Below are positions 1 through 64,000 of a stretch of DNA of 64,000 nucleotides, piece by piece. The notes below the pieces were generated by a model. It ran no database searches and was not told the origin of the DNA. It worked only from the letters and a program-made list of their open reading frames with translations. This DNA comes from Phycisphaeraceae bacterium (GTDB lineage: Bacteria > Planctomycetota > Phycisphaerae > Phycisphaerales > Phycisphaeraceae), in contig JAJDCU010000041.1 of the NCBI GenBank assembly GCA_029260655.1, positions 1 through 64,000 of the forward strand. Direction: 5' to 3'. Positions within the stretch are counted from its first letter, which is position 1, and each line of letters opens with the position of its first letter. Both the position numbers and the translations under genes were made by a program.

Positions 1-332
1 AGCCGGCCGTACATCTCGTCGATGGATGAGACCTGGTCGATGTGCAGACAGGACTCGGCCGCCTCGACGATCTGGTGATGGACCTCGACGTAGCGCCTGG
101 GCCGGGCCTCGACGAGCTGGATGTGCGGGCACAGCCTCCAGGCATCCTTCACGGCGATACCGGTCCGGACGCCCAGGGCCTTGGCCTCGTAGCTGGCGGC
201 GATGCAGCAGGTGGTTGCGACCATGGTCGGGACGACGCCCACAGGCCGGCCCCGCAGCCTTGGATGGTCCTGCTGCTCGACCGAGGCGAAGTAGCTGTTC
301 ATATCCAGAAACAGGTATTTGAGGGGGCCCAT
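1..332 (-). CDS. Y-family DNA polymerase (DinB/ImuB/UmuC type), N-terminal part, cut by window edge
   Basis: Read on the minus strand from ATG at 332, an open frame runs off the window start, giving about 110 residues. It opens with YLFLDMNSYFASVEQ, the first metal-binding motif of Y-family translesion polymerases (Asp in LDMN), followed by YEAKALGVRTGI, the nucleotide-contacting region, and SSIDEMY, which carries the second catalytic Asp-Glu pair. The family copies damaged DNA, usually under SOS control. The fragment is too short to separate DinB from ImuB or UmuC. Its overlapping plus-strand open frames are shadows. A promoter lies directly upstream with its -10 box only 8 bases from the ATG, so the message may be leaderless. 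No clear LexA palindrome was seen. Confidence 0.88.
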   Translation of the reverse strand, partial: MGPLKYLFLDMNSYFASVEQQDHPRLRGRPVGVVPTMVATTCCIAASYEAKALGVRTGIAVKDAWRLCPHIQLVEARPRRYVEVHHQIVEAAESCLHIDQVSSIDEMYGR

Positions 333-340
333 AAATACCT

Positions 341-369
341 AACATACACCGTACAAATAGGCAGGTCAT
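341..369 (-). promoter_or_regulatory. sigma-70-like promoter of the Y-family polymerase
   Basis: On the minus strand a -35-like ATGACC (364-369) and a -10-like TATGTT (341-346) are 17 bases apart. The ATG at 332 follows the -10 box after 8 bases, which would leave almost no 5' untranslated region. This is inferred from sequence only. Confidence 0.4.
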
Positions 370-383
370 GGGGTGGGCAGACG

Positions 384-531
384 TTGGGGATTGGGGGTTG
401 GGATTTGGGGGTTAAGACACGGGGCAACGCGGATGCGCAGAGGCCGTAGGACCATGGATCTGAACCCGTGTTCATCTGTGTTCATCCCCGTTCTTCATCC
501 CAAATCCCTAACCCCCAACCCCTAATCCCTA
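384..531. repeat. G-rich/C-rich inverted repeat resembling telomeric repeats
   Basis: Positions 384-415 read as runs of three to five G separated by TT, ATT or ATTT. Positions 499-531 are the approximate reverse complement, with C runs separated by AA or TAA. The roughly 85-base interior holds a segment at 471-487 whose complement recurs at 50482-50498 (16 of 17 identical). The G-rich arm could form a G-quadruplex. The stretch separates the Y-polymerase promoter from the hflX region and contains no credible gene. Confidence 0.6.
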
Positions 532-547
532 CTAGAATGGCTGGGCT

Positions 548-601
548 ATGACGCAGATGCAACGAGAACAACTGGTGACGGATAAGGCCCTGTCTCAATG
601 A
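548..601 (+). pseudogene. Fossil duplicate of the hflX start region (17 codons)
   Basis: ATG at 548 begins a 17-codon frame whose first nine residues MTQMQREQL match the start of hflX at 1351 (LTQMQREQL). It then diverges and stops at 599-601. The DNA is nearly identical over the first 24 bases, and two of the differences (CAA/CAG and CTG/TTA) are synonymous. The simplest reading is that the 629-1291 gene and a duplicated start region were inserted at the 5' end of hflX, leaving the old start behind. A short regulatory upstream peptide is an alternative. No Shine-Dalgarno is evident before 548. Confidence 0.55.
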
Positions 602-628
602 ATGCGAATTGTTCAAGGGAGAATCGAT

Positions 629-1291
629 ATGTTTGGTTGGCTACGCCGATCCGATCCGAAACCACGCCTCCGATTCCATGTGTGGCTTAGTGAAGAGGCG
701 AAGCTAAAAGCTATGATGCGTATTGCGATGGAAAATGAGTCGCGGGGCCGGGCAACGGTGCTGGTTACTCACTTCGCAGAGATGTATCAGATACTCGGTC
801 GTTTATTGGATGAACAAGGCATAACTTATTCATCCCTGACTCTGGGCGGGGATTTTAAGCCGAACACCGCCTTCCGGAATGAAAGCGAGGGGGTTTACAT
901 CGCCCTGTTGGATGGCCTGTTGGACTCGCAGACAAAGGCCGAAGAATCACCGGCGGCCCCCACGGTTCGGGTTGTCGCGGTCGAGGCCCATCCATTGGAG
1001 ATTCATAACCGTGCTGTCTTGAGTTTTTCGGATAGCTTACCCCGGCCAAGCGTGGCAGAGCATCACATATCAATCGACGAACCGGTCATGCGGATATTTG
1101 TAACCGACACCACGACCCGCGCCCTTGCGGCGCTTGGGTTGAAGGATGACAGCTGTATTGAACACACGATGGTAGATAAATCCATGGTCCGGGCGATGCA
1201 GAAGATAGAGAAAGTGGCCACAGGAGATCAACCGTCCGATTCGGCAGCACATTGGCTGTCCATTAATTGTCCGGGATTGTCTGTAGACTAA
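629..1291 (+). CDS. Hypothetical protein with a SecA/helicase-C-like segment
   Basis: A frame of 220 codons starting MFGWLRR. ATG 629 is preferred over ATG 602 because AAGGGAG sits about 7 bases upstream. Residues near 40-70 (ATVLVTHF, then QILGRLLDEQGI) resemble the strand-helix element found in helicase C-terminal and SecA motor domains, but no Walker motif is present and the protein is far too short to be a motor. The second half has no recognised motif. It sits between a fossil hflX start (548-601) and hflX itself, and its base composition is less GC-rich than its neighbours, which suggests it arrived by insertion. Function unknown. Confidence 0.6.
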   Translation: MFGWLRRSDPKPRLRFHVWLSEEAKLKAMMRIAMENESRGRATVLVTHFAEMYQILGRLLDEQGITYSSLTLGGDFKPNTAFRNESEGVYIALLDGLLDSQTKAEESPAAPTVRVVAVEAHPLEIHNRAVLSFSDSLPRPSVAEHHISIDEPVMRIFVTDTTTRALAALGLKDDSCIEHTMVDKSMVRAMQKIEKVATGDQPSDSAAHWLSINCPGLSVD

Positions 1292-1350
1292 GATCCTGCA
1301 TTAACCGGGCTCTGGAATACACTGAGCCAAAGGGGACATGGGAGACAGCC

Positions 1351-2706
1351 TTGACGCAGATGCAGCGAGAACAATTAGCGGTGCAGCGGGAACGGGCGAT
1401 CCTCGTCGGGTGTCTGCTGCCCAACGACGGGTCCGACCCGCACGATCCACTTTCCGAACTGCGATCCCTGGCCGACACCGCGGGGGCGATCTGCTGCGAC
1501 CAGCTCATGCAAAAGCTCAGCAAGCCCAACCCCAAGACGTTCATCGGCAAGGGCAAGGTCGAAGAGCTGAAGATGATGTGCGAGGTCCACGATGCGCAGG
1601 TGGTCATCTTCGACAACGACCTGTCGCCGTCACAGATCGGAAATATCGAGAAGGTGATCGAGCGGAAGGTGCTGGACCGCAGCGAATTGATTTTGGACAT
1701 CTTCGCCGCGCGGGCCCGGACCCACGAGGCGAGGCTGCAGGTCGAATTGGCGCAGCTTGAATACACCTACCCGCGCCTGCGTGCGATGTGGGACCACCTC
1801 GAACGGATCGCCGGTGGATCGCCGGTCGGGATCGGGACGCGCGGCCCCGGCGAGCAACAGCTAGAAGTCGACCGGCGGATCGTGCAACGAAAAAAGGCGC
1901 AGCTCAAGCGCGAGATCAAGGATGTGCAGGGCCGAAAGACCCGCGAGGTCCAGGCACGCAACAAGGATTTTTACACCGTCTGCCTGGTCGGCTACACCAA
2001 CGCCGGCAAGAGCACGCTGTTCAACACCGCCATCGAGGTGTCCGGCGACGGTGAGGGCGGGGCCTACGCCGACGACAAACTCTTCGCCACGCTCTCGACA
2101 CGGACCCGCAAGTGGGACTTAGGCGGCGGTGACGCGGTGATGCTCTCGGACACGGTCGGATTTGTCCGCAACCTCCCACACCACCTGGTCGCCAGCTTCA
2201 AAGCCACGCTGGAAGAGGCGGTCCACGCCGACCTGCTGCTGGTTGTGCTGGACGTCTCGCACCCCCGGGCCGAGCATCAGTACCGCACAGTGATGGATGT
2301 GCTTGATGAGATCGACGCGACGACGCCCAAACGGCTGCTGCTGCTGAACAAGACCGACCTGCTGACGCACAACGCGGACCTCTTGGTCATCCAGCAGGAA
2401 CACCCCGGGAGCATCCCCTTAAGCGCCAAGACGCAAGACGGGCTCGACGCCGTGATCGATGCGGTCCGCGCCCAGGCCCGTGGCGGGACGATCGACCTGT
2501 CGCTTCAACTCTCCTGCGGCGACGGCAAAGCCATCCACTTCCTGGAAAACCGCGCCAACGTGCTGGAACGGAACTATGAAGGCGACACCGTCACGATGTC
2601 CGTCCGCATCGGCAAGCGCCAGCTCGATCAACTCCACGCGATGGGCAGCACCGCGGTGATCGTTGGCGAGTTTGAGGACGAAGCCAAGGGCGGCTGGGGG
2701 CGGTAG
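1351..2706 (+). CDS. hflX: GTPase HflX (ribosome-associated)
   Basis: HflX is a ribosome-binding GTPase that splits or rescues stalled ribosomes under stress. The protein (451 residues) has the N-terminal HflX domain, with the TFIGKGKVEEL and VIFDNDLSPSQ blocks, then a GTPase domain with P-loop GYTNAGKST near residue 213, G3 DTVGFVRNLP near 267 and G4 NKTD near 333. TTG at 1351 is chosen because GGGAG lies about 6 bases upstream and because the same peptide is duplicated behind an ATG at 548. The frame remains open back to ATG 1267, but that extension (MSGIVCRLRS) is unlike the family and overlaps the preceding gene. Length agrees with the family. Confidence 0.93.
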   Translation: MTQMQREQLAVQRERAILVGCLLPNDGSDPHDPLSELRSLADTAGAICCDQLMQKLSKPNPKTFIGKGKVEELKMMCEVHDAQVVIFDNDLSPSQIGNIEKVIERKVLDRSELILDIFAARARTHEARLQVELAQLEYTYPRLRAMWDHLERIAGGSPVGIGTRGPGEQQLEVDRRIVQRKKAQLKREIKDVQGRKTREVQARNKDFYTVCLVGYTNAGKSTLFNTAIEVSGDGEGGAYADDKLFATLSTRTRKWDLGGGDAVMLSDTVGFVRNLPHHLVASFKATLEEAVHADLLLVVLDVSHPRAEHQYRTVMDVLDEIDATTPKRLLLLNKTDLLTHNADLLVIQQEHPGSIPLSAKTQDGLDAVIDAVRAQARGGTIDLSLQLSCGDGKAIHFLENRANVLERNYEGDTVTMSVRIGKRQLDQLHAMGSTAVIVGEFEDEAKGGWGR

Positions 2707-2802
2707 CAGGGTTCGGATTGAGCGTCGGGGAACAAGAACAGGGACCGTGTACAGATTATGAAGCGCCACGACTGATCGCCTTAGAATCAATCACACGCAC
2801 TC

Positions 2803-2829
2803 AAGCCCACGTTGTCACAACGTGGGCTT
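2803..2829. terminator. Hairpin between convergent hflX and apgM
   Basis: A perfect 12-bp stem (AAGCCCACGTTG and its complement) with a 3-base loop lies between the stops of hflX and the phosphoglycerate mutase, so it can serve both strands. There is no strong T tract on either side. Confidence 0.6.
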
Positions 2830-2861
2830 CTTAGGTATGGGGAGCATCTTCCCCGAGTGAA

Positions 2862-4067
2862 TCACCCCAGCCCGCTGTGGAGGAAATACTCCATCAACTC
2901 GTGGCCGAAGTCGATGTGCAGGTCGGAGCTGTCGGCGTTTTGTTCGCTGAAGGGCAGTTCGCGGACGGAGCGGACGTTTTTGCCGGCCATCAGGAACGGG
3001 ACCGGGGTCGGGTCGTGCTTGCGGTTGTCGACCCGGGTGTAGTGGTCGGGCAGCAGGAGGATGCGCCAGTCTTCGCCGCGGCCTTGTAGTGCTTCGTGGA
3101 TCGGGCCGACCACATGCTTGTCAATCGCTTCGATCGCGGCAACCTTGGTGGTGACGTCGGCGGCGTGGCTGGCCTCGTCGGGGGCCTCGACGTGGACACA
3201 AAGCACATCGTAGTCGTCCAGCGCGGCGACGGCGTACCTGCCCGTGGCCGCGTAGTCGTTGTCGTGGTAGCTGGTCTGCCCGGGGACATCCAGGCGGTCC
3301 CAGCCGATGAAGTGCGAGATCCCGGAGAGCAGGTCGACGGCGGTGATCATCGCGCCCTTGAGCTTGAACCTGGACTCGAAGCTGGGCATCACGGGTTTGG
3401 TGCCCTGGCCCCAGGGCCAAAGGTGGGTCGCGGGAAGTTCGTCCATCTCCTGGCGTGTCAGGTTGATCTCGTGCGTGGCGAACAGTTCGGCGCTGCGGTC
3501 CATCAGGGTGTGCAGGAGCTTGGCGTGCTCGCCGCCGACCGGCAGGTGGCGAAGCAGGGGCTCGCCGGGGATGTCGTGCGGGGGGACGGTGACCAACTCA
3601 GACCAGTCGCGCCCCGAGCCATCCACCATGATGTTACGGTAGCTCACCCCGGGGTAGAGCGTCGCGCCGGGCAGGTCGACCTTGCTGGCGAAGTCGGTCA
3701 GCAGGCGCCGCCCCTCCTCGTCGGAGATGTGCCCGGCGGAATGGTCCTGCATCTTCCCATCGATGACGGTGACGAAATTGACGCGGAAGATCCAGTCGGT
3801 GTCATTCAACTCGATGCCCAGCGCCGCGGCCTCGAGCGGCGCCCGGCCGCTGTGGTACTTGGACGGATCGTAACCCAGCAGGCTCATGGTGCAGACATCG
3901 CTGCCGCAGGGCATGCCCCGAGGCGTCGTCGCGGCTGTGCCCAACCGGCCCGTCAGTGACAGGCGATCGGTGTTGGGGGTATCGGCGGCCTGGAGCGGGG
4001 TCTTGCCCCCCAGCGCTTCCTGGGGGAGGTCTGCGGCGCCGTCCGGGATGATGATGACGTATTTCAT
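2862..4067 (-). CDS. apgM: 2,3-bisphosphoglycerate-independent phosphoglycerate mutase, archaeal type
   Basis: Interconverts 3- and 2-phosphoglycerate in glycolysis and gluconeogenesis without a bisphosphoglycerate cofactor. The 401-residue protein begins MKYVIIIPDGAADLP, with the metal-binding Asp of the alkaline-phosphatase superfamily. It continues with TPRGMPCGSDVCTMSLLGYD, where GSD carries the presumed phosphorylated serine, and with HSGRAPLEAAALGI. The C-terminal metal ligands lie in LLPDHYTRVDNRKHDPTPVP. Length and motif order match the ApgM family (COG3635) and not the longer GpmI. The start codon is directly preceded by a run of nine C on the coding strand and has no Shine-Dalgarno. 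Confidence 0.93.
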   Translation of the reverse strand: MKYVIIIPDGAADLPQEALGGKTPLQAADTPNTDRLSLTGRLGTAATTPRGMPCGSDVCTMSLLGYDPSKYHSGRAPLEAAALGIELNDTDWIFRVNFVTVIDGKMQDHSAGHISDEEGRRLLTDFASKVDLPGATLYPGVSYRNIMVDGSGRDWSELVTVPPHDIPGEPLLRHLPVGGEHAKLLHTLMDRSAELFATHEINLTRQEMDELPATHLWPWGQGTKPVMPSFESRFKLKGAMITAVDLLSGISHFIGWDRLDVPGQTSYHDNDYAATGRYAVAALDDYDVLCVHVEAPDEASHAADVTTKVAAIEAIDKHVVGPIHEALQGRGEDWRILLLPDHYTRVDNRKHDPTPVPFLMAGKNVRSVRELPFSEQNADSSDLHIDFGHELMEYFLHSGLG

Positions 4068-4085
4068 GGGGGGGGGAATTGTAAG

Positions 4086-4175
4086 CTGTTAGCCGTTAGC
4101 TTGGAACGCTAAGCCGCAAGCGGCTGGTTGGGGGTTGATGCAGACATTGGTTCTCTTCTGGCTAATGGCTAATGG
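4086..4175. repeat. Intergenic TTAGC/GGCTAA repeats with a REP-like palindrome
   Basis: The 122-base gap between apgM and the MlaD-like gene contains several short TTAGC- or GGCTAA-type repeats and, at 4112-4125, the palindrome AGCCGCAAGCGGCT. The same 14-mer recurs at 19860-19873 and 30874-30887. The first two copies also share the preceding CGCTA. No gene is seen here. Confidence 0.6.
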
Positions 4176-4189
4176 CTAAGAGCTCTCAA

Positions 4190-5185
4190 CTAAAACTGCA
4201 CCGGCAGGCCTTCGGCCTTCCACTTCTCGACCAGCAGGCGGGCCTCGTCGATCGCGGTCTTGAGCCTCTCCGACGCGTCGTTGAGGTTCTCATAGAGCTC
4301 GGGGTCACTGATCATCTTGCTGAACGAACCCCCGCCGGCGCGGGCCTGCTCGGTCAGCTTCTGCATCGACTGGACGGCGGCGCTGAGGTCATCGGCGACC
4401 GCGATGTACCGGGCCCTAAGCGCTTCGATACTGTCGTTGAAACGCTGGCTGAGTTGGCGTGCGTTGGCGGCGGTGGTGCGGACGTCGTCGTGCAGTTGGG
4501 CGTCGTTGACGTACTTGTTAAGCCCGTCGATCGCCTCACGCAGCTCGGCCAGCCTGGCATCCGCGCGGGCCAGCACCGTCGCCATATTCCCGACCGCGTC
4601 ACCGTCATCGACAGCGTCGACGTTGCGCTGCTCAACCAGTTGATTGACGTTCTCACCGACCAGGGTCCACTCCCGGCTAAGCGCCTCGAAGTTGTCGGAG
4701 ATACGGCTGAGTTCGTCCATCGGCCCGCCCAGCGCCTCACGCAGTTCTTGCGCGACCTGTGAGAAGTCGACAGCGGGCCCGCCTTGTACGACCGCGGACC
4801 CATCGGTGGGCAGGTACCCCTCCGCCGGTACGTCGTCACGGATAAACTGGGCGCTGGCGGACCCGCCGAGTATCGGGCTGGTGACCATCACGGTCACATC
4901 GTCGGGCAGCTCGACCACGTCCTCGGTAACCAGCGCGACCGCGGTGACGCCCGTCTTGGGGGGGGACTGAAATTGGACCGACTCGATCCGTCCGATGTCG
5001 ATCCCGTTGTAATAAATCCGCCCGTCCTTGTGCAGGCCCGCGGCGGTGGGCAACTCGATCGTTACGCGGTAACCCGATTCAAAAAGCTTTGACAGCCCGC
5101 CGACCCGGGTCAAGAGCAGCGCCAGCCCGAGGATCCCGGCAACGGTGGTGATCCCTACGACGGTGTTGAGCGTGCGTTCTTTCAT
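4190..5185 (-). CDS. MlaD-like MCE-domain lipid transport protein
   Basis: A membrane-anchored periplasmic protein of the MCE family, which binds phospholipids in ABC systems that move lipid between membranes. Residues 8-26 form one membrane helix (VVGITTVAGILGLALLLTR). The MCE fold follows (about residues 38-120), with the characteristic YNGIDIGRIESV and ILGGSASAQFI segments. The rest is a long helical region predicted to trimerise or hexamerise into a channel. It lies 82 bases downstream of an MlaF-like ATPase on the same strand, as in Mla operons, but no MlaE permease gene lies beside it. Length (331 residues) suits MlaD proteins with an extended tail. Confidence 0.85.
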   Translation of the reverse strand: MKERTLNTVVGITTVAGILGLALLLTRVGGLSKLFESGYRVTIELPTAAGLHKDGRIYYNGIDIGRIESVQFQSPPKTGVTAVALVTEDVVELPDDVTVMVTSPILGGSASAQFIRDDVPAEGYLPTDGSAVVQGGPAVDFSQVAQELREALGGPMDELSRISDNFEALSREWTLVGENVNQLVEQRNVDAVDDGDAVGNMATVLARADARLAELREAIDGLNKYVNDAQLHDDVRTTAANARQLSQRFNDSIEALRARYIAVADDLSAAVQSMQKLTEQARAGGGSFSKMISDPELYENLNDASERLKTAIDEARLLVEKWKAEGLPVQF

Positions 5186-5267
5186 TGGCTTGGCTCCGAA
5201 CCCCCGGGGCGTGCCCGGTTGTGTCCGCCCTTAGCACGGGACGGGCCGTGGGCTTGATCGTGGATGT

Positions 5268-6212
5268 TCATTCTTCGACACGCTGCGTGTCCAGGCCCTT
5301 GCGGATCGATTCCAGCTCGATCTGATCGGCCTGGCCCTGGATAAACTTTTGTACCAGCGGGTTCTCGCTTCTTAAAAACGTCTCCGGGTCTCCGTCACAG
5401 ATGATGTTTCCATCGTAGAGAAGCAGCATCCGGTCCGCAATCTTCGCGGCGCTGACCATGTCGTGCGTGACCACGATGCTGGTGATCCCGAACTTGGTGT
5501 TCAACGCGATGATCAACTCGTTAATCAGGTCGGCGCGGATCGGGTCAAGCCCGGTGGTCGGCTCGTCGTACATGACAAGCATCGGCTCGAGGACGATCGC
5601 CCGCGCCAGCGCCACGCGCTTGCGCTGACCGCCTGACATCATCGAAGGCCACTTGTGCTGAAGACCCGACAGCCCGACCATCCGCAGCACACGGTCCACA
5701 CGCTCGTCGCGCTGCGCCGCGGTCATGTCCGTGTGCTCGACCAGGGGAAACTCGACGTTCTGCCCGACGTCCATCGAGTCGAACAGCGCGCTCATCTGAA
5801 AGAGGAACCCGATCTCCTTGCGTATCTCGACCAGGTCCGTGGGGGACATCTTGTCGACCCGGCCGCCGTCGAAGTAGACCTCGCCGCGGTCCGGCAACAG
5901 CAGCCCGACGATCAGCTTCAACAGCACGCTCTTGCCCGTGCCCGACGGCCCGATGATGACGGTCGTCTGACCCCGTTTGATCTCTAGGCTGACGCTATTA
6001 AGCACGCGCAGCGAGCCGAAGCTCTTGGAGACCCCGTCGAGATGGACGAGGGTGTCTCCCCCCGGCCTATGCGGCCTGGGCGCGGCGCCGGCCTCGGGCC
6101 CCAGCATCGTCGCGGGGTATGGGCGCCAGCCCGCGCCGCTGACCACGTGGCCGTCGGCCTCCGCGGTGGACGCCTTGGGGTCCTGGCCCATATTGTCCGT
6201 CTGTTCCGTCAA
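5268..6212 (-). CDS. MlaF-like ABC transporter ATP-binding protein
   Basis: The cytoplasmic ATPase of an MCE-type lipid transporter. It has Walker A GPSGTGKSVLLK, the Q-loop in GFLFQMSALFDSM (the FQ-x-SALFDSM form is typical of MlaF), signature MSGGQRKRVALARA and Walker B LVMYDEPTTGLDP with the His-loop VVTHDM. The first 50 or so residues (MTEQTDNMGQ...) are a low-complexity extension that ordinary MlaF lacks, so the true start may be internal. It follows the DegT aminotransferase by only 9 bases and precedes the MCE gene, which indicates one minus-strand operon. Confidence 0.9.
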   Translation of the reverse strand: MTEQTDNMGQDPKASTAEADGHVVSGAGWRPYPATMLGPEAGAAPRPHRPGGDTLVHLDGVSKSFGSLRVLNSVSLEIKRGQTTVIIGPSGTGKSVLLKLIVGLLLPDRGEVYFDGGRVDKMSPTDLVEIRKEIGFLFQMSALFDSMDVGQNVEFPLVEHTDMTAAQRDERVDRVLRMVGLSGLQHKWPSMMSGGQRKRVALARAIVLEPMLVMYDEPTTGLDPIRADLINELIIALNTKFGITSIVVTHDMVSAAKIADRMLLLYDGNIICDGDPETFLRSENPLVQKFIQGQADQIELESIRKGLDTQRVEE

Positions 6213-6221
6213 AAGATCGGC

Positions 6222-7337
6222 TCACTCGGCAAGGAAAAAGTCCCGGACACAGTTGATCACTTCGTCCTGCTGCTGCACCGACATCTCCGGGAACGCCGGC
6301 AGGCTCAAGACCTGCTCGGACGCCTCCTCGGCAAACGGCAGGCTCCCGGGGTCGTAACCCAGGTGCGTAAAACAAGGCTGGCGGTGCAGCGGAGCCGGGT
6401 AGTACACACGGCTGCCGATCCCACAGGCGCTAAGATGGTGACGCAGGCCGTCGCGCATCCCCTTGCCGCGGACGCGGACGGTGTATTGGTTGTAGACGTG
6501 GTGGCGGTCATGCGACTCAAACGGGGTGGTGATCGCCAGTTCCTCGAGCTCCTTGCCGTAGAGGTCGGCGTGCTCGCGGCGCTGGTCGCACCAACGATCC
6601 AGGTGCGGCAGCTTGATGCTCAACACCGCGGCCTGCAAGCCGTCGAGGCGGAAGTTGCCCCCGACCACGGGGAAGTGGTCGGCCCGGTCGGCGCCGTGGT
6701 TGCGGATCTCGCGGAGTTTCTGGGCGAGCTCGTCGTCGTTGGTGGTGCAGGCTCCGCCGTCGCCCATCCCCGCCAGGTTCTTGGTCGGGTAGAAGCTGAA
6801 GCAGCCTACGTCCCCGATCGAACCGACAGGCCGGCCCAGGCAGCGTGCGCCGGCGGCCTGCGCGGCGTCCTCGATCACCTTCAGCCCGTGCGCCTCGGCG
6901 GTCTTCATGATCGGGTCCATGTTCGCCGACAGCCCGTAGAGGTGCACGGGCATGATCGCCTTGGTCTTGTCGGTGATCGCGCCCTCGATGTCCTTGGCCT
7001 CGATGTTGTAGGTCCGCGGGTTGATGTCGACGAACACCGGCGTGGCCCCAACCCGGGCGATGCTGCCCGCGGTGGCAAAGAAGGTGAACGCGGTGGTGAC
7101 GACCTCGTCACCTGGGCCGATACCCATCGCCATCATTGCCGCCAGCAAGGCGTCGGTCCCGGAGGAGACCCCGACCGCGTGTTTGACCCCGAGGTACTCG
7201 GCGAACTGCTGCTCGAAGGTCTCGACGTATCGCCCGAGGATGAACTGGCCGGACCGCGCGACCTCGTCGAAGGCCTGACGGATCTGGGGCATGAGGGATT
7301 CGTGCTGCTGATGAAGGTCCAGGAGGGGTACTGTCAT
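6222..7337 (-). CDS. DegT/DnrJ/EryC1/StrS-family PLP aminotransferase
   Basis: Probably transaminates a nucleotide-linked keto sugar for a surface polysaccharide or modified lipid. Typical features are VPLLDLHQQH at the start, GVSSGTDALLAAM, the pocket VIEDAAQAAGA with the PLP-contacting Asp, and CFSFYPTKNLAGMGDGG, where the Lys of PTKN is the Schiff-base lysine. The start is set at ATG 7337 (MTVPLLDL). The upstream in-frame extension is not family-like. At 371 residues it has the usual length. Co-transcription with MlaF and MlaD genes is unusual, and a link between sugar and lipid export is an inference only. Confidence 0.9.
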   Translation of the reverse strand: MTVPLLDLHQQHESLMPQIRQAFDEVARSGQFILGRYVETFEQQFAEYLGVKHAVGVSSGTDALLAAMMAMGIGPGDEVVTTAFTFFATAGSIARVGATPVFVDINPRTYNIEAKDIEGAITDKTKAIMPVHLYGLSANMDPIMKTAEAHGLKVIEDAAQAAGARCLGRPVGSIGDVGCFSFYPTKNLAGMGDGGACTTNDDELAQKLREIRNHGADRADHFPVVGGNFRLDGLQAAVLSIKLPHLDRWCDQRREHADLYGKELEELAITTPFESHDRHHVYNQYTVRVRGKGMRDGLRHHLSACGIGSRVYYPAPLHRQPCFTHLGYDPGSLPFAEEASEQVLSLPAFPEMSVQQQDEVINCVRDFFLAE

Positions 7338-7500
7338 GGTGGGCTCGCACTTCCTTGTGTTCTGCGTGACTAAGGATAGTCTCCCGCCGGTGTCACGCCA
7401 AGGCGGGCGGTTTAAGCGGCTATTTTGAGCCGGGCAACTTGACAACCCTCCGCGGTGACACGAATCTAGACCGCTTCGACGTACCCCCCACGGGACCGAT

Positions 7501-8523
7501 ATGACTCAGGGTTCCAACAAGAGCTTTACCTGTCCCCACTGCAAGAAGCGGTTCCAGTGGACGACCAATATCGCCGACCGCAAGGCGCGGTGCCCCAGTT
7601 GCAACAAGCGGATCCGCATCCCGACCGTGCCCGAGCGGGTCGCCGAGGCGGTCGACCCCCTGCCGGAAAAGCCCGCCGCCAAGCCCAAGCCCCAAGACGA
7701 CACCTACGAGCTGGACCTGACCGGGGTCGACGACGAGACGGTCGACGCCCCCCCCACGCCCGCCCAGCAGGCCGCCGCTGAGACCGGCCGATGCCCGGCG
7801 TGCAACCAGTCGATCACCTCCGGCGCGGTCATCTGCATCAAGTGCGGATACAACCTCAAAAAAGGCAAACGCCTGAAAACCCAGGTCCGCGACGAAGCGA
7901 ACCCCGATGCACCCACCGGCGACACGGTCAAACTCCCCCAAAGCGCGCTGGCGTCCATCGGCGAGGCCAGCCCGGTCACACACGCCCTGCAGGACCGAAC
8001 GGACGACCAAGCCAGCAACAGGAGACAGGATCTGTATCTCCCCCTTGGGCTCCTGGGAGGCGGTCTTCTCTGGAGGCTGTTGGCCGACCTGCTGCTGACC
8101 GATCACGGCTGGGCACATATGCTTGAACGCACGAGCATCGAGTTCCTGTTTGTCTTGCCGCTCATGTTTTTAACGTCGATCCTGATCGCGATGCTGTTTT
8201 CAACCGCGTTCGGGACGCTGACCGTCACGCTGATTAAGCTCTCAGCGATTATTGTCGCCCCCGAACTGTTCGGCGACCTGATGGAGATGTGGCTTGGGCC
8301 TTTTGCTTGGGGATTCCCGGGGATCTTCTTTGTCGGGCCGGTCTATTTCGGGATGTATTTCGGGGCCTTCACCGTCCTGTTCGATCTGGACGCCGATGAG
8401 GCCGGGGCCGCGACGTCGATGATGTTCGTCATCAACTTCCTGCTGCGCTGGGTCCTGGGGGTCTTCGGCCTTCCGTATGTCTACTACGGATATCACTGGC
8501 TGCACAACTGGTTGTTCCCCTAA
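7501..8523 (+). CDS. Zinc-ribbon multi-pass membrane protein, unknown function
   Basis: The N-terminus has a ribbon with two CxxC pairs (FTCPHCKKRFQW and ARCPSCNKRIRIP). After a proline- and acid-rich linker comes a second ribbon, RCPACNQSITSGAVICIKCG, ending in the CGYNLKKGKRL motif that recurs in other proteins of this window. The C-terminal 170 residues contain four or five hydrophobic helices. No enzymatic motif is visible. Such zinc-ribbon membrane proteins are common and poorly characterised in planctomycetes. ATG 7501 follows the divergent DegT gene by 163 bases. The stop is followed by a strong hairpin. Confidence 0.75.
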   Translation: MTQGSNKSFTCPHCKKRFQWTTNIADRKARCPSCNKRIRIPTVPERVAEAVDPLPEKPAAKPKPQDDTYELDLTGVDDETVDAPPTPAQQAAAETGRCPACNQSITSGAVICIKCGYNLKKGKRLKTQVRDEANPDAPTGDTVKLPQSALASIGEASPVTHALQDRTDDQASNRRQDLYLPLGLLGGGLLWRLLADLLLTDHGWAHMLERTSIEFLFVLPLMFLTSILIAMLFSTAFGTLTVTLIKLSAIIVAPELFGDLMEMWLGPFAWGFPGIFFVGPVYFGMYFGAFTVLFDLDADEAGAATSMMFVINFLLRWVLGVFGLPYVYYGYHWLHNWLFP

Positions 8524-8562
8524 ACAACTCATGCTGATTACGGATTGAAACTCGGGCAGAAA

Positions 8563-8581
8563 CCCCCGGCAAAGCCGGGGG
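8563..8581 (+). terminator. GC-rich hairpin after the zinc-ribbon gene
   Basis: CCCCCGGC-AAA-GCCGGGGG forms a perfect 8-bp stem 40 bases after the stop at 8523. No T tract follows. It may also serve the converging aldo/keto reductase. Confidence 0.55.
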
Positions 8582-8633
8582 CTGAGGGCGATACAGCCTC
8601 TTACGAATTAAACGGAATCCGTATCAGGTAGCC

Positions 8634-9884
8634 TTATCCGCCCTCGCTGAGCCGCTTGACCTCCGCGCCGCCGAGCAGGTCGACGGCCTCGCGAAGCAGG
8701 GCCGGGACTTTTTCAGCAAAAGGCGAATCACCCGCTGCCTTGACCAGGTCGGCGGGCTCGACATCGTCAAGCACCTCCGGTTTGCTTCCCGGGAACCAGT
8801 GCTCGGCATTGCCCAGGAGGTTGAACCGCATCTTGCCGTAGTCGAGCATGTCCCAACCGACGGTGAGGTTGCGTAGCCAGAGCATGATCTCAAGGTTCAG
8901 CTCGCCGGGGACCTGGCCGCTATCGGGCATGCCGCGTGCCGTGTCTTCGGGGTGCGCTACGCCGGCCGCCCGCTTCATCGCCTTACTCAGCCGGTCCTCG
9001 ACCGGCCCGAGCAGCTCCTCGGCCTGATCCAGAAGCGACAGGGCCTGCATGTGCAGGTCGAAATCGCTTGGGCGCGCAGCGCCGACGCTGAGCGTGTGCA
9101 GCTTGGGATTCATCAGGCAGAACAGGTCGTTGAAAACGATCGGGTGAAGGGGTTTGCAAAGCTCGACCAACTTGGCCGGGGGCTTGTAGAGCATGCCGCC
9201 CTTGTCAGACGGGCTGATGATGAATACGCCCATGTCCCGGCGGATGGCTTCGTCGATCGCGGGTTGGTTCCGCTGGAAGATGTAGTACCAGTGGAGGTTG
9301 ACGTAGTCGAAGCCCTTGCCGGTCTTGGGTTCGCCGTGACGGATGGCTTTGAGGATGACGTCAAGCGGGCCGTGGGTCGAGAACCCGATGAAGCGCAGCT
9401 TGCCCTCGCGGCGCAGCTCCTGTGCGACATCGAAGCAGCCGCCTGGGCGGACCGCCCAATCCAGGGTCTTGGCGTCGTTGATCCCGTGCAGGCCGAACAG
9501 ATCAACGTGGTCCAGTTGCAGACGTTCCAGTGACTCGTGGAAATTCTGACGGAAGACCTCGGGGTCCTCCTCGGGACAGACCTTGGTCTGAACAATGATT
9601 TTATCACGCGGGAGCTTGGGCAGAACCAGTCCCAGCTGCCTTTCGCTTGGCCCGTAACCGCGCGCGGTCTCGATGTGGTTGATCCCCAACTCAACGGCGC
9701 GGTGGATCGTTGCTTCCAGGTTGTCCTGAAACCCGTCGGCGATCTCACCAAGCGGCTTGTCCTTCCAGCCGTCCTGGTAGCGCATCCCACCGCAACTGAA
9801 TACCGGCATGTCAAGCCCGGTTCGGCCAAAACGGCGGCGCTGCATCGGGACGGTCGTCGGGTCGATCGTGGTCTGGGGTGTCAT
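8634..9884 (-). CDS. Aldo/keto reductase family protein
   Basis: An NAD(P)H-dependent oxidoreductase fold (TIM barrel). Diagnostic segments are FGRTGLDMPVFSCGGMRYQ, INHIETARGYGPSERQLG (active-site Tyr in GYG), IIVQTKV (Lys) and LFGLHGI (His). The usual tetrad aspartate in the FDTA motif is replaced by Glu (HIETA). The protein is 416 residues, about 100 longer than classical members. The extra C-terminal part is helical, as in the larger redox-associated members of the superfamily, but the CxxC/CxxxC iron-sulfur cysteines of those proteins are not seen. It is last in a tight minus-strand cluster, 21 bases behind the AsmA-like gene. Confidence 0.88.
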   Translation of the reverse strand: MTPQTTIDPTTVPMQRRRFGRTGLDMPVFSCGGMRYQDGWKDKPLGEIADGFQDNLEATIHRAVELGINHIETARGYGPSERQLGLVLPKLPRDKIIVQTKVCPEEDPEVFRQNFHESLERLQLDHVDLFGLHGINDAKTLDWAVRPGGCFDVAQELRREGKLRFIGFSTHGPLDVILKAIRHGEPKTGKGFDYVNLHWYYIFQRNQPAIDEAIRRDMGVFIISPSDKGGMLYKPPAKLVELCKPLHPIVFNDLFCLMNPKLHTLSVGAARPSDFDLHMQALSLLDQAEELLGPVEDRLSKAMKRAAGVAHPEDTARGMPDSGQVPGELNLEIMLWLRNLTVGWDMLDYGKMRFNLLGNAEHWFPGSKPEVLDDVEPADLVKAAGDSPFAEKVPALLREAVDLLGGAEVKRLSEGG

Positions 9885-9905
9885 GGTGAGTCGCCTCCGG
9901 GCGTG

Positions 9906-12900
9906 TTACGGCTGTTGCTGTTGGGCCTCGCGTTCGGCTTGTTCACGTTCGAGCCGCTCGCGGCGCTTGCGTCGGCGCTCTCGCCGGGCCTGGCGCTCTT
10001 CGTCGGTCAGCGGTCGGTCCGCCGCCTGCTTGTTCTCAGGGTCCTGGGCCTGATCCTCGTCGGCACCGGGCTCGGGCTTGTCCCCTCTTAGCAGTTCATC
10101 GAGCAGCCCGCCGACGATCTCGCCCGCCTCGCCGCCGATCTTCTCGCTGACCGCGTCCCCGGTCGTGCCGCCGAGTTCCTGGCCGGTCTTTCGGCCAAGT
10201 TCGCTCTTTAGTAGCTCAAACCCAAGCCCCACGAGGTCAATCTTGGGCTTGTCGATCGTCCCGGTCAAGGGGACACTGATCGACGCGCTGGGAATGACCA
10301 TCAGCAGGTCCAGCCTGTTGGTTTCCAGATCGACCTCGCCGGAGAAGTCCAGCACGAGGTTGTCGACGGTCATTGATAGGCCGGTGTACGACAGCTTGCC
10401 GCCGGCGATGTTGATCGTCACGGGCGTGAACGTGGCCTTGAACAACCGGCCATCACCCACACCCAGCGCGGTGAGCAGGGCCTTGAGTTGGCCCTCGCCG
10501 CGCAGGTCCAGCTCGCCCAGTTCCAGGTTGATGTCGGCGTTAAGCTGGTTGACCTCAAAGTCCCGCTGGGGCGCGGAGAAACCTTCCTTCATCACGGTCA
10601 CGCCGATCGGGAGCCGGGCAGAGACGGCGTTACCCAGAAAAGGCATGACTTTCTTCAGCGCCGTCTGCGACAGCCGCGGGGTGACCTGGAAGCTAAGCGG
10701 TGCGTCGGCCTTGAGTGTCCACCGGCCTTTCTCCAGAAGCAGCTTGGCGTCGACGTCGGCGGTGCGGCTCTTGAGAACCAGATCGATCCCGCCGCTGCCG
10801 TCATCCAGCGCCGGCTGGTACGACCCGGTCGCGTCGAGCTTCGCCCTGGGCCCGACCGCGCCGACCAGCTCACCTTGTACATCAAACAGCGCATCGATCA
10901 GGTCGATCGGGGCCCGGCGGATGTGGGTGTCGGTCTTGTATGACGCGGTGGACGGATCGACCTCACCCTGCGCATTGACCAGGCCGGTGACGGTGGTGGT
11001 CGAGTTGACTTTACCGGGCTTGGGCTCGCCGCCGTCCGGGGTCGGGTAATCGATATCTGCCTTGAGAACCAGCGTGGTTTCATCGGTCAGCCCGGCGGTC
11101 GAGACGTCCAGCAGCATGCCCTCGAGTGTCGCGGCACGCTTGCCGTTTTGGTTCAGCAGCACCTTATCGCTGGTGAGCTTGCCAACCAGCCTCACGCTGG
11201 CGGGGTCCAGCGCGTAGCCTTGATCATCCAGCGTTGTGTCCTCAGGCTTGTTTAGCCGCGCCCTAGCCTGGGTCAGGTCGAGCCTGAACGTCGCGGGCCC
11301 GCCGAGCGTAACCGCCGCCGGGTTTGGCTGTTTGCCGTCGTCATCGGGCTTGGCGAACGCCTGCAGGTACGCGCTGACCAGCCCGGGCGTCGCGGTGAAC
11401 TTGATGAATGATCCGTCGTATAAGTCGGCGTTGAGCGCCTGCTGATCCTGATCGAACTTGCCGATCAGAGTCGATTGCATCCCGGCCTCGCCGCCGGTGG
11501 TCAGCAGGTCGATCTCAAACTTGCCGGTCCGTCCCTTTCCGTCCGCGCGGGGCGAGACATCCGCAACGATATTTCCTTCCACAACCGGCCCGAGCGTGCG
11601 TGTCGCCAGGCCGTGGGTCAACCCGGGTAATAACTCGTCCAACACCGCGGCGACAGGCGCATTGGTCAGTTCCCCGTTGATCTTGGCGGACAGACCCTGG
11701 GTGTCGACCTTCTGATCGGGACCGATCAGGTCGGCGAGCTCGATGCTCAGCTTCACATCGCCGGGCCTGCGGTTGATCGAGCTGGTGGTATTGAAGCTGG
11801 CGGTAAGTAACTCGCCAAGCCGCGTAGTGCTGACACCGCCGGTGGTCGACGCGAGCGTGACCTCCCCGACGTCCTGGATCCGCATCTGTGCGTCGCCAAC
11901 CGTAAGCTCAAGGTCCAGACCCGCGTTAGCCAGATCTAACTGATCTTCGGTGAATGGCAGTTTGAGCCCGTGCAACTTGGCCGCAATCTTGACCGGCTGC
12001 TCAAGCACGCTGGCGGGTTTGTCATCCGAAGCGGTCAGCAACGACCATGCATGAGGGGTCAGCGTCAGGTCGATCGTAGGTGTGCCGATATTCGTGATCC
12101 CGGAGGGATCGAACGCGAGCTTGCCATTGATATTGAGGTTTTCGCCGACCGCTTCGATCGCCGCGGACCCGCCCGCGGATGTGATGTCCGCCTCAACCGA
12201 ACCGTTGACGATCGGCCCGACCAACGCCAGCAGCTTGCCATCTTGCCCAGTCAACTCATCAAGCAGATCGATCGGCAGGTCCTTAACCCCCGCGTTGATC
12301 TGCGCGGTGGCGCGGTCCAGTTGGTACACCCCCGCCGAATCAAAAAGCTGATCGACCCGTGCGTCGGCCTTGATCTCGCCCTTACGCTGGGCCTGGCTCA
12401 GTTCGGCAGCGAGTGTCAGTTCCAGGTGCTTGGGGTCCGCCGCCGACAGGCTGGCCTTTGGTATCGAAAGCCGGATCGGCTCGGCGTCGTGCGCCCGGTA
12501 AGCCACATCGATGTCGCGCAGCTCCAGACCGAACGACAGCCCGCTTGGCCAGGTGAAGGTCGGAGCTGCGGGTCCACCACGGCCTGGAGCGCTACGACCG
12601 CGACCACCGGTTCCGGGCGTACCGGGGGAAGGTGGAGTTGCGGGTGTTCTAGAAGTTCCGGGGGCGCCTCGCATGGATAGCGCACGCTGCAGGTTCGTCG
12701 TCCCGTCGTCGTACCCGATGATGTCAGCGGTGACCGACTCGACCTCCAGGCTGCCCAGCGACAAGCCGCCGGTCAGTATCGACCACAGCGAAGCGTCCGC
12801 GAAACCGACCCGTCCCACGCGCAGGACCTCGGCCCTGTCAACACCGTGGACCGTCAGACCGGTCACCTGCTGCCCGCTGAACCATCCAAGTGCCCAATCG

Positions 12901-13133
12901 TCAGCGCCGACCGAACCGGCGATCCCATCGTTGACCTTGGCCAACACAAACCGCCTGCCCGCGTCCGTGCTCAAAGCCGTCGGCGCAAGCAGCACCAGCA
13001 CGATCAGCACGGCCAGTAACAGACACGTCAGGACAAACAGTCGGCGAAGCCATCTCCGGGGGCGGGGGCGCCGGGGGCGCTTGACGCCTTGGGGCGATGC
13101 GGCCGCCTGTCTGGATTCGCTGGTGTTACTCAT
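9906..13133 (-). CDS. AsmA/TamB-like envelope protein
   Basis: A 1075-residue protein with a basic N-terminus, one membrane helix (about residues 31-52, LFVLTCLLLAVLIVLVLLA), and a very long region of repetitive beta-strand sequence. AsmA-type proteins form groove-like bridges implicated in lipid movement or outer-membrane assembly. Supporting features are the N-terminal VLAKVNDGIAGSVG...GWFSGQQVTGLTV block, the C-terminal LDFSGEVDLETNRLDL...GTIDKPKIDL block typical of the family, and a glycine-rich stretch followed by a charged Arg/Gln tail. Sequence 170-190 is a Pro/Gly-rich linker. It lies 10 bases downstream of a zinc-ribbon membrane gene in the same operon. Confidence 0.8.
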   Translation of the reverse strand: MSNTSESRQAAASPQGVKRPRRPRPRRWLRRLFVLTCLLLAVLIVLVLLAPTALSTDAGRRFVLAKVNDGIAGSVGADDWALGWFSGQQVTGLTVHGVDRAEVLRVGRVGFADASLWSILTGGLSLGSLEVESVTADIIGYDDGTTNLQRALSMRGAPGTSRTPATPPSPGTPGTGGRGRSAPGRGGPAAPTFTWPSGLSFGLELRDIDVAYRAHDAEPIRLSIPKASLSAADPKHLELTLAAELSQAQRKGEIKADARVDQLFDSAGVYQLDRATAQINAGVKDLPIDLLDELTGQDGKLLALVGPIVNGSVEADITSAGGSAAIEAVGENLNINGKLAFDPSGITNIGTPTIDLTLTPHAWSLLTASDDKPASVLEQPVKIAAKLHGLKLPFTEDQLDLANAGLDLELTVGDAQMRIQDVGEVTLASTTGGVSTTRLGELLTASFNTTSSINRRPGDVKLSIELADLIGPDQKVDTQGLSAKINGELTNAPVAAVLDELLPGLTHGLATRTLGPVVEGNIVADVSPRADGKGRTGKFEIDLLTTGGEAGMQSTLIGKFDQDQQALNADLYDGSFIKFTATPGLVSAYLQAFAKPDDDGKQPNPAAVTLGGPATFRLDLTQARARLNKPEDTTLDDQGYALDPASVRLVGKLTSDKVLLNQNGKRAATLEGMLLDVSTAGLTDETTLVLKADIDYPTPDGGEPKPGKVNSTTTVTGLVNAQGEVDPSTASYKTDTHIRRAPIDLIDALFDVQGELVGAVGPRAKLDATGSYQPALDDGSGGIDLVLKSRTADVDAKLLLEKGRWTLKADAPLSFQVTPRLSQTALKKVMPFLGNAVSARLPIGVTVMKEGFSAPQRDFEVNQLNADINLELGELDLRGEGQLKALLTALGVGDGRLFKATFTPVTINIAGGKLSYTGLSMTVDNLVLDFSGEVDLETNRLDLLMVIPSASISVPLTGTIDKPKIDLVGLGFELLKSELGRKTGQELGGTTGDAVSEKIGGEAGEIVGGLLDELLRGDKPEPGADEDQAQDPENKQAADRPLTDEERQARRERRRKRRERLEREQAEREAQQQQP

Positions 13134-13143
13134 AACCCGTCTC

Positions 13144-13968
13144 TTAAGTATCTAACGCCGTCTCTGGCCGGATGATTTCATCATCGCCAAGTTGCTGGCC
13201 GCACTCCGGGCAGACCGGCTCTGTCAGCTTATGTAATAAATAGTCGCACTGAGGGCAGCGGGGTTCCTCAATATTGATCTCAAACTTCAATTTACAGCCA
13301 ACACACCGCGAATGGCCGCTCGCCACCGTCTGCTCAAGTGTACACCTTGGGCAGGTAATCTTGATTTCCATGGCGGTGGATTCGACGCCCGCTTCTTTGT
13401 CGATCCCCGTAACCTTGGCGAGGATCGGAACGGTGATCGTGCCTAGTGCCGAGAGGATGCCGAAGACGCCGATGATCCGGATCCAGATATCTTCGTCGAG
13501 CACGCTTTCAAACAACACCACCCACGTCACCGACAGTGCCAACGTGAACACCGCCCCAATCGCCGCGCGTCTGACCCATCTGAAGAATCCCTTGAGCGTC
13601 GCCAGCGAAAGCAGACCCGCGTGCGGCAGCGCGATCGACCAGATCGCCAGCCACCACATCACCTTCCACGCAAATTTCCACCAGGGCCAGTTCCAGTGGG
13701 GCTCGAACCAGATCATCAGCAGATAAACCAGCAACCCCAGCCCGCTGAGGATGAACGTGACGACCATCGCGGCACGCCACCGACCTCGCTCGAACACAAC
13801 GGCAGCACCAAGCGCCGTCAGGCTGAATAGCGCCGCGGTCATGGTGGTAAAGAGGATCTTCCACTCCAGGTCCCCAAAGTTCCCGAAAAGAAAAGTCCAT
13901 ATCCCGATCAGCGCCGCCAGCGACAGCGACCCGATCACGCCCAGGAGGAAGGTGCGCTTAAGTTGCAT
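13144..13968 (-). CDS. Membrane protein with C-terminal zinc ribbons (paralogue of the next gene)
   Basis: About five hydrophobic helices occupy residues 8-195, followed by two zinc ribbons: CPRCTLEQ...CVGCKLKFEI and CPQCDYLLHKLTEPVCPECG. The closest relative in the window is the adjacent gene at 14012-14872, which has the same layout and near-identical ribbon spacing, so the two are a tandem duplication. No catalytic residues are evident. The CDYLL ribbon is related to the CGYNL ribbon of three other proteins here. The gap to the downstream AsmA-like gene is 10 bases. Confidence 0.75.
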   Translation of the reverse strand: MQLKRTFLLGVIGSLSLAALIGIWTFLFGNFGDLEWKILFTTMTAALFSLTALGAAVVFERGRWRAAMVVTFILSGLGLLVYLLMIWFEPHWNWPWWKFAWKVMWWLAIWSIALPHAGLLSLATLKGFFRWVRRAAIGAVFTLALSVTWVVLFESVLDEDIWIRIIGVFGILSALGTITVPILAKVTGIDKEAGVESTAMEIKITCPRCTLEQTVASGHSRCVGCKLKFEINIEEPRCPQCDYLLHKLTEPVCPECGQQLGDDEIIRPETALDT

Positions 13969-14011
13969 GGGGGGATTCTACCAGCGACGGGTAACCAGCG
14001 TCCGGCCGATG

Positions 14012-14872
14012 TCAACCGCTGCCGGCGACCGAGTCAGTCACGACCTCGTCGTCACTCAAGGCGGCGCCGCACTCGGGGCAAGCCGGCTTGGTCAGGTTAT
14101 GCAGCAGGTAATCACATTCGGGGCAGTGCGGCTCCTCGATCTGGAGGATGAACTTCAGCCGACACTTCGAGCACCGCGAGTGCCCTGTGTGAATCGCCTG
14201 TTCATGCCGGCAGCGCGGGCAGATAATGCCGATGTTCAAGGACGTGCTGACGATCTCGGCTTCGCGGTCTATCCCCTGGATCTTGTAGAGAATTGGCAGG
14301 CTGAGGATCAGCGGGATAACCAGAATGACTAACACAGCCGAAGCCTGCAGGTATCGGTCGCCCAGTGCATTGCCGCCCCACCCCATAAGCTCGATGATCG
14401 GCCAAGCGCACATGCCGGCAGCAGACAGCCCGATCAACCCCATCGCCGCGATCTTGGGTAGCCGCGCCCAGCCCCTGAGCCTGACACACGAAATGGCTGC
14501 CAGGATAGGCAGGGCGACCGCCCAAACGGTCGCCGTCGAGATGACGGGCACCAGCGCCCAATTAAGCAAGTCGGCCCAGCCCCAGCTATAGCGGTTCCAC
14601 AGCGAAGCGGCAGACACCGTCCCAGCCAACGCGACGAAGCCCACGACACAAAGCACCACGGCGGCCATCATCGCGCGACGCCAGATGCCCCTTTCTCGAA
14701 GATGTGCGCTGGCAAGCGCCGGCAGGCTGTAGAAAGCAGCCGCGATCAGCAACCCCATCCAATCGCCGTTATAGCGGCCGTAGCTGTTGGTCAGCACCAC
14801 AAAAACACCGAGCCCACAGGCTACGATGAGCAAGATGAGTGACACCACCAGGATCGCGCGCTTCAGATGCAT
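14012..14872 (-). CDS. Membrane protein with C-terminal zinc ribbons (tandem paralogue)
   Basis: 286 residues with the same plan as the downstream neighbour: hydrophobic helices up to residue 205 or so, then CPRCRHEQAIHTGHSRCSKC and CPECDYLLHNLTKPACPECG. The ribbon halves of the two paralogues are clearly alignable (HSRCxxCxLKF, then IEEPxCPxCDYLLHxLT), whereas the membrane halves have diverged. It is probably the first gene of the four-gene minus-strand unit that continues through the second paralogue, the AsmA-like gene and the aldo/keto reductase (gaps 43, 10 and 21 bases). Function unknown. Confidence 0.75.
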   Translation of the reverse strand: MHLKRAILVVSLILLIVACGLGVFVVLTNSYGRYNGDWMGLLIAAAFYSLPALASAHLRERGIWRRAMMAAVVLCVVGFVALAGTVSAASLWNRYSWGWADLLNWALVPVISTATVWAVALPILAAISCVRLRGWARLPKIAAMGLIGLSAAGMCAWPIIELMGWGGNALGDRYLQASAVLVILVIPLILSLPILYKIQGIDREAEIVSTSLNIGIICPRCRHEQAIHTGHSRCSKCRLKFILQIEEPHCPECDYLLHNLTKPACPECGAALSDDEVVTDSVAGSG

Positions 14873-14929
14873 GGCAATATATTACCACGCTGATTAAAAA
14901 CGGTGTCCCTGAGCACACCCGCCGGCGGC

Positions 14930-16372
14930 CTACAATTTCTCCGCGGCGATGCTGGCCAGTTCGCTGCGTTCGCTCTTGGCGAGGGTGACGTGGCCGACCA
15001 TCGGCTGGCCCTTGAGGCGTTCGACCATGTAGGACAGGCCGTTGGATGATGCGTCGAGGTAGGGGTTGTCGATCTGGGCGATGTCGCCGGTCAGGACGAT
15101 CTTCGTGCCCTCGCCGACACGGGAGACTATTGTTTTTACCTCGTGGGGCGTGAGGTTCTGGGCTTCGTCGACAACCATGAACTGGTGTGGGATCGATCGG
15201 CCTCGGATGTAGGTCAGCGGTTCGAGCACGAGCTGGCCGGACTCCATCATGGATTTGATGCGTTGCTCGGCGGGCTTGGACTCGGCGTGCTGGGTGCCTG
15301 CGCCGCGGGTCGACATCAGGTAGCTTAAGTTGTCGAAGATCGGCTGCATCCACGCGGAGAGCTTCTCGTCCTTGTCGCCGGGGAGGTAGCCGATGTCCTT
15401 GCCCATGGGCATGATCGGCCGGGCGACGAGCATCTTGTCGTAGCGTTGCTCGCTGAAGGTCTTGGCCATGCCCGCGGCGATGGCAAGCAGTGTCTTGCCG
15501 GTGCCCGCCGAGCCCAGCAAGGTGACGAGCTTGACCTCATCATCCAGCAGCAGGTCCAGGGCCATCGTCTGCTGGACGTTGCGCGCCATGATCCCAAAGA
15601 CCGGCTTGCGTGGGCCGTGGATCGGGATGGCGTGGTCGGTGTCGGTGAGGCGTCGCGCGATCCCGGTGTGGGACTCGTCGACCGCGTCCTTGAGGACCAG
15701 GAACTGGTTGGCATGAAGCTCGATGGGCGTCTCAGTGCCGTCCTCGGAGCGATCGACCAGGTGCGGGGCCAGCTCATGGACCTCCAGCTGCTTCTCTTCG
15801 TAGAGCGTGTCGATGATCGCGGACGGGACAGCCAGGGAGAGGTACCCGGCGTAGAGCCGGTCGCTGTCGACCTTCTGGGCCTCAAAATCTTCGGTCTGGA
15901 TGCCCAGCGCATCGGACTTGAGCCGGACGTTGATGTCCTTGGTGATCAAAACGGTGCGCAGGCCCTGCTCCTTGAGCGCCCAGGCCACGCCGATGATCCG
16001 GTTGTCGGGCGCGTCTTCCTTGAGCCACTTGGGCCGGTCCTCGACGGTGAACTCGACGCGGATCCGCCCGCCGTGGCCGTTCCACTTCACGCCCTGCGCC
16101 AGGTGGCCCTTGGCGCGGAGCCTGTCGAGTTGGCGGATCACCTCACGTGCCGATCGGCCGATGTCGTCGTTCTGGTTCTTAAACTTGTCCAGCTCTTCGA
16201 GGACCGTAAAAGGGATCACGACCTCGTTGTCGTCAAACATGTACAGCGCCGCGGAGTTGTGCAGCAGGACGTTGGTGTCCAAAACAAAGTGCTTAACCGC
16301 CTTGTCGCGGTCCTGATCGGTCGTAGTCAACTGGGATTCTCCAACGTCCGGCGGGCGTGTGGTGGTGCTCAT
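14930..16372 (-). CDS. PhoH2-type PIN domain / PhoH ATPase fusion
   Basis: Fuses an N-terminal PIN ribonuclease domain (FVLDTNVLLHN, with the first catalytic Asp, then FTVLEELDKFK) to a C-terminal PhoH-like RecA-fold ATPase with Walker A LLGSAGTGKTLLAIA, Walker B FMVVDEAQNLTPHEVKT and sensor LTGDIAQIDNPYLD. PhoH2 proteins act as sequence-specific RNA helicase-nucleases. Length (480 residues) and domain order are standard. The gene stands 57 bases downstream of the start of no other gene on its strand: its downstream neighbour starts at 14872, so read-through into the zinc-ribbon operon is possible. Confidence 0.92.
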   Translation of the reverse strand: MSTTTRPPDVGESQLTTTDQDRDKAVKHFVLDTNVLLHNSAALYMFDDNEVVIPFTVLEELDKFKNQNDDIGRSAREVIRQLDRLRAKGHLAQGVKWNGHGGRIRVEFTVEDRPKWLKEDAPDNRIIGVAWALKEQGLRTVLITKDINVRLKSDALGIQTEDFEAQKVDSDRLYAGYLSLAVPSAIIDTLYEEKQLEVHELAPHLVDRSEDGTETPIELHANQFLVLKDAVDESHTGIARRLTDTDHAIPIHGPRKPVFGIMARNVQQTMALDLLLDDEVKLVTLLGSAGTGKTLLAIAAGMAKTFSEQRYDKMLVARPIMPMGKDIGYLPGDKDEKLSAWMQPIFDNLSYLMSTRGAGTQHAESKPAEQRIKSMMESGQLVLEPLTYIRGRSIPHQFMVVDEAQNLTPHEVKTIVSRVGEGTKIVLTGDIAQIDNPYLDASSNGLSYMVERLKGQPMVGHVTLAKSERSELASIAAEKL

Positions 16373-16495
16373 GGGTGTGGGCCCGTCCCCTCTAAAGTAA
16401 GTATCGGATCATTCTAGGCAAGTCTTACGGGCCGGGCCTTCCCCGCCCAAGCCTCTGCCGTACTGTCCTTTATACGCCCGCAGTGACCGGGGTGT

Positions 16496-17635
16496 TCAGA
16501 CCCGGCCCAGGTTATCGGGCCTTGATGCCGCCTTCTGCGACTGCCAGTCCTCTGCCAGCATGTCGTATTCAACTGCATCGACGTGGCCGCCGTGCAGGGC
16601 GCAAGCCTGACGCTTCACCCCGACCTGCTCGAAACCCAGCCGCTTGGGGACCGCTGCGCTGCGCGTGTTTTCTGTCGCGGCGTGGATCGTCACCCGGTTC
16701 AGGCCCATGTCGATCAGCGAATAGTCAACTATCTCCCGAGCGGCGCGGGTCACGACCCCGTTGCCTTGCGCCGATTCGGTCAGCCAGTACCCGATGTCCG
16801 CGCTGTGGTCGGTGGTGTTCACCGGCTGGTTGCCGATCCCGCCGACGAACCCGCCTTGATAAACCATCCATAGTGTCAGGCCCTTGCCTCCGGCGAAGCC
16901 CTTGAGCATGTCGCGGATGAATGTTTCCGCATCGCCCAAGGCGTACTGAGGCGTGCACCAGGGCATCCAGCGCCCGATGTGCTCGCGGTTGGCGTCGATC
17001 AATTCGTACAGCTCTTTGGCGTGACGCGGCTCGGGGAGACGCAACTCCATCTCGTCGTCCACACGGTGCGTCAACGCGAACGGAGGAGAAGTCACCTGCC
17101 ACTCATCCGCCAATACGCCGAACTCCACCGCATCGTAATAAGTCTCATCGACCCGCCAGGCCTGACGCGACAAACCCTCACGCTTAAACCCAAGCCGTTC
17201 CGCCACACCCAGGCTCGCCGTGTTCTGCGGTGCGATACGGATATTGACCCGATTGAAACTCAGATCGCGGGTCGTAATATCAATAAATGCACGCACCGCA
17301 CGACTCGCCGCCCCCCTGCCCCGCGCCGACTTCGCCAGCCAATATCCGACCTCGACCTGTTTGTTCACCGTGTCAGGCCGAACGTGGAACACCACGCCGA
17401 CCAGTTCGCCGTCAAGCTCAATCCCAAGGCTCATACACCCGGTCTCGGCGGTCTGTGTGAGCCATAGACCGATGTGATCGCGCAGCACCTGGACGTCCGT
17501 CACCTCGCTGACCCAGCGCATCCAAGGCAGTAGCGCCTCGCGGTTCGCATCGACCACCGCGAACAACTCCTCGGCGTGACGCGGTTCGATCAATCTCAGC
17601 GTGATCTCATTATCAATCCGGTATGTGAAGTTCAT
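16496..17635 (-). CDS. Fused tandem GNAT acetyltransferase (two RimJ/RimL-type domains)
   Basis: Two complete RimL-like GNAT domains in one chain. Domain 1 (about 1-185) contains LRLIEPRHAEELFAVVDANR and the CoA-binding YWLAKSARGRGAASRAV. Domain 2 (about 190-379) contains LRLPEPRHAKELYELIDANR and YWLTESAQGNGVVTRAA. The halves are obviously homologous, so the gene arose by internal duplication and fusion. RimL enzymes acetylate ribosomal protein N-termini and work as dimers, so the fusion may be an obligate pseudo-dimer. It overlaps the upstream GNAT gene by 4 bases and belongs to the leuA operon. Substrate unknown. Confidence 0.87.
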   Translation of the reverse strand: MNFTYRIDNEITLRLIEPRHAEELFAVVDANREALLPWMRWVSEVTDVQVLRDHIGLWLTQTAETGCMSLGIELDGELVGVVFHVRPDTVNKQVEVGYWLAKSARGRGAASRAVRAFIDITTRDLSFNRVNIRIAPQNTASLGVAERLGFKREGLSRQAWRVDETYYDAVEFGVLADEWQVTSPPFALTHRVDDEMELRLPEPRHAKELYELIDANREHIGRWMPWCTPQYALGDAETFIRDMLKGFAGGKGLTLWMVYQGGFVGGIGNQPVNTTDHSADIGYWLTESAQGNGVVTRAAREIVDYSLIDMGLNRVTIHAATENTRSAAVPKRLGFEQVGVKRQACALHGGHVDAVEYDMLAEDWQSQKAASRPDNLGRV

Positions 17636-18204
17636 ATCCCGTCACCCCCGTCTACCCTGCGATACATGATGACATCATCCTTGTATTCGCCGGACCCGAA
17701 CTTAGTGCGCTGCGGCAGACGCCCCGCCTCCACGAAACCGAACTTGTGGTACAGCCCCAACGCCCGGTCATTGTCCGCATAGACCTGCAATTGCAGCATC
17801 TCTAACACCGAATGTTCCTCGGCCCATGCGACCAATTGTCCCATCATCGCGGACCCCAGGCCCGAATCCCAATACGCTTTGCGCAATGTCATGCCAATCT
17901 GGCCGACGTGCGCGATACGACGGCGAGACTGAGCACTACAGTTAAGCAAACCGACAACCTCGTTTGTGGTTTCTGCAAGCAAGACCATCCCCCCCGATGT
18001 GTGCTCCTGTGCCAATATCCAGTCTCGCTCTTGATCAACGGTTATAACAAACTCATCTGGCTCGGTCACGACATACCCCGTGAACTCGGGTTGGCCGAGT
18101 TTCAGGTAACGGATCATCGCCTCGGCATCGTCAGGCACCGCGGGTCGTATCGTTACCTCACGGCCATCGCGTAGCTTCACCAACTCGGGGGCTAACACGC
18201 TCAT
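17632..18204 (-). CDS. GNAT-family N-acetyltransferase
   Basis: A single GNAT domain of 190 residues. It starts VTIRPAVPDDAEAMIRYL, and the acetyl-CoA loop is near QIGMTLRKAYWDSGLGSAMM (the usual Q/RxxGxG/A motif reads WDSGLGSA). Motif B is YADNDRALGLYHKFGFVEAGR. It overlaps leuA by 4 bases upstream and the fused GNAT gene by 4 bases downstream, so the three are translationally coupled. Coupling to leucine biosynthesis does not identify the substrate. Confidence 0.87.
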   Translation of the reverse strand: MSVLAPELVKLRDGREVTIRPAVPDDAEAMIRYLKLGQPEFTGYVVTEPDEFVITVDQERDWILAQEHTSGGMVLLAETTNEVVGLLNCSAQSRRRIAHVGQIGMTLRKAYWDSGLGSAMMGQLVAWAEEHSVLEMLQLQVYADNDRALGLYHKFGFVEAGRLPQRTKFGSGEYKDDVIMYRRVDGGDGI

Positions 18205-19847
18205 GGCTGCGCCGCCTTCCCGGAGCGCGTCTCGCCGTTCATCATCGTTGCGTTCACCTTGCGTTCTTCGGTGGTCTTGATGCGGTTGATGGCGGCGAGG
18301 TAGGCCTTCACAGCCGCTTCGATGATGTCGGTACTCAGGCCCCGGCCACGGACCTTGCGGTCGTGGTGGCGTACCTGGACGGTGGCCTCGCCCTGGGCGT
18401 CCTTGCCGCCGGTGATCGCGCGCGTCTGGTAGTCTTCAAGCGTGACCTTGACGCCGGTGATCCGCTGGATGGCGGAGTAGCAGGCATCGATCGGGCCGTC
18501 GCCTGCGGAGGCGTCGGTCATCTCGGTCCCCGATGAGTCGCGCAGCACGACCGTCGAGGTGGCGATCACACCGGTGCCGCTGGTGACCTGGAAGCGCACA
18601 AGCTCCCACAACCGCCGGCCGGTCTCCAACTGCTCATCCAGGATCGCCTCGATGTCTTCGTCGTAGACGTCCTTCTTCTTGTCGGCCAGGGCCTTGAACG
18701 AATCGTAGACCTTGTCCAGCGCTTCGCCATCGAGCGAGTATCCCAGCTCGGTGATTCGTTCGCCCAGCGCGTGTCGGCCGGAGTGCTTGCCCAGGACGAG
18801 CTTGGACTCGGGCACGCCGATGGCGGTCGGGTCCATGATCTCGTAGGTGTTACGGTTCTTGAGCATCCCGTCCTGGTGGATGCCGGCTTCGTGCGCAAAG
18901 GCGTTTTCGCCGACGATGGCCTTGTTCCGCTGCACCTGCAGGCCGGTGAGGTTCGAGACCATCCGGGAGATCGGATAGATCTTGTTAGTGACGATGTGGG
19001 TCTCGTACTTGTCGTAATAGTCGGCGCGTGTACGCAGGGCCATGACGAGCTCTTCGAGCGAGGCGTTGCCCGCGCGTTCGCCGATCCCGTTGATCGTGCA
19101 CTCGACCTGCCTCGCCCCGCCGGCGATCGCCGCCAGGGAGTTGGCGACCGCTAAACCAAGATCGTTGTGGCAATGCGACGAAAGGTAGATCCCGTCGCGG
19201 TCGATCTGCGGCAGCTTCTCACGGACATACGAGAAGATGTGGCCGTATTCTTCTGGCACGGCATACCCGACCGTATCGGGGATGTTGATGGTTGTCGCAC
19301 CGGCTTCGATCACCGCAGCGGTGACATCGACCAGGTAATTCAATTCCGTCCGCGACCCGTCTTCCGGGCTGAACTCGACGTCGTCGACGAACTGCCGTGC
19401 ACGTTTGACCGAATCGACCGAAAGCTTGACGATTTCCTCGAACGCCTTCTTGAGCTTGTGCTCGCGGTGGATACGGCTGGTGGCGCAGAAGACGTGGATA
19501 CGCGGGTTGTTCGCGCCTTGGAGCGCTTCGCCCGCACGGTCGATGTCGCGCGGCACACAACGCGACAGCCCGGCGACGGTCGCCCGGCCAAGCTCCTTGC
19601 CGATCGCGCCTACCGCGTCGAAATCCCCCTGGCTGGTGATCGGGAACCCCGCCTCGATCACATCCACGCCCAGAGCTTCGAGTTGACGTGCGATCTCCAT
19701 CTTCTCGTGATGGTTCAGGCTCGCGCCCGGGGACTGTTCGCCGTCGCGCAGCGTCGTGTCGAAGATCCGGATCGGGGTACGCCCGCCCCCGGAAATGGTT
19801 GTAGAGGTGTCGGCAGGTTGTGCATCGGGTGAATCGCTCATCGTCAT
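18201..19847 (-). CDS. leuA: 2-isopropylmalate synthase
   Basis: First committed step of leucine biosynthesis: condenses acetyl-CoA with 2-oxoisovalerate. The N-terminal TIM barrel opens with [18 protein letters not shown] (catalytic Arg-Asp). The metal-binding HxH is in [19 protein letters not shown], followed by [13 protein letters not shown]. The C-terminal LeuA regulatory domain (about residues 415-530) contains the [12 protein letters not shown] and [21 protein letters not shown] segments, which bind leucine for feedback inhibition. Length 548 is slightly long for the family because of N- and C-terminal tails. Translation may start at 19847 or at the second ATG two codons later. The gene is preceded by a complete Leu attenuator (19930-20109). 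Confidence 0.95.
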
Positions 19848-19859
19848 GCTCCATCGCTA

Positions 19860-19873
19860 AGCCGCAAGCGGCT
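19860..19873. repeat. REP-like palindrome AGCCGCAAGCGGCT in the leuA leader
   Basis: Exact copy of the palindrome found at 4112-4125 and 30874-30887, again followed by short GGCTAA-type repeats (19874-19905). It lies between the attenuator terminator and the leuA start. Confidence 0.6.
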
Positions 19874-19922
19874 ATCCGGCTAAAGGCTAATCGCTAACGG
19901 CTAACTGCTTCCTAATATCCAC

Positions 19923-19954
19923 AAAAAAACCCTGTCGGCTCGGGCCAGACAGGG
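19923..19954 (-). terminator. Attenuator terminator of leuA
   Basis: On the minus strand CCCTGTC (19948-19954) pairs with GACAGGG (19930-19936), extended by GGC/GCC after a one-base bulge, and the hairpin is followed at once by seven T (19923-19929). It lies 32 bases past the leader-peptide stop and 75 bases before leuA. The 5' arm can instead pair with 19984-19991 (GATAGGGT, minus strand), which contains the leader stop codon. The two structures are mutually exclusive. Confidence 0.85.
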
Positions 19955-19986
19955 TGGTTGGTTACGATTCAAACCTTCGCAAGACC

Positions 19987-20070
19987 CTATCCGGCGCGTG
20001 CCATAAGCTCGAGGCTAAGCAGTAGCCCGGCAAGCTTGTTCGCGAAGATAGTAGCGTTGCGGTGGTTCAT
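19987..20070 (-). CDS. leuL: Leucine leader peptide (attenuation)
   Basis: A 27-residue peptide starting MNHRNATIF. Residues 13-22 read LAGLLLSLEL: six leucine codons (CTT, CTA, CTG, CTT, CTC, CTT) in ten. The stop TAG (19987-19989) lies inside the sequence GATAGGGT, which can pair over 8 bases (one G-U) with the 5' arm of the downstream terminator. A ribosome stalled on the Leu codons leaves this sequence free to form the antiterminator. A ribosome reaching the stop covers it and lets the terminator form. This is the classical logic of amino-acid attenuation. A promoter ends 9 bases upstream of the ATG, so the leader may be leaderless. The architecture is seen directly, and the regulatory behaviour is inferred. 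Confidence 0.82.
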   Translation of the reverse strand: MNHRNATIFANKLAGLLLSLELMARAG

Positions 20071-20079
20071 AAGCGGCTT

Positions 20080-20109
20080 AGTGTACGCCCCAGTGGGGCC
20101 TATTGTCAA
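20080..20109 (-). promoter_or_regulatory. Promoter of the leuL-leuA operon with a palindrome in the spacer
   Basis: Minus strand TTGACA (20104-20109), an 18-base spacer, and TACACT (20080-20085). The spacer contains the palindrome GCCCCACTGGGGC (6-bp arms, 1-base centre), which could be an operator. The predicted transcription start is within a few bases of the leuL ATG. Confidence 0.75.
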
Positions 20110-20148
20110 CCCTTTTGATATCGGTTTGCGGGTGGGCTGACATGAAAC

Positions 20149-21894
20149 TTAGACGGGCTGGGGCCTGGATCGCTTGCCGATCAACCCGAACATCATAAGC
20201 ATCACGGCCCCGCTCGCCGGCTCGGGCACGCCGGCCCACCAGGCCAGGGTGAAGTCCGGTGTCTGCTCAAACCCCGGGAACAGTGTCAGGTCCTGTGTAA
20301 ACGCAACCCGCAGCTTGTAGTCGCCGGCCTGGGGCAATTGAAAGAACAGATGTTCGAGGTTGTCAATCAGGCTGTCTGAGCGCCAGACCGCGTTGGCGGT
20401 ATCGGTTTCGCCGGCGAGCATCAGGTACAGGTCGAGGTTGTCTAGCGGCAGGGCTTGGAAAAAATCAGTCCCGGGCTCAAATGTGCCAACAATGCCACTG
20501 TCCACGTATAGGGCCTGCCTGTCCCAAGCCAGCGTTGCGGAGATGAAGTCCCCCGCCAACAGCGACTGGTCCAATAGATAGTCAAAAAACTCGCCCTCGA
20601 CGGTCGCCGCCTGCTTGTCCCATCCGATCATCGGCACGCTGCCCGGTGCCTGTTCACCTGCGTCGTACTGCAGCAGCGCTCGTGTTACGTCCAGTTGCCC
20701 CGCGCCCATCTGCTCGTCCAGCGGGACGGCCGGGTCGGTGAACGCGGCGCTGGCGAGCCAGTCCAGGTCCTGGCGGTCGACGATCGTACGGGTCATCCCC
20801 AGGACGCCGTCGATCTTGTTGGCCGAATTGATCATCACCGCGCGCATGGTTTCGTTAGACGTGTCCATCCCGCGATGGGTCCCCCACTGCTGGAGCAGGG
20901 CCCCCGCGCCGGCGACCAGTGGGCCGGAAAAACTCGTTCCAGCGACCGTCACCCAGTCGGCGTCGACGTCGTCCTGGGGGGTGATGTTGGGGGCCTTGAA
21001 AAGCGAGACGTTGGCGGCGTCAGGGCCTTGAAAGTTAACCGCGGCGCTGGCGTCCCGGCCGTCGTTATCTTCGAACCCGCCGAACGGCACGATCAGCGCC
21101 GCGCCCGGGGCCAGCAGGTCGGGCTTACTCCGCCCCGCCGTGTCAGCCGGACCGTGGTTGCTAAACGGGGCGACCTTGCTGAACGTCTCATCGGTCGCAC
21201 CGACAGACAGCCCGTTGTACGCGTCGGCGGGGATCGAGAAGTTGATGTTGTCCGGCCCGCTGTTGCCCGCGGGGATCACGACCAGTGTGTCACGCTCGTA
21301 CGCCAGGTAATCCAGTGACAAGGTGTATTGTGTGCTTCCGGTGATGATCGAGTCGTTGGACTGATCCTCGACCAGCAGGATGCTCGCCGGGCCTGCGGTC
21401 AGGTCCAGCCCGGCCTGTACCGCGCCGTTGGTGTCCTTGCTCAGATCACTCTTCCAGAACTTCCCGATGTCCAGCGTCGCGCCCGGCGAGATACCGATGT
21501 GCCCGGTCTGCGTGCCCACCGAGTCCAGCCCGTTGCTGACCATGACGCCTGCAACAGCGGTCGCGTGGAAATCGCTGACCCAGACCCGCGGGCCGTCTGT
21601 GGTATTGAACGCGAAAAAGTCGGTGTCCGGGTCCAGCAGGCCTTCGCCGGAGTAGTCGGTCTGTGAGACAATCTTCCCCGCCAGGGCCGGGTGATCCGGG
21701 TCGATCTGGGTATCGACGTCTGCGATGCGGATGCCCGTGCCGTCGATCACCTGCCCGGCGATCGTGTAGCCTGAGAGCTGCCCGGGCAAGGCCCCAACCG
21801 CCTGGATGGCGGTCTCGACCCCCAGCGCAGCGTCACCGCCGAACGCCAGCGACAGCGCACATCCCAAGCCTGCATACCATGGGTGTCGAGACAT
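20149..21894 (-). CDS. Secreted subtilisin-like (S8) serine protease with PEP-CTERM tail
   Basis: A signal peptide (about residues 1-25) precedes an S8 domain. The catalytic Asp is in IRIADVDTQIDPDHPALAG, the His in FHATAVAGVMVSNG and the Ser in GTSFSGPLVAGAGALLQQ, with the oxyanion-hole Asn in VVIPAGNSGPDN. The C-terminus ends in a short PEP-CTERM sorting signal: VPEPASG, a hydrophobic helix and KRSR. This predicts processing by an exosortase and export or anchoring at the surface. The region between the protease domain and the tail (about residues 420-550) is beta-rich, like a P-domain or bacterial pre-peptidase C-terminal domain. Divergently oriented from icd. Confidence 0.9.
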   Translation of the reverse strand: MSRHPWYAGLGCALSLAFGGDAALGVETAIQAVGALPGQLSGYTIAGQVIDGTGIRIADVDTQIDPDHPALAGKIVSQTDYSGEGLLDPDTDFFAFNTTDGPRVWVSDFHATAVAGVMVSNGLDSVGTQTGHIGISPGATLDIGKFWKSDLSKDTNGAVQAGLDLTAGPASILLVEDQSNDSIITGSTQYTLSLDYLAYERDTLVVIPAGNSGPDNINFSIPADAYNGLSVGATDETFSKVAPFSNHGPADTAGRSKPDLLAPGAALIVPFGGFEDNDGRDASAAVNFQGPDAANVSLFKAPNITPQDDVDADWVTVAGTSFSGPLVAGAGALLQQWGTHRGMDTSNETMRAVMINSANKIDGVLGMTRTIVDRQDLDWLASAAFTDPAVPLDEQMGAGQLDVTRALLQYDAGEQAPGSVPMIGWDKQAATVEGEFFDYLLDQSLLAGDFISATLAWDRQALYVDSGIVGTFEPGTDFFQALPLDNLDLYLMLAGETDTANAVWRSDSLIDNLEHLFFQLPQAGDYKLRVAFTQDLTLFPGFEQTPDFTLAWWAGVPEPASGAVMLMMFGLIGKRSRPQPV

Positions 21895-21986
21895 CCGCCT
21901 CTCCGTACAGACGTATAGACCGCCCCGTACCGGCCATCGCCTACCAAGAGTAAACCCCGTCTGCGCGACGAGTCAAGACAATAAGG

Positions 21987-21992
21987 TATACT
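21987..21992 (+). promoter_or_regulatory. Probable -10 box of icd
   Basis: TATACT 109 bases before the icd start, in the icd/protease intergenic region. No convincing -35 box is seen at the right distance. Confidence 0.35.
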
Positions 21993-22100
21993 GGCCGAAC
22001 TTTGGCGATCCGCCGATTCGGCTGATGCCGTCAAAGACCCCTGCAACCCCCCATAACGGACTTAAATCACGGTTTTTCAGCAACGAAGCGGAGCATCACC

Positions 22101-23369
<1,269 letters not shown>

Positions 23370-23403
23370 GTGCAACGTATTCGATTTGAAGCGGGGTCAA
23401 ATC

Positions 23404-23814
23404 ATGGAATCAGATACGCGTGCAATACGGCCAATGCGATTGTGCCCACAATGTGGATACAACTTAGGTAAACTGAATCCCGGCGACCCATGTCCAGGGT
23501 GCGTCGAAAGAGGCAGTGGTGGCAACGTCCGGCAGATGAGCAATGGCAGATCGGATGCCATTATCTCTGTGGTATTTGCCATAATTGCAATTCCCGCCGT
23601 CATCTTCTGGGGCGTGTTCACAGTTGTTCTATCCTCTGCTGCAATTTATTTCGGTATTCGAGCGAGAAAGCGATCTGCCCGGGATATCTACGACACTACG
23701 ACACCGGTCATTGCTGCAACAGGCATCGTGATGGGCATTATTATGCTGGCCGTTGGCGTACTCATTGCTGGTGCACTGCTGATCGGGCTGACGTATATCT
23801 TCACAGCGTCGTAG
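23404..23814 (+). CDS. Small zinc-ribbon membrane protein (CGYNL family)
   Basis: 136 residues. A ribbon near the N-terminus reads CPQCGYNLGKLNPGDPCPGC, followed by two hydrophobic segments (about 45-75 and 95-130) separated by a basic loop (RARKRSARD). The layout matches the DUF4190-like proteins at 25968. ATG 23404 is taken because the frame upstream overlaps icd without a plausible start. Codon use is more AT-rich than its neighbours. Function unknown. Confidence 0.65.
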   Translation: MESDTRAIRPMRLCPQCGYNLGKLNPGDPCPGCVERGSGGNVRQMSNGRSDAIISVVFAIIAIPAVIFWGVFTVVLSSAAIYFGIRARKRSARDIYDTTTPVIAATGIVMGIIMLAVGVLIAGALLIGLTYIFTAS

Positions 23815-23849
23815 GCAAAGGGTTGATCGGCGCGGCAATGAAATAGTAA

Positions 23850-23923
23850 GCGACAAGTCGCAGAGACACATAGCCGTGTCGACGAGTGGATTGCACTCTC
23901 ACGAAGCGGCGCGACTTGTCGCG
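23850..23923. repeat. Two copies of the palindrome GCGACTTGTCGC
   Basis: GCGACAAGTCGC (23850-23861) and its complement GCGACTTGTCGC (23911-23922) flank the 3' end of the gene at 23899. A third copy, with the same preceding CGAAGCG, is at 44387-44398. They may act as hairpin terminators or be dispersed repeats. Confidence 0.5.
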
Positions 23924-24435
23924 TCCGATTTCAACGCCTCCCCCACCACCTCTCTCAAAACTTCCATCTGCCCGCGCGCCAGGCGTTGCCCGACCTGGGC
24001 AGACCACCAGATGGCGGCGGTGACTAACGCGCAAAGCCCGACCAGCCAAAGCGCCGTGGGGGATTTTTCGGTGGCCCACTGGGCGTAGGCGTAGCAGGCG
24101 GCGAAGAGTGCGAACGTGATAAGGAAGAAGTAGGCGGCGATGAAGCCGGTCCAGATGCTCGGATGCGGCATGAATCGGCCGTGGACGGTCACGGCCCCGC
24201 CGGCCTCGGACTCCCCGCCCCCCTCCCTCCCATCTTCGGTAACTTCCATATCCAGCCAAGGCGACCAGAAGTGGCGGTCTTTTTCGCTGACGGTGAGCAT
24301 GATGTGCCTGCCGACGACCTTGCCGGCAAACGAACCGCCCGGATGTTCGAGCAGGCCGCGGATGCGGTCGATCGCCTGGTCGTGGGTGAGGTCCACGGCC
24401 AAGGAAAAGGTCGGCCTCATCTTCGGGATCGACAT
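23899..24435 (-). CDS. Hypothetical protein with two membrane helices
   Basis: 178 residues. The first 90 are soluble and beta-rich (PTFSLAVDLTHDQAIDRIRG, then HIMLTVSEKDRHFWSPWLDM). Two adjacent membrane helices follow (about 95-145), then an amphipathic C-terminus. AGGAG six bases before ATG 24435 supports the start. No family recognised. It lies convergent with the zinc-ribbon gene at 23404 and divergent from ppk2. Confidence 0.65.
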   Translation of the reverse strand: MSIPKMRPTFSLAVDLTHDQAIDRIRGLLEHPGGSFAGKVVGRHIMLTVSEKDRHFWSPWLDMEVTEDGREGGGESEAGGAVTVHGRFMPHPSIWTGFIAAYFFLITFALFAACYAYAQWATEKSPTALWLVGLCALVTAAIWWSAQVGQRLARGQMEVLREVVGEALKSDATSRAAS

Positions 24436-24509
24436 ACACGGCTCCTATAACGGGCGGGCATCATCCGTTGTCTGCCGCGCCGGATCAAGCCGGGCCGGTG
24501 TCTGACCGA

Positions 24510-24523
24510 TCTAATACATTAGA
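24510..24523. promoter_or_regulatory. Perfect palindrome upstream of ppk2 (possible operator)
   Basis: TCTAAT-AC-ATTAGA ends 5 bases before the ppk2 ATG and overlaps a possible -10 box (TAATAC). The position and symmetry suggest a repressor site, or a leaderless promoter core. Confidence 0.4.
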
Positions 24524-24528
24524 CCATT

Positions 24529-25395
24529 ATGTCCAAAGATAAAAAGAAAAAGCCCAAGGGCGCTGATAAGCCTAAGAAAAAAGGCAAGACTTCGGACGTG
24601 CCAACCAAGCCGTCGGCGGGGAAGCTGCCATCCAAGTTCTACGAGAAAGAACTGCTTCGGCTCCAGGCGGAGTTGGTGAAGCTGCAGGCATGGGTGCGGG
24701 ACAAGGGCCTGAAGGTCGTTGTGATCTTCGAAGGCCGGGACGCGGCGGGCAAGGGCGGTGTGATCAAGCGGATCACCGAGCGGGTCAGCCCGCGTACGTT
24801 CCGTGTCGTCGCGCTTGGGACGCCGACCGAGCGGGAAAAATCCCAGTGGTACTTCCAGCGTTACGTGTCGCACCTGCCGGCGGCGGGCGAGATCGTGCTG
24901 CTTGATCGAAGCTGGTACAACCGCGCCGGCGTCGAACACGTCATGAACTTCTGCACCGACGACCAGTACCAGGAGTTTTTGCGCTCCTGCCCGCAGTTCG
25001 AGCGGATGCTGGTGCTGTCGGGCATCCAGATCGTCAAGTACTGGTTCTCGGTCAGCGACGAGGTACAGGAAAAACGTTTCCAGGCCAGGATCCACGACCC
25101 AACCAAGTCGTGGAAGCTAAGCCCGATGGACTTAAAGTCGCGGACCAAGTGGGTCGGGTATTCCAAGGCCAAGGACGAGATGTTCAAGTACACGGACACA
25201 AGTATCGCGCCGTGGTACGTCGTGGACGCGGACGACAAGCGTCGGGCCCGGCTGAATACGATCCAGCACCTGCTGAGCCTGATCCCCTACGAAGGCTCAA
25301 CACCCAAGTCGATCAAGCTGCCGCAGCGCCAGCAGGACGAGGGCTACCGAAGGCCGCCCAAGTCGGCGCAGCGCTACGTCCCCAATCTCTACTGA
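24529..25395 (+). CDS. ppk2: Polyphosphate kinase 2
   Basis: Transfers phosphate between polyphosphate and nucleotides. Walker A is in VVIFEGRDAAGKGGVIKR, the lid residues in RTFRVVALGTPTEREKSQWY, and Walker B in IVLLDRSWYNRAGVEHVM. FWFSVSDE-like WFSVSDEVQEKRFQ and KSWKLSPMDLKSR are typical of the PPK2 class. The first 25 residues form a lysine-rich tail. At 288 residues it is a one-domain class I/III enzyme. Nucleotide preference cannot be read from the sequence alone. No Shine-Dalgarno is visible before ATG 24529, and a palindrome lies just upstream. Confidence 0.93.
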   Translation: MSKDKKKKPKGADKPKKKGKTSDVPTKPSAGKLPSKFYEKELLRLQAELVKLQAWVRDKGLKVVVIFEGRDAAGKGGVIKRITERVSPRTFRVVALGTPTEREKSQWYFQRYVSHLPAAGEIVLLDRSWYNRAGVEHVMNFCTDDQYQEFLRSCPQFERMLVLSGIQIVKYWFSVSDEVQEKRFQARIHDPTKSWKLSPMDLKSRTKWVGYSKAKDEMFKYTDTSIAPWYVVDADDKRRARLNTIQHLLSLIPYEGSTPKSIKLPQRQQDEGYRRPPKSAQRYVPNLY

Positions 25396-25470
25396 TCCGC
25401 CCGACACCCCCCCCGCCTGTCACGCAGCAATTCCATCGGCTAGAATCCACCCATACGTATCGTGTATGGG

Positions 25471-25971
25471 ATGGCCAAAATGGACTACACCTCACCGGTC
25501 GAATACAACCAGGAGCGCATCCACGCTGCGGCTGTGTATTGCAGCGACGGGCGTGTCGGTGAGCACTTCGACGATTTTTTGCACAACGGGCTGGGCCTGC
25601 CGCGCTACGACCGTGTCGCGCTGCCCGGCGGGCCGGCGAGGCTGGCGGGTTATGCCGACGCCTCGATCGAGGAGCGCGCCGTGATAGAAGAGCTCAAGTT
25701 CCTCGCCGACGCCCACGGGCTGACACGGATCGTGCTGATCCAGCACGAGGGTTGCGCGTTCTACCAACACCGGCTGGGAGTCGACGGCGAAGACCTGCGC
25801 CTATTGCAGGACGCCGATCTGGTAAAAGCCGCCGACGCCATCCGTGACGCCACCGGCCTGGGCCAGATCGAAGGCTACTACGCGATGCGCTCGGCCGGTG
25901 GGATGCGCTTCCTGCCTGTGCCTCTGGATAAACATCACGCCAACCCGGCCACCCGGAACCGACCGACATGA
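25471..25971 (+). CDS. Beta-carbonic-anhydrase-like protein
   Basis: 166 residues with the zinc-site pattern of beta-class carbonic anhydrases: the Cys-x-Asp-x-Arg motif in AVYCSDGRVGEHFDDF and the His-x-x-Cys motif in IVLIQHEGCAFYQ, with a glycine-rich PGGPARLAGY between them. Regions outside these motifs do not match standard carbonic anhydrases well and the chain is short, so hydration of CO2 is plausible but unproven. ATG 25471 is preferred to the GTG three codons earlier. The stop overlaps the next gene by 4 bases. Confidence 0.72.
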   Translation: MAKMDYTSPVEYNQERIHAAAVYCSDGRVGEHFDDFLHNGLGLPRYDRVALPGGPARLAGYADASIEERAVIEELKFLADAHGLTRIVLIQHEGCAFYQHRLGVDGEDLRLLQDADLVKAADAIRDATGLGQIEGYYAMRSAGGMRFLPVPLDKHHANPATRNRPT

Positions 25972-26459
25972 GCCACGACGATCAACCGCTGAACCAGTGG
26001 GACCCGTTCGACCCGCAGAACAAGCCCGACCCCGACGCGCCCGCCGCATCGGGCTACGCGGGTCCGGCTGCGCCCCAGCCTACGGCCGTGTTCTGCCTGG
26101 GCTGCGGGTACAACCTCACGGGGACCATGATCGGATCGACCTGCCCGGAGTGCGGGCACATTGTCGCACCTTCGTTTCACGGGCAGACGCTGCCGAGCTC
26201 AGGCAAAGCGGTCGCGTCGATGGTGCTGGGGATCTGCGCGATCGTCGGGTGCACGTTGTACGGCGTGCCCTCCTTGATCTGCGGACCGCTGGCGATCATC
26301 TTTGCCATACTCGCCCAGAAACAGGTAAAAAATGGTACCGCCGGCGGTTCGTCCACGGGCATGGCCACCGCCGGGCTGGTCTGCGGGATTATCGGCCTGG
26401 TCATGGGGCAGGCGACCGTAGGCATCTTCGTGGCGGTGATCATAGCCAATGGTTTCTGA
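25968..26459 (+). CDS. DUF4190-like zinc-ribbon membrane protein (CGYNL family)
   Basis: 163 residues: a proline-rich N-terminus, one ribbon CLGCGYNLTGTMIGSTCPEC (about residues 43-62), then two membrane helices with the loop AQKQVKNGTAGG between them, the DUF4190 layout. Translationally coupled to the carbonic-anhydrase-like gene (ATGA-type overlap), so the two products probably act together. Related in its ribbon to the proteins at 7501 and 23404. Confidence 0.75.
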   Translation: MSHDDQPLNQWDPFDPQNKPDPDAPAASGYAGPAAPQPTAVFCLGCGYNLTGTMIGSTCPECGHIVAPSFHGQTLPSSGKAVASMVLGICAIVGCTLYGVPSLICGPLAIIFAILAQKQVKNGTAGGSSTGMATAGLVCGIIGLVMGQATVGIFVAVIIANGF

Positions 26460-26490
26460 CCCCCGCCTGAGCCGCCTTGCCAACAGCCTC

Positions 26491-27939
26491 TCACCCAAGC
26501 CATACCGGGACCTGCACCCACAGGTACGCCGTCATCAGCGCCATGTAACACAGCGTCACGAACACGATCAGTATGAGGCTGAGCTTGCCGCTGCGCAGTG
26601 ATGCGGGCATCGCCCGGCGCAGCTTCACGTGATTCAGCAGGATCAGGGCCGTCGCGTAGATGACCGTCCCGACGAAGCCGATCACGGCGCTGGTGATCAT
26701 CAGGGTCCCGGGTGTGTCCAGGTACATGGTGACGCTGGTGATCACCGCGCCGCCGAGCACGAGCCCGTAGTACCAGGGCCGCTGGTCGTGCTTGGCTACC
26801 GCGGGGAACATCTCGGTGATCGCGTCGAGGTGTATCCGGCTGACGCAGTCCGCGGTCGCCAGCCAGGTATCCGCCAAGAACGCCGCGGCGATCACCAGGA
26901 ACAATATCCGGCCGAAGTCCCCCCACGTCACCTCGAAGAAGCGCGACTGCACCACCGCGATGTCAAAGCCCTCCGGCAACAAACCCTCGGGGCGCAGAAG
27001 TGCATATGCCAGCAGGCAGGTCATCAGCGTCGTCGCCAGGTTCCCCGTGATCCCGATCAACGTCTCGATGCACAGGTACCGGTACCACCGCCGCAGGACC
27101 GACGGCGCCTCGGGTGATTCTTCGGGAAGCATCGGCTCGCCGACACGGATCGGCTCGGCGCCGCTGCGGAACCCCGTGATCTTCTGGCTATGCGACGCCA
27201 TCCCGACGCCCTTCTCGCGGATCCAGTACGAGTAGAACAGCGTCCAGAACCCGCCGAGTCCGGCGAACGTGATCGCGGTCAGCAGCCGGGACGCATCGGC
27301 CTCCACATCCAGCGACTTCATGCCCTCGACGTCGATCGTGAATAGCCCCTGAACAAACGGGAACAACTCCGCCCGGACCGTCGGGTGGCAGCACGCGACA
27401 ACCATCCCCAGCAAAGACACGACCGCCACGATCTTCATCACCCATTCGATCAGACGGTATACGCTCTTGGCGAAGACGATCGCGATCGTAAAAACAACGA
27501 TCGACGACTGCGCCCAGAAAAGCGACTGCGCCTCACGGCCCCAATCCAGGGGGAAGTACGGCTCCGTCGCCGCCGCGATCGCTGTTCCACCCGCCGACGC
27601 AAAGGCCCCGAACCAGAAAAACGAGACCGTAAACAGCACCCACAGCGCGACCCCGAACGCCTTGTTCAGCCTGAAGAACCCCTTGAACACCCCCTCCCCG
27701 GTCAGCAAGGTGTACCGGCCGATCTCGAACGTCAGCGGGAACTGCAGCAGGCACGCCGGGATCAGCAGCACCAGAAACACCAGCCCGTACTTCGCCACCA
27801 CGTAAGGCCACCAGATCAGTTCCCCGCTGCCCTGCGCCAGCGCCATCCACACCAGCCCGGGTCCAAGCAGCTTCAGGTAGCCCGGCGGGGAAGGTAGCGG
27901 CCGGTGTGTGAACGAGGGTTGCGGTGAGCGCTTAGACAT
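26491..27939 (-). CDS. Nramp-related membrane transporter lacking the DPGN motif
   Basis: 482 residues with 11-12 predicted membrane helices. The first helix, GPGLVWMALAQGSGELIWWP, aligns with the Nramp TM1 signature, but the metal-binding DPGN is replaced by GSGE, and the TM6 metal-binding methionine/proline region is also absent (GLGGFWTLFYSYW). It is therefore a divergent APC-superfamily transporter and may not carry divalent transition metals. ATG 27939 (MSKRSPQPS) is used. The long upstream in-frame stretch is not protein-like. Related proteins are annotated in planctomycetes as Nramp family without known substrate. Confidence 0.78.
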   Translation of the reverse strand: MSKRSPQPSFTHRPLPSPPGYLKLLGPGLVWMALAQGSGELIWWPYVVAKYGLVFLVLLIPACLLQFPLTFEIGRYTLLTGEGVFKGFFRLNKAFGVALWVLFTVSFFWFGAFASAGGTAIAAATEPYFPLDWGREAQSLFWAQSSIVVFTIAIVFAKSVYRLIEWVMKIVAVVSLLGMVVACCHPTVRAELFPFVQGLFTIDVEGMKSLDVEADASRLLTAITFAGLGGFWTLFYSYWIREKGVGMASHSQKITGFRSGAEPIRVGEPMLPEESPEAPSVLRRWYRYLCIETLIGITGNLATTLMTCLLAYALLRPEGLLPEGFDIAVVQSRFFEVTWGDFGRILFLVIAAAFLADTWLATADCVSRIHLDAITEMFPAVAKHDQRPWYYGLVLGGAVITSVTMYLDTPGTLMITSAVIGFVGTVIYATALILLNHVKLRRAMPASLRSGKLSLILIVFVTLCYMALMTAYLWVQVPVWLG

Positions 27940-28262
27940 GGACCGGCATTGTCGGAGACGCGCCACAAAACCGCAACCCGTTGCCGCACACGGGCCGTCT
28001 CTTTCGGATGAAAGCGCATCGATGTGCCGCCCTGTTTTTCCACACGGCCTGTGGCACGTATCCCCCAAAGACGGTCGGTCGATACACCCCACACCCAACC
28101 CATCAACATGGGCCCCATTTAGCCCCGGCCCGCCCCCCCGGGCCACTGCCGGGCCTTTTCGATAACCGCAAACAATTATCCTTTGGGATCGGTCGATCTC
28201 TGATAAAATAGGGGGCTGAAAACGAAGTGAGTCAGAAAGATGCAAGAGAGGAATCAGACAAG

Positions 28263-29378
28263 ATGAGCGAAGCGAAGATCGTCAGTGAATTACGCAAGCA
28301 GCACGCAACCCATGCGTCGCATGATGGACATAACGGCCGAGACCTGGACACTGATCACGCCCTGACCGAGGCGATGCAGCAGGTGATCCAGCAGGCCGGG
28401 GGCGACCCGGGATCGATGACGGGCAAGCGGATACGAGAGATCATCCACACCGCGACCAAGCTGATGGCCGACGGCGCTGACGACGGTGAACTGAAGCTGG
28501 TCAGCCGAAGCGTCAAGGAATTGCGCTACGCCCTGAAGGTGTTCAGGCCGTACCAGGAGACACCCAAGATCTCGATCTTCGGCTCGGCGCGGACACCGGA
28601 GAACGACCCGACCTACCAGGCCGCCTTGACGTTCGGGAAGTTGATGGCCGATACCGGCTGGATGGTCATCACCGGCGCAGGCGGCGGGATCATGGCCGCG
28701 GGCAACGGCGGCGCGGGACGCGAGGCGTCGTTCGGCGTATCCATCCGCCTGCCCTTCGAGACCAACGCCAACGAGCACATCGTCGGCGATCCCAAACTCA
28801 TCAACTTCCGCTATTTCTTCACACGCAAGCTCATGTTCATGTGGCAGTCCAAGGCCGTTGCCCTGTTCGCCGGCGGGTTCGGCACGCAGGACGAAGGCTT
28901 CGAGGCGCTGACACTCGTCCAGACCGGCAAGGCGTCGACCATCCCGATCGTCATGGTCGACGCCCCGGGCAGGTCATACTGGAAACGCTGGGATCAGTAC
29001 GTCCGCGAAGAGCTGCTCACCGCCGGGCTGATCAACAAGGATGACCTGGCCCTGTACCGCATCTACGACGACCCGAAGGCGGCGGCACAACACGTGATTG
29101 ACTTCTACCGAAACTACCACTCTCAGCGGTTCGTCAACGATGTGCTGGTGCTGCGGATGCACCGCCCGCTAGGCGATGCTCAGGTCGAAGCGCTCAACGA
29201 CGAGTTCGCCGACCTGGTCAAGGAAGACCGGATCGCGCAGGCCGGACCGATGGACCAGGAGAAGCGCTACCGGGATCTGCCCAGACTCCGGTTCATCTTC
29301 GCCAAGCGAGCCTACGGCCGACTGCGGCTGATGGTCGATCGGATCAATGAATTCGATGTGCTAAACACGCGGACGTAG
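28263..29378 (+). CDS. LOG/TIGR00730-type Rossmann-fold protein
   Basis: 371 residues. The LOG domain (about residues 105-290) has ISIFGSARTPENDPTY, VITGAGGGIMAAGNGGAG and the catalytic loop FAGGFGTQDEGFEALTLVQ, the family PGGxGTxxE with Ala replacing Pro. LOG proteins hydrolyse nucleotide 5'-monophosphates or activate cytokinins in plants. Bacterial roles vary. An N-terminal helical region (about 100 residues) and a C-terminal extension of 85 residues make it longer than classical members. ATG 28263 is chosen over GTG 28227. AGGA is 10 bases upstream. Confidence 0.82.
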   Translation: MSEAKIVSELRKQHATHASHDGHNGRDLDTDHALTEAMQQVIQQAGGDPGSMTGKRIREIIHTATKLMADGADDGELKLVSRSVKELRYALKVFRPYQETPKISIFGSARTPENDPTYQAALTFGKLMADTGWMVITGAGGGIMAAGNGGAGREASFGVSIRLPFETNANEHIVGDPKLINFRYFFTRKLMFMWQSKAVALFAGGFGTQDEGFEALTLVQTGKASTIPIVMVDAPGRSYWKRWDQYVREELLTAGLINKDDLALYRIYDDPKAAAQHVIDFYRNYHSQRFVNDVLVLRMHRPLGDAQVEALNDEFADLVKEDRIAQAGPMDQEKRYRDLPRLRFIFAKRAYGRLRLMVDRINEFDVLNTRT

Positions 29379-29431
29379 TAACATCCCGGCAAGTCGCGCC
29401 TCAGCACGCCGTCCCCCTGCAAACCCACGAT

Positions 29432-29452
29432 GCCGCGGGCTTAACCCGTGGC
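29432..29452. terminator. Hairpin at the stop of the PilZ gene
   Basis: GCCGCGGG-CTTAA-CCCGTGGC (one G-T pair) lies between the convergent LOG and PilZ genes and touches the PilZ stop codon. No T tract. Confidence 0.4.
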
Positions 29453-29790
29453 TACCAGCCGTACATCAGGCTTGCGGGGATGGAGCCTTCGATCAGCTCG
29501 GCGCGGAGTTCGCTGCGGCCGTCGCCGCGGCGGTTAGCCCCGACGATGCGGACACGGAAGGGCTTGCCCTGGGGGTCTTCGGTGCGGATGTTGACCGTCT
29601 CTCCGACGTCCGCGGTGTTTGCGGAAGTGAACGCGAGCCCGCCGCCGCTGATGTTGACGGCCTGAGCCTGCTTGAGGATCGAACGGGGTTGGCCGTACTG
29701 ATCCATCACCGCCGCGCTGAGACTGCCCTGCCCGGCGATGCGTGGACTGGTGCGCCGGTCTTCACCGCTCCATCTGGGTTCGTATGCCAT
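29452..29790 (-). CDS. PilZ-domain protein
   Basis: 112 residues. The PilZ-like pattern is an Arg-rich N-terminal motif (WSGEDRRTSPRI) followed by QAVNISGGGLAFTS, matching the RxxxR and D/NxSxxG c-di-GMP-binding motifs, then a six-stranded barrel tail. Likely a c-di-GMP receptor, although the Asp of the second motif is Asn. ATG 29790 (MAYEPRW) is taken as start since AAAGGG lies 9 bases upstream. Confidence 0.78.
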   Translation of the reverse strand: MAYEPRWSGEDRRTSPRIAGQGSLSAAVMDQYGQPRSILKQAQAVNISGGGLAFTSANTADVGETVNIRTEDPQGKPFRVRIVGANRRGDGRSELRAELIEGSIPASLMYGW

Positions 29791-29873
29791 GTTATCGGCC
29801 CTTTCGGCTGAACATCCCGACCAATCGACAAGATCGGCAGGATCGGCCGCCAGGTTTAAGTGAGTTGTCGGCG

Positions 29874-30749
29874 TCAACGATCAGAAGGAAGGGACAGATG
29901 ATGCAGCACGATCCCGACGGCGACCGCGACGTTCAACGAATCGACACCGGGCCTCATCGGGATCGTCAACTTCTGTTGACACAGGTCGGCCCATTCACTT
30001 GCCAGCCCCTGCGGCTCGTTGCCGAACAGCACCGCGACGCCGGGGGATCCGGGGGACGCCGGCGGACGGGCGTAGTCGCTCAGGGCCGTGGCGTCATCGT
30101 CGAGGACCGCCGCGACCAGATTCATGCGATGGTCATCTCGCATCGCGATCAGGTCGTCGGCGAGACGGGGCGAGCGGACGACCGGCAGGTCGAAGACGGA
30201 GCCCATCGAAACACGGATAACCCGTCGAGCGAAGGGGTCACAACCGATATCGCTAAGCAGCAGGCCGTCGGCGCCGAGCCCGTGTGCGGCGCGTGCGATC
30301 AGTCCGAGATTCTCGGCATTACGGATCTCGGGCAGGACGACAAGCGTGCGCGCTGGCAGCAGTGACGATGCCGGCGCTTCCGGCGGGCGCTTGCCACAGG
30401 CCAGCACGCCCAGATGAAAATCGAACCCCACCACGGCGGAGAGCAAGCTGCCGGGCGCGATGTAGACCGTGACCCCGTCTGGGATAGCCGACGAGAAGTC
30501 TTCGAACCGGTGTCCGGCGATCAGCAGCGAGACGGCCTGATGCCTCGATGCCAACAGCCGGCGAACGTTGTGCTCGCCTTCACAAACGAACAGGCCAAGT
30601 TCGGCGGCGAGCTGTCGGTCCTTCAGCGCGGTGTAGGGCCTAAGGCGCGGGTCGCTGGCGTCGGTGATGTGGATTGTGTTCGTGGGCGTGTCAGTTCGCC
30701 TCGATTTCAACCGGTTCGCGCCCCTTGAGCATCGCCGCCAACCGATCAC
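29874..30749 (-). CDS. SpoU/TrmH-family RNA 2'-O-methyltransferase
   Basis: SPOUT-fold methylase. Motif 1 is [19 protein letters not shown], motif 2 [12 protein letters not shown], and motif 3 [21 protein letters not shown], forming the trefoil-knot SAM site. The N-terminal part ([31 protein letters not shown]) is the usual substrate-binding domain. Start uncertain: the only ATG in frame is 30749, which overlaps smc by 59 bases, and TTG 30710 is an alternative. Target RNA cannot be deduced. Confidence 0.88.
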
Positions 30750-33700
30750 GCTGAGAGGGTGGGTCTTGGCCGTTGCCGTTGCCGTTGTCGCTGTCGTCGG
30801 GGCTGGCGGGTATGTCTTCGCTGATCACCGCGAGGGTTGTCGGGTCGGAGTCGGTCTCGGTCTCGGAAGGAGAAGCCGCAAGCGGCTGGGTGTTGGCCTC
30901 GGTGAGGTCCCTCTCTGTTTGCGAGCGGACGGCGTCATCTGAGATCTTGCCGTCGTGGCTGACCTGGTCGAACTGTACCGAGACGCGCTTGGATACGCCC
31001 CGCTCCTGCTGGGTGATCCCGTAAAGGATGTCGCAGACCTGCATCGTCCGCTTGTGGTGGGTGATGATGATGAAGTGCGACTTATCCAGGAAGCTGTGGA
31101 TGACCTGGGTAAAGCGCTCGACGTTGGCCTCGTCCAGCGCCGCGTCGACCTCGTCCAGCAAGGCGTAGGGCGACGGCCGTGTCTTGAAGATCGCCATCAA
31201 AAGCGCGACCGCGGTCATGGTTTTTTCGCCGCCTGAAAGCTGGCTGATCGAGCAGGGCTCCTTGCCCGGGGGCTTGGCGCGGATCTCGATCCCGGACTCA
31301 AGCACATCGACGTTGCCTTCTTCGTCGGGCTGGAGGAACAGGTCGGCCCGGCCCCCGCCAAAGAGCTTGCGGAACAGGCCCTCCTGGCCGGCGAAGTTTT
31401 CTTTGATCGTCTCGAACGTCTGCTCGAAACGCTTGCGGGAGTCGTCGTTGATCTGCTGGATCAGCACCTCGAGGTCGTTCTTAGCCTGCGCGATATCGCC
31501 GACCTGGTCCGCGAGCTCGTCCTGGCGGCCTTCGAGCTGGTCCTGCTCGGCGATCGCGTCGACGTTGACCGTCCCCAGCCGGGCGATCCTGCCTCGCAGG
31601 TCCGTGATCTCGGCCTCGACCGAAGCCCAGTCGATGTCGAACGGGTCGGGCTGATCGTCTGGCGTTTCAACATCCATATCAGCATCTGACGTATCGCCGT
31701 CCAGCGCACGCAGCGCGTCCTGGTCTTCTTCATCGCCCCCCGCGTCGGCGTCGCTGGGCTCATCGTCAGCCTGGGCTCCCTGCAACGCCCGCGCGTAGGC
31801 CTGGGATACGTCCAACTCCAACTGTTCATGGCCTCGCTGACACACGCCATCTGTCTTGACCTCCAGCTCACGCTGGCGGACCTGAAGCTTGTGAAGCTCA
31901 CTGTCGGCAGACTCCACCAACCCGCGTTGGGCCTGAACGTTGGCCTTGAGTTCGTTCAGCCCGGTGTCGACCTGCTCGACCTTTCGCTGCGCCAGCTCGC
32001 ACTGGATGATCAGTTCCTGGAGCTTACGCTCGGCCTCCTGGGCCTGCTGCTGGGCCTGGGCCTCGGTCGATTCAAGCTCGGCGATGCGGCTGTGATAACC
32101 CGATAGCTGGTCCTCGATCAGGCCGCACTGGCGCTGAACGTCGGCCGAGGCGATCTCGACCTGGCGGACCTGGCGCTGCGCCGACGCCAATTGCTCGGCG
32201 AGCTTGCCCGACTCGACGCGGGCGGTCGTGACGGTCTCGCGCGCCGACTCGGCCTCTTCGGTAAGCCCATCGATCAGCGCCTGCGCCGACTCAACGCGCT
32301 GTTGACGCTGGGCGGAGTCCTGCTCCAGGCGGTCGGCCTCGGCCCGGCGCCCGGTGCGCTTCTCGTCGGCCTCCTTGAGTTGGCGGTGGATCTGCTCGGC
32401 CTCGGCGGCCAACACCGGCTGCTCGCGCTCCAGACCCGTGATCTGTCCGTTACACGCTTCGAGCTTGCTGCCAAGTTCAACCGACATCGACTTGGCTTCG
32501 TAGATCGATTGCCTCAGGTCGTTGCAGACCTGCTCGGCATGCGCGGCCTGGTCGGACAATTCTGAAAGCTTCTGCGCGTCCCGGCTGATTTCCGCGTCCA
32601 GTTCGGTGATCTGCTGTTGCAGGAGCGAAAGCTCGCTGCGTCGACTGATCAGCCCGCCTGCCGCGCCGTTAAGGGGCCCGGCAAGGACCCGGCCGTCGGC
32701 TTCAAGCAGTTCGCCGGTCCGGGTCACGAACCGACAACCGTCGGGCATCTGGCCACGCAGCTCCAGGGCCTGCGCTAAATCCTCGACGATGAACGTGCGG
32801 CCAAGCAGACGCCAGACGACCGGCCCCAGCCAATCGGGGAAGCGGACCAGATCGACCGCGGCGGTGAGTTTGACGAACTTGCCATCGCCGACCTTGCGCA
32901 TCGTGCTCCCGACTTGCGCCGGCAGGGGCGGCTGGTCCATAGCTACGAAAGTGACGCGGCCGGCCAGGGATTCGACCGCGGTCTTGCCGCCGTTGTCTGA
33001 GCAGATATCGCCAAGCCGATCAACGACCAAAGCTTGCTGATACTCGCCCAGGGCCGCTTCGACGACCGCGGCGCGCTCGATGTCGGTTTCCAGGTGGTCC
33101 GCCAGGAGCCCGCGGACGAAGCGGAAGGTGCTCTGCTGGTCGTCGCCCCGAGCCGCGGCGCGTGCCAGGAAAGCCTTAACCGGATCGGCGACGCCTTCCT
33201 GCTTGTCCTGCATCTCCTGCAAGAGGGCCCGCCGGGATTCCAGGCCGGAACGTTTTTCCTTGGCGTCGCCGAGCGTCTCGGTCAGGCCGCGTTGCTCGGC
33301 GTCGAATCGCTGGGCCTGCTGCTGCTGCTGTTCGAGTTGGCGGGTCTCTTCATCGAGAAGCTGCTGCGCTTCGGCGCGCTTGACGGTTGCGGTGTCACGG
33401 GCGCTTAGCAGTTCTTCAAGCTGCTCACTGACGCTGCAGGAGCGTTCGTCCAGTTTCTGGCGGGTCGAGACGAGGTTGCTTTCGAACGTGTCCAGCGAAG
33501 TGATCTCGTTGTGGAGCTGGGACGTGCGGCGCAGCAGGTTGATGATGCCGGCCTTGTCGTCCTCGAGCTGGGACCGCTTCTCGTTAAGTTCGTGCTGGAG
33601 GGTGCGGTATTCGTCCTGGGCGGCTTCGAGGCGCAACTCACTGGCCTGCTGCTGCTGGGCCAACCGATCGACCTGCTCGATCTGCTCCAGATGATCGCTG

Positions 33701-34722
33701 TTGAGTTTTTCTTTGCTGGCTGTCAGCTCCGCGAAGCGGTCGGTGTCGCGCTGGGTCTGACGGCGTGCGTCTTCAAGTGAAGTCCGTGCGTAATTGATCC
33801 GCTGCTGGGCCTGGTCCTTGCCGGCCTGCTGTTCGAGTCGCTCGTGGTCGAGGCGTTTTTGCCGGCCCAGCACGGACTGCCGCTCGAGTTCGGCGTCGTC
33901 GACGGCACGCTCCTGATCGGCCAGGTGACGCGCCGCGGCGGTGCGGTCGGCCTCGGCCTGCTCGAGCAGCTCGGACAAGTCGCCCAAATCGGACTGGAGC
34001 TTGTGGTACTCGGCCAGGGCGTAGCTCAGCTGCAACTCGCGCAGACGCGCGTTGTGTTGCTGGTACGACCGGGCGCGCGCGGCCTGCATCTTCACACTCC
34101 GCAGGCGGCGCTCGGTGTCTTCCAGACGTTGGCGGACCAGCTCCAGATTCCGCTCGGTGCGTTCGAGCTTGCGGATGGCTTCTTTTTTGCGGGCCTTGAA
34201 CCGGCTGATCCCGGCGGCCTCCTCGAAGATCGTTCGGCGCTCGGTGGCGTTGGACTGCAAGAGTACGTCGACCTTGCCCTGCTCGATCACCGAGTAGGCC
34301 TCGGTCCCGATGCCGGTATCCATGAACAGCTCACGGATGTCACGCAGACGGACCCGGTGGTTGTTCAGCAGATACTCGCTGGTGCCGTCGCGGAAGAGCT
34401 GGCGGGTAACGGCGACGTCGTCCTGATCGAGTGCGAGGTGGCGTGTCCCGTCGGGCCTTTGGGCGTTGTCGAAGGTGAGGGTAACCGAGGCCATCCCGGA
34501 GGGTTTGCGGTTCGCCGAGCCGTTGAAGATGACATCCATCATCGCGCCGCCGCGCAGGCTCTTGGCGGACTGCTCGCCGAGGACCCACTTGATGGCGTCA
34601 ACGATATTGGATTTGCCGCAGCCGTTGGGCCCGACGATCCCGACCACGGGCGCGTCAAAGGCGATCTCGGTCTTGTCGGCGAACGACTTGAATCCCGCCA
34701 AAGTTACCTTGGCTAAGCGCAT
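30691..34722 (-). CDS. smc: Chromosome segregation ATPase SMC
   Basis: 1343 residues. The N-terminal head has [20 protein letters not shown] and Walker [18 protein letters not shown]. The chain continues through two long coiled coils around a hinge (about residues 510-690), then the signature [20 protein letters not shown] and Walker [20 protein letters not shown] 34722 (MRLAKVT) is chosen since GGAGG lies 7 bases upstream. The earlier ATG 34737 lies inside that region. An Asp/Glu-rich insertion ([19 protein letters not shown]) interrupts the C-terminal coiled coil, and a 110-residue acidic C-terminal tail carries an in-frame copy of the REP-like palindrome (30874-30887). Both are unusual for SMC. 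Confidence 0.95.
30874..30887. repeat. REP-like palindrome inside the smc C-terminal tail
   Basis: Exact AGCCGCAAGCGGCT, in frame within codons for the acidic tail (around QPLAAS). See 4112 and 19860 for the other copies. Confidence 0.55.
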
Positions 34723-34878
34723 AGGATCGACCTCCATGTCGATAGGTTCTTCATCGTCAGGCGGCGGCCCCCGGCTCCAAAAGGTCCGGCTATCACAGGC
34801 CCTGTCCCGCGAGGCCCGGCCTCCAAGGCCCGGGCGGTTTCTCTCCCCACATACATCATAAACAGCGGCCTTGTCACG

Positions 34879-36888
34879 CTACCTGCTGGACGTGCGTTTA
34901 GGGGTTTGTGCATCGTCGGCCGAGTCGGGCCGGGTTGTCAAGGCCTGGCCATCGTCCGGGGAGCCATCGGCGTCCAACCGCCCTACCGGCTGCTCGTCGA
35001 CGACCTCGGGCCCGGTCTCAGGACGAAGCTGTTTGATCTGGGTGTTTTCCAGGTCGGCGATCTGCTTGGCCAGCGGGCTGGCGACCACCTCGATCGAGGC
35101 GGGGATGTCTCCCTGCTTGCACAGTTGATACACGACGTCGACCACCTGGCTGTATGTCATGCCCAGGCCCAGGTTGGGCTGCTCGAGTGTAGGCTTATGC
35201 CCCAGCAGGTAGACCAGGGTTTTCAGATCGGCCCTGGCCTTGAGCGTCACCGACGACGGGGCGTCGGGCTCGTTCAGTGAAGCGGGCTGGTAGAACACGT
35301 CCAGGTGCGTCTGCTCAGGCCGCATCGTCAGCATCAGGCGGTTGTCCCACAGCCGCGCCAGCAGCGGGGCCTTGAAACCCAGGTCCGGGCTGAAGATAAC
35401 GATCCGCGGCACGCCGACCTGCGAGATGTAGACCAGCGGCTTTTCGGCGGGGACCGCGTCGATGACGTATTTCAGCCCCGTGCCTGACGCGTCGGGGATG
35501 CTGACCCGGCCGGTCGTGATAAGCCGATCGTTGATCGCCGCCAGCGACTCGTAGGCCGTGACCCGGACCACGGTGTCTTGATCGTCCAGCAGGTCCTTGA
35601 GCGTGCCCGAGCCCTTGAGCGATCTGGGCAGCATGACCAGCGCCCGCGCCACGCGCGCCCGGACGGCGGGGTCTTCGTGGATAGCCAGGTCTGCCAGCGA
35701 ATGGCTGGCTCGCTCGTCGCCGAGCCAGGCCCCGGCCTCCAGTGCCGACAGACGTAGCTGCAGATCACCGTGCCCGTAATACCCGCGCAAGACCTCGACG
35801 ACCGGCCTACCCAGCGCCTGCCAGGCGAGCCGGACCGACCACTGGGTCTGGGGATCGTCCTGGAGCACCTGCGCCAACATCTGCGCCTGCTGGGGCTCGA
35901 AACCCGGGCCGGTCTGCATGTACATGTGCATCAGCAGGTCGACCAACTCGGCGGGGTTGGCCTGGTATCTCGGCGGGACATGGATCTTGATCAGTTGATC
36001 GGTCATCGGTTTGGCCAGCGGCTTGCGGTCGGTGGTCTTGCCGAAGCGTTCGTTGATGCGGTCTGCGATCCCCCGGCTGCGCGTGTAGCTGGATTGGTTG
36101 AGGACCAGCTCAAGGGAGCGCGGCGCGGTGGTTTTACCGCCGGCTACGACCATAGCCTGCAACTGACCGAACTGCTTGGGTTCGCCGGTGCTGGGCTGGT
36201 CGTGGTAGGGGTTGTCGTAGATCGGGCCGTAGGCGGTGGCCTGCTCGTGCATGAACTTGAACGCGGCGTTGGCGCCGTTGATCCCTAGTTCGGCGGTCCA
36301 GAGCGTGCCGCCGGCGAGACTGGTGGTCTGCGAATCAACAGCGGTGACCAGGACATCGAACCGCAGGCCCGGTGTCGCGCCCGGGGGGATCAGCCCGTCG
36401 ATCCGAACGACCGCGGTGTTGGGGTCTGCCAGAACCCGTTCGGGGGTCATGTGCAGGGTATCCATACTGGCGCTGCCCAGACCGTACTTTCTCATCTGGT
36501 TAATCAGCGCCAGCCGCAGGGGCGCGGGGACACTGGTCGAGCCGGTGCCGTTGAGGTTGACGACGATGCCGTAACCGCTGACAAGCAACGGGCGCTCCGA
36601 GCCTGATCGCAGTCGCGCCAGCGAGCCGATGGTGCCTCGGAGGTAGGCCGGGCCGGTGTAGGTCGGCGCGGGGGCGCCGCCGGGGGCATTGACCGGGGCG
36701 CTGGGCGGAGTCTCACAGCCGGGCAACACCAAGGCGCAGACCCAGACCAAGGCCGTGATCCAGCCCAATAACCGCCCGTGTCGGACCGGACGCCGACCGC
36801 CGCCGGACATAGCCTGTGAGGTCCCAGGCAACCCGTGGCCATGGCGCGACCGCCAGGCACCGTCTCGCAGATTGTTAACCATAGTCAT
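34879..36888 (-). CDS. FlgI-like lipoprotein with HEAT repeats
   Basis: 669 residues. After a basic N-terminus comes a signal helix ending in a lipobox, VCALVLPGC (Cys near residue 58), predicting a lipoprotein. Residues 85-240 resemble the N-terminal half of flagellar P-ring protein FlgI: GTIGSLARLRSGSERPLLVSG, GYGIVVNLNGTGST, then IPPGATPGLRFDVLVTAVDS and LAGGTLWTAEL. A HEAT-type repeat region follows (about 365-455, LSALEAGAWLGDERASHSLA...). The C-terminus is acidic. Ordinary FlgI is a periplasmic, non-lipidated protein of about 365 residues without HEAT repeats, so this is an atypical hybrid. Two flagellins lie 15 kb away. An internal ATG at 36807 is a possible alternative start. Confidence 0.72.
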   Translation of the reverse strand: MTMVNNLRDGAWRSRHGHGLPGTSQAMSGGGRRPVRHGRLLGWITALVWVCALVLPGCETPPSAPVNAPGGAPAPTYTGPAYLRGTIGSLARLRSGSERPLLVSGYGIVVNLNGTGSTSVPAPLRLALINQMRKYGLGSASMDTLHMTPERVLADPNTAVVRIDGLIPPGATPGLRFDVLVTAVDSQTTSLAGGTLWTAELGINGANAAFKFMHEQATAYGPIYDNPYHDQPSTGEPKQFGQLQAMVVAGGKTTAPRSLELVLNQSSYTRSRGIADRINERFGKTTDRKPLAKPMTDQLIKIHVPPRYQANPAELVDLLMHMYMQTGPGFEPQQAQMLAQVLQDDPQTQWSVRLAWQALGRPVVEVLRGYYGHGDLQLRLSALEAGAWLGDERASHSLADLAIHEDPAVRARVARALVMLPRSLKGSGTLKDLLDDQDTVVRVTAYESLAAINDRLITTGRVSIPDASGTGLKYVIDAVPAEKPLVYISQVGVPRIVIFSPDLGFKAPLLARLWDNRLMLTMRPEQTHLDVFYQPASLNEPDAPSSVTLKARADLKTLVYLLGHKPTLEQPNLGLGMTYSQVVDVVYQLCKQGDIPASIEVVASPLAKQIADLENTQIKQLRPETGPEVVDEQPVGRLDADGSPDDGQALTTRPDSADDAQTPKRTSSR

Positions 36889-37022
36889 CCTGCCGCTGAA
36901 ACACTGGATCAGGAAGCGTCCTATTGTCTGCCGTTATCGGCCCTGGGTCAAGCACTTGCCGGCCTTGCCCTCCCCGCCGTAGCGGGCACACAGCCGGTCC
37001 GCACACCCCACCGGGACGCTGG

Positions 37023-37028
37023 TACACT
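37023..37028 (+). promoter_or_regulatory. Possible -10 box of hpt
   Basis: TACACT 6 bases before the hpt ATG, the same hexamer as in the leuL promoter. No good -35. If functional, the mRNA is leaderless. Confidence 0.3.
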
Positions 37029-37034
37029 AACGCC

Positions 37035-37604
37035 ATGCAAGCCGACATCGACCGCGTGCTGATCGACCGCCAGGCCATCGGCCGACGGCTGGACGAGCTG
37101 GCCAAGACCATCGCCGAGGACCTGTCCGCCGAGGCTACAGGCGGGCACGGGGAGATTACCCTTGTCCCGATCCTCACCGGAAGCATCATCTTCCTGGCGG
37201 ACCTGATCCGACGACTCCCGATCCGCATGCAGATCCGGGTCATGAGCGTCACCAGCTATCCCGGCACAGCAACCAGCAGCCGGGGCGCCAGCATCGAAGC
37301 ACAGCTCACCAAGCTCCCGGAGGACCTGAGCAACAACCACATCCTGGTCGTCGACGACATCCTCGACTCGGGCAACACCCTGCGCCTGGTCAACGAAACC
37401 ATCAAGCAGCGCAACCCCGTCAGCCTCCGCACCTGCGTGCTGCTGCGAAAGACCATCCCCTCGGCGATGAGCTTCGAGGTGGACTACGTCGCCTTTGACA
37501 TCCCCGACGAGTTCGTCGTCGGGTACGGGCTTGATTACAACGACTACTACCGCAACCTCCCGGACATCGTCACCCTCAAGAAGCACGTCTACGCAGGCGC
37601 ATGA
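37035..37604 (+). CDS. hpt: Hypoxanthine(-guanine) phosphoribosyltransferase
   Basis: Purine salvage: transfers phosphoribose from PRPP to hypoxanthine or guanine. The PRPP-binding motif is HILVVDDILDSGNTLRLVNE. The N-terminal VPILTGSIIFLADLIRRL and the C-terminal FDIPDEFVVGYGLDYNDYYRNLPDI are the other family hallmarks. 189 residues is standard. ATG 37035 (MQADIDRVLI) is chosen: residues upstream are not family-like. TACACT lies 6 bases before this ATG. Confidence 0.93.
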   Translation: MQADIDRVLIDRQAIGRRLDELAKTIAEDLSAEATGGHGEITLVPILTGSIIFLADLIRRLPIRMQIRVMSVTSYPGTATSSRGASIEAQLTKLPEDLSNNHILVVDDILDSGNTLRLVNETIKQRNPVSLRTCVLLRKTIPSAMSFEVDYVAFDIPDEFVVGYGLDYNDYYRNLPDIVTLKKHVYAGA

Positions 37605-37674
37605 CCCCGCCCCCGGATACACCCCCGGACGCACCCCCGGACACCTCCCGGATCCCTCGGACCCTAAAGCGACC

Positions 37675-38301
37675 ATGACCGCCACCGCCACCGAGCCCCC
37701 CAAACCCCAGACAGCACCTCAACGCCCGGCGTCCCTGCCTCAGGACCACCGCGCCGAGGGGCTGACCGGCGAGAGCAGCGCCGATGAGGCCACCGCCCGC
37801 GCCGCGGGGATGCTCCCGGCGGAACTGCTTCAGCCAGGGGAGATCATCGTCCTGCTGTTAAAGCCCAGCCCGTGGTTCGTCCTGCTCGCACCGTTTCGGA
37901 CACTCGCCGCCATCGTAATCGCCACGCTCATCGCCGACACCGCCGGGACGTACCTCGCACACGGGATCAGCCGGCAGAACATTTTCCTAATCGGCGCGGC
38001 GCTGGTGCTGCTGAGGGTGTTCTGGCAGTTCCTGGAATGGCTCTCACGGGTATACGTGCTGACGGACCAGCGGGTCATCGCCGTCGCAGGGGTCCTGCGG
38101 GTCCGCGTCTTCGAGACCCCGCTGGGAAATATCCAACACACCAACCTGCTGTTTAGCCTACGTGAACGGCTGTTCGCCCTGGGCACCGTCACCTTCGCCA
38201 CCGCAGGCACCGCGGTCACCGAGGCCTACTGGCTGATGCTCGCCAACCCGCTGGAAGTACATCAGAAAATCGTCCAGACACTCAAACGGTATCGGCGGTA
38301 A
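37675..38301 (+). CDS. Membrane protein with bacterial PH (bPH2/YdbS-type) domain
   Basis: 208 residues. A proline-rich N-terminus is followed by two membrane helices (about 65-110, PFRTLAAIVIATLIADTA and IFLIGAALVLLRVFWQFLEW). The C-terminal PH-like domain has YVLTDQRVIAVAGVLRVRVFETPLGNIQH, a pattern diagnostic of YdbS/YdbT and bPH2 proteins. ATG 37675 is used. A longer in-frame extension overlaps hpt and is not credible. Function unknown, probably membrane stress or lipid related. Confidence 0.75.
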   Translation: MTATATEPPKPQTAPQRPASLPQDHRAEGLTGESSADEATARAAGMLPAELLQPGEIIVLLLKPSPWFVLLAPFRTLAAIVIATLIADTAGTYLAHGISRQNIFLIGAALVLLRVFWQFLEWLSRVYVLTDQRVIAVAGVLRVRVFETPLGNIQHTNLLFSLRERLFALGTVTFATAGTAVTEAYWLMLANPLEVHQKIVQTLKRYRR

Positions 38302-38325
38302 GCGCGCGATCGTTCTCGGTTGGAC

Positions 38326-38748
38326 TCAACTGGCTTCTTTGAGCGCCGCAGAGCGGATGTAATCTGAAATACCCCGGAAACCCTGCCGCTGGGCCGCCTC
38401 TTCCAGACGCAGCTTCTCTTCTTCTGTCACGCGGATGTTGACCTGGGCGGTGCGCTTCTCGGACGTGTTGGGCACCGGGGGTTTCTGGCCTGTCTCCAGC
38501 ATGACGGCGACCGCAACAGTGAGCGCCTCGATCGTTTCGGCGGCGCACTTGGCGACCGTCTTGCCGTCCGCCATGACCATTGGCATTTCGACCGAACGAC
38601 CCAGGTAGCCGACATCAGGTTCTTTCTGAATAATCAACCTGTATCCCGAGGCGATCTCCCCCGCCCGCTTCCATACACCGGCATCAAACGAGGCATCAAG
38701 TGCCCGCTTGCCCGTCTTCTTCGAGTTTTTTCTTGAGTTCACGGACAT
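38326..38748 (-). CDS. hicB: HicB-family antitoxin with C-terminal RHH DNA-binding domain
   Basis: 140 residues. The HicB core runs from GYRLIIQKEPDVGYLGRSVE through AKCAAETIEALTVAVAVMLE and GQKPPVP. The C-terminus (TAQVNIRVTEEEKLRLEEAA, then GISDYIRSAAL) is a ribbon-helix-helix that would bind the operator at 39045-39062. It overlaps the 3' end of hicA by 53 bases, giving tight toxin-antitoxin coupling with the toxin first. Confidence 0.85.
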   Translation of the reverse strand: MSVNSRKNSKKTGKRALDASFDAGVWKRAGEIASGYRLIIQKEPDVGYLGRSVEMPMVMADGKTVAKCAAETIEALTVAVAVMLETGQKPPVPNTSEKRTAQVNIRVTEEEKLRLEEAAQRQGFRGISDYIRSAALKEAS

Positions 38749-38902
38749 AAATGTATTTCACCTTCTGACGATGTACCGGGATACTGATCGGCGTTTCGCC
38801 ATCCTTGGTGAAAATATGATGCGAGCCTCTGATCCGGCCGCATATCCATCCGTGGGATTCAAGGAGTTTCCTGACTTCTGAGAAACGTACGTCACTGGGC
38901 AT
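38696..38902 (-). CDS. hicA: HicA-family mRNA interferase toxin
   Basis: 68 residues, double-stranded RNA-binding-like fold. FSEVRKLLESHGWICGRIRGSHHIFT holds the catalytic His of the GSHH motif, followed by ISIPVHRQKVKYIYVRELKKKL. The normal size and the family start MPSDVRFSEV fix ATG 38902. The frame is open upstream to GTG 39034, where the promoter would start transcription, so an N-terminally extended 112-residue product from a leaderless message cannot be excluded. Toxin lies upstream of antitoxin. Confidence 0.88.
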   Translation of the reverse strand: MPSDVRFSEVRKLLESHGWICGRIRGSHHIFTKDGETPISIPVHRQKVKYIYVRELKKKLEEDGQAGT

Positions 38903-38919
38903 AGCTAGACTCCAAGCGT

Positions 38920-39026
38920 ACGAAAACCCTACCAGCATCCCATACATGCTAGTTCTTGCGGCCACGCAAAATACAAGGGGTTTTCGTCCCGCTAGAGCCC
39001 GAGGGTAATAAAACGCTGCGTGGCCG
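38920..39026 (-). promoter_or_regulatory. Interlocked inverted repeats (pseudoknot-type) in the hicAB leader
   Basis: Two perfect inverted repeats interleave: ACGAAAACCC (38920-38929) with 38978-38987 (10 bp), and CGGCCACGC (38959-38967) with 39018-39026 (9 bp). In the order A-B-A'-B' the RNA can form a pseudoknot or two alternative hairpins. A small hairpin (AGCAT/ATGCT) sits in one loop at 38934-38950. Located between the promoter and hicA. Confidence 0.65.
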
Positions 39027-39043
39027 ACTTTCACCGCACTATT

Positions 39044-39071
39044 AGTATAGCACAGGCTATACGCCTGTCAA
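39044..39071 (-). promoter_or_regulatory. hicAB promoter with palindromic operator
   Basis: Minus strand TTGACA (39066-39071), a 16-base spacer, and TATACT (39044-39049), overlapping the hisD stop. The palindrome GTATAG-N6-CTATAC (39045-39062) covers the -10 box, a likely operator for HicB or the HicAB complex. Confidence 0.8.
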
Positions 39072-40393
39072 CCCCTGGCCCGCGCGGAGTGGGCGTGGCC
39101 GTCCAGGCCCTCGGCTTCGGCCATACGGGCGATGTGGTCGACCGCGATCTTGGGCATGCCGTCGCGGTAGGCGACCGTGCCGGCACGCTTCAGGAAGGTG
39201 TAGACGCTGACACCGCTGGTGAAGCGCGCGGTGGTGGCGGTCGGCAGGCAGTGGCTTGGGCCGGCGTAGTAGTCCCCGGCGGCGACCGGGGTGGCGTCGC
39301 CTAAGAACACCTCCCCGCCGTGGCGGACTTTCGCCAGCAGCGCGTCGGGGTCGGCGACCGCGAGGTTCACGTGCTCGGCGGCGAAACGGTTGGCGACCAA
39401 CGCCGCTTCACCGATATCTTTGACCAGCACGGCGCAGGACTCGTTCTCCAACGCGCGCACGATCGCGTCTTGCCGATTGCGTTGACCGAGCTGGCTCTTC
39501 ACTTTCCCAACGATCTTGTCCAGCACCTCGCGCGACCAGACGATAAGGAAACACTTGCCCGGGTCGTGCTCGGCCTGGGCGATCAGGTCCGACGCCACAC
39601 GCACGGGGTCCGCGGTGTCGTCGGCGATCGTGACGATCTCGCTGGGCCCATAGAACCCGTCGATCCCGACCGCGCCATTGACCTGCGCCTTGGCGAGTTG
39701 GCCGTAGACGTTGCCGGGCCCGGCGATCATGTCGACCGGCTCGACCGTGTCGGTCCCGAACGCCAGCGCCGCGACAGCCTCCGCGCCGCCGACGCGGTAG
39801 ACCTTGTCGATCCCCAATAGATGCGCCGTCGCCAGAACGATCGGTGAGATGTCGTGCGGCGCATCGTCATCCCCCTCGCGCCGGGTCGGCAGCGGGTGGG
39901 CGACACTGATCCGCTTGGGGTCGACGCCCGCAACGATCGCGGGGACGGCGAGCATGATAAGTGTCGAGAATAAAACCGCCGTGCCGCCGGGGACGCTCAG
40001 CCCCACGCTGTCGACCGGGGTGAAGCGCAGCCCAAGCTCCGCCCCGCCGATCGTGATCGGGTCGACGGGCTTGGGCATGACGTGCTGCTGGTACGCGCGG
40101 ACCTGATCGATAGCGGTCTTGATCGCTTGAAAAAGATCGGCATCAACAAGCTTGGACGCTCCGGCCAGCTCGCCCTGGCTGACTTGCAGGCGGTCGGGGG
40201 TGAAGCCGGGATCGCTGAACTTGCAGACGTAGCGCACCAAGGCCCGGTCCCCGTCGGCGCGTACGTCGGCGATGATATTGGACACGACCGACACGACCTC
40301 GCCGCCTGCCCCGGCGGTTGCGCGCAGCCGATCGAGACAGGCATTCAGAGCCGCCTGACCTTGCGGGGTATCGAGTTCAAAAACCGGTAGCAT
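39068..40393 (-). CDS. hisD: Histidinol dehydrogenase
   Basis: Last step of histidine biosynthesis: NAD-dependent oxidation of histidinol to histidine. Features are VGLSVPGGTAVLFSTLIMLAVPA, GIDKVYRVGGAEAVAALAFGT, the metal-binding IDGFYGPSEIVTIAD, QAEHDP (His-Gln of the active site), AEHVN, and the metal site GPSHCLPT near the end. 441 residues matches HisD. It has its own extended -10 promoter 55 bases upstream. The terminal codons overlap the hicAB promoter. Confidence 0.95.
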   Translation of the reverse strand: MLPVFELDTPQGQAALNACLDRLRATAGAGGEVVSVVSNIIADVRADGDRALVRYVCKFSDPGFTPDRLQVSQGELAGASKLVDADLFQAIKTAIDQVRAYQQHVMPKPVDPITIGGAELGLRFTPVDSVGLSVPGGTAVLFSTLIMLAVPAIVAGVDPKRISVAHPLPTRREGDDDAPHDISPIVLATAHLLGIDKVYRVGGAEAVAALAFGTDTVEPVDMIAGPGNVYGQLAKAQVNGAVGIDGFYGPSEIVTIADDTADPVRVASDLIAQAEHDPGKCFLIVWSREVLDKIVGKVKSQLGQRNRQDAIVRALENESCAVLVKDIGEAALVANRFAAEHVNLAVADPDALLAKVRHGGEVFLGDATPVAAGDYYAGPSHCLPTATTARFTSGVSVYTFLKRAGTVAYRDGMPKIAVDHIARMAEAEGLDGHAHSARARG

Positions 40394-40449
40394 CGTGCGC
40401 CTTTTTCTCTGTGTGAAACCGACGAAGCGATCGCCGGGCCAAGCGGGGA

Positions 40450-40458
40450 ATTATAACA
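40450..40458 (-). promoter_or_regulatory. Extended -10 promoter of hisD
   Basis: Minus strand TGTTATAAT (40450-40458), a perfect TATAAT with the extended TGn, 57 bases before the hisD start and just past the dprA stop. The -35 region has no clear match. Confidence 0.5.
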
Positions 40459-40466
40459 AGATGGCC

Positions 40467-41636
40467 CTATGGCGAGCGTTTTCGAGAAAACAACCCGCCC
40501 TGCCTGCTCACCGCGCCGCGGACCTCAAGCATGGTCAGCTCGGCCTGGACGCTCTGGATCGGCAGGCCGGTCCACGCCACGAGTTGATCGAGTGAGCTGG
40601 GACCGCTTAGCGCGTCGACGATCTTCTTTTGAGCTTCTGTAAGCCCCATGTCCTGGGTCGGCCGATCGGGTGAGTCATCATCGGTATCGCGGCCTGGTTG
40701 ATTGTCCAGCCCGACCTTGAGCATCTGCCCGGCTTCGCCCAGGGCGTCCAGGACATCGCCGGGGTTGGTCACCAGGGTGGCCCAGCCCTCGCGGATGATC
40801 TTGTGGCAGCCGGCGGAGGCCTTGGCGTCGACCCGGCCGGGGACGGCCATCAATTCGCGGTGGTGCTCCTCGACCGCCAGCCTGGCTGTGATCAACGCGC
40901 CGCTGCGCAGCGCGGCCTCGACGACCAGCACACCAAGCGACAGCCCGGAGATGATCCGGTTGCGCCTTGGGAAGTTTTCCGCCGCTGGGGGGGTCTGCAT
41001 CGGGAACTCGCTGATCACCGCGCCGCGGCTGGCGTCTGGCTCGGCGATCTCATCGAACAATTCAGCGTGATCGTGCGGATACGGTTTGGCCAGGCCCGAT
41101 CCGATCACGGCGATCGTCCTGCCGGCGCAGCGCAAGGCCGCGCGGTGCGCCGCGGCGTCGATCCCGCGTGCCCCCCCGCTGATGATGCACAACCCGCTTT
41201 GGGCGCAGAGGCTGGCGAACCGGTCGGCCTGCTCCCGGCCGTACTGCGAACACTTGCGCGACCCGACGATCCCCAGGGCCAGCGCATCGTCCGCCGCGAT
41301 CTCGCCACGGACCCAAAGCAGCGGCGGCGGGTCGGGGATGTGCTTTAACAGCGTCGGGTATTCCTCATCACTCAGGCCGATCAGGTGGACGCCGTATTGC
41401 TCGATGCTCTCGCGTTCGCGCTGAACAGCATCACTTCGGAGGGTCGTAGCCAGCGCTGCGCGGAGTTGCCTGGCGCGTTGTTGACCTACCTGATTGATCT
41501 GCCCCAGTTGATTTGCCGACGCACCGAGCGTCTCGTCGGCGCTGCCGAAAGATTCGACACACCGCCGGATCGTGACGGTGCCGAACCCAGCCGTCAGCGT
41601 CAGCGCCAACAGCGCATCATGTTCTTCGGTGCGCAT
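40467..41636 (-). CDS. dprA: DNA-processing protein DprA (Smf)
   Basis: Loads RecA onto incoming single-stranded DNA in natural transformation. A helix-hairpin-helix-like N-terminal part (LTLTAGFGTVTIRRCVESFG) precedes the Rossmann DprA domain with LGIVGSRKCSQYGREQADRF, SGGARGIDAAAHRAAL, SEFPMQTPPAAENFPRRNRI and VVEAALRSGALITARLAVE. A winged-helix C-terminus closes the chain (SLDQLVAWTGLPIQSVQAEL). ATG 41636 (MRTEEHDALL) is chosen. The open frame upstream runs across a terminator and is not protein-like. 389 residues, normal length. Confidence 0.93.
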   Translation of the reverse strand: MRTEEHDALLALTLTAGFGTVTIRRCVESFGSADETLGASANQLGQINQVGQQRARQLRAALATTLRSDAVQRERESIEQYGVHLIGLSDEEYPTLLKHIPDPPPLLWVRGEIAADDALALGIVGSRKCSQYGREQADRFASLCAQSGLCIISGGARGIDAAAHRAALRCAGRTIAVIGSGLAKPYPHDHAELFDEIAEPDASRGAVISEFPMQTPPAAENFPRRNRIISGLSLGVLVVEAALRSGALITARLAVEEHHRELMAVPGRVDAKASAGCHKIIREGWATLVTNPGDVLDALGEAGQMLKVGLDNQPGRDTDDDSPDRPTQDMGLTEAQKKIVDALSGPSSLDQLVAWTGLPIQSVQAELTMLEVRGAVSRQGGLFSRKRSP

Positions 41637-41697
41637 CGTCGGAGTGTAGCAGGAACGATCAACCGCCTTCTTCGCGACAACGGGGACGCGGCGCAAG

Positions 41698-41727
41698 AAA
41701 AAACCCGCCCCGACGCATCGGGACGGG
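41698..41727 (-). terminator. Rho-independent terminator upstream of dprA
   Basis: Minus strand hairpin: CCCG/CGGG and CCCGA/TCGGG arms with one mismatch and loop TGCG, then six T (41698-41703). It terminates a transcript arriving from upstream of dprA. Confidence 0.75.
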
Positions 41728-42052
41728 CGTAGATTGTCGGTCCGGTCGTGGGACTGCCCATCAGCCCCGTCGAGCCGCTTACCGCAGCCCACTCCGGACG
41801 CTCGTACAAAACTCGTTATCCAAAGATCACCTCCGATCAGAAAAGAACCGTTCCAGCCGTCGCCGCCCTCTGGGTCTCCGCTCGCAAAGAACGCAGGCCT
41901 AGATACGGCCGCCGGAGTTCTTCCGCCCCGTAACGTCTTGCGGGGCACCACGCCCGTCGGCGGGAGAGACCTCCACGCCAACGCTCGGTCGGATTCGCCT
42001 GCCTTGATTCGACAGCGGGGTTGTCCCGCGCCCAACCAATCGGTTACGCCGA
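41698..42052 (-). ncRNA. Candidate ~355-nt structured RNA between dprA and 42235
   Basis: The interval is bounded by a promoter (42059-42086) and a U-tract terminator, and has no credible protein: the frame that crosses it lacks protein-like composition. Internal hairpins include GCCCCG-N10-CGGGGC, and a GGAGGTGATC complementary to the 16S 3' end lies at 41826-41835. That sequence precedes a 14-codon TTG-initiated frame (41779-41823) ending in TAA. It resembles neither tmRNA, RNase P nor SRP RNA in the motifs examined. It may be a regulatory RNA or the leader of a tiny peptide. Confidence 0.45.
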
Positions 42053-42058
42053 CAGTTA

Positions 42059-42086
42059 ATTATCGTTCAGTTGGCGGAAAGATCAA
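42059..42086 (-). promoter_or_regulatory. Promoter of the candidate RNA
   Basis: Minus strand TTGATC (42081-42086), a 16-base spacer, and GATAAT (42059-42064), in an AT-rich stretch. Confidence 0.55.
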
Positions 42087-42167
42087 TGGTTTTTTGCAAA
42101 AAAATCTGACGCGATGCCGCAAGCGGTTTTTTCTCGGCGATATCCACTTTATCGCGGTTGCCGTAAG

Positions 42168-42196
42168 AAAAACCCACGGCCAATAAGACCGTGGGG
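42168..42196 (-). terminator. Terminator downstream of the 42235-42705 gene
   Basis: CCCACGG (42173-42179) pairs with CCGTGGG (42189-42195). Minus-strand reading gives TTTTT (42168-42172) right after the hairpin, 39 bases past the stop at 42235. Separates this gene from the candidate RNA promoter. Confidence 0.8.
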
Positions 42197-42234
42197 CGTT
42201 TTGGTTGTTTGGGCTAATCCGCGCTATTGCGGTG

Positions 42235-42705
42235 TCAGGCGTTACCGGCCTGCTGCGCCATGAGGATCTTGTGCCGGCGCTTGATCAGGTCCATCAGGTG
42301 CTCGGTTTCTGTCACAGCCGAGGGTGTCCAGACGGCCCAGTGGATATCCACGGCCCGCTTGGACACGCGGATGGCGTCACGGATGTACCGGTTAAGTCTT
42401 TTCAACGGGAGCTTTTCCACGGTCGCCGGCTTCAGCGGGATGCACAGCACCGGGGTCTCGGGGTTGGGCACGAGGTAGGCCAGGGTGTCGATCAGTTTGC
42501 CATCCGTGCCGTAAAGCGAAAACTGCAGCGTCCACTTCCACGCCGAGCCGTGCCAGATGAGGGTCTGATGCACACCCGGGTAGGCGTTGATCTTCTTGAT
42601 CAGGATGTCCACGACCTTGCGGCGCTGCTCCTCGATGGGGTCGAGCAATTGCTTGACCTGAGGCTGGGACCAGCGATCTTCCCACGGGCTGCATACCTCG
42701 TACAT
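42235..42705 (-). CDS. Hypothetical protein, possibly DUF3788-like
   Basis: 156 residues from ATG 42705 (MYEVCSPWED). TTG 42762 would add 19. The sequence has an alpha-beta character: LLDPIEEQRRKVVDILIKKI, SAWKWTLQFSLYGTDGKLIDTLAYLVPNPE and LCIPLKPATVEKLPLKRLNRY. The WKWTLQF...LAYLVPNPE...IPLKP pattern is reminiscent of small domains that bind nothing obvious. No catalytic motif is visible. Followed by a good terminator, so it is a separate unit. Confidence 0.6.
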   Translation of the reverse strand: MYEVCSPWEDRWSQPQVKQLLDPIEEQRRKVVDILIKKINAYPGVHQTLIWHGSAWKWTLQFSLYGTDGKLIDTLAYLVPNPETPVLCIPLKPATVEKLPLKRLNRYIRDAIRVSKRAVDIHWAVWTPSAVTETEHLMDLIKRRHKILMAQQAGNA

Positions 42706-42921
42706 GATAGAACTCGTTGCGGTCAATCTAGCGAACTCCTGCGTGGGGAACCAGTCGTGCAAAGGGCTTGGTCATCGGCGGCCGGCATGCTGATCATGCC
42801 TGGGCCAATGTTTGTCCCTGCCATGAACCGACACCCACTACTACACGACTACCCCGGGCTTAAGGTTAGGTATCATCATGTCTTAAAGGCCGATACGTCA
42901 TCAAACCCAACCTGGTATTGT

Positions 42922-42960
42922 GTCCGGGGTCGGCAGATCAGGCTCGGATCGGCCCCGGAC
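42922..42960. repeat. 8-bp inverted repeat with 23-base loop
   Basis: GTCCGGGG (42922-42929) and CCCCGGAC (42953-42960), in the gap (42763-43041) between the hypothetical gene at 42235 and the glycosyltransferase. No other feature is seen in this gap. Confidence 0.4.
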
Positions 42961-43041
42961 AGTTTACAGATGACAGACGATCAACCATCATATCCAAACC
43001 CGAGAAAATAGCAAACGCACTCAATCTCCACTCTGACTTAA

Positions 43042-43776
43042 ATGATTGATCTATCACTACTTAGCCCTGATAGTATGCCTGATGGGCCTGATACGCGCCC
43101 GGCGGTGGTGGTGATGGCCAAAAGGCCGATCCCCGGACGCGTTAAAACACGCCTTACCAGTAGGTTATCCCCTTTCGGTGCGGCCTGCGTCCATGCGGCG
43201 ATGCTCGAGTGTGTGCTTCAGCGGACGCTCATGCACCTGCCGGGCCGGCACATCCTGGCGCTGTGTGACACAGCAGATCACGGGCTGGAATCGACCGACC
43301 CCGGGCTTGCGGTCGCTGTTCCCCCGGGCTGGGAGGTCGTGGACCAGGGCTCCGGGGACCTGGGGATGCGTCTGGAGCACATCTGGCGGACGATCGGGCA
43401 GGGCCAAGCCGTGTTCTTCGGGGTCGACAGCCCGGATATCCCGCCCTCGGCCTTGCAAACCGTCTGGGAAGCCCTCGAGCAGGCCGACGCCGCCATCGGG
43501 CCTGTCGGGGACGGCGGGTACTGGTGCCTGACCGCCAAGCGATACGCCCCACCGCTACTCACCGGCATCGACTGGGGGACTTCAGCGGTGTACCATCAGA
43601 CGCACGATGCCGCACGGGAAGCGGGCCTGACTCTCCGCGACCTGCCCCCCTGGCACGATGTAGACACGCCCGATGACCTCTTGGCGCTGAGTGAGCGCCT
43701 CACACAGGCCCGCGAGCCGGCGTTGACCCAGCTTCGATCCCGATTGGACCCGACCGTCAAGGACCTGACCCGATGA
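43042..43776 (+). CDS. TIGR04282/COG3222-type glycosyltransferase
   Basis: 244 residues. The nucleotide-binding start AVVVMAKRPIPGRVKTRL is diagnostic of the family. FFGVDSPDIPPSAL carries the DxD-like motif, and AAIGPVGDGGYWCLTAKRY is followed by WHDVDTPDDL. The family is an A-type glycosyltransferase with links to arsenosugar or other small-molecule glycosylation. The acceptor here is unknown. The start could also be ATG 43075. The stop overlaps the response regulator by 4 bases. Confidence 0.85.
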   Translation: MIDLSLLSPDSMPDGPDTRPAVVVMAKRPIPGRVKTRLTSRLSPFGAACVHAAMLECVLQRTLMHLPGRHILALCDTADHGLESTDPGLAVAVPPGWEVVDQGSGDLGMRLEHIWRTIGQGQAVFFGVDSPDIPPSALQTVWEALEQADAAIGPVGDGGYWCLTAKRYAPPLLTGIDWGTSAVYHQTHDAAREAGLTLRDLPPWHDVDTPDDLLALSERLTQAREPALTQLRSRLDPTVKDLTR

Positions 43777-44339
43777 ACCGACCCGATCAGGACACCCCCC
43801 AGGCATCCGCCGGATCACCCCCCGGCTCCCCACCCGCCGACGCACCCAGCCCAAGCGACCAGGAGTTCGACCTCAGTGAATCCGTCATCCTCGTCGTCGA
43901 TGACAACCAGCAGAACGTCGAACTCATCCAGGCCTACCTCGACGACCTGCCCTGCAACGTCCTCACCGCGTTCGACGGCCTCGAGGCCATCAAACTCATC
44001 GAAGACACCGACCAGCCGACCCCCGACCTGATCCTGCTGGACGTGATGATGCCCAGGATGTCCGGCTTCGACGTCTGCAAGAAACTCAAAGACGATCCCA
44101 AAACCCGAACCATCCCGATCATGATGGTCACCGCCTTGAACGAGCTAGGCGACATCGAGCGCGGCGTCGAGTCCGGCACCGACGACTTCGTCACCAAACC
44201 CGTCAACAAGCTCGAACTGATCACCCGCGTAAAATCTCTGCTGCGCGTCCGCCACCTCAAGCGCGAACTGGACCGCACCGAAGCCTACATCAAAGACATC
44301 GAACGCATCGAAGGCCGCGGCGGCGAAGCCAACGACTGA
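43773..44339 (+). CDS. Response regulator (REC domain only)
   Basis: 188 residues. A proline-rich N-terminal tail (about 35) precedes a receiver domain: acidic pair VILVVDDNQQN, phosphorylated Asp in LILLDVMMPRMSGFDV, Thr in MMVTALNE and Lys in DDFVTKPVNKLEL. The chain ends in a short helix and charged tail with no output domain. Probably signals by protein contacts. Translationally coupled to the glycosyltransferase, which is an unusual partner. Confidence 0.9.
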   Translation: MNRPDQDTPQASAGSPPGSPPADAPSPSDQEFDLSESVILVVDDNQQNVELIQAYLDDLPCNVLTAFDGLEAIKLIEDTDQPTPDLILLDVMMPRMSGFDVCKKLKDDPKTRTIPIMMVTALNELGDIERGVESGTDDFVTKPVNKLELITRVKSLLRVRHLKRELDRTEAYIKDIERIEGRGGEAND

Positions 44340-44379
44340 CACCCACCCGCCTTCCCTCCATCCCCACACTCCCCGCGCG

Positions 44380-44403
44380 AAGCGCCGCGACTTGTCGCGC
44401 TCA
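44380..44403. repeat. Palindromic repeat CGAAGCG...GCGACTTGTCGC, third copy
   Basis: Shares the block CGAAGCG[G/C]CGCGACTTGTCGCG with 23902-23923. The central GCGACTTGTCGC is a 5-bp palindrome. Lies in the 3' gap after the response regulator, where it may act as a hairpin terminator. Confidence 0.5.
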
Positions 44404-44495
44404 CCCCCGCCCATCCGCACCGCCCCCTCTGTCAATTTGGGCGGCCTCATAAAAAGCTCCGGCCGCTGAAACCTCCACGGCGGGCAAGGATGGGG

Positions 44496-44544
44496 GATTC
44501 AATAGCATAAATTGCTTGAACTACCGCCGCCCGCGCGGTACCTT
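44496..44544 (+). promoter_or_regulatory. Promoter element 1 of the PEP-CTERM cassette family
   Basis: The block GATTCAATAGCATAAATTGC (44496-44515) runs directly into a -35 TTGAAC (44516-44521). A 17-base spacer and -10 TACCTT (44539-44544) follow. The block is shared with 46575 and 48621, each upstream of a secreted PEP-CTERM gene. Confidence 0.65.
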
Positions 44545-44630
44545 CATACCTACCGTTTCCGCCGCCTCACATGATCCCAAGCCGACGGAACACCCGCCAG
44601 ATACGATCCTTTTCACTGAAGCTACGGCAC

Positions 44631-46490
44631 ATGAAGCCCAGGACGATGTTCAGAATCTGCTCCGCAGCCGCGATCACAGCGTGGACACTTGTACTATCGA
44701 CACCCACCCACACATCGGCGGCGGTCACCTACGACACCCGTGTCTTGACCGGCGACCAAGCCCCGGGCAAACCAGCTGGGGTGGTGTTCGACAACCTCCT
44801 AATAAGTCCGCCTGCGCTCAACGCGGCAGGCCAGACCGCGTTCCGCGCTTTCCTCACCGATCCCGACGGGAACAGCATGAGCGGTGTCAGCATCTGGTCA
44901 GAGGGTTCGGGTTCACTTAACCTGGTCGCTCAGACTGGCGACCCCGCCCCGGGGACGGCACCGGGGGTGGTGTACAACAGCCTCGCGCCCCCTGTACTCA
45001 ACACGGCTGGACAGACCGCTTTCCTTGGCTTGCTCGGCGGCACAGGCGTGGACAGCACGAACCGCTTCGGCGTCTGGTCGGAGGGTTCGGGTTCATTGGA
45101 CTTGGTGGCGCGCGAAGGCGACGCCGCGTCGGGCACGGCCCCGGGGGTGATTTACCACCTTCTTGGCTCCCCTGTGCTGAACAATGCCGGTAAGACCGCA
45201 TTCTTTAGCCGCCTCACCGGTCCGGACGTGGACAGCACGAACGACCGCGGATTCTGGTCGGAGGGCTCGGGTTCGCTGGAGCTGATGGCGCGTGTGGGCG
45301 ACTCTGCGCCGGGCACGGAATCGGGTGTGGTATACGGACTTTTCAACAGTTCTATTGTGCTCAATGGGGCCGGGCAGGCCGCTTTCTTTGGCGGCCTCAC
45401 CGGCACGGGCGTGGACAGCACAAATGACCGCGGTGTTTGGTCCGGAGGAACGGATTCGCTGGACTTGATGGCACGTGAGGGCGACGCAGCGCCTGGCACG
45501 GGGGCGGTGTACAGCTTCTTGGACGTCCCTGCACTCAACGGGATGGGGCAGGCTGCTTTCACAAGCTTCCTTGCCGGCCCCGGTGTAGAAGGAACGAACG
45601 ATAGCGGCGTCTGGTCCGGGAAGGCAGGTTCGCTGCAACTGGTCGTCCGCGAAGGTGACGCCGCCCCGGGCACGCAACCGGGGGTGGTGTACGGTGAATT
45701 CGGGCGTACTCGACCCATGATCAACGGGGTTGGGCAGACCGCATTCTGGAGTTCCCTCACCGGCTCGGGCGTAGACGGTTCCAACCATACCGGCATCTGG
45801 TCAGAGGGCGGCGGTTCGCTGGCTCTCGTAGCTCGGCAAGGCGAATCTGCTCCGGGTACGGCGGCCGGGGTCGTCTTCGACGATTTTCAATTCGTGGGGA
45901 ATCCCGTACTCAACGGTGCAGGTCAGACCGCGTTCAAGGTATTCCTCACCGGGCCGGGCATAGACTTCACAAACGACCAGGGCATCTGGGCGACCGACCC
46001 CAATGGTGAACTTACCCTCATTGCCCGCACCGGCGAGCTGTTCGACGTCAACGACGATCCATTGATCGATGACCTGCGCACGATCAGCGGTATTATTCTG
46101 ACCACCGGTTCCGGCGGCGAGGACGGTCGACCCACCAGCTTCAACGACGCCGGCCAACTCGCGTTCCACCTCGAATTCACCGACGGCAGTGAAGGCATCT
46201 TCGTCGCCACCATCGGCCTGACCGGCGACCTCAACGGCGACGGGTTCGTCGGGATCGAGGACCTCGGCAATGTCCTGGGCAACTGGAACGCAAACGTCAC
46301 CCCCGGCGACCCCTTTGCGGGGGACCCGACCGGGGACGGGTTCGTCGGGATCGAAGACCTGAATGTGGTGCTGGGAAACTGGAACGCCGGCACCCCGCCG
46401 CCGCCGACCGATGGGGCCGTCATCCCCGAGCCCGCCTCGCTGATGCTATTCGCTGGCGTCCTGGGCGCTCTCGCTACACGGCGAAGGTAG
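44631..46490 (+). CDS. Secreted NxxGxxAF-repeat protein with dockerin loops and PEP-CTERM
   Basis: A signal peptide (from ATG 44631, MKPRTMFRIC...) leads into about eight tandem repeats of roughly 55 residues. Each has the NxxGxxAF core (LNAAGQTAFRAFL, LNTAGQTAFLGLL, LNNAGKTAFFSRL) and a VWSEGSGSLDL...REGDAAPGT block, the 'choice-of-anchor NxxGxxAF' type. Two EF-hand-like dockerin loops (DLNGDGFVGIEDLGNVLGNW and the following copy) bind calcium in related proteins. The end PEPASLMLF...TRRR is a PEP-CTERM exosortase signal. Likely a surface or matrix protein with repeat-mediated adhesion or structural role. Confidence 0.85.
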   Translation: MKPRTMFRICSAAAITAWTLVLSTPTHTSAAVTYDTRVLTGDQAPGKPAGVVFDNLLISPPALNAAGQTAFRAFLTDPDGNSMSGVSIWSEGSGSLNLVAQTGDPAPGTAPGVVYNSLAPPVLNTAGQTAFLGLLGGTGVDSTNRFGVWSEGSGSLDLVAREGDAASGTAPGVIYHLLGSPVLNNAGKTAFFSRLTGPDVDSTNDRGFWSEGSGSLELMARVGDSAPGTESGVVYGLFNSSIVLNGAGQAAFFGGLTGTGVDSTNDRGVWSGGTDSLDLMAREGDAAPGTGAVYSFLDVPALNGMGQAAFTSFLAGPGVEGTNDSGVWSGKAGSLQLVVREGDAAPGTQPGVVYGEFGRTRPMINGVGQTAFWSSLTGSGVDGSNHTGIWSEGGGSLALVARQGESAPGTAAGVVFDDFQFVGNPVLNGAGQTAFKVFLTGPGIDFTNDQGIWATDPNGELTLIARTGELFDVNDDPLIDDLRTISGIILTTGSGGEDGRPTSFNDAGQLAFHLEFTDGSEGIFVATIGLTGDLNGDGFVGIEDLGNVLGNWNANVTPGDPFAGDPTGDGFVGIEDLNVVLGNWNAGTPPPPTDGAVIPEPASLMLFAGVLGALATRRR

Positions 46491-46574
46491 CACCGCGGGT
46501 GCTTACGTCTGCGGGCCTTGGCGTCCTTATCGAGACGCTATCACCTCTAAGCCGCATAACGGGCACAGATGGCT

Positions 46575-46624
46575 GATTCAAAGGCACAAATTGCTTGACA
46601 GAGGCAACGGCGAGGCAATAATAC
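46575..46624 (+). promoter_or_regulatory. Promoter element 2 of the PEP-CTERM cassette family
   Basis: GATTCAAAGGCACAAATTGC (46575-46594) abuts TTGACA (46595-46600). The -10 is ATAATA (46618-46623, spacer 17) or TAATAC (46619-46624, spacer 18). Confidence 0.7.
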
Positions 46625-46722
46625 AAGCGAGAGCCTGTCGGCATTCCAAAAAGACCTCGTCACGGTCCCTGAAAGCGGGAAAGCCACCTCCGCAGCGTGA
46701 GCCGTGTGCGCCCATCACAGAG

Positions 46723-46803
46723 TTCACGGTCTCTGAGCCAGGCACGCTGGTGATGTCTGAGGGTTTCATGGGCGCTCTCGCCTCGAGGCGTAGGCTTAGT
46801 TGA
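46723..46803 (+). pseudogene. Remnant of a PEP-CTERM tail
   Basis: Encodes EFTVSEPGTLVMSEGFMGAL...RRRLS, aligned with the tails of neighbouring genes (VPEPGTLLLSVGVLGAL...RRK) but without any preceding secreted domain. It lies in the 5' region of the next gene, downstream of promoter element 2. Interpreted as the leftover end of a deleted fourth cassette gene. Confidence 0.7.
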
Positions 46804-46826
46804 ATCGCAGCGGAGGGAAGAAACCG

Positions 46827-48545
46827 ATGGACCTATTTACTTGGACCCAAAGGCAGACATGCCGCGCAGCGGGCGCGGTGTTGCTGGCCTTCCTGTTCAC
46901 GTCCCACGCCAACGCTCAATTCGACACGTCACTGGTCGCCAGCGGGCTGGGCGCGCCGATTTATGCCACGCATGCACCCGGCCGGCCGGGCAGCCTGTTC
47001 ATTGTCGAGCGAGGCGGTGCGATCCGGATTCTGGACAAAGGCACCGGGCTGATCAACCCGACGCCGTTTCTGAATATCCCCGACGTCAACACGTCCGGCG
47101 AGGGCGCGCTGATCGGGCTTGCTTTCCACCCGGACTTCGACACCAACGGCCGGTTCTACGTTAACCTGACCACCGACCCCATGACCGCAGGAGCGGCCTT
47201 GACCAGCCACATCCGCGAGTACACCGTCACGGACCTTCTGGGCAACCCCGATGTCGCCGACCCCACGCCTAAAGAGATCCTGAGTATCGCCCAGCCGCAG
47301 ACCAGCCACAACGGCGGGTGGATCGGTTTCAGCCCCACCGCCGCCGGCAATAACCTCTACATCATGACCGGTGACGGCGGCAGCAGTAACGACCTGGGCC
47401 CCGGCCATACCGCAGGCACCGGCAACGCGCAAGACCTCACCGACAACCTGTTGGGCAAGGTCCTGCGCATCGACATCGATGGCGACGACTTTCTCGCAGA
47501 CCCCGACCGCAACTACGCCATCCCCGTCGACAACCCGTTCGTCGGCGTGAGCGGTGACGACGAGATCTGGTCTTTCGGGCTGCGCAACCCCTTCCGAGCC
47601 AGCTTCGATCGCCAGACCGGCGACCTGTACATCGGAGACGTCGGACAGGGCACACGCGAAGAGATCGACTTCCAACCCGCAAGCAGCACTGGCGGCGAGA
47701 ACTACGGCTGGCGCCTGCGCGAGGGCGACATCGCCACACCCGGCGGCGTGGTCGGCGGCCCTCCACCGCCAGGCAACGTGGACCCGATCTACGACTACCT
47801 CCACGGCAACGAGACCTTCCAGGGCAACTCCGTCACAGGCGGCGTGCTCTACCGCGGGCCCGTGACAGAGCTACAGGGTCAGTACATCTTCGCAGACTTC
47901 GTCACTAACAACATCTGGTCGTTCGACCCCGCCGACCCGGACAACACCATCGCACGCATCAACAGCGACCTCACCCCCAACAACGGCATCATCAACAACA
48001 TCGTTGCATTCTCAGAAGACACCGTCGGCAACCTCTACATCGTCGACATTGGGGGACAGATCTTCCGCGTCGGTCTGCAAGGCGACCTTAACGGCGATGG
48101 GTTCGTCGGGATCCAGGACCTCAACGTGGTCCTGAGCAACTGGAACCAGGGCGTCATCCCCGGCAACATACCAGGCGACCTCGACGACGACGGATTCGTC
48201 GGCATCGAAGACCTCAACGTGGTGTTGGGCGCGTGGAACCAGACGGTCGCGCTCGGCGACGCGATGGCGGGCGATCCTTCCGGCGACGGGTTTGTCGGGA
48301 TCGAAGACCTCAACCTCATCCTGGGCAACTGGAACGCCGGGACGCCGTCGGGCAACCTGCTCTTTGGAGACGTCAACGGCGACGGGTTTGTCGGCATCGA
48401 AGACCTCAATACGGTGCTTGGCAACTGGAACGACGGCACACCGCCACCGACGGAAGCACTTACAAATGTCCCCGAACCGGGGACGCTGCTGCTGTCCGTA
48501 GGTGTCCTGGGTGCTCTCACATCACGGCGAAAGTGGCACCGCTGA
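46827..48545 (+). CDS. Secreted PQQ-type sugar dehydrogenase with four dockerin loops and PEP-CTERM
   Basis: The signal peptide (cleavage near HANAQ) precedes a six-bladed beta-propeller of the soluble aldose sugar dehydrogenase/Hhip-like type. Markers are APGRPGSLFIVERGGAIRIL, GALIGLAFHPDF, LYIMTGDGG, GKVLRIDIDGDDF, WSFGLRNPFRASFDRQTGDL and GENYGWRLREGD. The family oxidises sugars with PQQ. Four dockerin-type loops (GDLNGDGFVGIQDLNVVL and repeats) follow, then PEP-CTERM (VPEPGTLLL...TSRRK). ATG 46827 with GGAGG 10 bases upstream is taken as start. Member of the cassette family. Confidence 0.88.
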   Translation: MDLFTWTQRQTCRAAGAVLLAFLFTSHANAQFDTSLVASGLGAPIYATHAPGRPGSLFIVERGGAIRILDKGTGLINPTPFLNIPDVNTSGEGALIGLAFHPDFDTNGRFYVNLTTDPMTAGAALTSHIREYTVTDLLGNPDVADPTPKEILSIAQPQTSHNGGWIGFSPTAAGNNLYIMTGDGGSSNDLGPGHTAGTGNAQDLTDNLLGKVLRIDIDGDDFLADPDRNYAIPVDNPFVGVSGDDEIWSFGLRNPFRASFDRQTGDLYIGDVGQGTREEIDFQPASSTGGENYGWRLREGDIATPGGVVGGPPPPGNVDPIYDYLHGNETFQGNSVTGGVLYRGPVTELQGQYIFADFVTNNIWSFDPADPDNTIARINSDLTPNNGIINNIVAFSEDTVGNLYIVDIGGQIFRVGLQGDLNGDGFVGIQDLNVVLSNWNQGVIPGNIPGDLDDDGFVGIEDLNVVLGAWNQTVALGDAMAGDPSGDGFVGIEDLNLILGNWNAGTPSGNLLFGDVNGDGFVGIEDLNTVLGNWNDGTPPPTEALTNVPEPGTLLLSVGVLGALTSRRKWHR

Positions 48546-48620
48546 TGCTGACATCCGCGTGCCCCGGCGCCCTTCTCGAGACGCTATCGCCTGAAAGCCG
48601 CATAGCGCAGACGGATAATG

Positions 48621-48668
48621 GATTCGTTAGCACAAAATACTTGACAGAAGTAGGTAGCGGGGTACCCT
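48621..48668 (+). promoter_or_regulatory. Promoter element 3 of the PEP-CTERM cassette family
   Basis: GATTCGTTAGCACAAAATAC (48621-48640) abuts TTGACA (48641-48646), with TACCCT (48663-48668) after a 16-base spacer. Confidence 0.65.
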
Positions 48669-48840
48669 TTTATAAGTCTATTTTTTACACCAGACCATTC
48701 CGGGACGATGAAATATCGACTCAGCGATCCGCCTGGCGGAGGATACGAGGCTTGATGACCGTATCGGCTGTTGGCGAGCGGGCGCACCGCCGGGTGCGTA
48801 TCACACACCGGAAGGCTGGCAGCTGTCAATCGGGAGCAAG

Positions 48841-50223
48841 ATGATGGACAAGCTGCTATCACTACGCGGTTGCGGCTTGCACCGGTTGGTCGTCTCCGCG
48901 GCGATCGCGGTGCTTTTGTACGGGGGAAGTAACAGCGCCACAGCCCAATCCCTCACGTCGTACCATGTGGGCAACAGCCTGACGTGGGACGCCCGGGTAG
49001 GCGATGGTCTGCCGCCGCTCGCCGCGGACGCCGGGCTTCAGCTCACCACGGGCTATCACATCCGTTGCGGCAATTCGCTTGACTATATCACCGCCAACCC
49101 CAATGACACCTGTGTCACCCCCAACAGCTTCGGGTCATATACCGACGCATTCGCCAATCATACGTGGGACGCGATCACCCTCCAGCCGTTCTCTGCAAGC
49201 ACCCCGCGGCAGGAGTACCTGGCGTTCAAAACACTCGTGCAACAGGCGAGGCAGAACCCGGCCAATCTCAATACCCATTTCTACCTGTACGCGAGCTGGC
49301 CCCAAAGGCCCCTGCCGGGTCGGTCTTTCTACGGCGAATGGTACAACCCCGACGCCGTCGACCCGGATGCGGATCTGATACGCAACGCCAACGGGTTCAA
49401 CTGGATATTCGATCAGCTCAAGGCCGACCCCGACTTGCAGGGTGTCCAACTCTCCGTGATCCCCGTGGGCGATGTGCTCGCCGAGTTGGACTTCCGGATA
49501 CGCGCGGGCCTGGTCCCTTCGTTCACGATCGCCAACCCGTTGTACCGGGACGAACTCCACCTGAACAACCTCGCCCGATTCGCCGCCGCGAATACGGTCC
49601 TGGCCACACTCTTCGACCAGGACCCCACGGGCACACCCACCAACAGCGACTTCGATACCAGCCCGTTTCAGCCGGCGCCAATCGAGATCACTCCCGACCT
49701 CGCGACGGCGGTACAGGAGGCCGTGTGGTACGTCGTCGATTCGTATCCACTTAGAGGAGCTGAATCCGGCGACCTCAACCGCGACCGGTTCGTCGGCATC
49801 GAAGACCTCAGCATGGTCCTCTCCAACTGGAACCAAAGCGTCAAACCGCCCGACCCCCTCTTCGGTGACACTAACAACGACGGATTCATCGGCATCGAAG
49901 ACCTCAACAAGGTCCTCTCAAATTGGAACCAAAACGTTACACCGGGTGACGCCTCGACCGGTGACCTCAACAACGACGGGTTCGTCGGCATCGAAGACCT
50001 CAGCTTCATCCTCAGCGAATGGAACCAGCACATCGCGCCGATCGACCCGCTGCCCGGGGACGCCAACGGCGACGGGTTCGTCGGGATCGAAGACCTCAAC
50101 GCCGTGCTGGGCAACTGGAACGCCGGCACCCCGCCGCCGGACGCACTTATGAATGCCCCCGAACCGGGGACGCTGATGCTGTTCGCTGGCGTCCTGGGCG
50201 CCCTCGCTACACGGCGAAGGTAG
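48841..50223 (+). CDS. Secreted SGNH-type hydrolase with four dockerin loops and PEP-CTERM
   Basis: After a signal peptide (about 36 residues) the protein has the SGNH block I in SYHVGNSLTWDAR (Ser in GNSL) and block V DELHLNN (catalytic Asp-x-x-His), with WPQRPLPGRSFYGEW between. Such enzymes deacylate or deacetylate polysaccharides or lipids. The substrate is unknown. Four calcium-binding dockerin loops (GDLNRDRFVGIEDLSMVL, then three more) precede the PEP-CTERM tail PEPGTLMLF...TRRR. ATG 48841 follows GGGAG. Third gene of the cassette family. Confidence 0.85.
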   Translation: MMDKLLSLRGCGLHRLVVSAAIAVLLYGGSNSATAQSLTSYHVGNSLTWDARVGDGLPPLAADAGLQLTTGYHIRCGNSLDYITANPNDTCVTPNSFGSYTDAFANHTWDAITLQPFSASTPRQEYLAFKTLVQQARQNPANLNTHFYLYASWPQRPLPGRSFYGEWYNPDAVDPDADLIRNANGFNWIFDQLKADPDLQGVQLSVIPVGDVLAELDFRIRAGLVPSFTIANPLYRDELHLNNLARFAAANTVLATLFDQDPTGTPTNSDFDTSPFQPAPIEITPDLATAVQEAVWYVVDSYPLRGAESGDLNRDRFVGIEDLSMVLSNWNQSVKPPDPLFGDTNNDGFIGIEDLNKVLSNWNQNVTPGDASTGDLNNDGFVGIEDLSFILSEWNQHIAPIDPLPGDANGDGFVGIEDLNAVLGNWNAGTPPPDALMNAPEPGTLMLFAGVLGALATRRR

Positions 50224-51044
50224 CACCCAAGAGCGAGAGGCTGGCAATACCGTGGACCAATGGCCATTCCCGGTCCACCGCCACCCCCGGTCCCCCGCCC
50301 CTATCTTCAAAATCTGAGGAATCTGAGGAAACTTCTCAAATAATATCTCTTATAGGCCGCCGGCGCGCGCACGGACGCGGGCTTGGAGCCCTATATGGAG
50401 GGCGTGTTTTTTTCGGTGTCGTGGGCCTTGAAAACCTGCTTCACCGTGGAGGACACAGAGAAAACAGAGCATGTGAAACAGGGATGAACGCAGATGAAGC
50501 ATGGCTCCCGATGAACACCGACCAGCGGTGACCGGGCGGACACAGAAAATAATGTCTAGTGGATGTAAATTATTGATAAAAAAATACTTAAGAGCTATCT
50601 GGGTTTTTCAGGCACGTCCTACCCCCGAGAGTGGACATTGATCCAAGTGCCTGTCAGACAATTACTTGTAAGTATTCGTTGGCCCGCCTGGGGGGGGAGG
50701 GGCGGACACGGACAGGGCGGACGGGTTGGTTCGATTCCCTCTCGAAAGACCGAATCCTGCGATACCTGCTTTTCTGGGCTTCCAACGCCGCTCTGCGGTC
50801 CATCTGTGACGTCTGTGCGGGTTGGTCAATCGAGCAGACGGCAAAACCCGCTGATCGATTTAACCGGGGTGATGATTCGAGCCGGTCATGACGAAGACAC
50901 CACTGCCGAGGACTCGGGCTTGGCCCGGACGGCTAAAAAGATTGGCGGAAGACCCAGGGACGGTTCAACGGAAGATCATGCCCGGTGTAGGGCGTAAAGA
51001 CTCCGTTAGACCTGACCAGGAGCCGCCTGTGGAGGACCGGAGAA
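50224..51044. other. 821-base non-coding gap before flagellin 1
   Basis: No credible gene. It holds a degenerate copy (50482-50498) of a repeat whose complement is at 471-487, an AT-rich stretch (50550-50610), and the ribosome binding site GGAGGACCGGAGAA of the flagellin. No convincing sigma-28 promoter was found. Confidence 0.5.
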
Positions 51045-52568
51045 ATGAGTCGCATCAACACCAACGTCAACTCGCTGATCGCCCAACGTATTCTGGGGCA
51101 GCAAAACGCAAGCCTGAACAAGTCGCTGGAGCGGCTGAGCACGGGCTTTCGGATCAACCGCGGCAGCGATGACCCGGCTGGCTTGATTGCCTCTGAAAAG
51201 CTGCGGTCTGAGAAGGCTACCCTAGCGGCGGCGATCGGCAATGCCGAGCGTGCCGAGCAGGTTGTCAATGTTGCTGAAGGCGGCCTCCAGGAAGTCCAGA
51301 ACCTGCTTCTGGAAGTCCAGAGCCTGGTTACCGCGTCGGCCAACGACGCCGGGCTGAGCGTTGAAGAGCGCAACGCCAACCAGACCCAGATCGACCAGAT
51401 CCTTCAGACCGTGGACCGGATCGCCTCGACCACCAGTTTCCAGGGCACCAAGCTGCTCAATGGGTCGTTTGACTTCCAGACCAGCGCCCAGGCCACCACG
51501 GTCCTGGATCTGCAGGTCGATGGGGCGAAGTTCACCGACGGCACGAACACCGTGGTGCAGGTCCTGGTTACCCAGTCCGCCCAACACGGTGCGGCCTTCC
51601 TGTCGACCGGTGGGGCACTGGACCTTGACAACAACGCCGCCTCAAGGCTGACCTTTGATGTCGCCGGGGCGTTGGGCTCACGTGAGTTCAGCTTCGCCTC
51701 CGGCGCTACTGCGGCTCAGATCGTCACCGCCGTCAACACCTTTAAGGGCTCGACCGGCGTGTCCGCTGCCACCCAGGGCACGGGCGTCATGCTCAAGAGC
51801 ACCGATTTCGGCTCCGACCAGTTCGTATCCGTCACCGTCGACTCGGCCCCGGGCCTGTTGACGACCACCGGCGTGTACTTCGTCTCGTCCGTGGATGAGG
51901 GCACCGTCTCGACGATCGCAGCCAACCGCACCACCTTCGCGGCCGCCCTCGGCGAGATCCGGGACATCGGCCAGGACGTGGCGGCCACCATCAACGGCAA
52001 CACCGCTGCGGGTAAGGGCCTGAACCTCTCGGTCAACACCGACGGGCTCAACGCCAACATCCTGCTGAACTCGGGCGCCGCCCAGGCGATCGCCAGTATC
52101 AACGCCTTTACCATCACAGGCGGCGGCGCAGAGTTTAATATCGGACCCCGCGTCGATATCGCCAACCAGGTACGCCTGGGCATCGGGAACATCGCCTCGC
52201 GAAATCTCGGTGGGACCTACGTCAGCGGTGTGTCCTATAACCTCGACGACCTGGGCTCGGGCAAGCTGTTCGACCTGGACGACGGGGACCTGAACCTCAG
52301 CCAGGACATCATCAACAGCGCGATCGACCATGTTTCAAGCCTCCGAGGCAGGCTGGGCTCGTTCCAGAAGAACGTGGTCGGATCGACCATCAACAGCCTG
52401 AACATCGCGCTGGAAAACATCAGCGCCGCGGAAAGTGCGATCCGAGACACGGACTTCGCCAACGAAACCGCCGAGCTGACACGATCACAGATCCTCGTCG
52501 CCGCGGCGACCAACACCCTGGCGATCGCCAACAGCCAGCCGCAGAATGTGCTGGGTCTGATCGGGTAA
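51045..52568 (+). CDS. Flagellin (paralogue 1)
   Basis: 507 residues. The N-terminal D0/D1 region MSRINTNVNSLIAQRIL, LNKSLERLSTGFRINRGSDD and AEGGLQEVQNLLLEVQSL and the C-terminal AIRDTDFANETAELTRSQIL...QPQNVLGLI are the conserved flagellin coiled-coil domains that polymerise into the filament. The central 250 residues (about 150-400) are a large variable surface domain that is threonine-, alanine- and glycine-rich. SD GGAGG is present before ATG 51045. A terminator follows. Confidence 0.95.
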   Translation: MSRINTNVNSLIAQRILGQQNASLNKSLERLSTGFRINRGSDDPAGLIASEKLRSEKATLAAAIGNAERAEQVVNVAEGGLQEVQNLLLEVQSLVTASANDAGLSVEERNANQTQIDQILQTVDRIASTTSFQGTKLLNGSFDFQTSAQATTVLDLQVDGAKFTDGTNTVVQVLVTQSAQHGAAFLSTGGALDLDNNAASRLTFDVAGALGSREFSFASGATAAQIVTAVNTFKGSTGVSAATQGTGVMLKSTDFGSDQFVSVTVDSAPGLLTTTGVYFVSSVDEGTVSTIAANRTTFAAALGEIRDIGQDVAATINGNTAAGKGLNLSVNTDGLNANILLNSGAAQAIASINAFTITGGGAEFNIGPRVDIANQVRLGIGNIASRNLGGTYVSGVSYNLDDLGSGKLFDLDDGDLNLSQDIINSAIDHVSSLRGRLGSFQKNVVGSTINSLNIALENISAAESAIRDTDFANETAELTRSQILVAAATNTLAIANSQPQNVLGLIG

Positions 52569-52604
52569 ACCTCGGACTAAAGTCCGTATAACCAAACCTC
52601 ACAC

Positions 52605-52634
52605 ACGGCGGTCCTATCAAGGGCCGCCGTTTTT
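52605..52634 (+). terminator. Terminator of flagellin 1
   Basis: Stem with arms ACGGCGG-CC (52605-52614) and GG-CCGCCGT (52621-52630), one unpaired base each side, loop TATCAA. The T tract is 52630-52634. Confidence 0.8.
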
Positions 52635-52639
52635 CTTGC

Positions 52640-53265
52640 GCATGGCCGCGTGTCCCAGACGTGTCGTCGCGCCCACGGTGGCCCGGCGCGCCCTTTCCGC
52701 CGAATAATCCGTCACTTTTTTTGTTATCAGATCGGTCGCCTTCGCGCCTGGTGTCTGAGATTATCGGCGGGCCGATTATTCCGTCTGGGTCGACCTTAAG
52801 CCCGGTTAGGGTTGTGACGATCAAGCCGGTTGCATGGCGGGCACATTCGCCCGTCCGTTGAAAGCAACCGGAGCCCGTGATGAACATCTGTTCCGATAAG
52901 ACCAAAGTTGTTGCCCGGTGGCGAAAGCCGCTTCGGGCCGCCGACCTTGGTCATGCATCGGGACGTGACGCCGGGCCAAGGTGGGCCGAAAACGACACGC
53001 CCCTTAACACCGCGGGTGGACGACCTCCCCCGCCCAGCTCCCACACTCCACGGATGGAGAAAGGAGCCCCGACATGAGCGGATGACAATCAAGCCAACTA
53101 TGAACAGTCAAGACAAAAGCAGTAACCAAACCGGGTGGCCCGTAGTCACCCACGTTTAGAAAAAGCATCACATCGGATCGGAGATCTGTGGACCTTAACT
53201 AGGCAGGAGCCTGGCGCCCCGCGGGGCGAATCACAGAACCGCGTGTTTCACGGAGGATCGACACC
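52640..53265. other. 626-base non-coding gap between the flagellins
   Basis: No credible gene. Contains CCGATAA (52893-52899), similar to a sigma-28 -10 core but without a -35. Also contains GCGGGCCGAT-type short inverted repeats near 52760-52780. Confidence 0.45.
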
Positions 53266-54777
53266 ATGAGTCGCATCAACACAAACGTCAGTTCGTTGCT
53301 GGCCCAGAGAATCCTGGGACTGCAAAACCAGTCACTTAACAAGTCGCTTGAACGGCTGAGCACCGGCTTCCGCATCAACCGCGGCGCCGATGACCCCGCC
53401 GGCCTGATCGCCAGTGAGAACCTGCGATCAGAGAAGGCGTCCATCACCGCCGCGATCGGTAACGCCGAACGCGCCGATCAGGTGATGAACATTGCCGAGG
53501 GCGGCCTGCAGGAGATCAACTCTCTCTTGCTGGAAGTCCAGGGGCTCATCGGCTCATCGGCCAACGACGCCGGGCTGAGCACCGAGGAGAAGAAGGCCAA
53601 TCAGCTGCAGATCGACTCGATCCTGCAGACGATCGACCGGATCGCCACGGCGACCAGCTTCCAGGGCACCAAGTTGCTCAACGGGTCGTTTGACTTCACC
53701 ACCAGCGCCCAGGCCACCAGCGTTGAAGGCTTCCAGGTCAACGCCGCCAAGCTCGAAGGCACCGACCACCGGGCGGTCCAGGTGCTGGTCACCAACTCGG
53801 CCCAACACGCCGGCCTGGTCTTGTCGACCGGCGGGACCAGTCTGAACCTGTCCGCCGCGACCGCAAGTTTCCAGTTCGAGGTCATCGGCCTTCTGGGTTC
53901 GCGTGAGTTCACCTTCGCCTCGAGCACGACCATGTCCTCGATCGCGGCGTCGGTTAACACCTTCAAGTCGGTCACCGGCGTCTCCGCCGTATCGCTTCAA
54001 ACCAGCGCAATCATCTTCAAGAGCACGGACTACGGTTCAGACCAGTTCGTGAGCGTCGAGATCTCTGACACCGGTGGCCAGGCAGGGTCGTTCACAACCC
54101 TGTCCACGACGGATGAAAACACCATCAGCACGATCGCTGGAAACATCGACACCCTCCAAACCGTCAAGAACCAGGGCAAACGTGACGCCGGTGATGACGT
54201 GGGTGCGATCATCAACGGCATCGCCGCAACCGCGGAAGGCCGAAACGCCAGGATTGTCTCGGACTTCCTGGATGTCTCGCTGGACCTCAGCGTCGCCGGG
54301 GCCACGACCCTCGGGTCGATCAACGCAATGACCATCACCGGTGGTGGCGCCAAGTTCAACCTCGGGCCGAACGTCGATATCCAGAACCAGGTCAGCATCG
54401 GCATCTCCAATGTTGCCTCTCGTAACCTTGGTTCTCTGGCGAACGGGTACCTGGACGATCTGGGCTCGTCAAAGGTCGCCAACGTCGTGGACGGCGACCT
54501 TGAAACCGGCCAGAAGATTGTCAACGACGCGATCACCCAGCTCTCCTCACTCCGAGGCAGGCTGGGCGCGTTCCAGAAGAATATCGTCGGTGCGACCATC
54601 CGGTCGTTGGGTGTTGCTCTTGAGAACACCAGCGCCGCCGAGAGCTCGATACGTGACACCGACTTCGCTGCGGAAACGGCCGAACTGACACGAAGTCAGA
54701 TCCTGGTCAACGCCGCGACGAACGTGCTGGCTATCTCCAACAGTCAGCCGCAGTCGGTCCTGGCACTGCTCGGGTAA
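53266..54777 (+). CDS. Flagellin (paralogue 2)
   Basis: 503 residues with the same terminal domains (MSRINTNVSSLLAQRILGLQ, and SSIRDTDFAAETAELTRSQI...QPQSVLALL) as paralogue 1 and a diverged central domain. The two probably form one filament or alternate. ATG 53266 follows GGAGG. A U-tract terminator is downstream. Confidence 0.95.
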   Translation: MSRINTNVSSLLAQRILGLQNQSLNKSLERLSTGFRINRGADDPAGLIASENLRSEKASITAAIGNAERADQVMNIAEGGLQEINSLLLEVQGLIGSSANDAGLSTEEKKANQLQIDSILQTIDRIATATSFQGTKLLNGSFDFTTSAQATSVEGFQVNAAKLEGTDHRAVQVLVTNSAQHAGLVLSTGGTSLNLSAATASFQFEVIGLLGSREFTFASSTTMSSIAASVNTFKSVTGVSAVSLQTSAIIFKSTDYGSDQFVSVEISDTGGQAGSFTTLSTTDENTISTIAGNIDTLQTVKNQGKRDAGDDVGAIINGIAATAEGRNARIVSDFLDVSLDLSVAGATTLGSINAMTITGGGAKFNLGPNVDIQNQVSIGISNVASRNLGSLANGYLDDLGSSKVANVVDGDLETGQKIVNDAITQLSSLRGRLGAFQKNIVGATIRSLGVALENTSAAESSIRDTDFAAETAELTRSQILVNAATNVLAISNSQPQSVLALLG

Positions 54778-54839
54778 CCCCGGGCCTCATGATCGCAGGA
54801 CGCCTCGCTTAACACGCGGGCATCCGATCACTGATGCGG

Positions 54840-54875
54840 AACGGCGGCCGGAAACGGTCGCCGTTTCTATTTTTT
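54840..54875 (+). terminator. Terminator of flagellin 2
   Basis: AACGGCGGCC (54840-54849), loop GGAAAC, then GGTCGCCGTT (54856-54865), a 10-bp stem with one G-T pair, followed by TCTATTTTTT. Confidence 0.85.
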
Positions 54876-54968
54876 AGAGCCCCCCACCCTGCTTTGACCG
54901 ACCTTTAGATAAACCGGGCCGACCCATCGGCTTGATCGAACACGACGCCCCCCCACCGGAGCCGACCC

Positions 54969-55562
54969 GTGCAGCTACCTTCCGCCCGCCAGCCCGCCGT
55001 CGAACCGACCTATTACTACAGCAATCTCGACCAGGTCGAGGGCGGCGACGGGGTGTGGGATCTGAGTGATCGGCTTCCGGAAGTCCAGAAATATGCAGAG
55101 TTTAGGCCTGATGACGAGGTGATCGACTTAGGCTGCGCCGAGGGCCTGATCACGATGGAGGTCGCCAGGCAGGTCAAGCACATCCGGGGGGTCGAGTTGC
55201 GGCAGCAGCGCGTCGACGCCGCCAACCAGATCGCCAAGGAGCGGGAGATTGAAAACATCAGCTTCGAGATCGGGTCGGTCACAACGATCGACCTGGCGCC
55301 GCGGTCCTACGACGTGGTGATCTTCCTGGGGGTCTTCCAGCACCTGAGCCCGCAAGACAAATGGCCGAGCATGGCCAAGGTCCTGGACGCCGCCAAGCGC
55401 TCGGTCATCTTCCGCACCCCCCTGTTCCATCCCAACACGCCCCACCGAACGACCAAGCTGGCCAAGCTCTGCCAGGAATTGGACTTCACCCTCACGATCT
55501 ACCCCCGCCACGAACCCCGCGGCGGCAGCTTCATGATCATGAACCGGATGGACGCGAAGTAA
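54969..55562 (+). CDS. Class I SAM-dependent methyltransferase
   Basis: 197 residues. Motif I is EVIDLGCAEGLITMEVA, motif II/III GVELRQQRVDAANQIA, and motif IV/post I YDVVIFLGVFQHLSPQ. The start is GTG 54969 with GGAG 9 bases upstream. It follows the flagellins on the same strand, which suggests but does not prove a flagellin or surface modification role. Substrate unknown. Confidence 0.85.
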   Translation: MQLPSARQPAVEPTYYYSNLDQVEGGDGVWDLSDRLPEVQKYAEFRPDDEVIDLGCAEGLITMEVARQVKHIRGVELRQQRVDAANQIAKEREIENISFEIGSVTTIDLAPRSYDVVIFLGVFQHLSPQDKWPSMAKVLDAAKRSVIFRTPLFHPNTPHRTTKLAKLCQELDFTLTIYPRHEPRGGSFMIMNRMDAK

Positions 55563-55628
55563 GGCGCATGACGGTTCAGTGATGCGCGATCAATGCTCAC
55601 AGCCCCCGTTTCTTGATGTCGGTCGCGT

Positions 55629-56369
55629 TCAACTCCCGGCGAGCAGGTATATCCCTGCGGCGAGGGCGGCGCCGATCAGTGGGCCGACGATCGGGACCCA
55701 TGCGTAACCCCAGTCGCTTGAACCTTTGCCTGGGATCGGCAGTAGCGCGTGTGCGATGCGCGGGCCCAGGTCTCGGGCGGGGTTGATGGCGTAGCCGGTG
55801 GGCCCGCCCAGCGACAAGCCGATCGCGAAGACAAGTAACCCTACCGGGACAGCGCCGACGGACCCTAGGCCGACCATCACCGGCTCGCCGTTGGGGGCTT
55901 TGGCGTCCGCGCCGGCAAAGTAGAGGACCGCGATAAGCAGCACCAACGTGCCGATGACCTCGGTGACGGTGTTCCAGCCCATCGACCTGATCGCGGGCCC
56001 GGTGCTGAAGGTCGCGAGTTTGGCGGCGGGGTCGCCGCTTTGTGCGTAGTGCCTCTGGTAGGCGAGGTAGGCCAGTGTAGATCCAAAGATCCCGCCGAGG
56101 GTTTGAGCGAGGATGTAACCGGGGACGATCGACCAACTGATCTTATCCACCAGCGCCAGGCACACGGTCACCGCCGGGTTGATGTGTGCGCCGCTGTATT
56201 GACCGATGCAGGCGACCGCGACAAACACGGCCATGCCCCAGCCCGCCGCGATGACGATCCAGCCCGAAGCGTTGCCCTTGGTCTTGGGCAACACAACATT
56301 GGCGACGACACCGGTACCCAGAAGCAGAAGCAGGGCGGTTCCCACGAACTCAGCGAGATAGATATTCAT
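55629..56369 (-). CDS. glpF: Glycerol facilitator (aquaglyceroporin)
   Basis: 246 residues with six membrane helices and two NPA half-helices: GAHINPAVTVCLAL and YAINPARDLGPR. The Asp after the second NPAR is the usual mark of glycerol-conducting members. It lies 75 bases behind glpK on the same strand, so both form a glycerol uptake operon. Confidence 0.93.
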   Translation of the reverse strand: MNIYLAEFVGTALLLLLGTGVVANVVLPKTKGNASGWIVIAAGWGMAVFVAVACIGQYSGAHINPAVTVCLALVDKISWSIVPGYILAQTLGGIFGSTLAYLAYQRHYAQSGDPAAKLATFSTGPAIRSMGWNTVTEVIGTLVLLIAVLYFAGADAKAPNGEPVMVGLGSVGAVPVGLLVFAIGLSLGGPTGYAINPARDLGPRIAHALLPIPGKGSSDWGYAWVPIVGPLIGAALAAGIYLLAGS

Positions 56370-56444
56370 GCAGGGTCTCCGTGACGATCATTGACATAGC
56401 AGGTATGTTCTGAATCCGACATCGTCGGCAGTCAGCTCAACAGA

Positions 56445-57944
56445 TCATCCACCGTCCTTGGGCTCCCAGCCCTTGGCGCGCTCCACCGCCTGACGCCAAC
56501 GGTTGCGCAACGCCTGAGCATGGTCGGCGGGCATCTTCGGCTCGAACGTGCGGTCGACCTGCCAGTTGGATTGGATGTCATCGATCGACTTCCAGTAGCC
56601 GGTCGCCAACCCCGCCATGTAGGCCGCGCCCAGTGCGGTGGTCTCGAGCACGGTCGGGCGGACGACAGGTGACTGGAGGATGTCGGCCTGGAATTGAAGC
56701 AGCAGATCGTTCGCTGCCGCGCCGCCATCGACGCGCAGCTCGGTCAGCGCGGCGCCGGCGTCCGACGCCATCGCGCTGACAAGGTCGGCGACCTGAAAGG
56801 CGATCCCTTCCAAGGCGGCTCGGGCGATGTGCGCTTGGGTGGTGCCCCGTGTGATGCCAAGGATCGCGCCACGCGCGTAGGGGTCCCAGTCCGGTGCGCC
56901 CAGCCCGGTAAGCGCCGGGACGAAATAGACGCCCCCGCTATCCGCTACACCGGCCGCCAGTGCCTCGATGTCGGGCGAGGAGTCGATCAGCTTCAGACCG
57001 TCGCGCAGCCACTGGACGATCGCCCCGCCGACAAACACGCTCCCCTCCAGGGCGTAGGTTGTTTTCCCGGCCTGGTTCCAGGCGACGGTGGTCAAAAGCT
57101 TGTTGTTTGACCGGATGGCTTTTTCGCCGGTATTCATCAGCAGGAAACAGCCTGTTCCGTAGGTGTTTTTGGCCATCCCCGGCCGGGTACAGACCTGGCC
57201 CATCGTGGCGGCCTGCTGATCGCCGACCATGCCAGCCAGCGGCGCGCCGTTAAGCTGCGGGCAGTGTGATACCTCGGCGTAGACCTGCGAACTGGGGCGG
57301 ACCTGCGGGAGCATGCTGCGCGGGACGTTCAGTGCCTCAAGCAATTCGTCGTCCCAGTCGCCTGTGTGGATGTTAAAAAGGAGTGTTCTTGAGGCGTTGG
57401 AGTAATCGGTGATGTGCTGCCCGCCGCCGGTGAGCTTGTAGACGAGCCAACTGTCAACCGTGCCGAAGGCGAGTTCGCCGCGCTCGGCGCGCTGACGCGC
57501 GTCTGGGATGTTATCGAGTATCCATGCGATCTTCGTGCCGGAGAAGTAGGCATCGAGAACCAGCCCGGTCTTGGAGATAAACGTGTCTTCCAAACCGTCG
57601 GCCTTGAGCCGGTCGCAGTGCCCGGCGGTGCGGCGGTCCTGCCAGACGATCGCGTTGCAAACCGGCTCGGTGGTCTTGCGGTCCCAGACGACGGTCGTCT
57701 CGCGCTGATTGGTGATGCCGACACCGGCGACGTCTTTGGCTTGGATCTTCGCCCCCACCATGGCCTCGGCGATCACCCCGGCCTGGCTCGACCAGATCTC
57801 GTCCGCGTCATGCTCGACCCAGCCGGGCTGAGGGAAGATCTGACGGAACTCTTTCTGAGCCACCGATACGATCGACCCGCTTTCGTTGAACACGATCGCA
57901 CGCGAACTGGTGGTGCCCTGATCGAGGGCGACGATGTACGTCAT
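56445..57944 (-). CDS. glpK: Glycerol kinase
   Basis: Phosphorylates glycerol to glycerol 3-phosphate. 499 residues beginning [20 protein letters not shown], with [40 protein letters not shown], the FGGY motif region ([20 protein letters not shown]), [20 protein letters not shown] and [23 protein letters not shown] 57944 has AGGAG 6 bases upstream. An in-frame extension is not protein-like. Followed by glpF. Confidence 0.96.
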
Positions 57945-58261
57945 GACGTGCTCCTGGCCCGATACCGCTTGCGATACTGCCCGCCCATGCACGGCGCCGC
58001 TGGCCGTGGATGCCACCCAACAACGATGTGGGCTTCTGATGTGCTGAACCGATATAACCTAGCCCCGACGCACCCGTCAAACAAGCAAACCTGGTATCAC
58101 TCGACCGCTTTACCCGGTGACAGCGTTTGGGTCCCGCCACAGTCGGTGACGAGGGCCGGGAGTGTTGCCGGCGTATGGGGGCGAAATTTGTTACGCCAAG
58201 GCCCAGCGCTGGCCGATAATCACGGCGGCGACGGGCCGGAAACCCGCGTTTGGGACGATCC

Positions 58262-59065
58262 ATGCATGTAATGCTTTCCTATCCCAAGTCCGGCCGGACC
58301 TGGGTCCGGTTCATGGTCGACAGCTACCTGTGCAAGGTGTTCGAGATGGACTGCGCCAACGTCTTCGACGCGGAGCAACAGCTCAAGCAGGTGCACCCGG
58401 TCGAATGGACGCACCTTAGCGGCGCGATGATCGCCAGGCTGCCGTACTGGGCGATGGGGCCGTGGAAACTCGACGACGCGGCGAAGCGGGTGCCCTGGCT
58501 GGTGCTGGTGCGCAACTTCCAGGCGACGCTCGGAAGCGCCTACTTCCAGGCGCGGGACCGGATCAAGGTCTTTGAAGGCTCGCCGTCGCAGTTCATCCGC
58601 GACCCGCGCTACGGGGTCATCAAGCTGGTCACCTTCTATAACCTGTTCGAGGAGCTGCGCCCGAGCCTGACGCAGTGCCAAGTATTTTCTTATGAACAGC
58701 TCACCGCCGACCCCAAGCCGCAGTTGACCCGGATCATCGAAGTCCTGAGCCTGCGCGTCGACGAGCTGCTGATCGAGCAGGTTATCGAGGATGCCAGTTT
58801 CGAAAACATGAAGCGGCTATCTATCACGCCCGAATATGCCGGCTCTGTCATCGCGCCGACCGATCCAACCAGGCCCGAGACATTCAAGGTCCGCAGTGCC
58901 GGGCGAGACAAGCAGGCGCTCTTTAACGACGAGGACCTCGCCTACATCGACCGCGTGATCGATGACCAGTTTCTTCATAAGGACCTGCCGGCGTATCAAG
59001 CCTGTCTTGGCAGACCCGCCGCACGATCCGAGTCCACCAAGCCTGCCGCGCGCGCCGCAGGGTAA
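58262..59065 (+). CDS. Sulfotransferase (PAPS-dependent), first of two
   Basis: 267 residues. The 5'-phosphosulfate-binding loop is MLSYPKSGRTWVRFMVDSYL, at the N-terminus. The 3'-phosphate-binding segment is near WLVLVRNFQATLGSAYF, and the C-terminal YEQLTADPKPQLTRI is typical of the family. The acceptor is unknown. ATG 58262 is preferred over a TTG 4 codons upstream. The next gene begins 35 bases on and is a second, more divergent sulfotransferase. Confidence 0.85.
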   Translation: MHVMLSYPKSGRTWVRFMVDSYLCKVFEMDCANVFDAEQQLKQVHPVEWTHLSGAMIARLPYWAMGPWKLDDAAKRVPWLVLVRNFQATLGSAYFQARDRIKVFEGSPSQFIRDPRYGVIKLVTFYNLFEELRPSLTQCQVFSYEQLTADPKPQLTRIIEVLSLRVDELLIEQVIEDASFENMKRLSITPEYAGSVIAPTDPTRPETFKVRSAGRDKQALFNDEDLAYIDRVIDDQFLHKDLPAYQACLGRPAARSESTKPAARAAG

Positions 59066-59100
59066 GACGCGCACGCACACACCACTCACGAGCCCGTTAT

Positions 59101-59973
59101 ATGCCCGCCACGATCACCCAGCCCGCCAACATCTTGCAGAAAGCCGAAAAAGCCCTGCAAAAACAGCTGTTTTTCGTCGTCGGCTGCCAGAAGTCCGGTA
59201 CGACCTGGATCCAGCGCATGCTCGACGGCCACCGGGAGATCCGATGCCACGGCGAGACCTACTTCGGACACGCCCTGCTGCCGGTGTTGCAACAGGCTGT
59301 ACAGGCCTATAACCAGCGCCACAAGGCCGGCGCCGAGGGCAACATGACCGGCGACGACCTCAAGGCCCTGTTCCAGGCCGCCGTCGGGATCACCTTTGCA
59401 CGCTGGGCAGGCGACCGGGACGTCGTGGCGATCGGCGAGAAAACACCCGAGCACGCCCTGTGCATGCCGATGCTCTCCGACTGCTTCCCAAACGCCCGGT
59501 TCATCCACATCACACGTGACGGGCGGGATGTCTGCGTCTCCGGCTGGTTCCACAACCTGCGCAAGGCCGGGCCCGACTTCACCAAACGTTTCCCCGACTT
59601 CAACAGCTACATCCACTACACCGTCACCAAGCACTGGGTCCCCTACATCCAGCACGCCCAGCAATTCGGCAAGCAACACCCCGAGCGCTACCACGAGCTG
59701 CGCTACGAAGACCTGCACGAAGATCCCACCGGTCACACGCAGAGATTGCTGAGCTTCCTGGGCGTCGACGACAGCGAGTCATCCATCGACGCCTGCCTGC
59801 AGGCCGGTAGCTTCAAGACCCTCACCGAAGGACGTACCCGCGGCGAAGAAGACAAATCATCGTTCTTCCGTAAGGGCGTCGTCGGCGACTGGCAAAACCA
59901 TTTCGACGAATCCAACCTCGCCGCGTTCCGGCAAGCGGCGTGTGGCCTGCCTGAACAGTTGGGGTACACCTAA
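59101..59973 (+). CDS. Sulfotransferase (PAPS-dependent), second of two
   Basis: 290 residues. FFVVGCQKSGTTWIQRMLDG is the 5'-PSB loop, FIHITRDGRDVCVSGWFHNL contains the 3'-PB Arg and Ser, and YHELRYEDLHEDPTGHTQRL the conserved tail. The pair may sulfate a surface glycan or lipid. Planctomycetes often encode many such enzymes. They are unlikely to be a recent duplication, since only the binding motifs are shared. Confidence 0.88.
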   Translation: MPATITQPANILQKAEKALQKQLFFVVGCQKSGTTWIQRMLDGHREIRCHGETYFGHALLPVLQQAVQAYNQRHKAGAEGNMTGDDLKALFQAAVGITFARWAGDRDVVAIGEKTPEHALCMPMLSDCFPNARFIHITRDGRDVCVSGWFHNLRKAGPDFTKRFPDFNSYIHYTVTKHWVPYIQHAQQFGKQHPERYHELRYEDLHEDPTGHTQRLLSFLGVDDSESSIDACLQAGSFKTLTEGRTRGEEDKSSFFRKGVVGDWQNHFDESNLAAFRQAACGLPEQLGYT

Positions 59974-60032
59974 CCCTCCAGCCCAGCCGCTTACGGCTTC
60001 GCGCCTCCGCGACCACCGCCCCTCAACACACA

Positions 60033-60060
60033 CTTGACCTAAACCCGGCCTCGGGTATTG
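60033..60060 (+). promoter_or_regulatory. Promoter of tRNA-Val
   Basis: TTGACC (60033-60038), 16-base spacer, TATTGT (60055-60060), 37 bases before the tRNA. Confidence 0.6.
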
Positions 60061-60097
60061 TTTATCTATGTGGACCCTGCTCCACACCGCAACCCCC

Positions 60098-60171
<74 letters not shown>

Positions 60172-60181
60172 TTCTTAGGAC

Positions 60182-60393
60182 TGGCCCCATCCTGAAAACC
60201 TGATCCAGCGTATGTGAGAGAATCCGGCCGGCCGTAGGCTGGGAAGGATTCTTTGATGAAGACGCGACACAGCGCCGAACAGATCGTGGCCAAGCTGCGT
60301 GAGGCGGACGGCAAGGCCTCTGGGCATCGAATCGTCACTAAAACCGATTGGAAGGCCGAGGAAACAGGATGCGGATCATTGATCCGCCGCTGA
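60182..60393 (+). mobile_element. IS3-family remnant (left end and orfA start) next to tRNA-Val
   Basis: Eleven bases past the tRNA, TGGCCCCATCCTGAAAA resembles an insertion-sequence end. At 60256 an ATG begins MKTRHSAEQIVAKLREADGK, the N-terminal sequence of IS3-family OrfA transposases. After about 20 codons the similarity ends and the frame stops at 60391-60393. Only the left end survives. No right end or DDE gene is seen. Confidence 0.65.
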
Positions 60394-60576
60394 ACGGGGT
60401 CTTGCCGGGCGGGGTGGGTGCGATTACCATAATGGCGACTTCGTGTACGGACCCCCATGCGGCGCCGGGCTGGCGTGGGGTTTTATAAGAACCCTCCCGG
60501 TGACATGATTTAGGTTTGATGGGCGTCCCGCTTATTCCAGGCGTGGGCGCGTGTCGCTACACGGAGTCGTCCCAAC

Positions 60577-61932
60577 ATGGCAGGTTCTATTACGCCGCTT
60601 CCGGTGATGCTTGAGGAAGAGGACCGTAAGGTCTATGAGGCGCTACAGCCGCCGAAGTCGATCGTGGTGCGTCACGGCAACCAGAAGCTGGTCGCGGAGC
60701 TTCCCTACAGCGGCGACGAGAAGCCCGGCTGCGGGTCGAAGCTGGTGATCCGTACGCCCCGGGGCACGGAACTGGGGGAGATGCTCACGACGACGTGCGA
60801 GAACTCCGGCTGCTCCAAGAGCGTGTCGCGTAAAGACATGCTGGCATACATCGAGAACTCCGGCGGGAAGGATTTCCCTTTTACCAATCAGGGCCGGGTG
60901 TTGCGTGTGGCGACGACGGCGGATCTGAATGATCAAACCAGGCTGGATGACCGCAAGCCGGAGGTCCTGGTTCTGACCAAGCGGCTGGTCGGTGAGCTTG
61001 AGCTGAAGATGAGGCCGGTCGACGTCGAGATGCTTCTGGGCGGGGAGCGGATCATCATTTTTTACACCGCCGAGCAGTGGGTGGATTTCCGCGAACTGGT
61101 CAAGAGCCTGGCCGGGGAATTGCAGACCCGTATCGAGATGCATCAGGTCAACGACCGCGAGGAGGCGAGGCTGGTCGCCGACTACGAGCGTTGCGGGCAG
61201 TACTGCTGCTGCAAGAACTTTTTGAAGGTCCTCAAGCCGGTGTCGATGCGGTCGGCGAAAGTTCAGAAGGCGACACTGGACCCGCAGAAGATCTCCGGGC
61301 GTTGCGGTCGGCTGATGTGCTGCCTGCGTTACGAGGACAAGACGTACGAGGAGCTGCGCAAGAAGCTGCCGCACCGCAAGACGCTGGTCGAGACCGAGGA
61401 CGGCGTGGGGCTGGTGCTCAACTCCCAGATCCTCACGCAACTGGTGCTGGTGAAGATCGGTGAGTCACCGCCTTCGGCGTACCCGCTTGAGAGCCTGCGC
61501 CCGCTGAATAAGGAAGAATCCGCGGCGTTCCGCAAGGAGCAGCAGGAACAGGCCGAGCGCCAAGCCGAGCGGGTATACACACGTCGGCCGATCCGGGACA
61601 GGGCCAAACCGCCCGCGCCCTCCGAGCAGAAGGAAACACCCAGCCAAGGCGAGGGGCAACGCCAGCGCCGCCGCCCACGCCGATCCGGCAAACCCAAGCC
61701 AGCCACCGAAGGCGCAGACACCCCCCGTTCGGCGCCCGCCGGTGAAGATGGCGCGCCGCCTAAGCCTTCCTCGTCCTCCGACCAGGAGGGTGAACAGCCC
61801 GGCAAAGGCAAACGCAAGCGGCGTCGACGAAGACGTGGCCGTGGACGCAAGCCAGGTGAAGGCGGCGGATCAGCCGATGGCGGCGGCAACCCATCAGGCG
61901 GCAACCCGCCCCCCGGTGGTACAGACGGCTGA
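60577..61932 (+). CDS. PSP1-domain protein (RicT/YaaT-like) with basic C-terminal tail
   Basis: 451 residues. The PSP1 core has VVRHGNQKLVAELPYSGDEK, then RIEMHQVNDREEARLVADYE, CGQYCCCKNFLKVLKPVSM and KISGRCGRLMCCLRYEDKTYEEL. Cysteine clusters in this core bind iron-sulfur in RicT, which works with RNase Y in RNA maturation. From residue 310 on the chain is Pro/Arg/Lys-rich and disordered (KRKRRRRRRGRGRKPGEGG), an unusually long basic tail likely to bind RNA or DNA. Confidence 0.87.
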   Translation: MAGSITPLPVMLEEEDRKVYEALQPPKSIVVRHGNQKLVAELPYSGDEKPGCGSKLVIRTPRGTELGEMLTTTCENSGCSKSVSRKDMLAYIENSGGKDFPFTNQGRVLRVATTADLNDQTRLDDRKPEVLVLTKRLVGELELKMRPVDVEMLLGGERIIIFYTAEQWVDFRELVKSLAGELQTRIEMHQVNDREEARLVADYERCGQYCCCKNFLKVLKPVSMRSAKVQKATLDPQKISGRCGRLMCCLRYEDKTYEELRKKLPHRKTLVETEDGVGLVLNSQILTQLVLVKIGESPPSAYPLESLRPLNKEESAAFRKEQQEQAERQAERVYTRRPIRDRAKPPAPSEQKETPSQGEGQRQRRRPRRSGKPKPATEGADTPRSAPAGEDGAPPKPSSSSDQEGEQPGKGKRKRRRRRRGRGRKPGEGGGSADGGGNPSGGNPPPGGTDG

Positions 61933-62078
61933 CGCGCCCAACTCACCCGACTGTTGCCAAGATCGCTCACAACGCAGGCGTAGCGCACTGGGCTCACGTT
62001 CACCGTGATCGCAGTGGCGTTGTATCTTGAACTTGGCGATCTACCCCGATCGATACCCGCCCACAGGTCCTGTTAAGC

Positions 62079-62112
62079 AGGCCCCATTTCGTGGTGGCCT
62101 TCTGTTTGTGAC
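62079..62112 (+). terminator. Hairpin after the PSP1 gene
   Basis: AGGCC-CCA/TGG-T-GGCCT with loop TTTCG (62079-62100), followed by TCTGTTTG. Separates the convergent PSP1 and acyltransferase genes. Confidence 0.5.
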
Positions 62113-62120
62113 GTGGACGA

Positions 62121-62948
62121 TCAGCTAGACGCCTTGCGGTCGCGTAGGACCTTGGCGGGGACGCCGCCGGCGATGCTGTATTCGGGGACGGGCTTGGTCA
62201 CCACCGCACCTGCCGCAATCACCGAGTCGCGGCCGACAGTCACGCCGTCCAGCAACGTCACGTTCGCCCCCAGCCAGCAGTGTGCGCCGATGTCGATCCC
62301 GCCTTTTTCGATCAAAGGCTGCTCCAGGATCGGGATGTCCGTCCGATCAAGCCCGTGGTTGCCCCCGGCGATCAGGTAGCAGTGACCGGCGATCAAAACA
62401 TTCTCCCCCACGTGCAGCCGGGTCTCGCTTATCAGCGTGCAGTTGACCGAGATGTTTACCCGGTCGTCGAGCTGGATCGCCCCGCCTTTGCAACTGAGGA
62501 TGCTGTTTCGGCCGACGATCGAACCGCCGCCGATATCGATCGTCACATCGGCTTCGCCCTTGGCGTCCAGCACCGCGTTGTCATCAATGATCACGTTGTC
62601 CGCGATCCTGATCCGGTGCGGATGACGGATCGTGACATTACGCCCGAACACCACCTTCCGCCCGCAGCTTTCAAACATGTGCCGGTACAGCTTCTGCCTC
62701 AGCACCAGACCCAGCGCGCCGGGGATCGACCCCAGCAGCCCGGTCAGCAGCTCGTATTTCAGCAAAGCCAGCAGCGACGGCCGCCCGACCGTTAACGCCA
62801 TGTACTTTTTCAGCGCCGAGCCCTGCGTGTCCTTCATCATCCGCCGGACCTCAGAGTCCGCCTCGACCACGCTGACTTTCCCCGCCATCTCCGCGGAAGG
62901 GCGCGACGGCTGGCGGGTCGATTCAGTGGTGTCGGCTAGATCAGACAA
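62121..62948 (-). CDS. Left-handed beta-helix (hexapeptide) acyltransferase
   Basis: About 275 residues. Hexapeptide repeats run from FGRNVTIRHPHRIRIADNVI to VTLLDGVTVGRDSVIAAGAVV, with an active-site His in IAGGNHGLDRTDIP, and the GGVPAKVLRDR end typical of maltose/galactoside O-acetyltransferase-type enzymes. The N-terminal 110 residues are helical and not repeat-like. Probably acetylates a surface sugar or lipid. TTG 62948 is chosen for its GGAGG 9 bases upstream. ATG 62888 is an alternative. Confidence 0.82.
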   Translation of the reverse strand: MSDLADTTESTRQPSRPSAEMAGKVSVVEADSEVRRMMKDTQGSALKKYMALTVGRPSLLALLKYELLTGLLGSIPGALGLVLRQKLYRHMFESCGRKVVFGRNVTIRHPHRIRIADNVIIDDNAVLDAKGEADVTIDIGGGSIVGRNSILSCKGGAIQLDDRVNISVNCTLISETRLHVGENVLIAGHCYLIAGGNHGLDRTDIPILEQPLIEKGGIDIGAHCWLGANVTLLDGVTVGRDSVIAAGAVVTKPVPEYSIAGGVPAKVLRDRKASS

Positions 62949-63748
62949 GTGGGCGGTCCTCCGTGGAGGTGGGCGGGGATGTGTGTGCAGACAGTCTACC
63001 TTCTCTTGGGCAGCTTGACGTCTGTGACCACGCGGCCCCAGCCCCTCGCCGGCCACGCGGACGCGGGCTTGACGTTAACGGACCTGGCAGCGATGTGAGT
63101 CATTCCAGCTTAACAGAGCCGACCCGTTTAACAGGGCCGACCCGGATCGTGGCCCAACACGGTCGGCGGGGCTTAATAACGTCCAAGCCCCGGCTTACTT
63201 GTACAGCGGTCCATACGTGGGCATGGTTCGAGTACACCGGGCGAATCACACACACGAATCGCCGAAGTCTGCCGCGTCCTTCGGCATCAAACCGCCACGG
63301 CCAGACACCGAAACCGGGGATCGCTTGCTCACCTCGCCGATCAGGCTCAAGAGTAATTCGGAGTTCCCCGTTCTTACAAAACACCTGTGCCAGTTTCACA
63401 ACGATCTGCTACGAACTAAGGCGACGCCCTTCTTCAAACGCCTTGATCTCTTTTGACTCGATCATCCGGGCATAAAAAGACACTCATTCAATCTGGATCA
63501 ACTTTCGAGGAAAATCAAGTATTACTACGTATAGATACAAGCTGACGATAAGGCTATGATCAGATATTAATATCCATAATACTTTGTATCCCGGTGGGTT
63601 ACTACATTTTACTTTCTCAATCAAGTACTACTACCGATGTTTTTTCACCGTCATTTTGCCGAAGAATTACCAGCAAGGGGTTCAGGTTAGCCTGATATAG
63701 GAAGTAATATGTCTGATTAGCTAGCCGTCCTTGACGGAGTTTTGTTAC
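62949..63748. other. 800-base gap, AT-rich in its second half
   Basis: No credible gene. 63480-63720 is markedly AT-rich compared with the rest of the window. A small hairpin (CCGTC/GACGG, 63726-63738) lies 10 bases before the last gene. Minus-strand frames near 63100-63475 (a peptide MIESKEIKAFEEGRR and a 99-codon frame) are weak candidates. Confidence 0.4.
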
Positions 63749-64000
63749 ATGAATACAGCCAAGTGTCAGGCCGCCCCCGATGATTCGAGCCTACGCGGTT
63801 TCCGTAAGAACCAGTTGGCGGATATCGATCAGGCGTTGGCGCGCTTGCCCCAGCTCTGCGAGGACTTGGGCGTGCAAGTGCCTAAGACACGAGATAGCTT
63901 TGACCTGGAACATCAGGAACTGGCGCTGAAGATCGAGCACGCCGGCGGCGGGCAATCCACACTGGCATGCGCCGGTCGATATTTCACGCAATGCACCATC
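63749..64000 (+). CDS. Unidentified protein, N-terminal part, cut by window edge
   Basis: ATG 63749 opens 84 codons to the window end: MNTAKCQAAPDDSSLRGFRK, then a helical region (LADIDQALARLPQLCEDLGV) and KIEHAGGGQSTLACAGRYFT. GGAG lies 10 bases upstream. No family recognised. The composition is protein-like and the codon use resembles the neighbours. Confidence 0.45.
   Translation, partial: MNTAKCQAAPDDSSLRGFRKNQLADIDQALARLPQLCEDLGVQVPKTRDSFDLEHQELALKIEHAGGGQSTLACAGRYFTQCTI

Follow-up and report, generated by a model that had tools for sequence, protein, structure and literature searches.

The locus described here has a close described counterpart in the attenuator of the enterobacterial leu operon (Rfam Leu_leader, RF00512), in which, as in the present case, a leader open reading frame (ORF) with a run of leucine codons is followed by alternative antiterminator and terminator folds, with leuA as the first gene. 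Leu-rich leader ORFs also stand before leuA in Actinobacteria, where they belong to the LEU element (PMC1262725), and the T-box leaders of leucine genes are comparable in that charged tRNA is sensed by transcription attenuation. A further feature of interest, translation of the leader peptide from the very 5' end of the transcript, is familiar from Corynebacterium: the transcription start site of the C. diphtheriae ilvB leader lies at the start of the leader, while that of leuA could not be assigned (PMC5784534), and the Corynebacterium ilvB leader peptide is given as leaderless by Morbach et al. (2000), as cited in PMC4046766. Before its own case in Firmicutes, a survey published in 2010 knew of no leader-peptide attenuation shown outside Proteobacteria and Actinobacteria (PMC2965389).

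In this work we examine the region before leuA in a 64,000-nucleotide stretch of planctomycete DNA, referred to as the window. The initial annotation had proposed that a promoter, a leucine-rich leader, an antiterminator strand and a terminator together form an attenuator upstream of this gene, and our analysis confirms that all four are present at the place proposed. The relevant features are as follows.

20149 to 21894, minus strand: subtilase-like gene, upstream of the promoter.
20080 to 20109, minus strand: near-consensus promoter, TTGACA (20109-20104), an 18-nt spacer and TACACT (20085-20080).
19987 to 20070, minus strand: leader ORF of 27 codons plus TAG, encoding MNHRNATIFANKLAGLLLSLELMARAG; its ATG lies 9 nt past the -10 box.
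20005 to 20034, minus strand: regulatory Leu codons 13, 16, 17, 18, 20 and 22 of the leader (CTT CTA CTG CTT CTC CTT).
19984 to 19995, minus strand: antiterminator strand GCCGGATAGGGT (RNA GCCGGAUAGGGU), which overlaps the leader stop codon and pairs with the terminator 5' arm.
19944 to 19955, minus strand: terminator 5' arm, also the 3' strand of the antiterminator, ACCCTGTCTGGC (RNA ACCCUGUCUGGC).
19923 to 19955, minus strand: intrinsic terminator, composed of the hairpin ACCCTGTCTGGCCCGAGCCGACAGGGT (19955-19929) and seven T (19929-19923).
18201 to 19847, minus strand: leuA, 2-isopropylmalate synthase (TIGR00973, 716 bits against a cut-off of 599; NF002086, 765 bits against a cut-off of 532).
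17632 to 18204, minus strand: GNAT acetyltransferase, overlapping leuA by 4 nt.
16496 to 17635, minus strand: double-domain GNAT (RimJ/RimL-like), overlapping the first GNAT gene by 4 nt.

The promoter reads as originally described and is the sole match of a promoter scan between 19500 and 20400, a span for which shuffled sequences lead one to expect 0.2 matches; the 27-codon leader with its six Leu codons likewise stands, in both count and coordinates. The leader TAG (19989-19987) is enclosed by GATAGGGT (19991-19984) and lies 31 nt from the terminator hairpin, and the RNA of the leader region folds with a z-score of -4.4 relative to shuffles. The hairpin itself has the form ACCCTGTCTGGC-CCGA-GCCGACAGGGT, with the first of the seven T paired in the stem, and an energy of -17.8 kcal/mol. 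A generic terminator scan returned no terminator at the locus, its definition being too strict, and RNAfold shows the hairpin clearly. As for the competing structure, the stop-overlapping strand does pair with the terminator 5' arm as had been claimed, but the extent of this pairing has to be revised from 8 bp with one G-U to as many as 12 bp with two G-U, for which we calculate -24.4 kcal/mol when the duplex is scored as two separate strands.

A comparison with related Phycisphaerae had been set beforehand as the means of examining the proposal. LeuA homologues were taken from whole genomes and public contigs, and their upstream regions were extracted and compared; families bear arbitrary labels, f1 and f6 being the two families of the window's order, and the named f1 relatives are Phycisphaeraceae. 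Of 42 distinct leuA upstream regions of the same order, 36 contain an ORF in which some stretch of ten codons includes five or more Leu, as against 4.0% of dinucleotide shuffles. A Leu leader together with a terminator is present at 33 of 38 loci in f1 and at all eight in f6 (41 of 46 altogether), and nearly all loci of both families carry a near-consensus promoter at a constant spacing to the leader ATG; a recognisable leader is missing in a few close relatives (L005/L037 and L024). It could be argued that the hairpin merely terminates the upstream subtilase-like gene and that the short ORF is accidental, given that about 40 nt separate the end of this gene from the -35 box and that no other terminator was detected between them. 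In the closest relatives, however, conservation starts at the -35 box and spans the leader, the stop region and the terminator, while the sequence further upstream diverges, and dozens of loci retain both the Leu leader and its pairing with the hairpin. These observations largely refute the idea of a subtilase terminator, which we regard as extremely unlikely.

The competition between the two folds was followed through covariation in 38 loci, for which the antiterminator strand was anchored on the stop codon and the terminators were aligned independently (the leader of L019 was assigned by hand, and the count omits L012 and L016, in which the antiterminator is weak or located elsewhere). Standard pairs occupy 79.7% of the cells, and 24 cells are changed on both sides relative to the commonest pair, whereas sliding the partner by 1-3 columns leaves 27-44% of cells paired. 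When the partner locus was shuffled by row permutation, a mean of 75.2% of cells were paired and 12.1 were double-changed, with none of 1000 permutations reaching either observed value. As such a permutation retains the relatedness among the sequences, we put weight on the compensatory changes visible at individual loci, namely GCTGGATAGGGC/GCCCTGTCCAGC in L014, GACTCGGATAGGG/CCCTGTCCGAGTC in L042, TGCGGATAGG/CCTGTCCGCA in L026 and CGCGGATAGG/CCTGTCCGCG in L047. The assertion that the antiterminator excludes the terminator is thus borne out as a competing pairing that relatives keep by compensatory change, and the Leu codons and the terminator are retained along with it.

The leader peptides themselves show no constraint on sequence outside the run of Leu and the residues specified by the antiterminator strand, which are frequently ...AG or ...RG ahead of the TAG. 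This bears on a further explanation, in which the product of the leader is a small hydrophobic peptide with a function of its own, and regulation plays a minor part or none. Action in trans is possible for leader peptides, as reported for peTrpL of Sinorhizobium (PMC7298713), yet here the N-terminal half is not conserved and leaders measure anywhere between 16 and 30 codons, with conservation confined to the Leu codons, the stop context and the pairing. The choice of Leu codons argues in the same direction. CTT and CTA account for 47% of Leu codons in the leaders and for 10% in the leuA genes that follow them; within the last 17 leader codons the shares are 30.0% for CTT and 17.5% for CTA, as opposed to 8.2% and 1.7% in those leuA genes (Fisher p = 1.4e-37, from counts rounded from percentages), and the window's own genes use CTT for 8.9% and CTA for 4.4% of their Leu codons. 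An excess of rare Leu codons suggests selection at the level of the codon, and it points to rare, presumably slowly read Leu codons having been favoured in the leaders as an attenuator would favour them. A peptide function as the main reason for the leader therefore appears exceedingly improbable to us.

How an attenuator of this kind would operate was examined with a fold model in which the RNA left free by the ribosome is folded at equilibrium, assuming a footprint of 14-15 nt downstream of the A site or the stop. With the A site on the middle Leu of the run, the window RNA gives 0.98 for the antiterminator and 0.01 for the terminator; once the ribosome has moved to the last Leu codon or to the stop, the terminator stands at 0.90. 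The same value of 0.90 is obtained for the terminator without a ribosome, the stop-region strand then being held by leader codons near the start, which is the classical 1:2 pairing. The earlier claim that stalling on Leu codons frees the stop-region strand and that reaching the stop hides it accordingly holds in the model of the window RNA. In all 37 loci modelled, a ribosome at the stop yields the terminator; a stalled ribosome tips the equilibrium towards the antiterminator in 19 of them, and at the remaining loci the antiterminator would have to form first, during transcription. Because equilibrium folding leaves the two states indistinct for about half of the relatives, we do not count it as evidence there. 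A ribosome halted on the final Leu codon would, in the model, cover the antiterminator strand at nearly every locus, so that only the earlier Leu codons could act.

Taken together, we consider it highly probable that leuA is preceded by a ribosome-mediated transcription attenuator responding to charged leucyl-tRNA. RNA polymerase would initiate no more than a few bases from the leader ATG, and the ribosome would load directly on the 5' end of the transcript. Were charged Leu-tRNA scarce, the ribosome would be expected to stall in the CTA-CTG-CTT run, whereupon GCCGGAUAGGGU around the leader stop would be free to pair with the terminator 5' arm, and transcription would continue past the antiterminator so formed into leuA and probably the two GNAT genes. 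Were leucine plentiful, a ribosome at the UAG would cover GCCGGAUAGGGU and the terminator would form; it would also form without any ribosome, with GCCGGAUAGGGU held by the upstream part of the leader.

The genes that would fall under this control begin with leuA, whose product carries the LeuA_dimer allosteric domain (PF08502). As leuA and both GNAT genes overlap by 4 nt each, the three are likely co-transcribed and would then share the attenuation. In relatives, a GNAT gene with a 4-nt overlap follows leuA in about 10 of 26 loci examined, and a methyltransferase gene occupies that place in others. Separately, runs of short repeats of the GGCTAA/TTAGC type lie in the gap that separates leuA from the terminator, at 19876-19904, and also at 4158-4179; such repeats occur in relatives as well.

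The proposed mode of initiation follows from the geometry of the promoter. The space ahead of the leader ATG is too short for a Shine-Dalgarno site, and in 39 of 41 loci (31 of 33 in f1 and all eight in f6) 6-12 nt separate the end of the -10 box from the first in-frame start. The usual distance from a -10 box to the start site is 6-8 nt, which would leave a 5' untranslated region (UTR) of about 0-5 nt, and the leader ORF is thus probably leaderless or nearly so. Leaders of other classes treated with the identical routine (20 in f26 and 4 in f54) have 17-87 nt between the -10 box and the start in all but two cases, which argues that the short distance is not produced by the routine itself. Furthermore, the pattern TTGACA-N16-18-TANNNT-N6-11-ATG occurs 16 times in the window's genome (L113-L128) as against once in a reversed control, and several of these strict leaderless-type promoters precede ordinary small transcription regulator genes. 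Given this excess, leaderless genes seem to exist generally in this genome.

Beyond the order, Leu leaders followed by a terminator occur in f26 (20 of 20), f54 (4 of 5), f25 (3 of 3), f52 (2 of 2), f31 (1 of 1) and f53 (1 of 1), and in two Verrucomicrobia (L107 and L110); these attenuators mostly have longer 5' leaders. The combination was not detected in the AT-rich family f38 (0 of 16), nor in f15 (0 of 5), f40 (0 of 4), f56 (0 of 3), f16 (0 of 2) or f60 (0 of 2). Among the eight genomes of f8 and f9, most have a Leu leader and lack a clear U-tract terminator, possibly a variant of leuA control; in L180, L181, L182, L183, L186, L192 and L193 the Leu-rich leader ends in residues of the LLLLR type, with a GC-rich stop region. 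Such loci lend some substance to an explanation in which leucine is indeed sensed by the leader, with translation or Rho-dependent termination, rather than an intrinsic terminator, as the main target of the switch. For the window and its family this is very unlikely in our view, given that the hairpin and U-tract stand at a near-constant distance and that the 5' arm pairs competitively with the stop region.

The hisG upstream regions yielded no convincing His leader, and among the trpE regions examined a single genome (L245) has an ORF with three Trp codons, MNHKHAAYWQVYWRRWQS, about 213 nt upstream of trpE, which is possibly a Trp attenuator. Before ilvB, the window's genome has a leaderless leader ORF encoding MLSDGTQALILTDLPAQTAVGVVVS (L212, block at G000:C7:14342-14363), and most of 28 family genomes have a Val leader there that ends across the near-invariant block GTTAGCTGAGCGGANGACCCGC; no U-tract terminator was seen in the stretches read. 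The block also occurs before valS in 6 of 23 family loci, including the window's genome (L283 and L262, G000:C43:78767-78788), and in one f6 genome, the stem being mostly GGGG/CCCC instead of GCGG/CCGC, a compensatory change (further ilvB or valS loci are L218-L244, L263, L264, L270, L274, L279, L281 and L284). Seven ilvB loci gave no Rfam match for the block, and in a sample of 294 planctomycete genomes it is limited to f1 and f6. Over 22 loci, the 100 nt that follow it have a mean composition of 38% C and 24% G, and that this C-rich, G-poor RNA is a Rho site is only a guess. We put forward tentatively, and with rather more doubt than conviction, that the window's order senses its branched-chain genes by common leaderless leader ORFs, with Leu attenuators at leuA and terminator-less Val sensors of an undescribed class, perhaps acting via Rho, at ilvB and valS. 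The Val-leader block may be the more novel of the two.

Attenuators of this kind had been supposed to be little described in planctomycetes, and this fits the literature searched, in which we found no description of planctomycete attenuators or leader peptides (the survey of Lopatovskaya et al. 2010 may include such cases). As the attenuation mechanism and leaderless leader peptides are already known, what would be new is their occurrence in planctomycetes. Leader-peptide attenuation, best documented in Proteobacteria and Actinobacteria, is thereby extended to many families of Planctomycetota and to two Verrucomicrobia. If the locus works as predicted, the coupling of transcription to translation is tight enough to permit attenuation in planctomycetes, a group whose cell plan has been debated, and the leaderless leaders of one order set against the mostly leadered ones of other classes offer a natural comparison of the effect of initiation on attenuation.

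In silico, the window locus has the constituents of classical leu-type attenuation: a leader ORF of cognate codons, an intrinsic terminator, an exclusive antiterminator and a fold selected by the ribosome. No Rfam family, Leu_leader and the T-box models included, matches 19700-20300 at E up to 10, and a T-box, unlike this locus, needs no leader peptide. The LEU element differs by its description in that its Leu run pairs with the leuA Shine-Dalgarno box, as a pseudoknot or an alternative hairpin, whereas the planctomycete locus combines a terminator ending in a U-tract with an antiterminator placed at the stop of the leader. With the leaderless ilvB leaders of Corynebacterium it has in common a branched-chain leader peptide, and its transcript would, if it starts where the promoter predicts, likewise begin at or close to the leader ATG without a ribosome binding site, although the gene there is ilvB and here leuA, and the sequences are unrelated. 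Relative to the enterobacterial leu attenuator, finally, it is set apart by a 5' UTR predicted to be very short or absent ahead of the leader ATG, by an antiterminator strand that overlaps the leader stop, and by belonging to another phylum.
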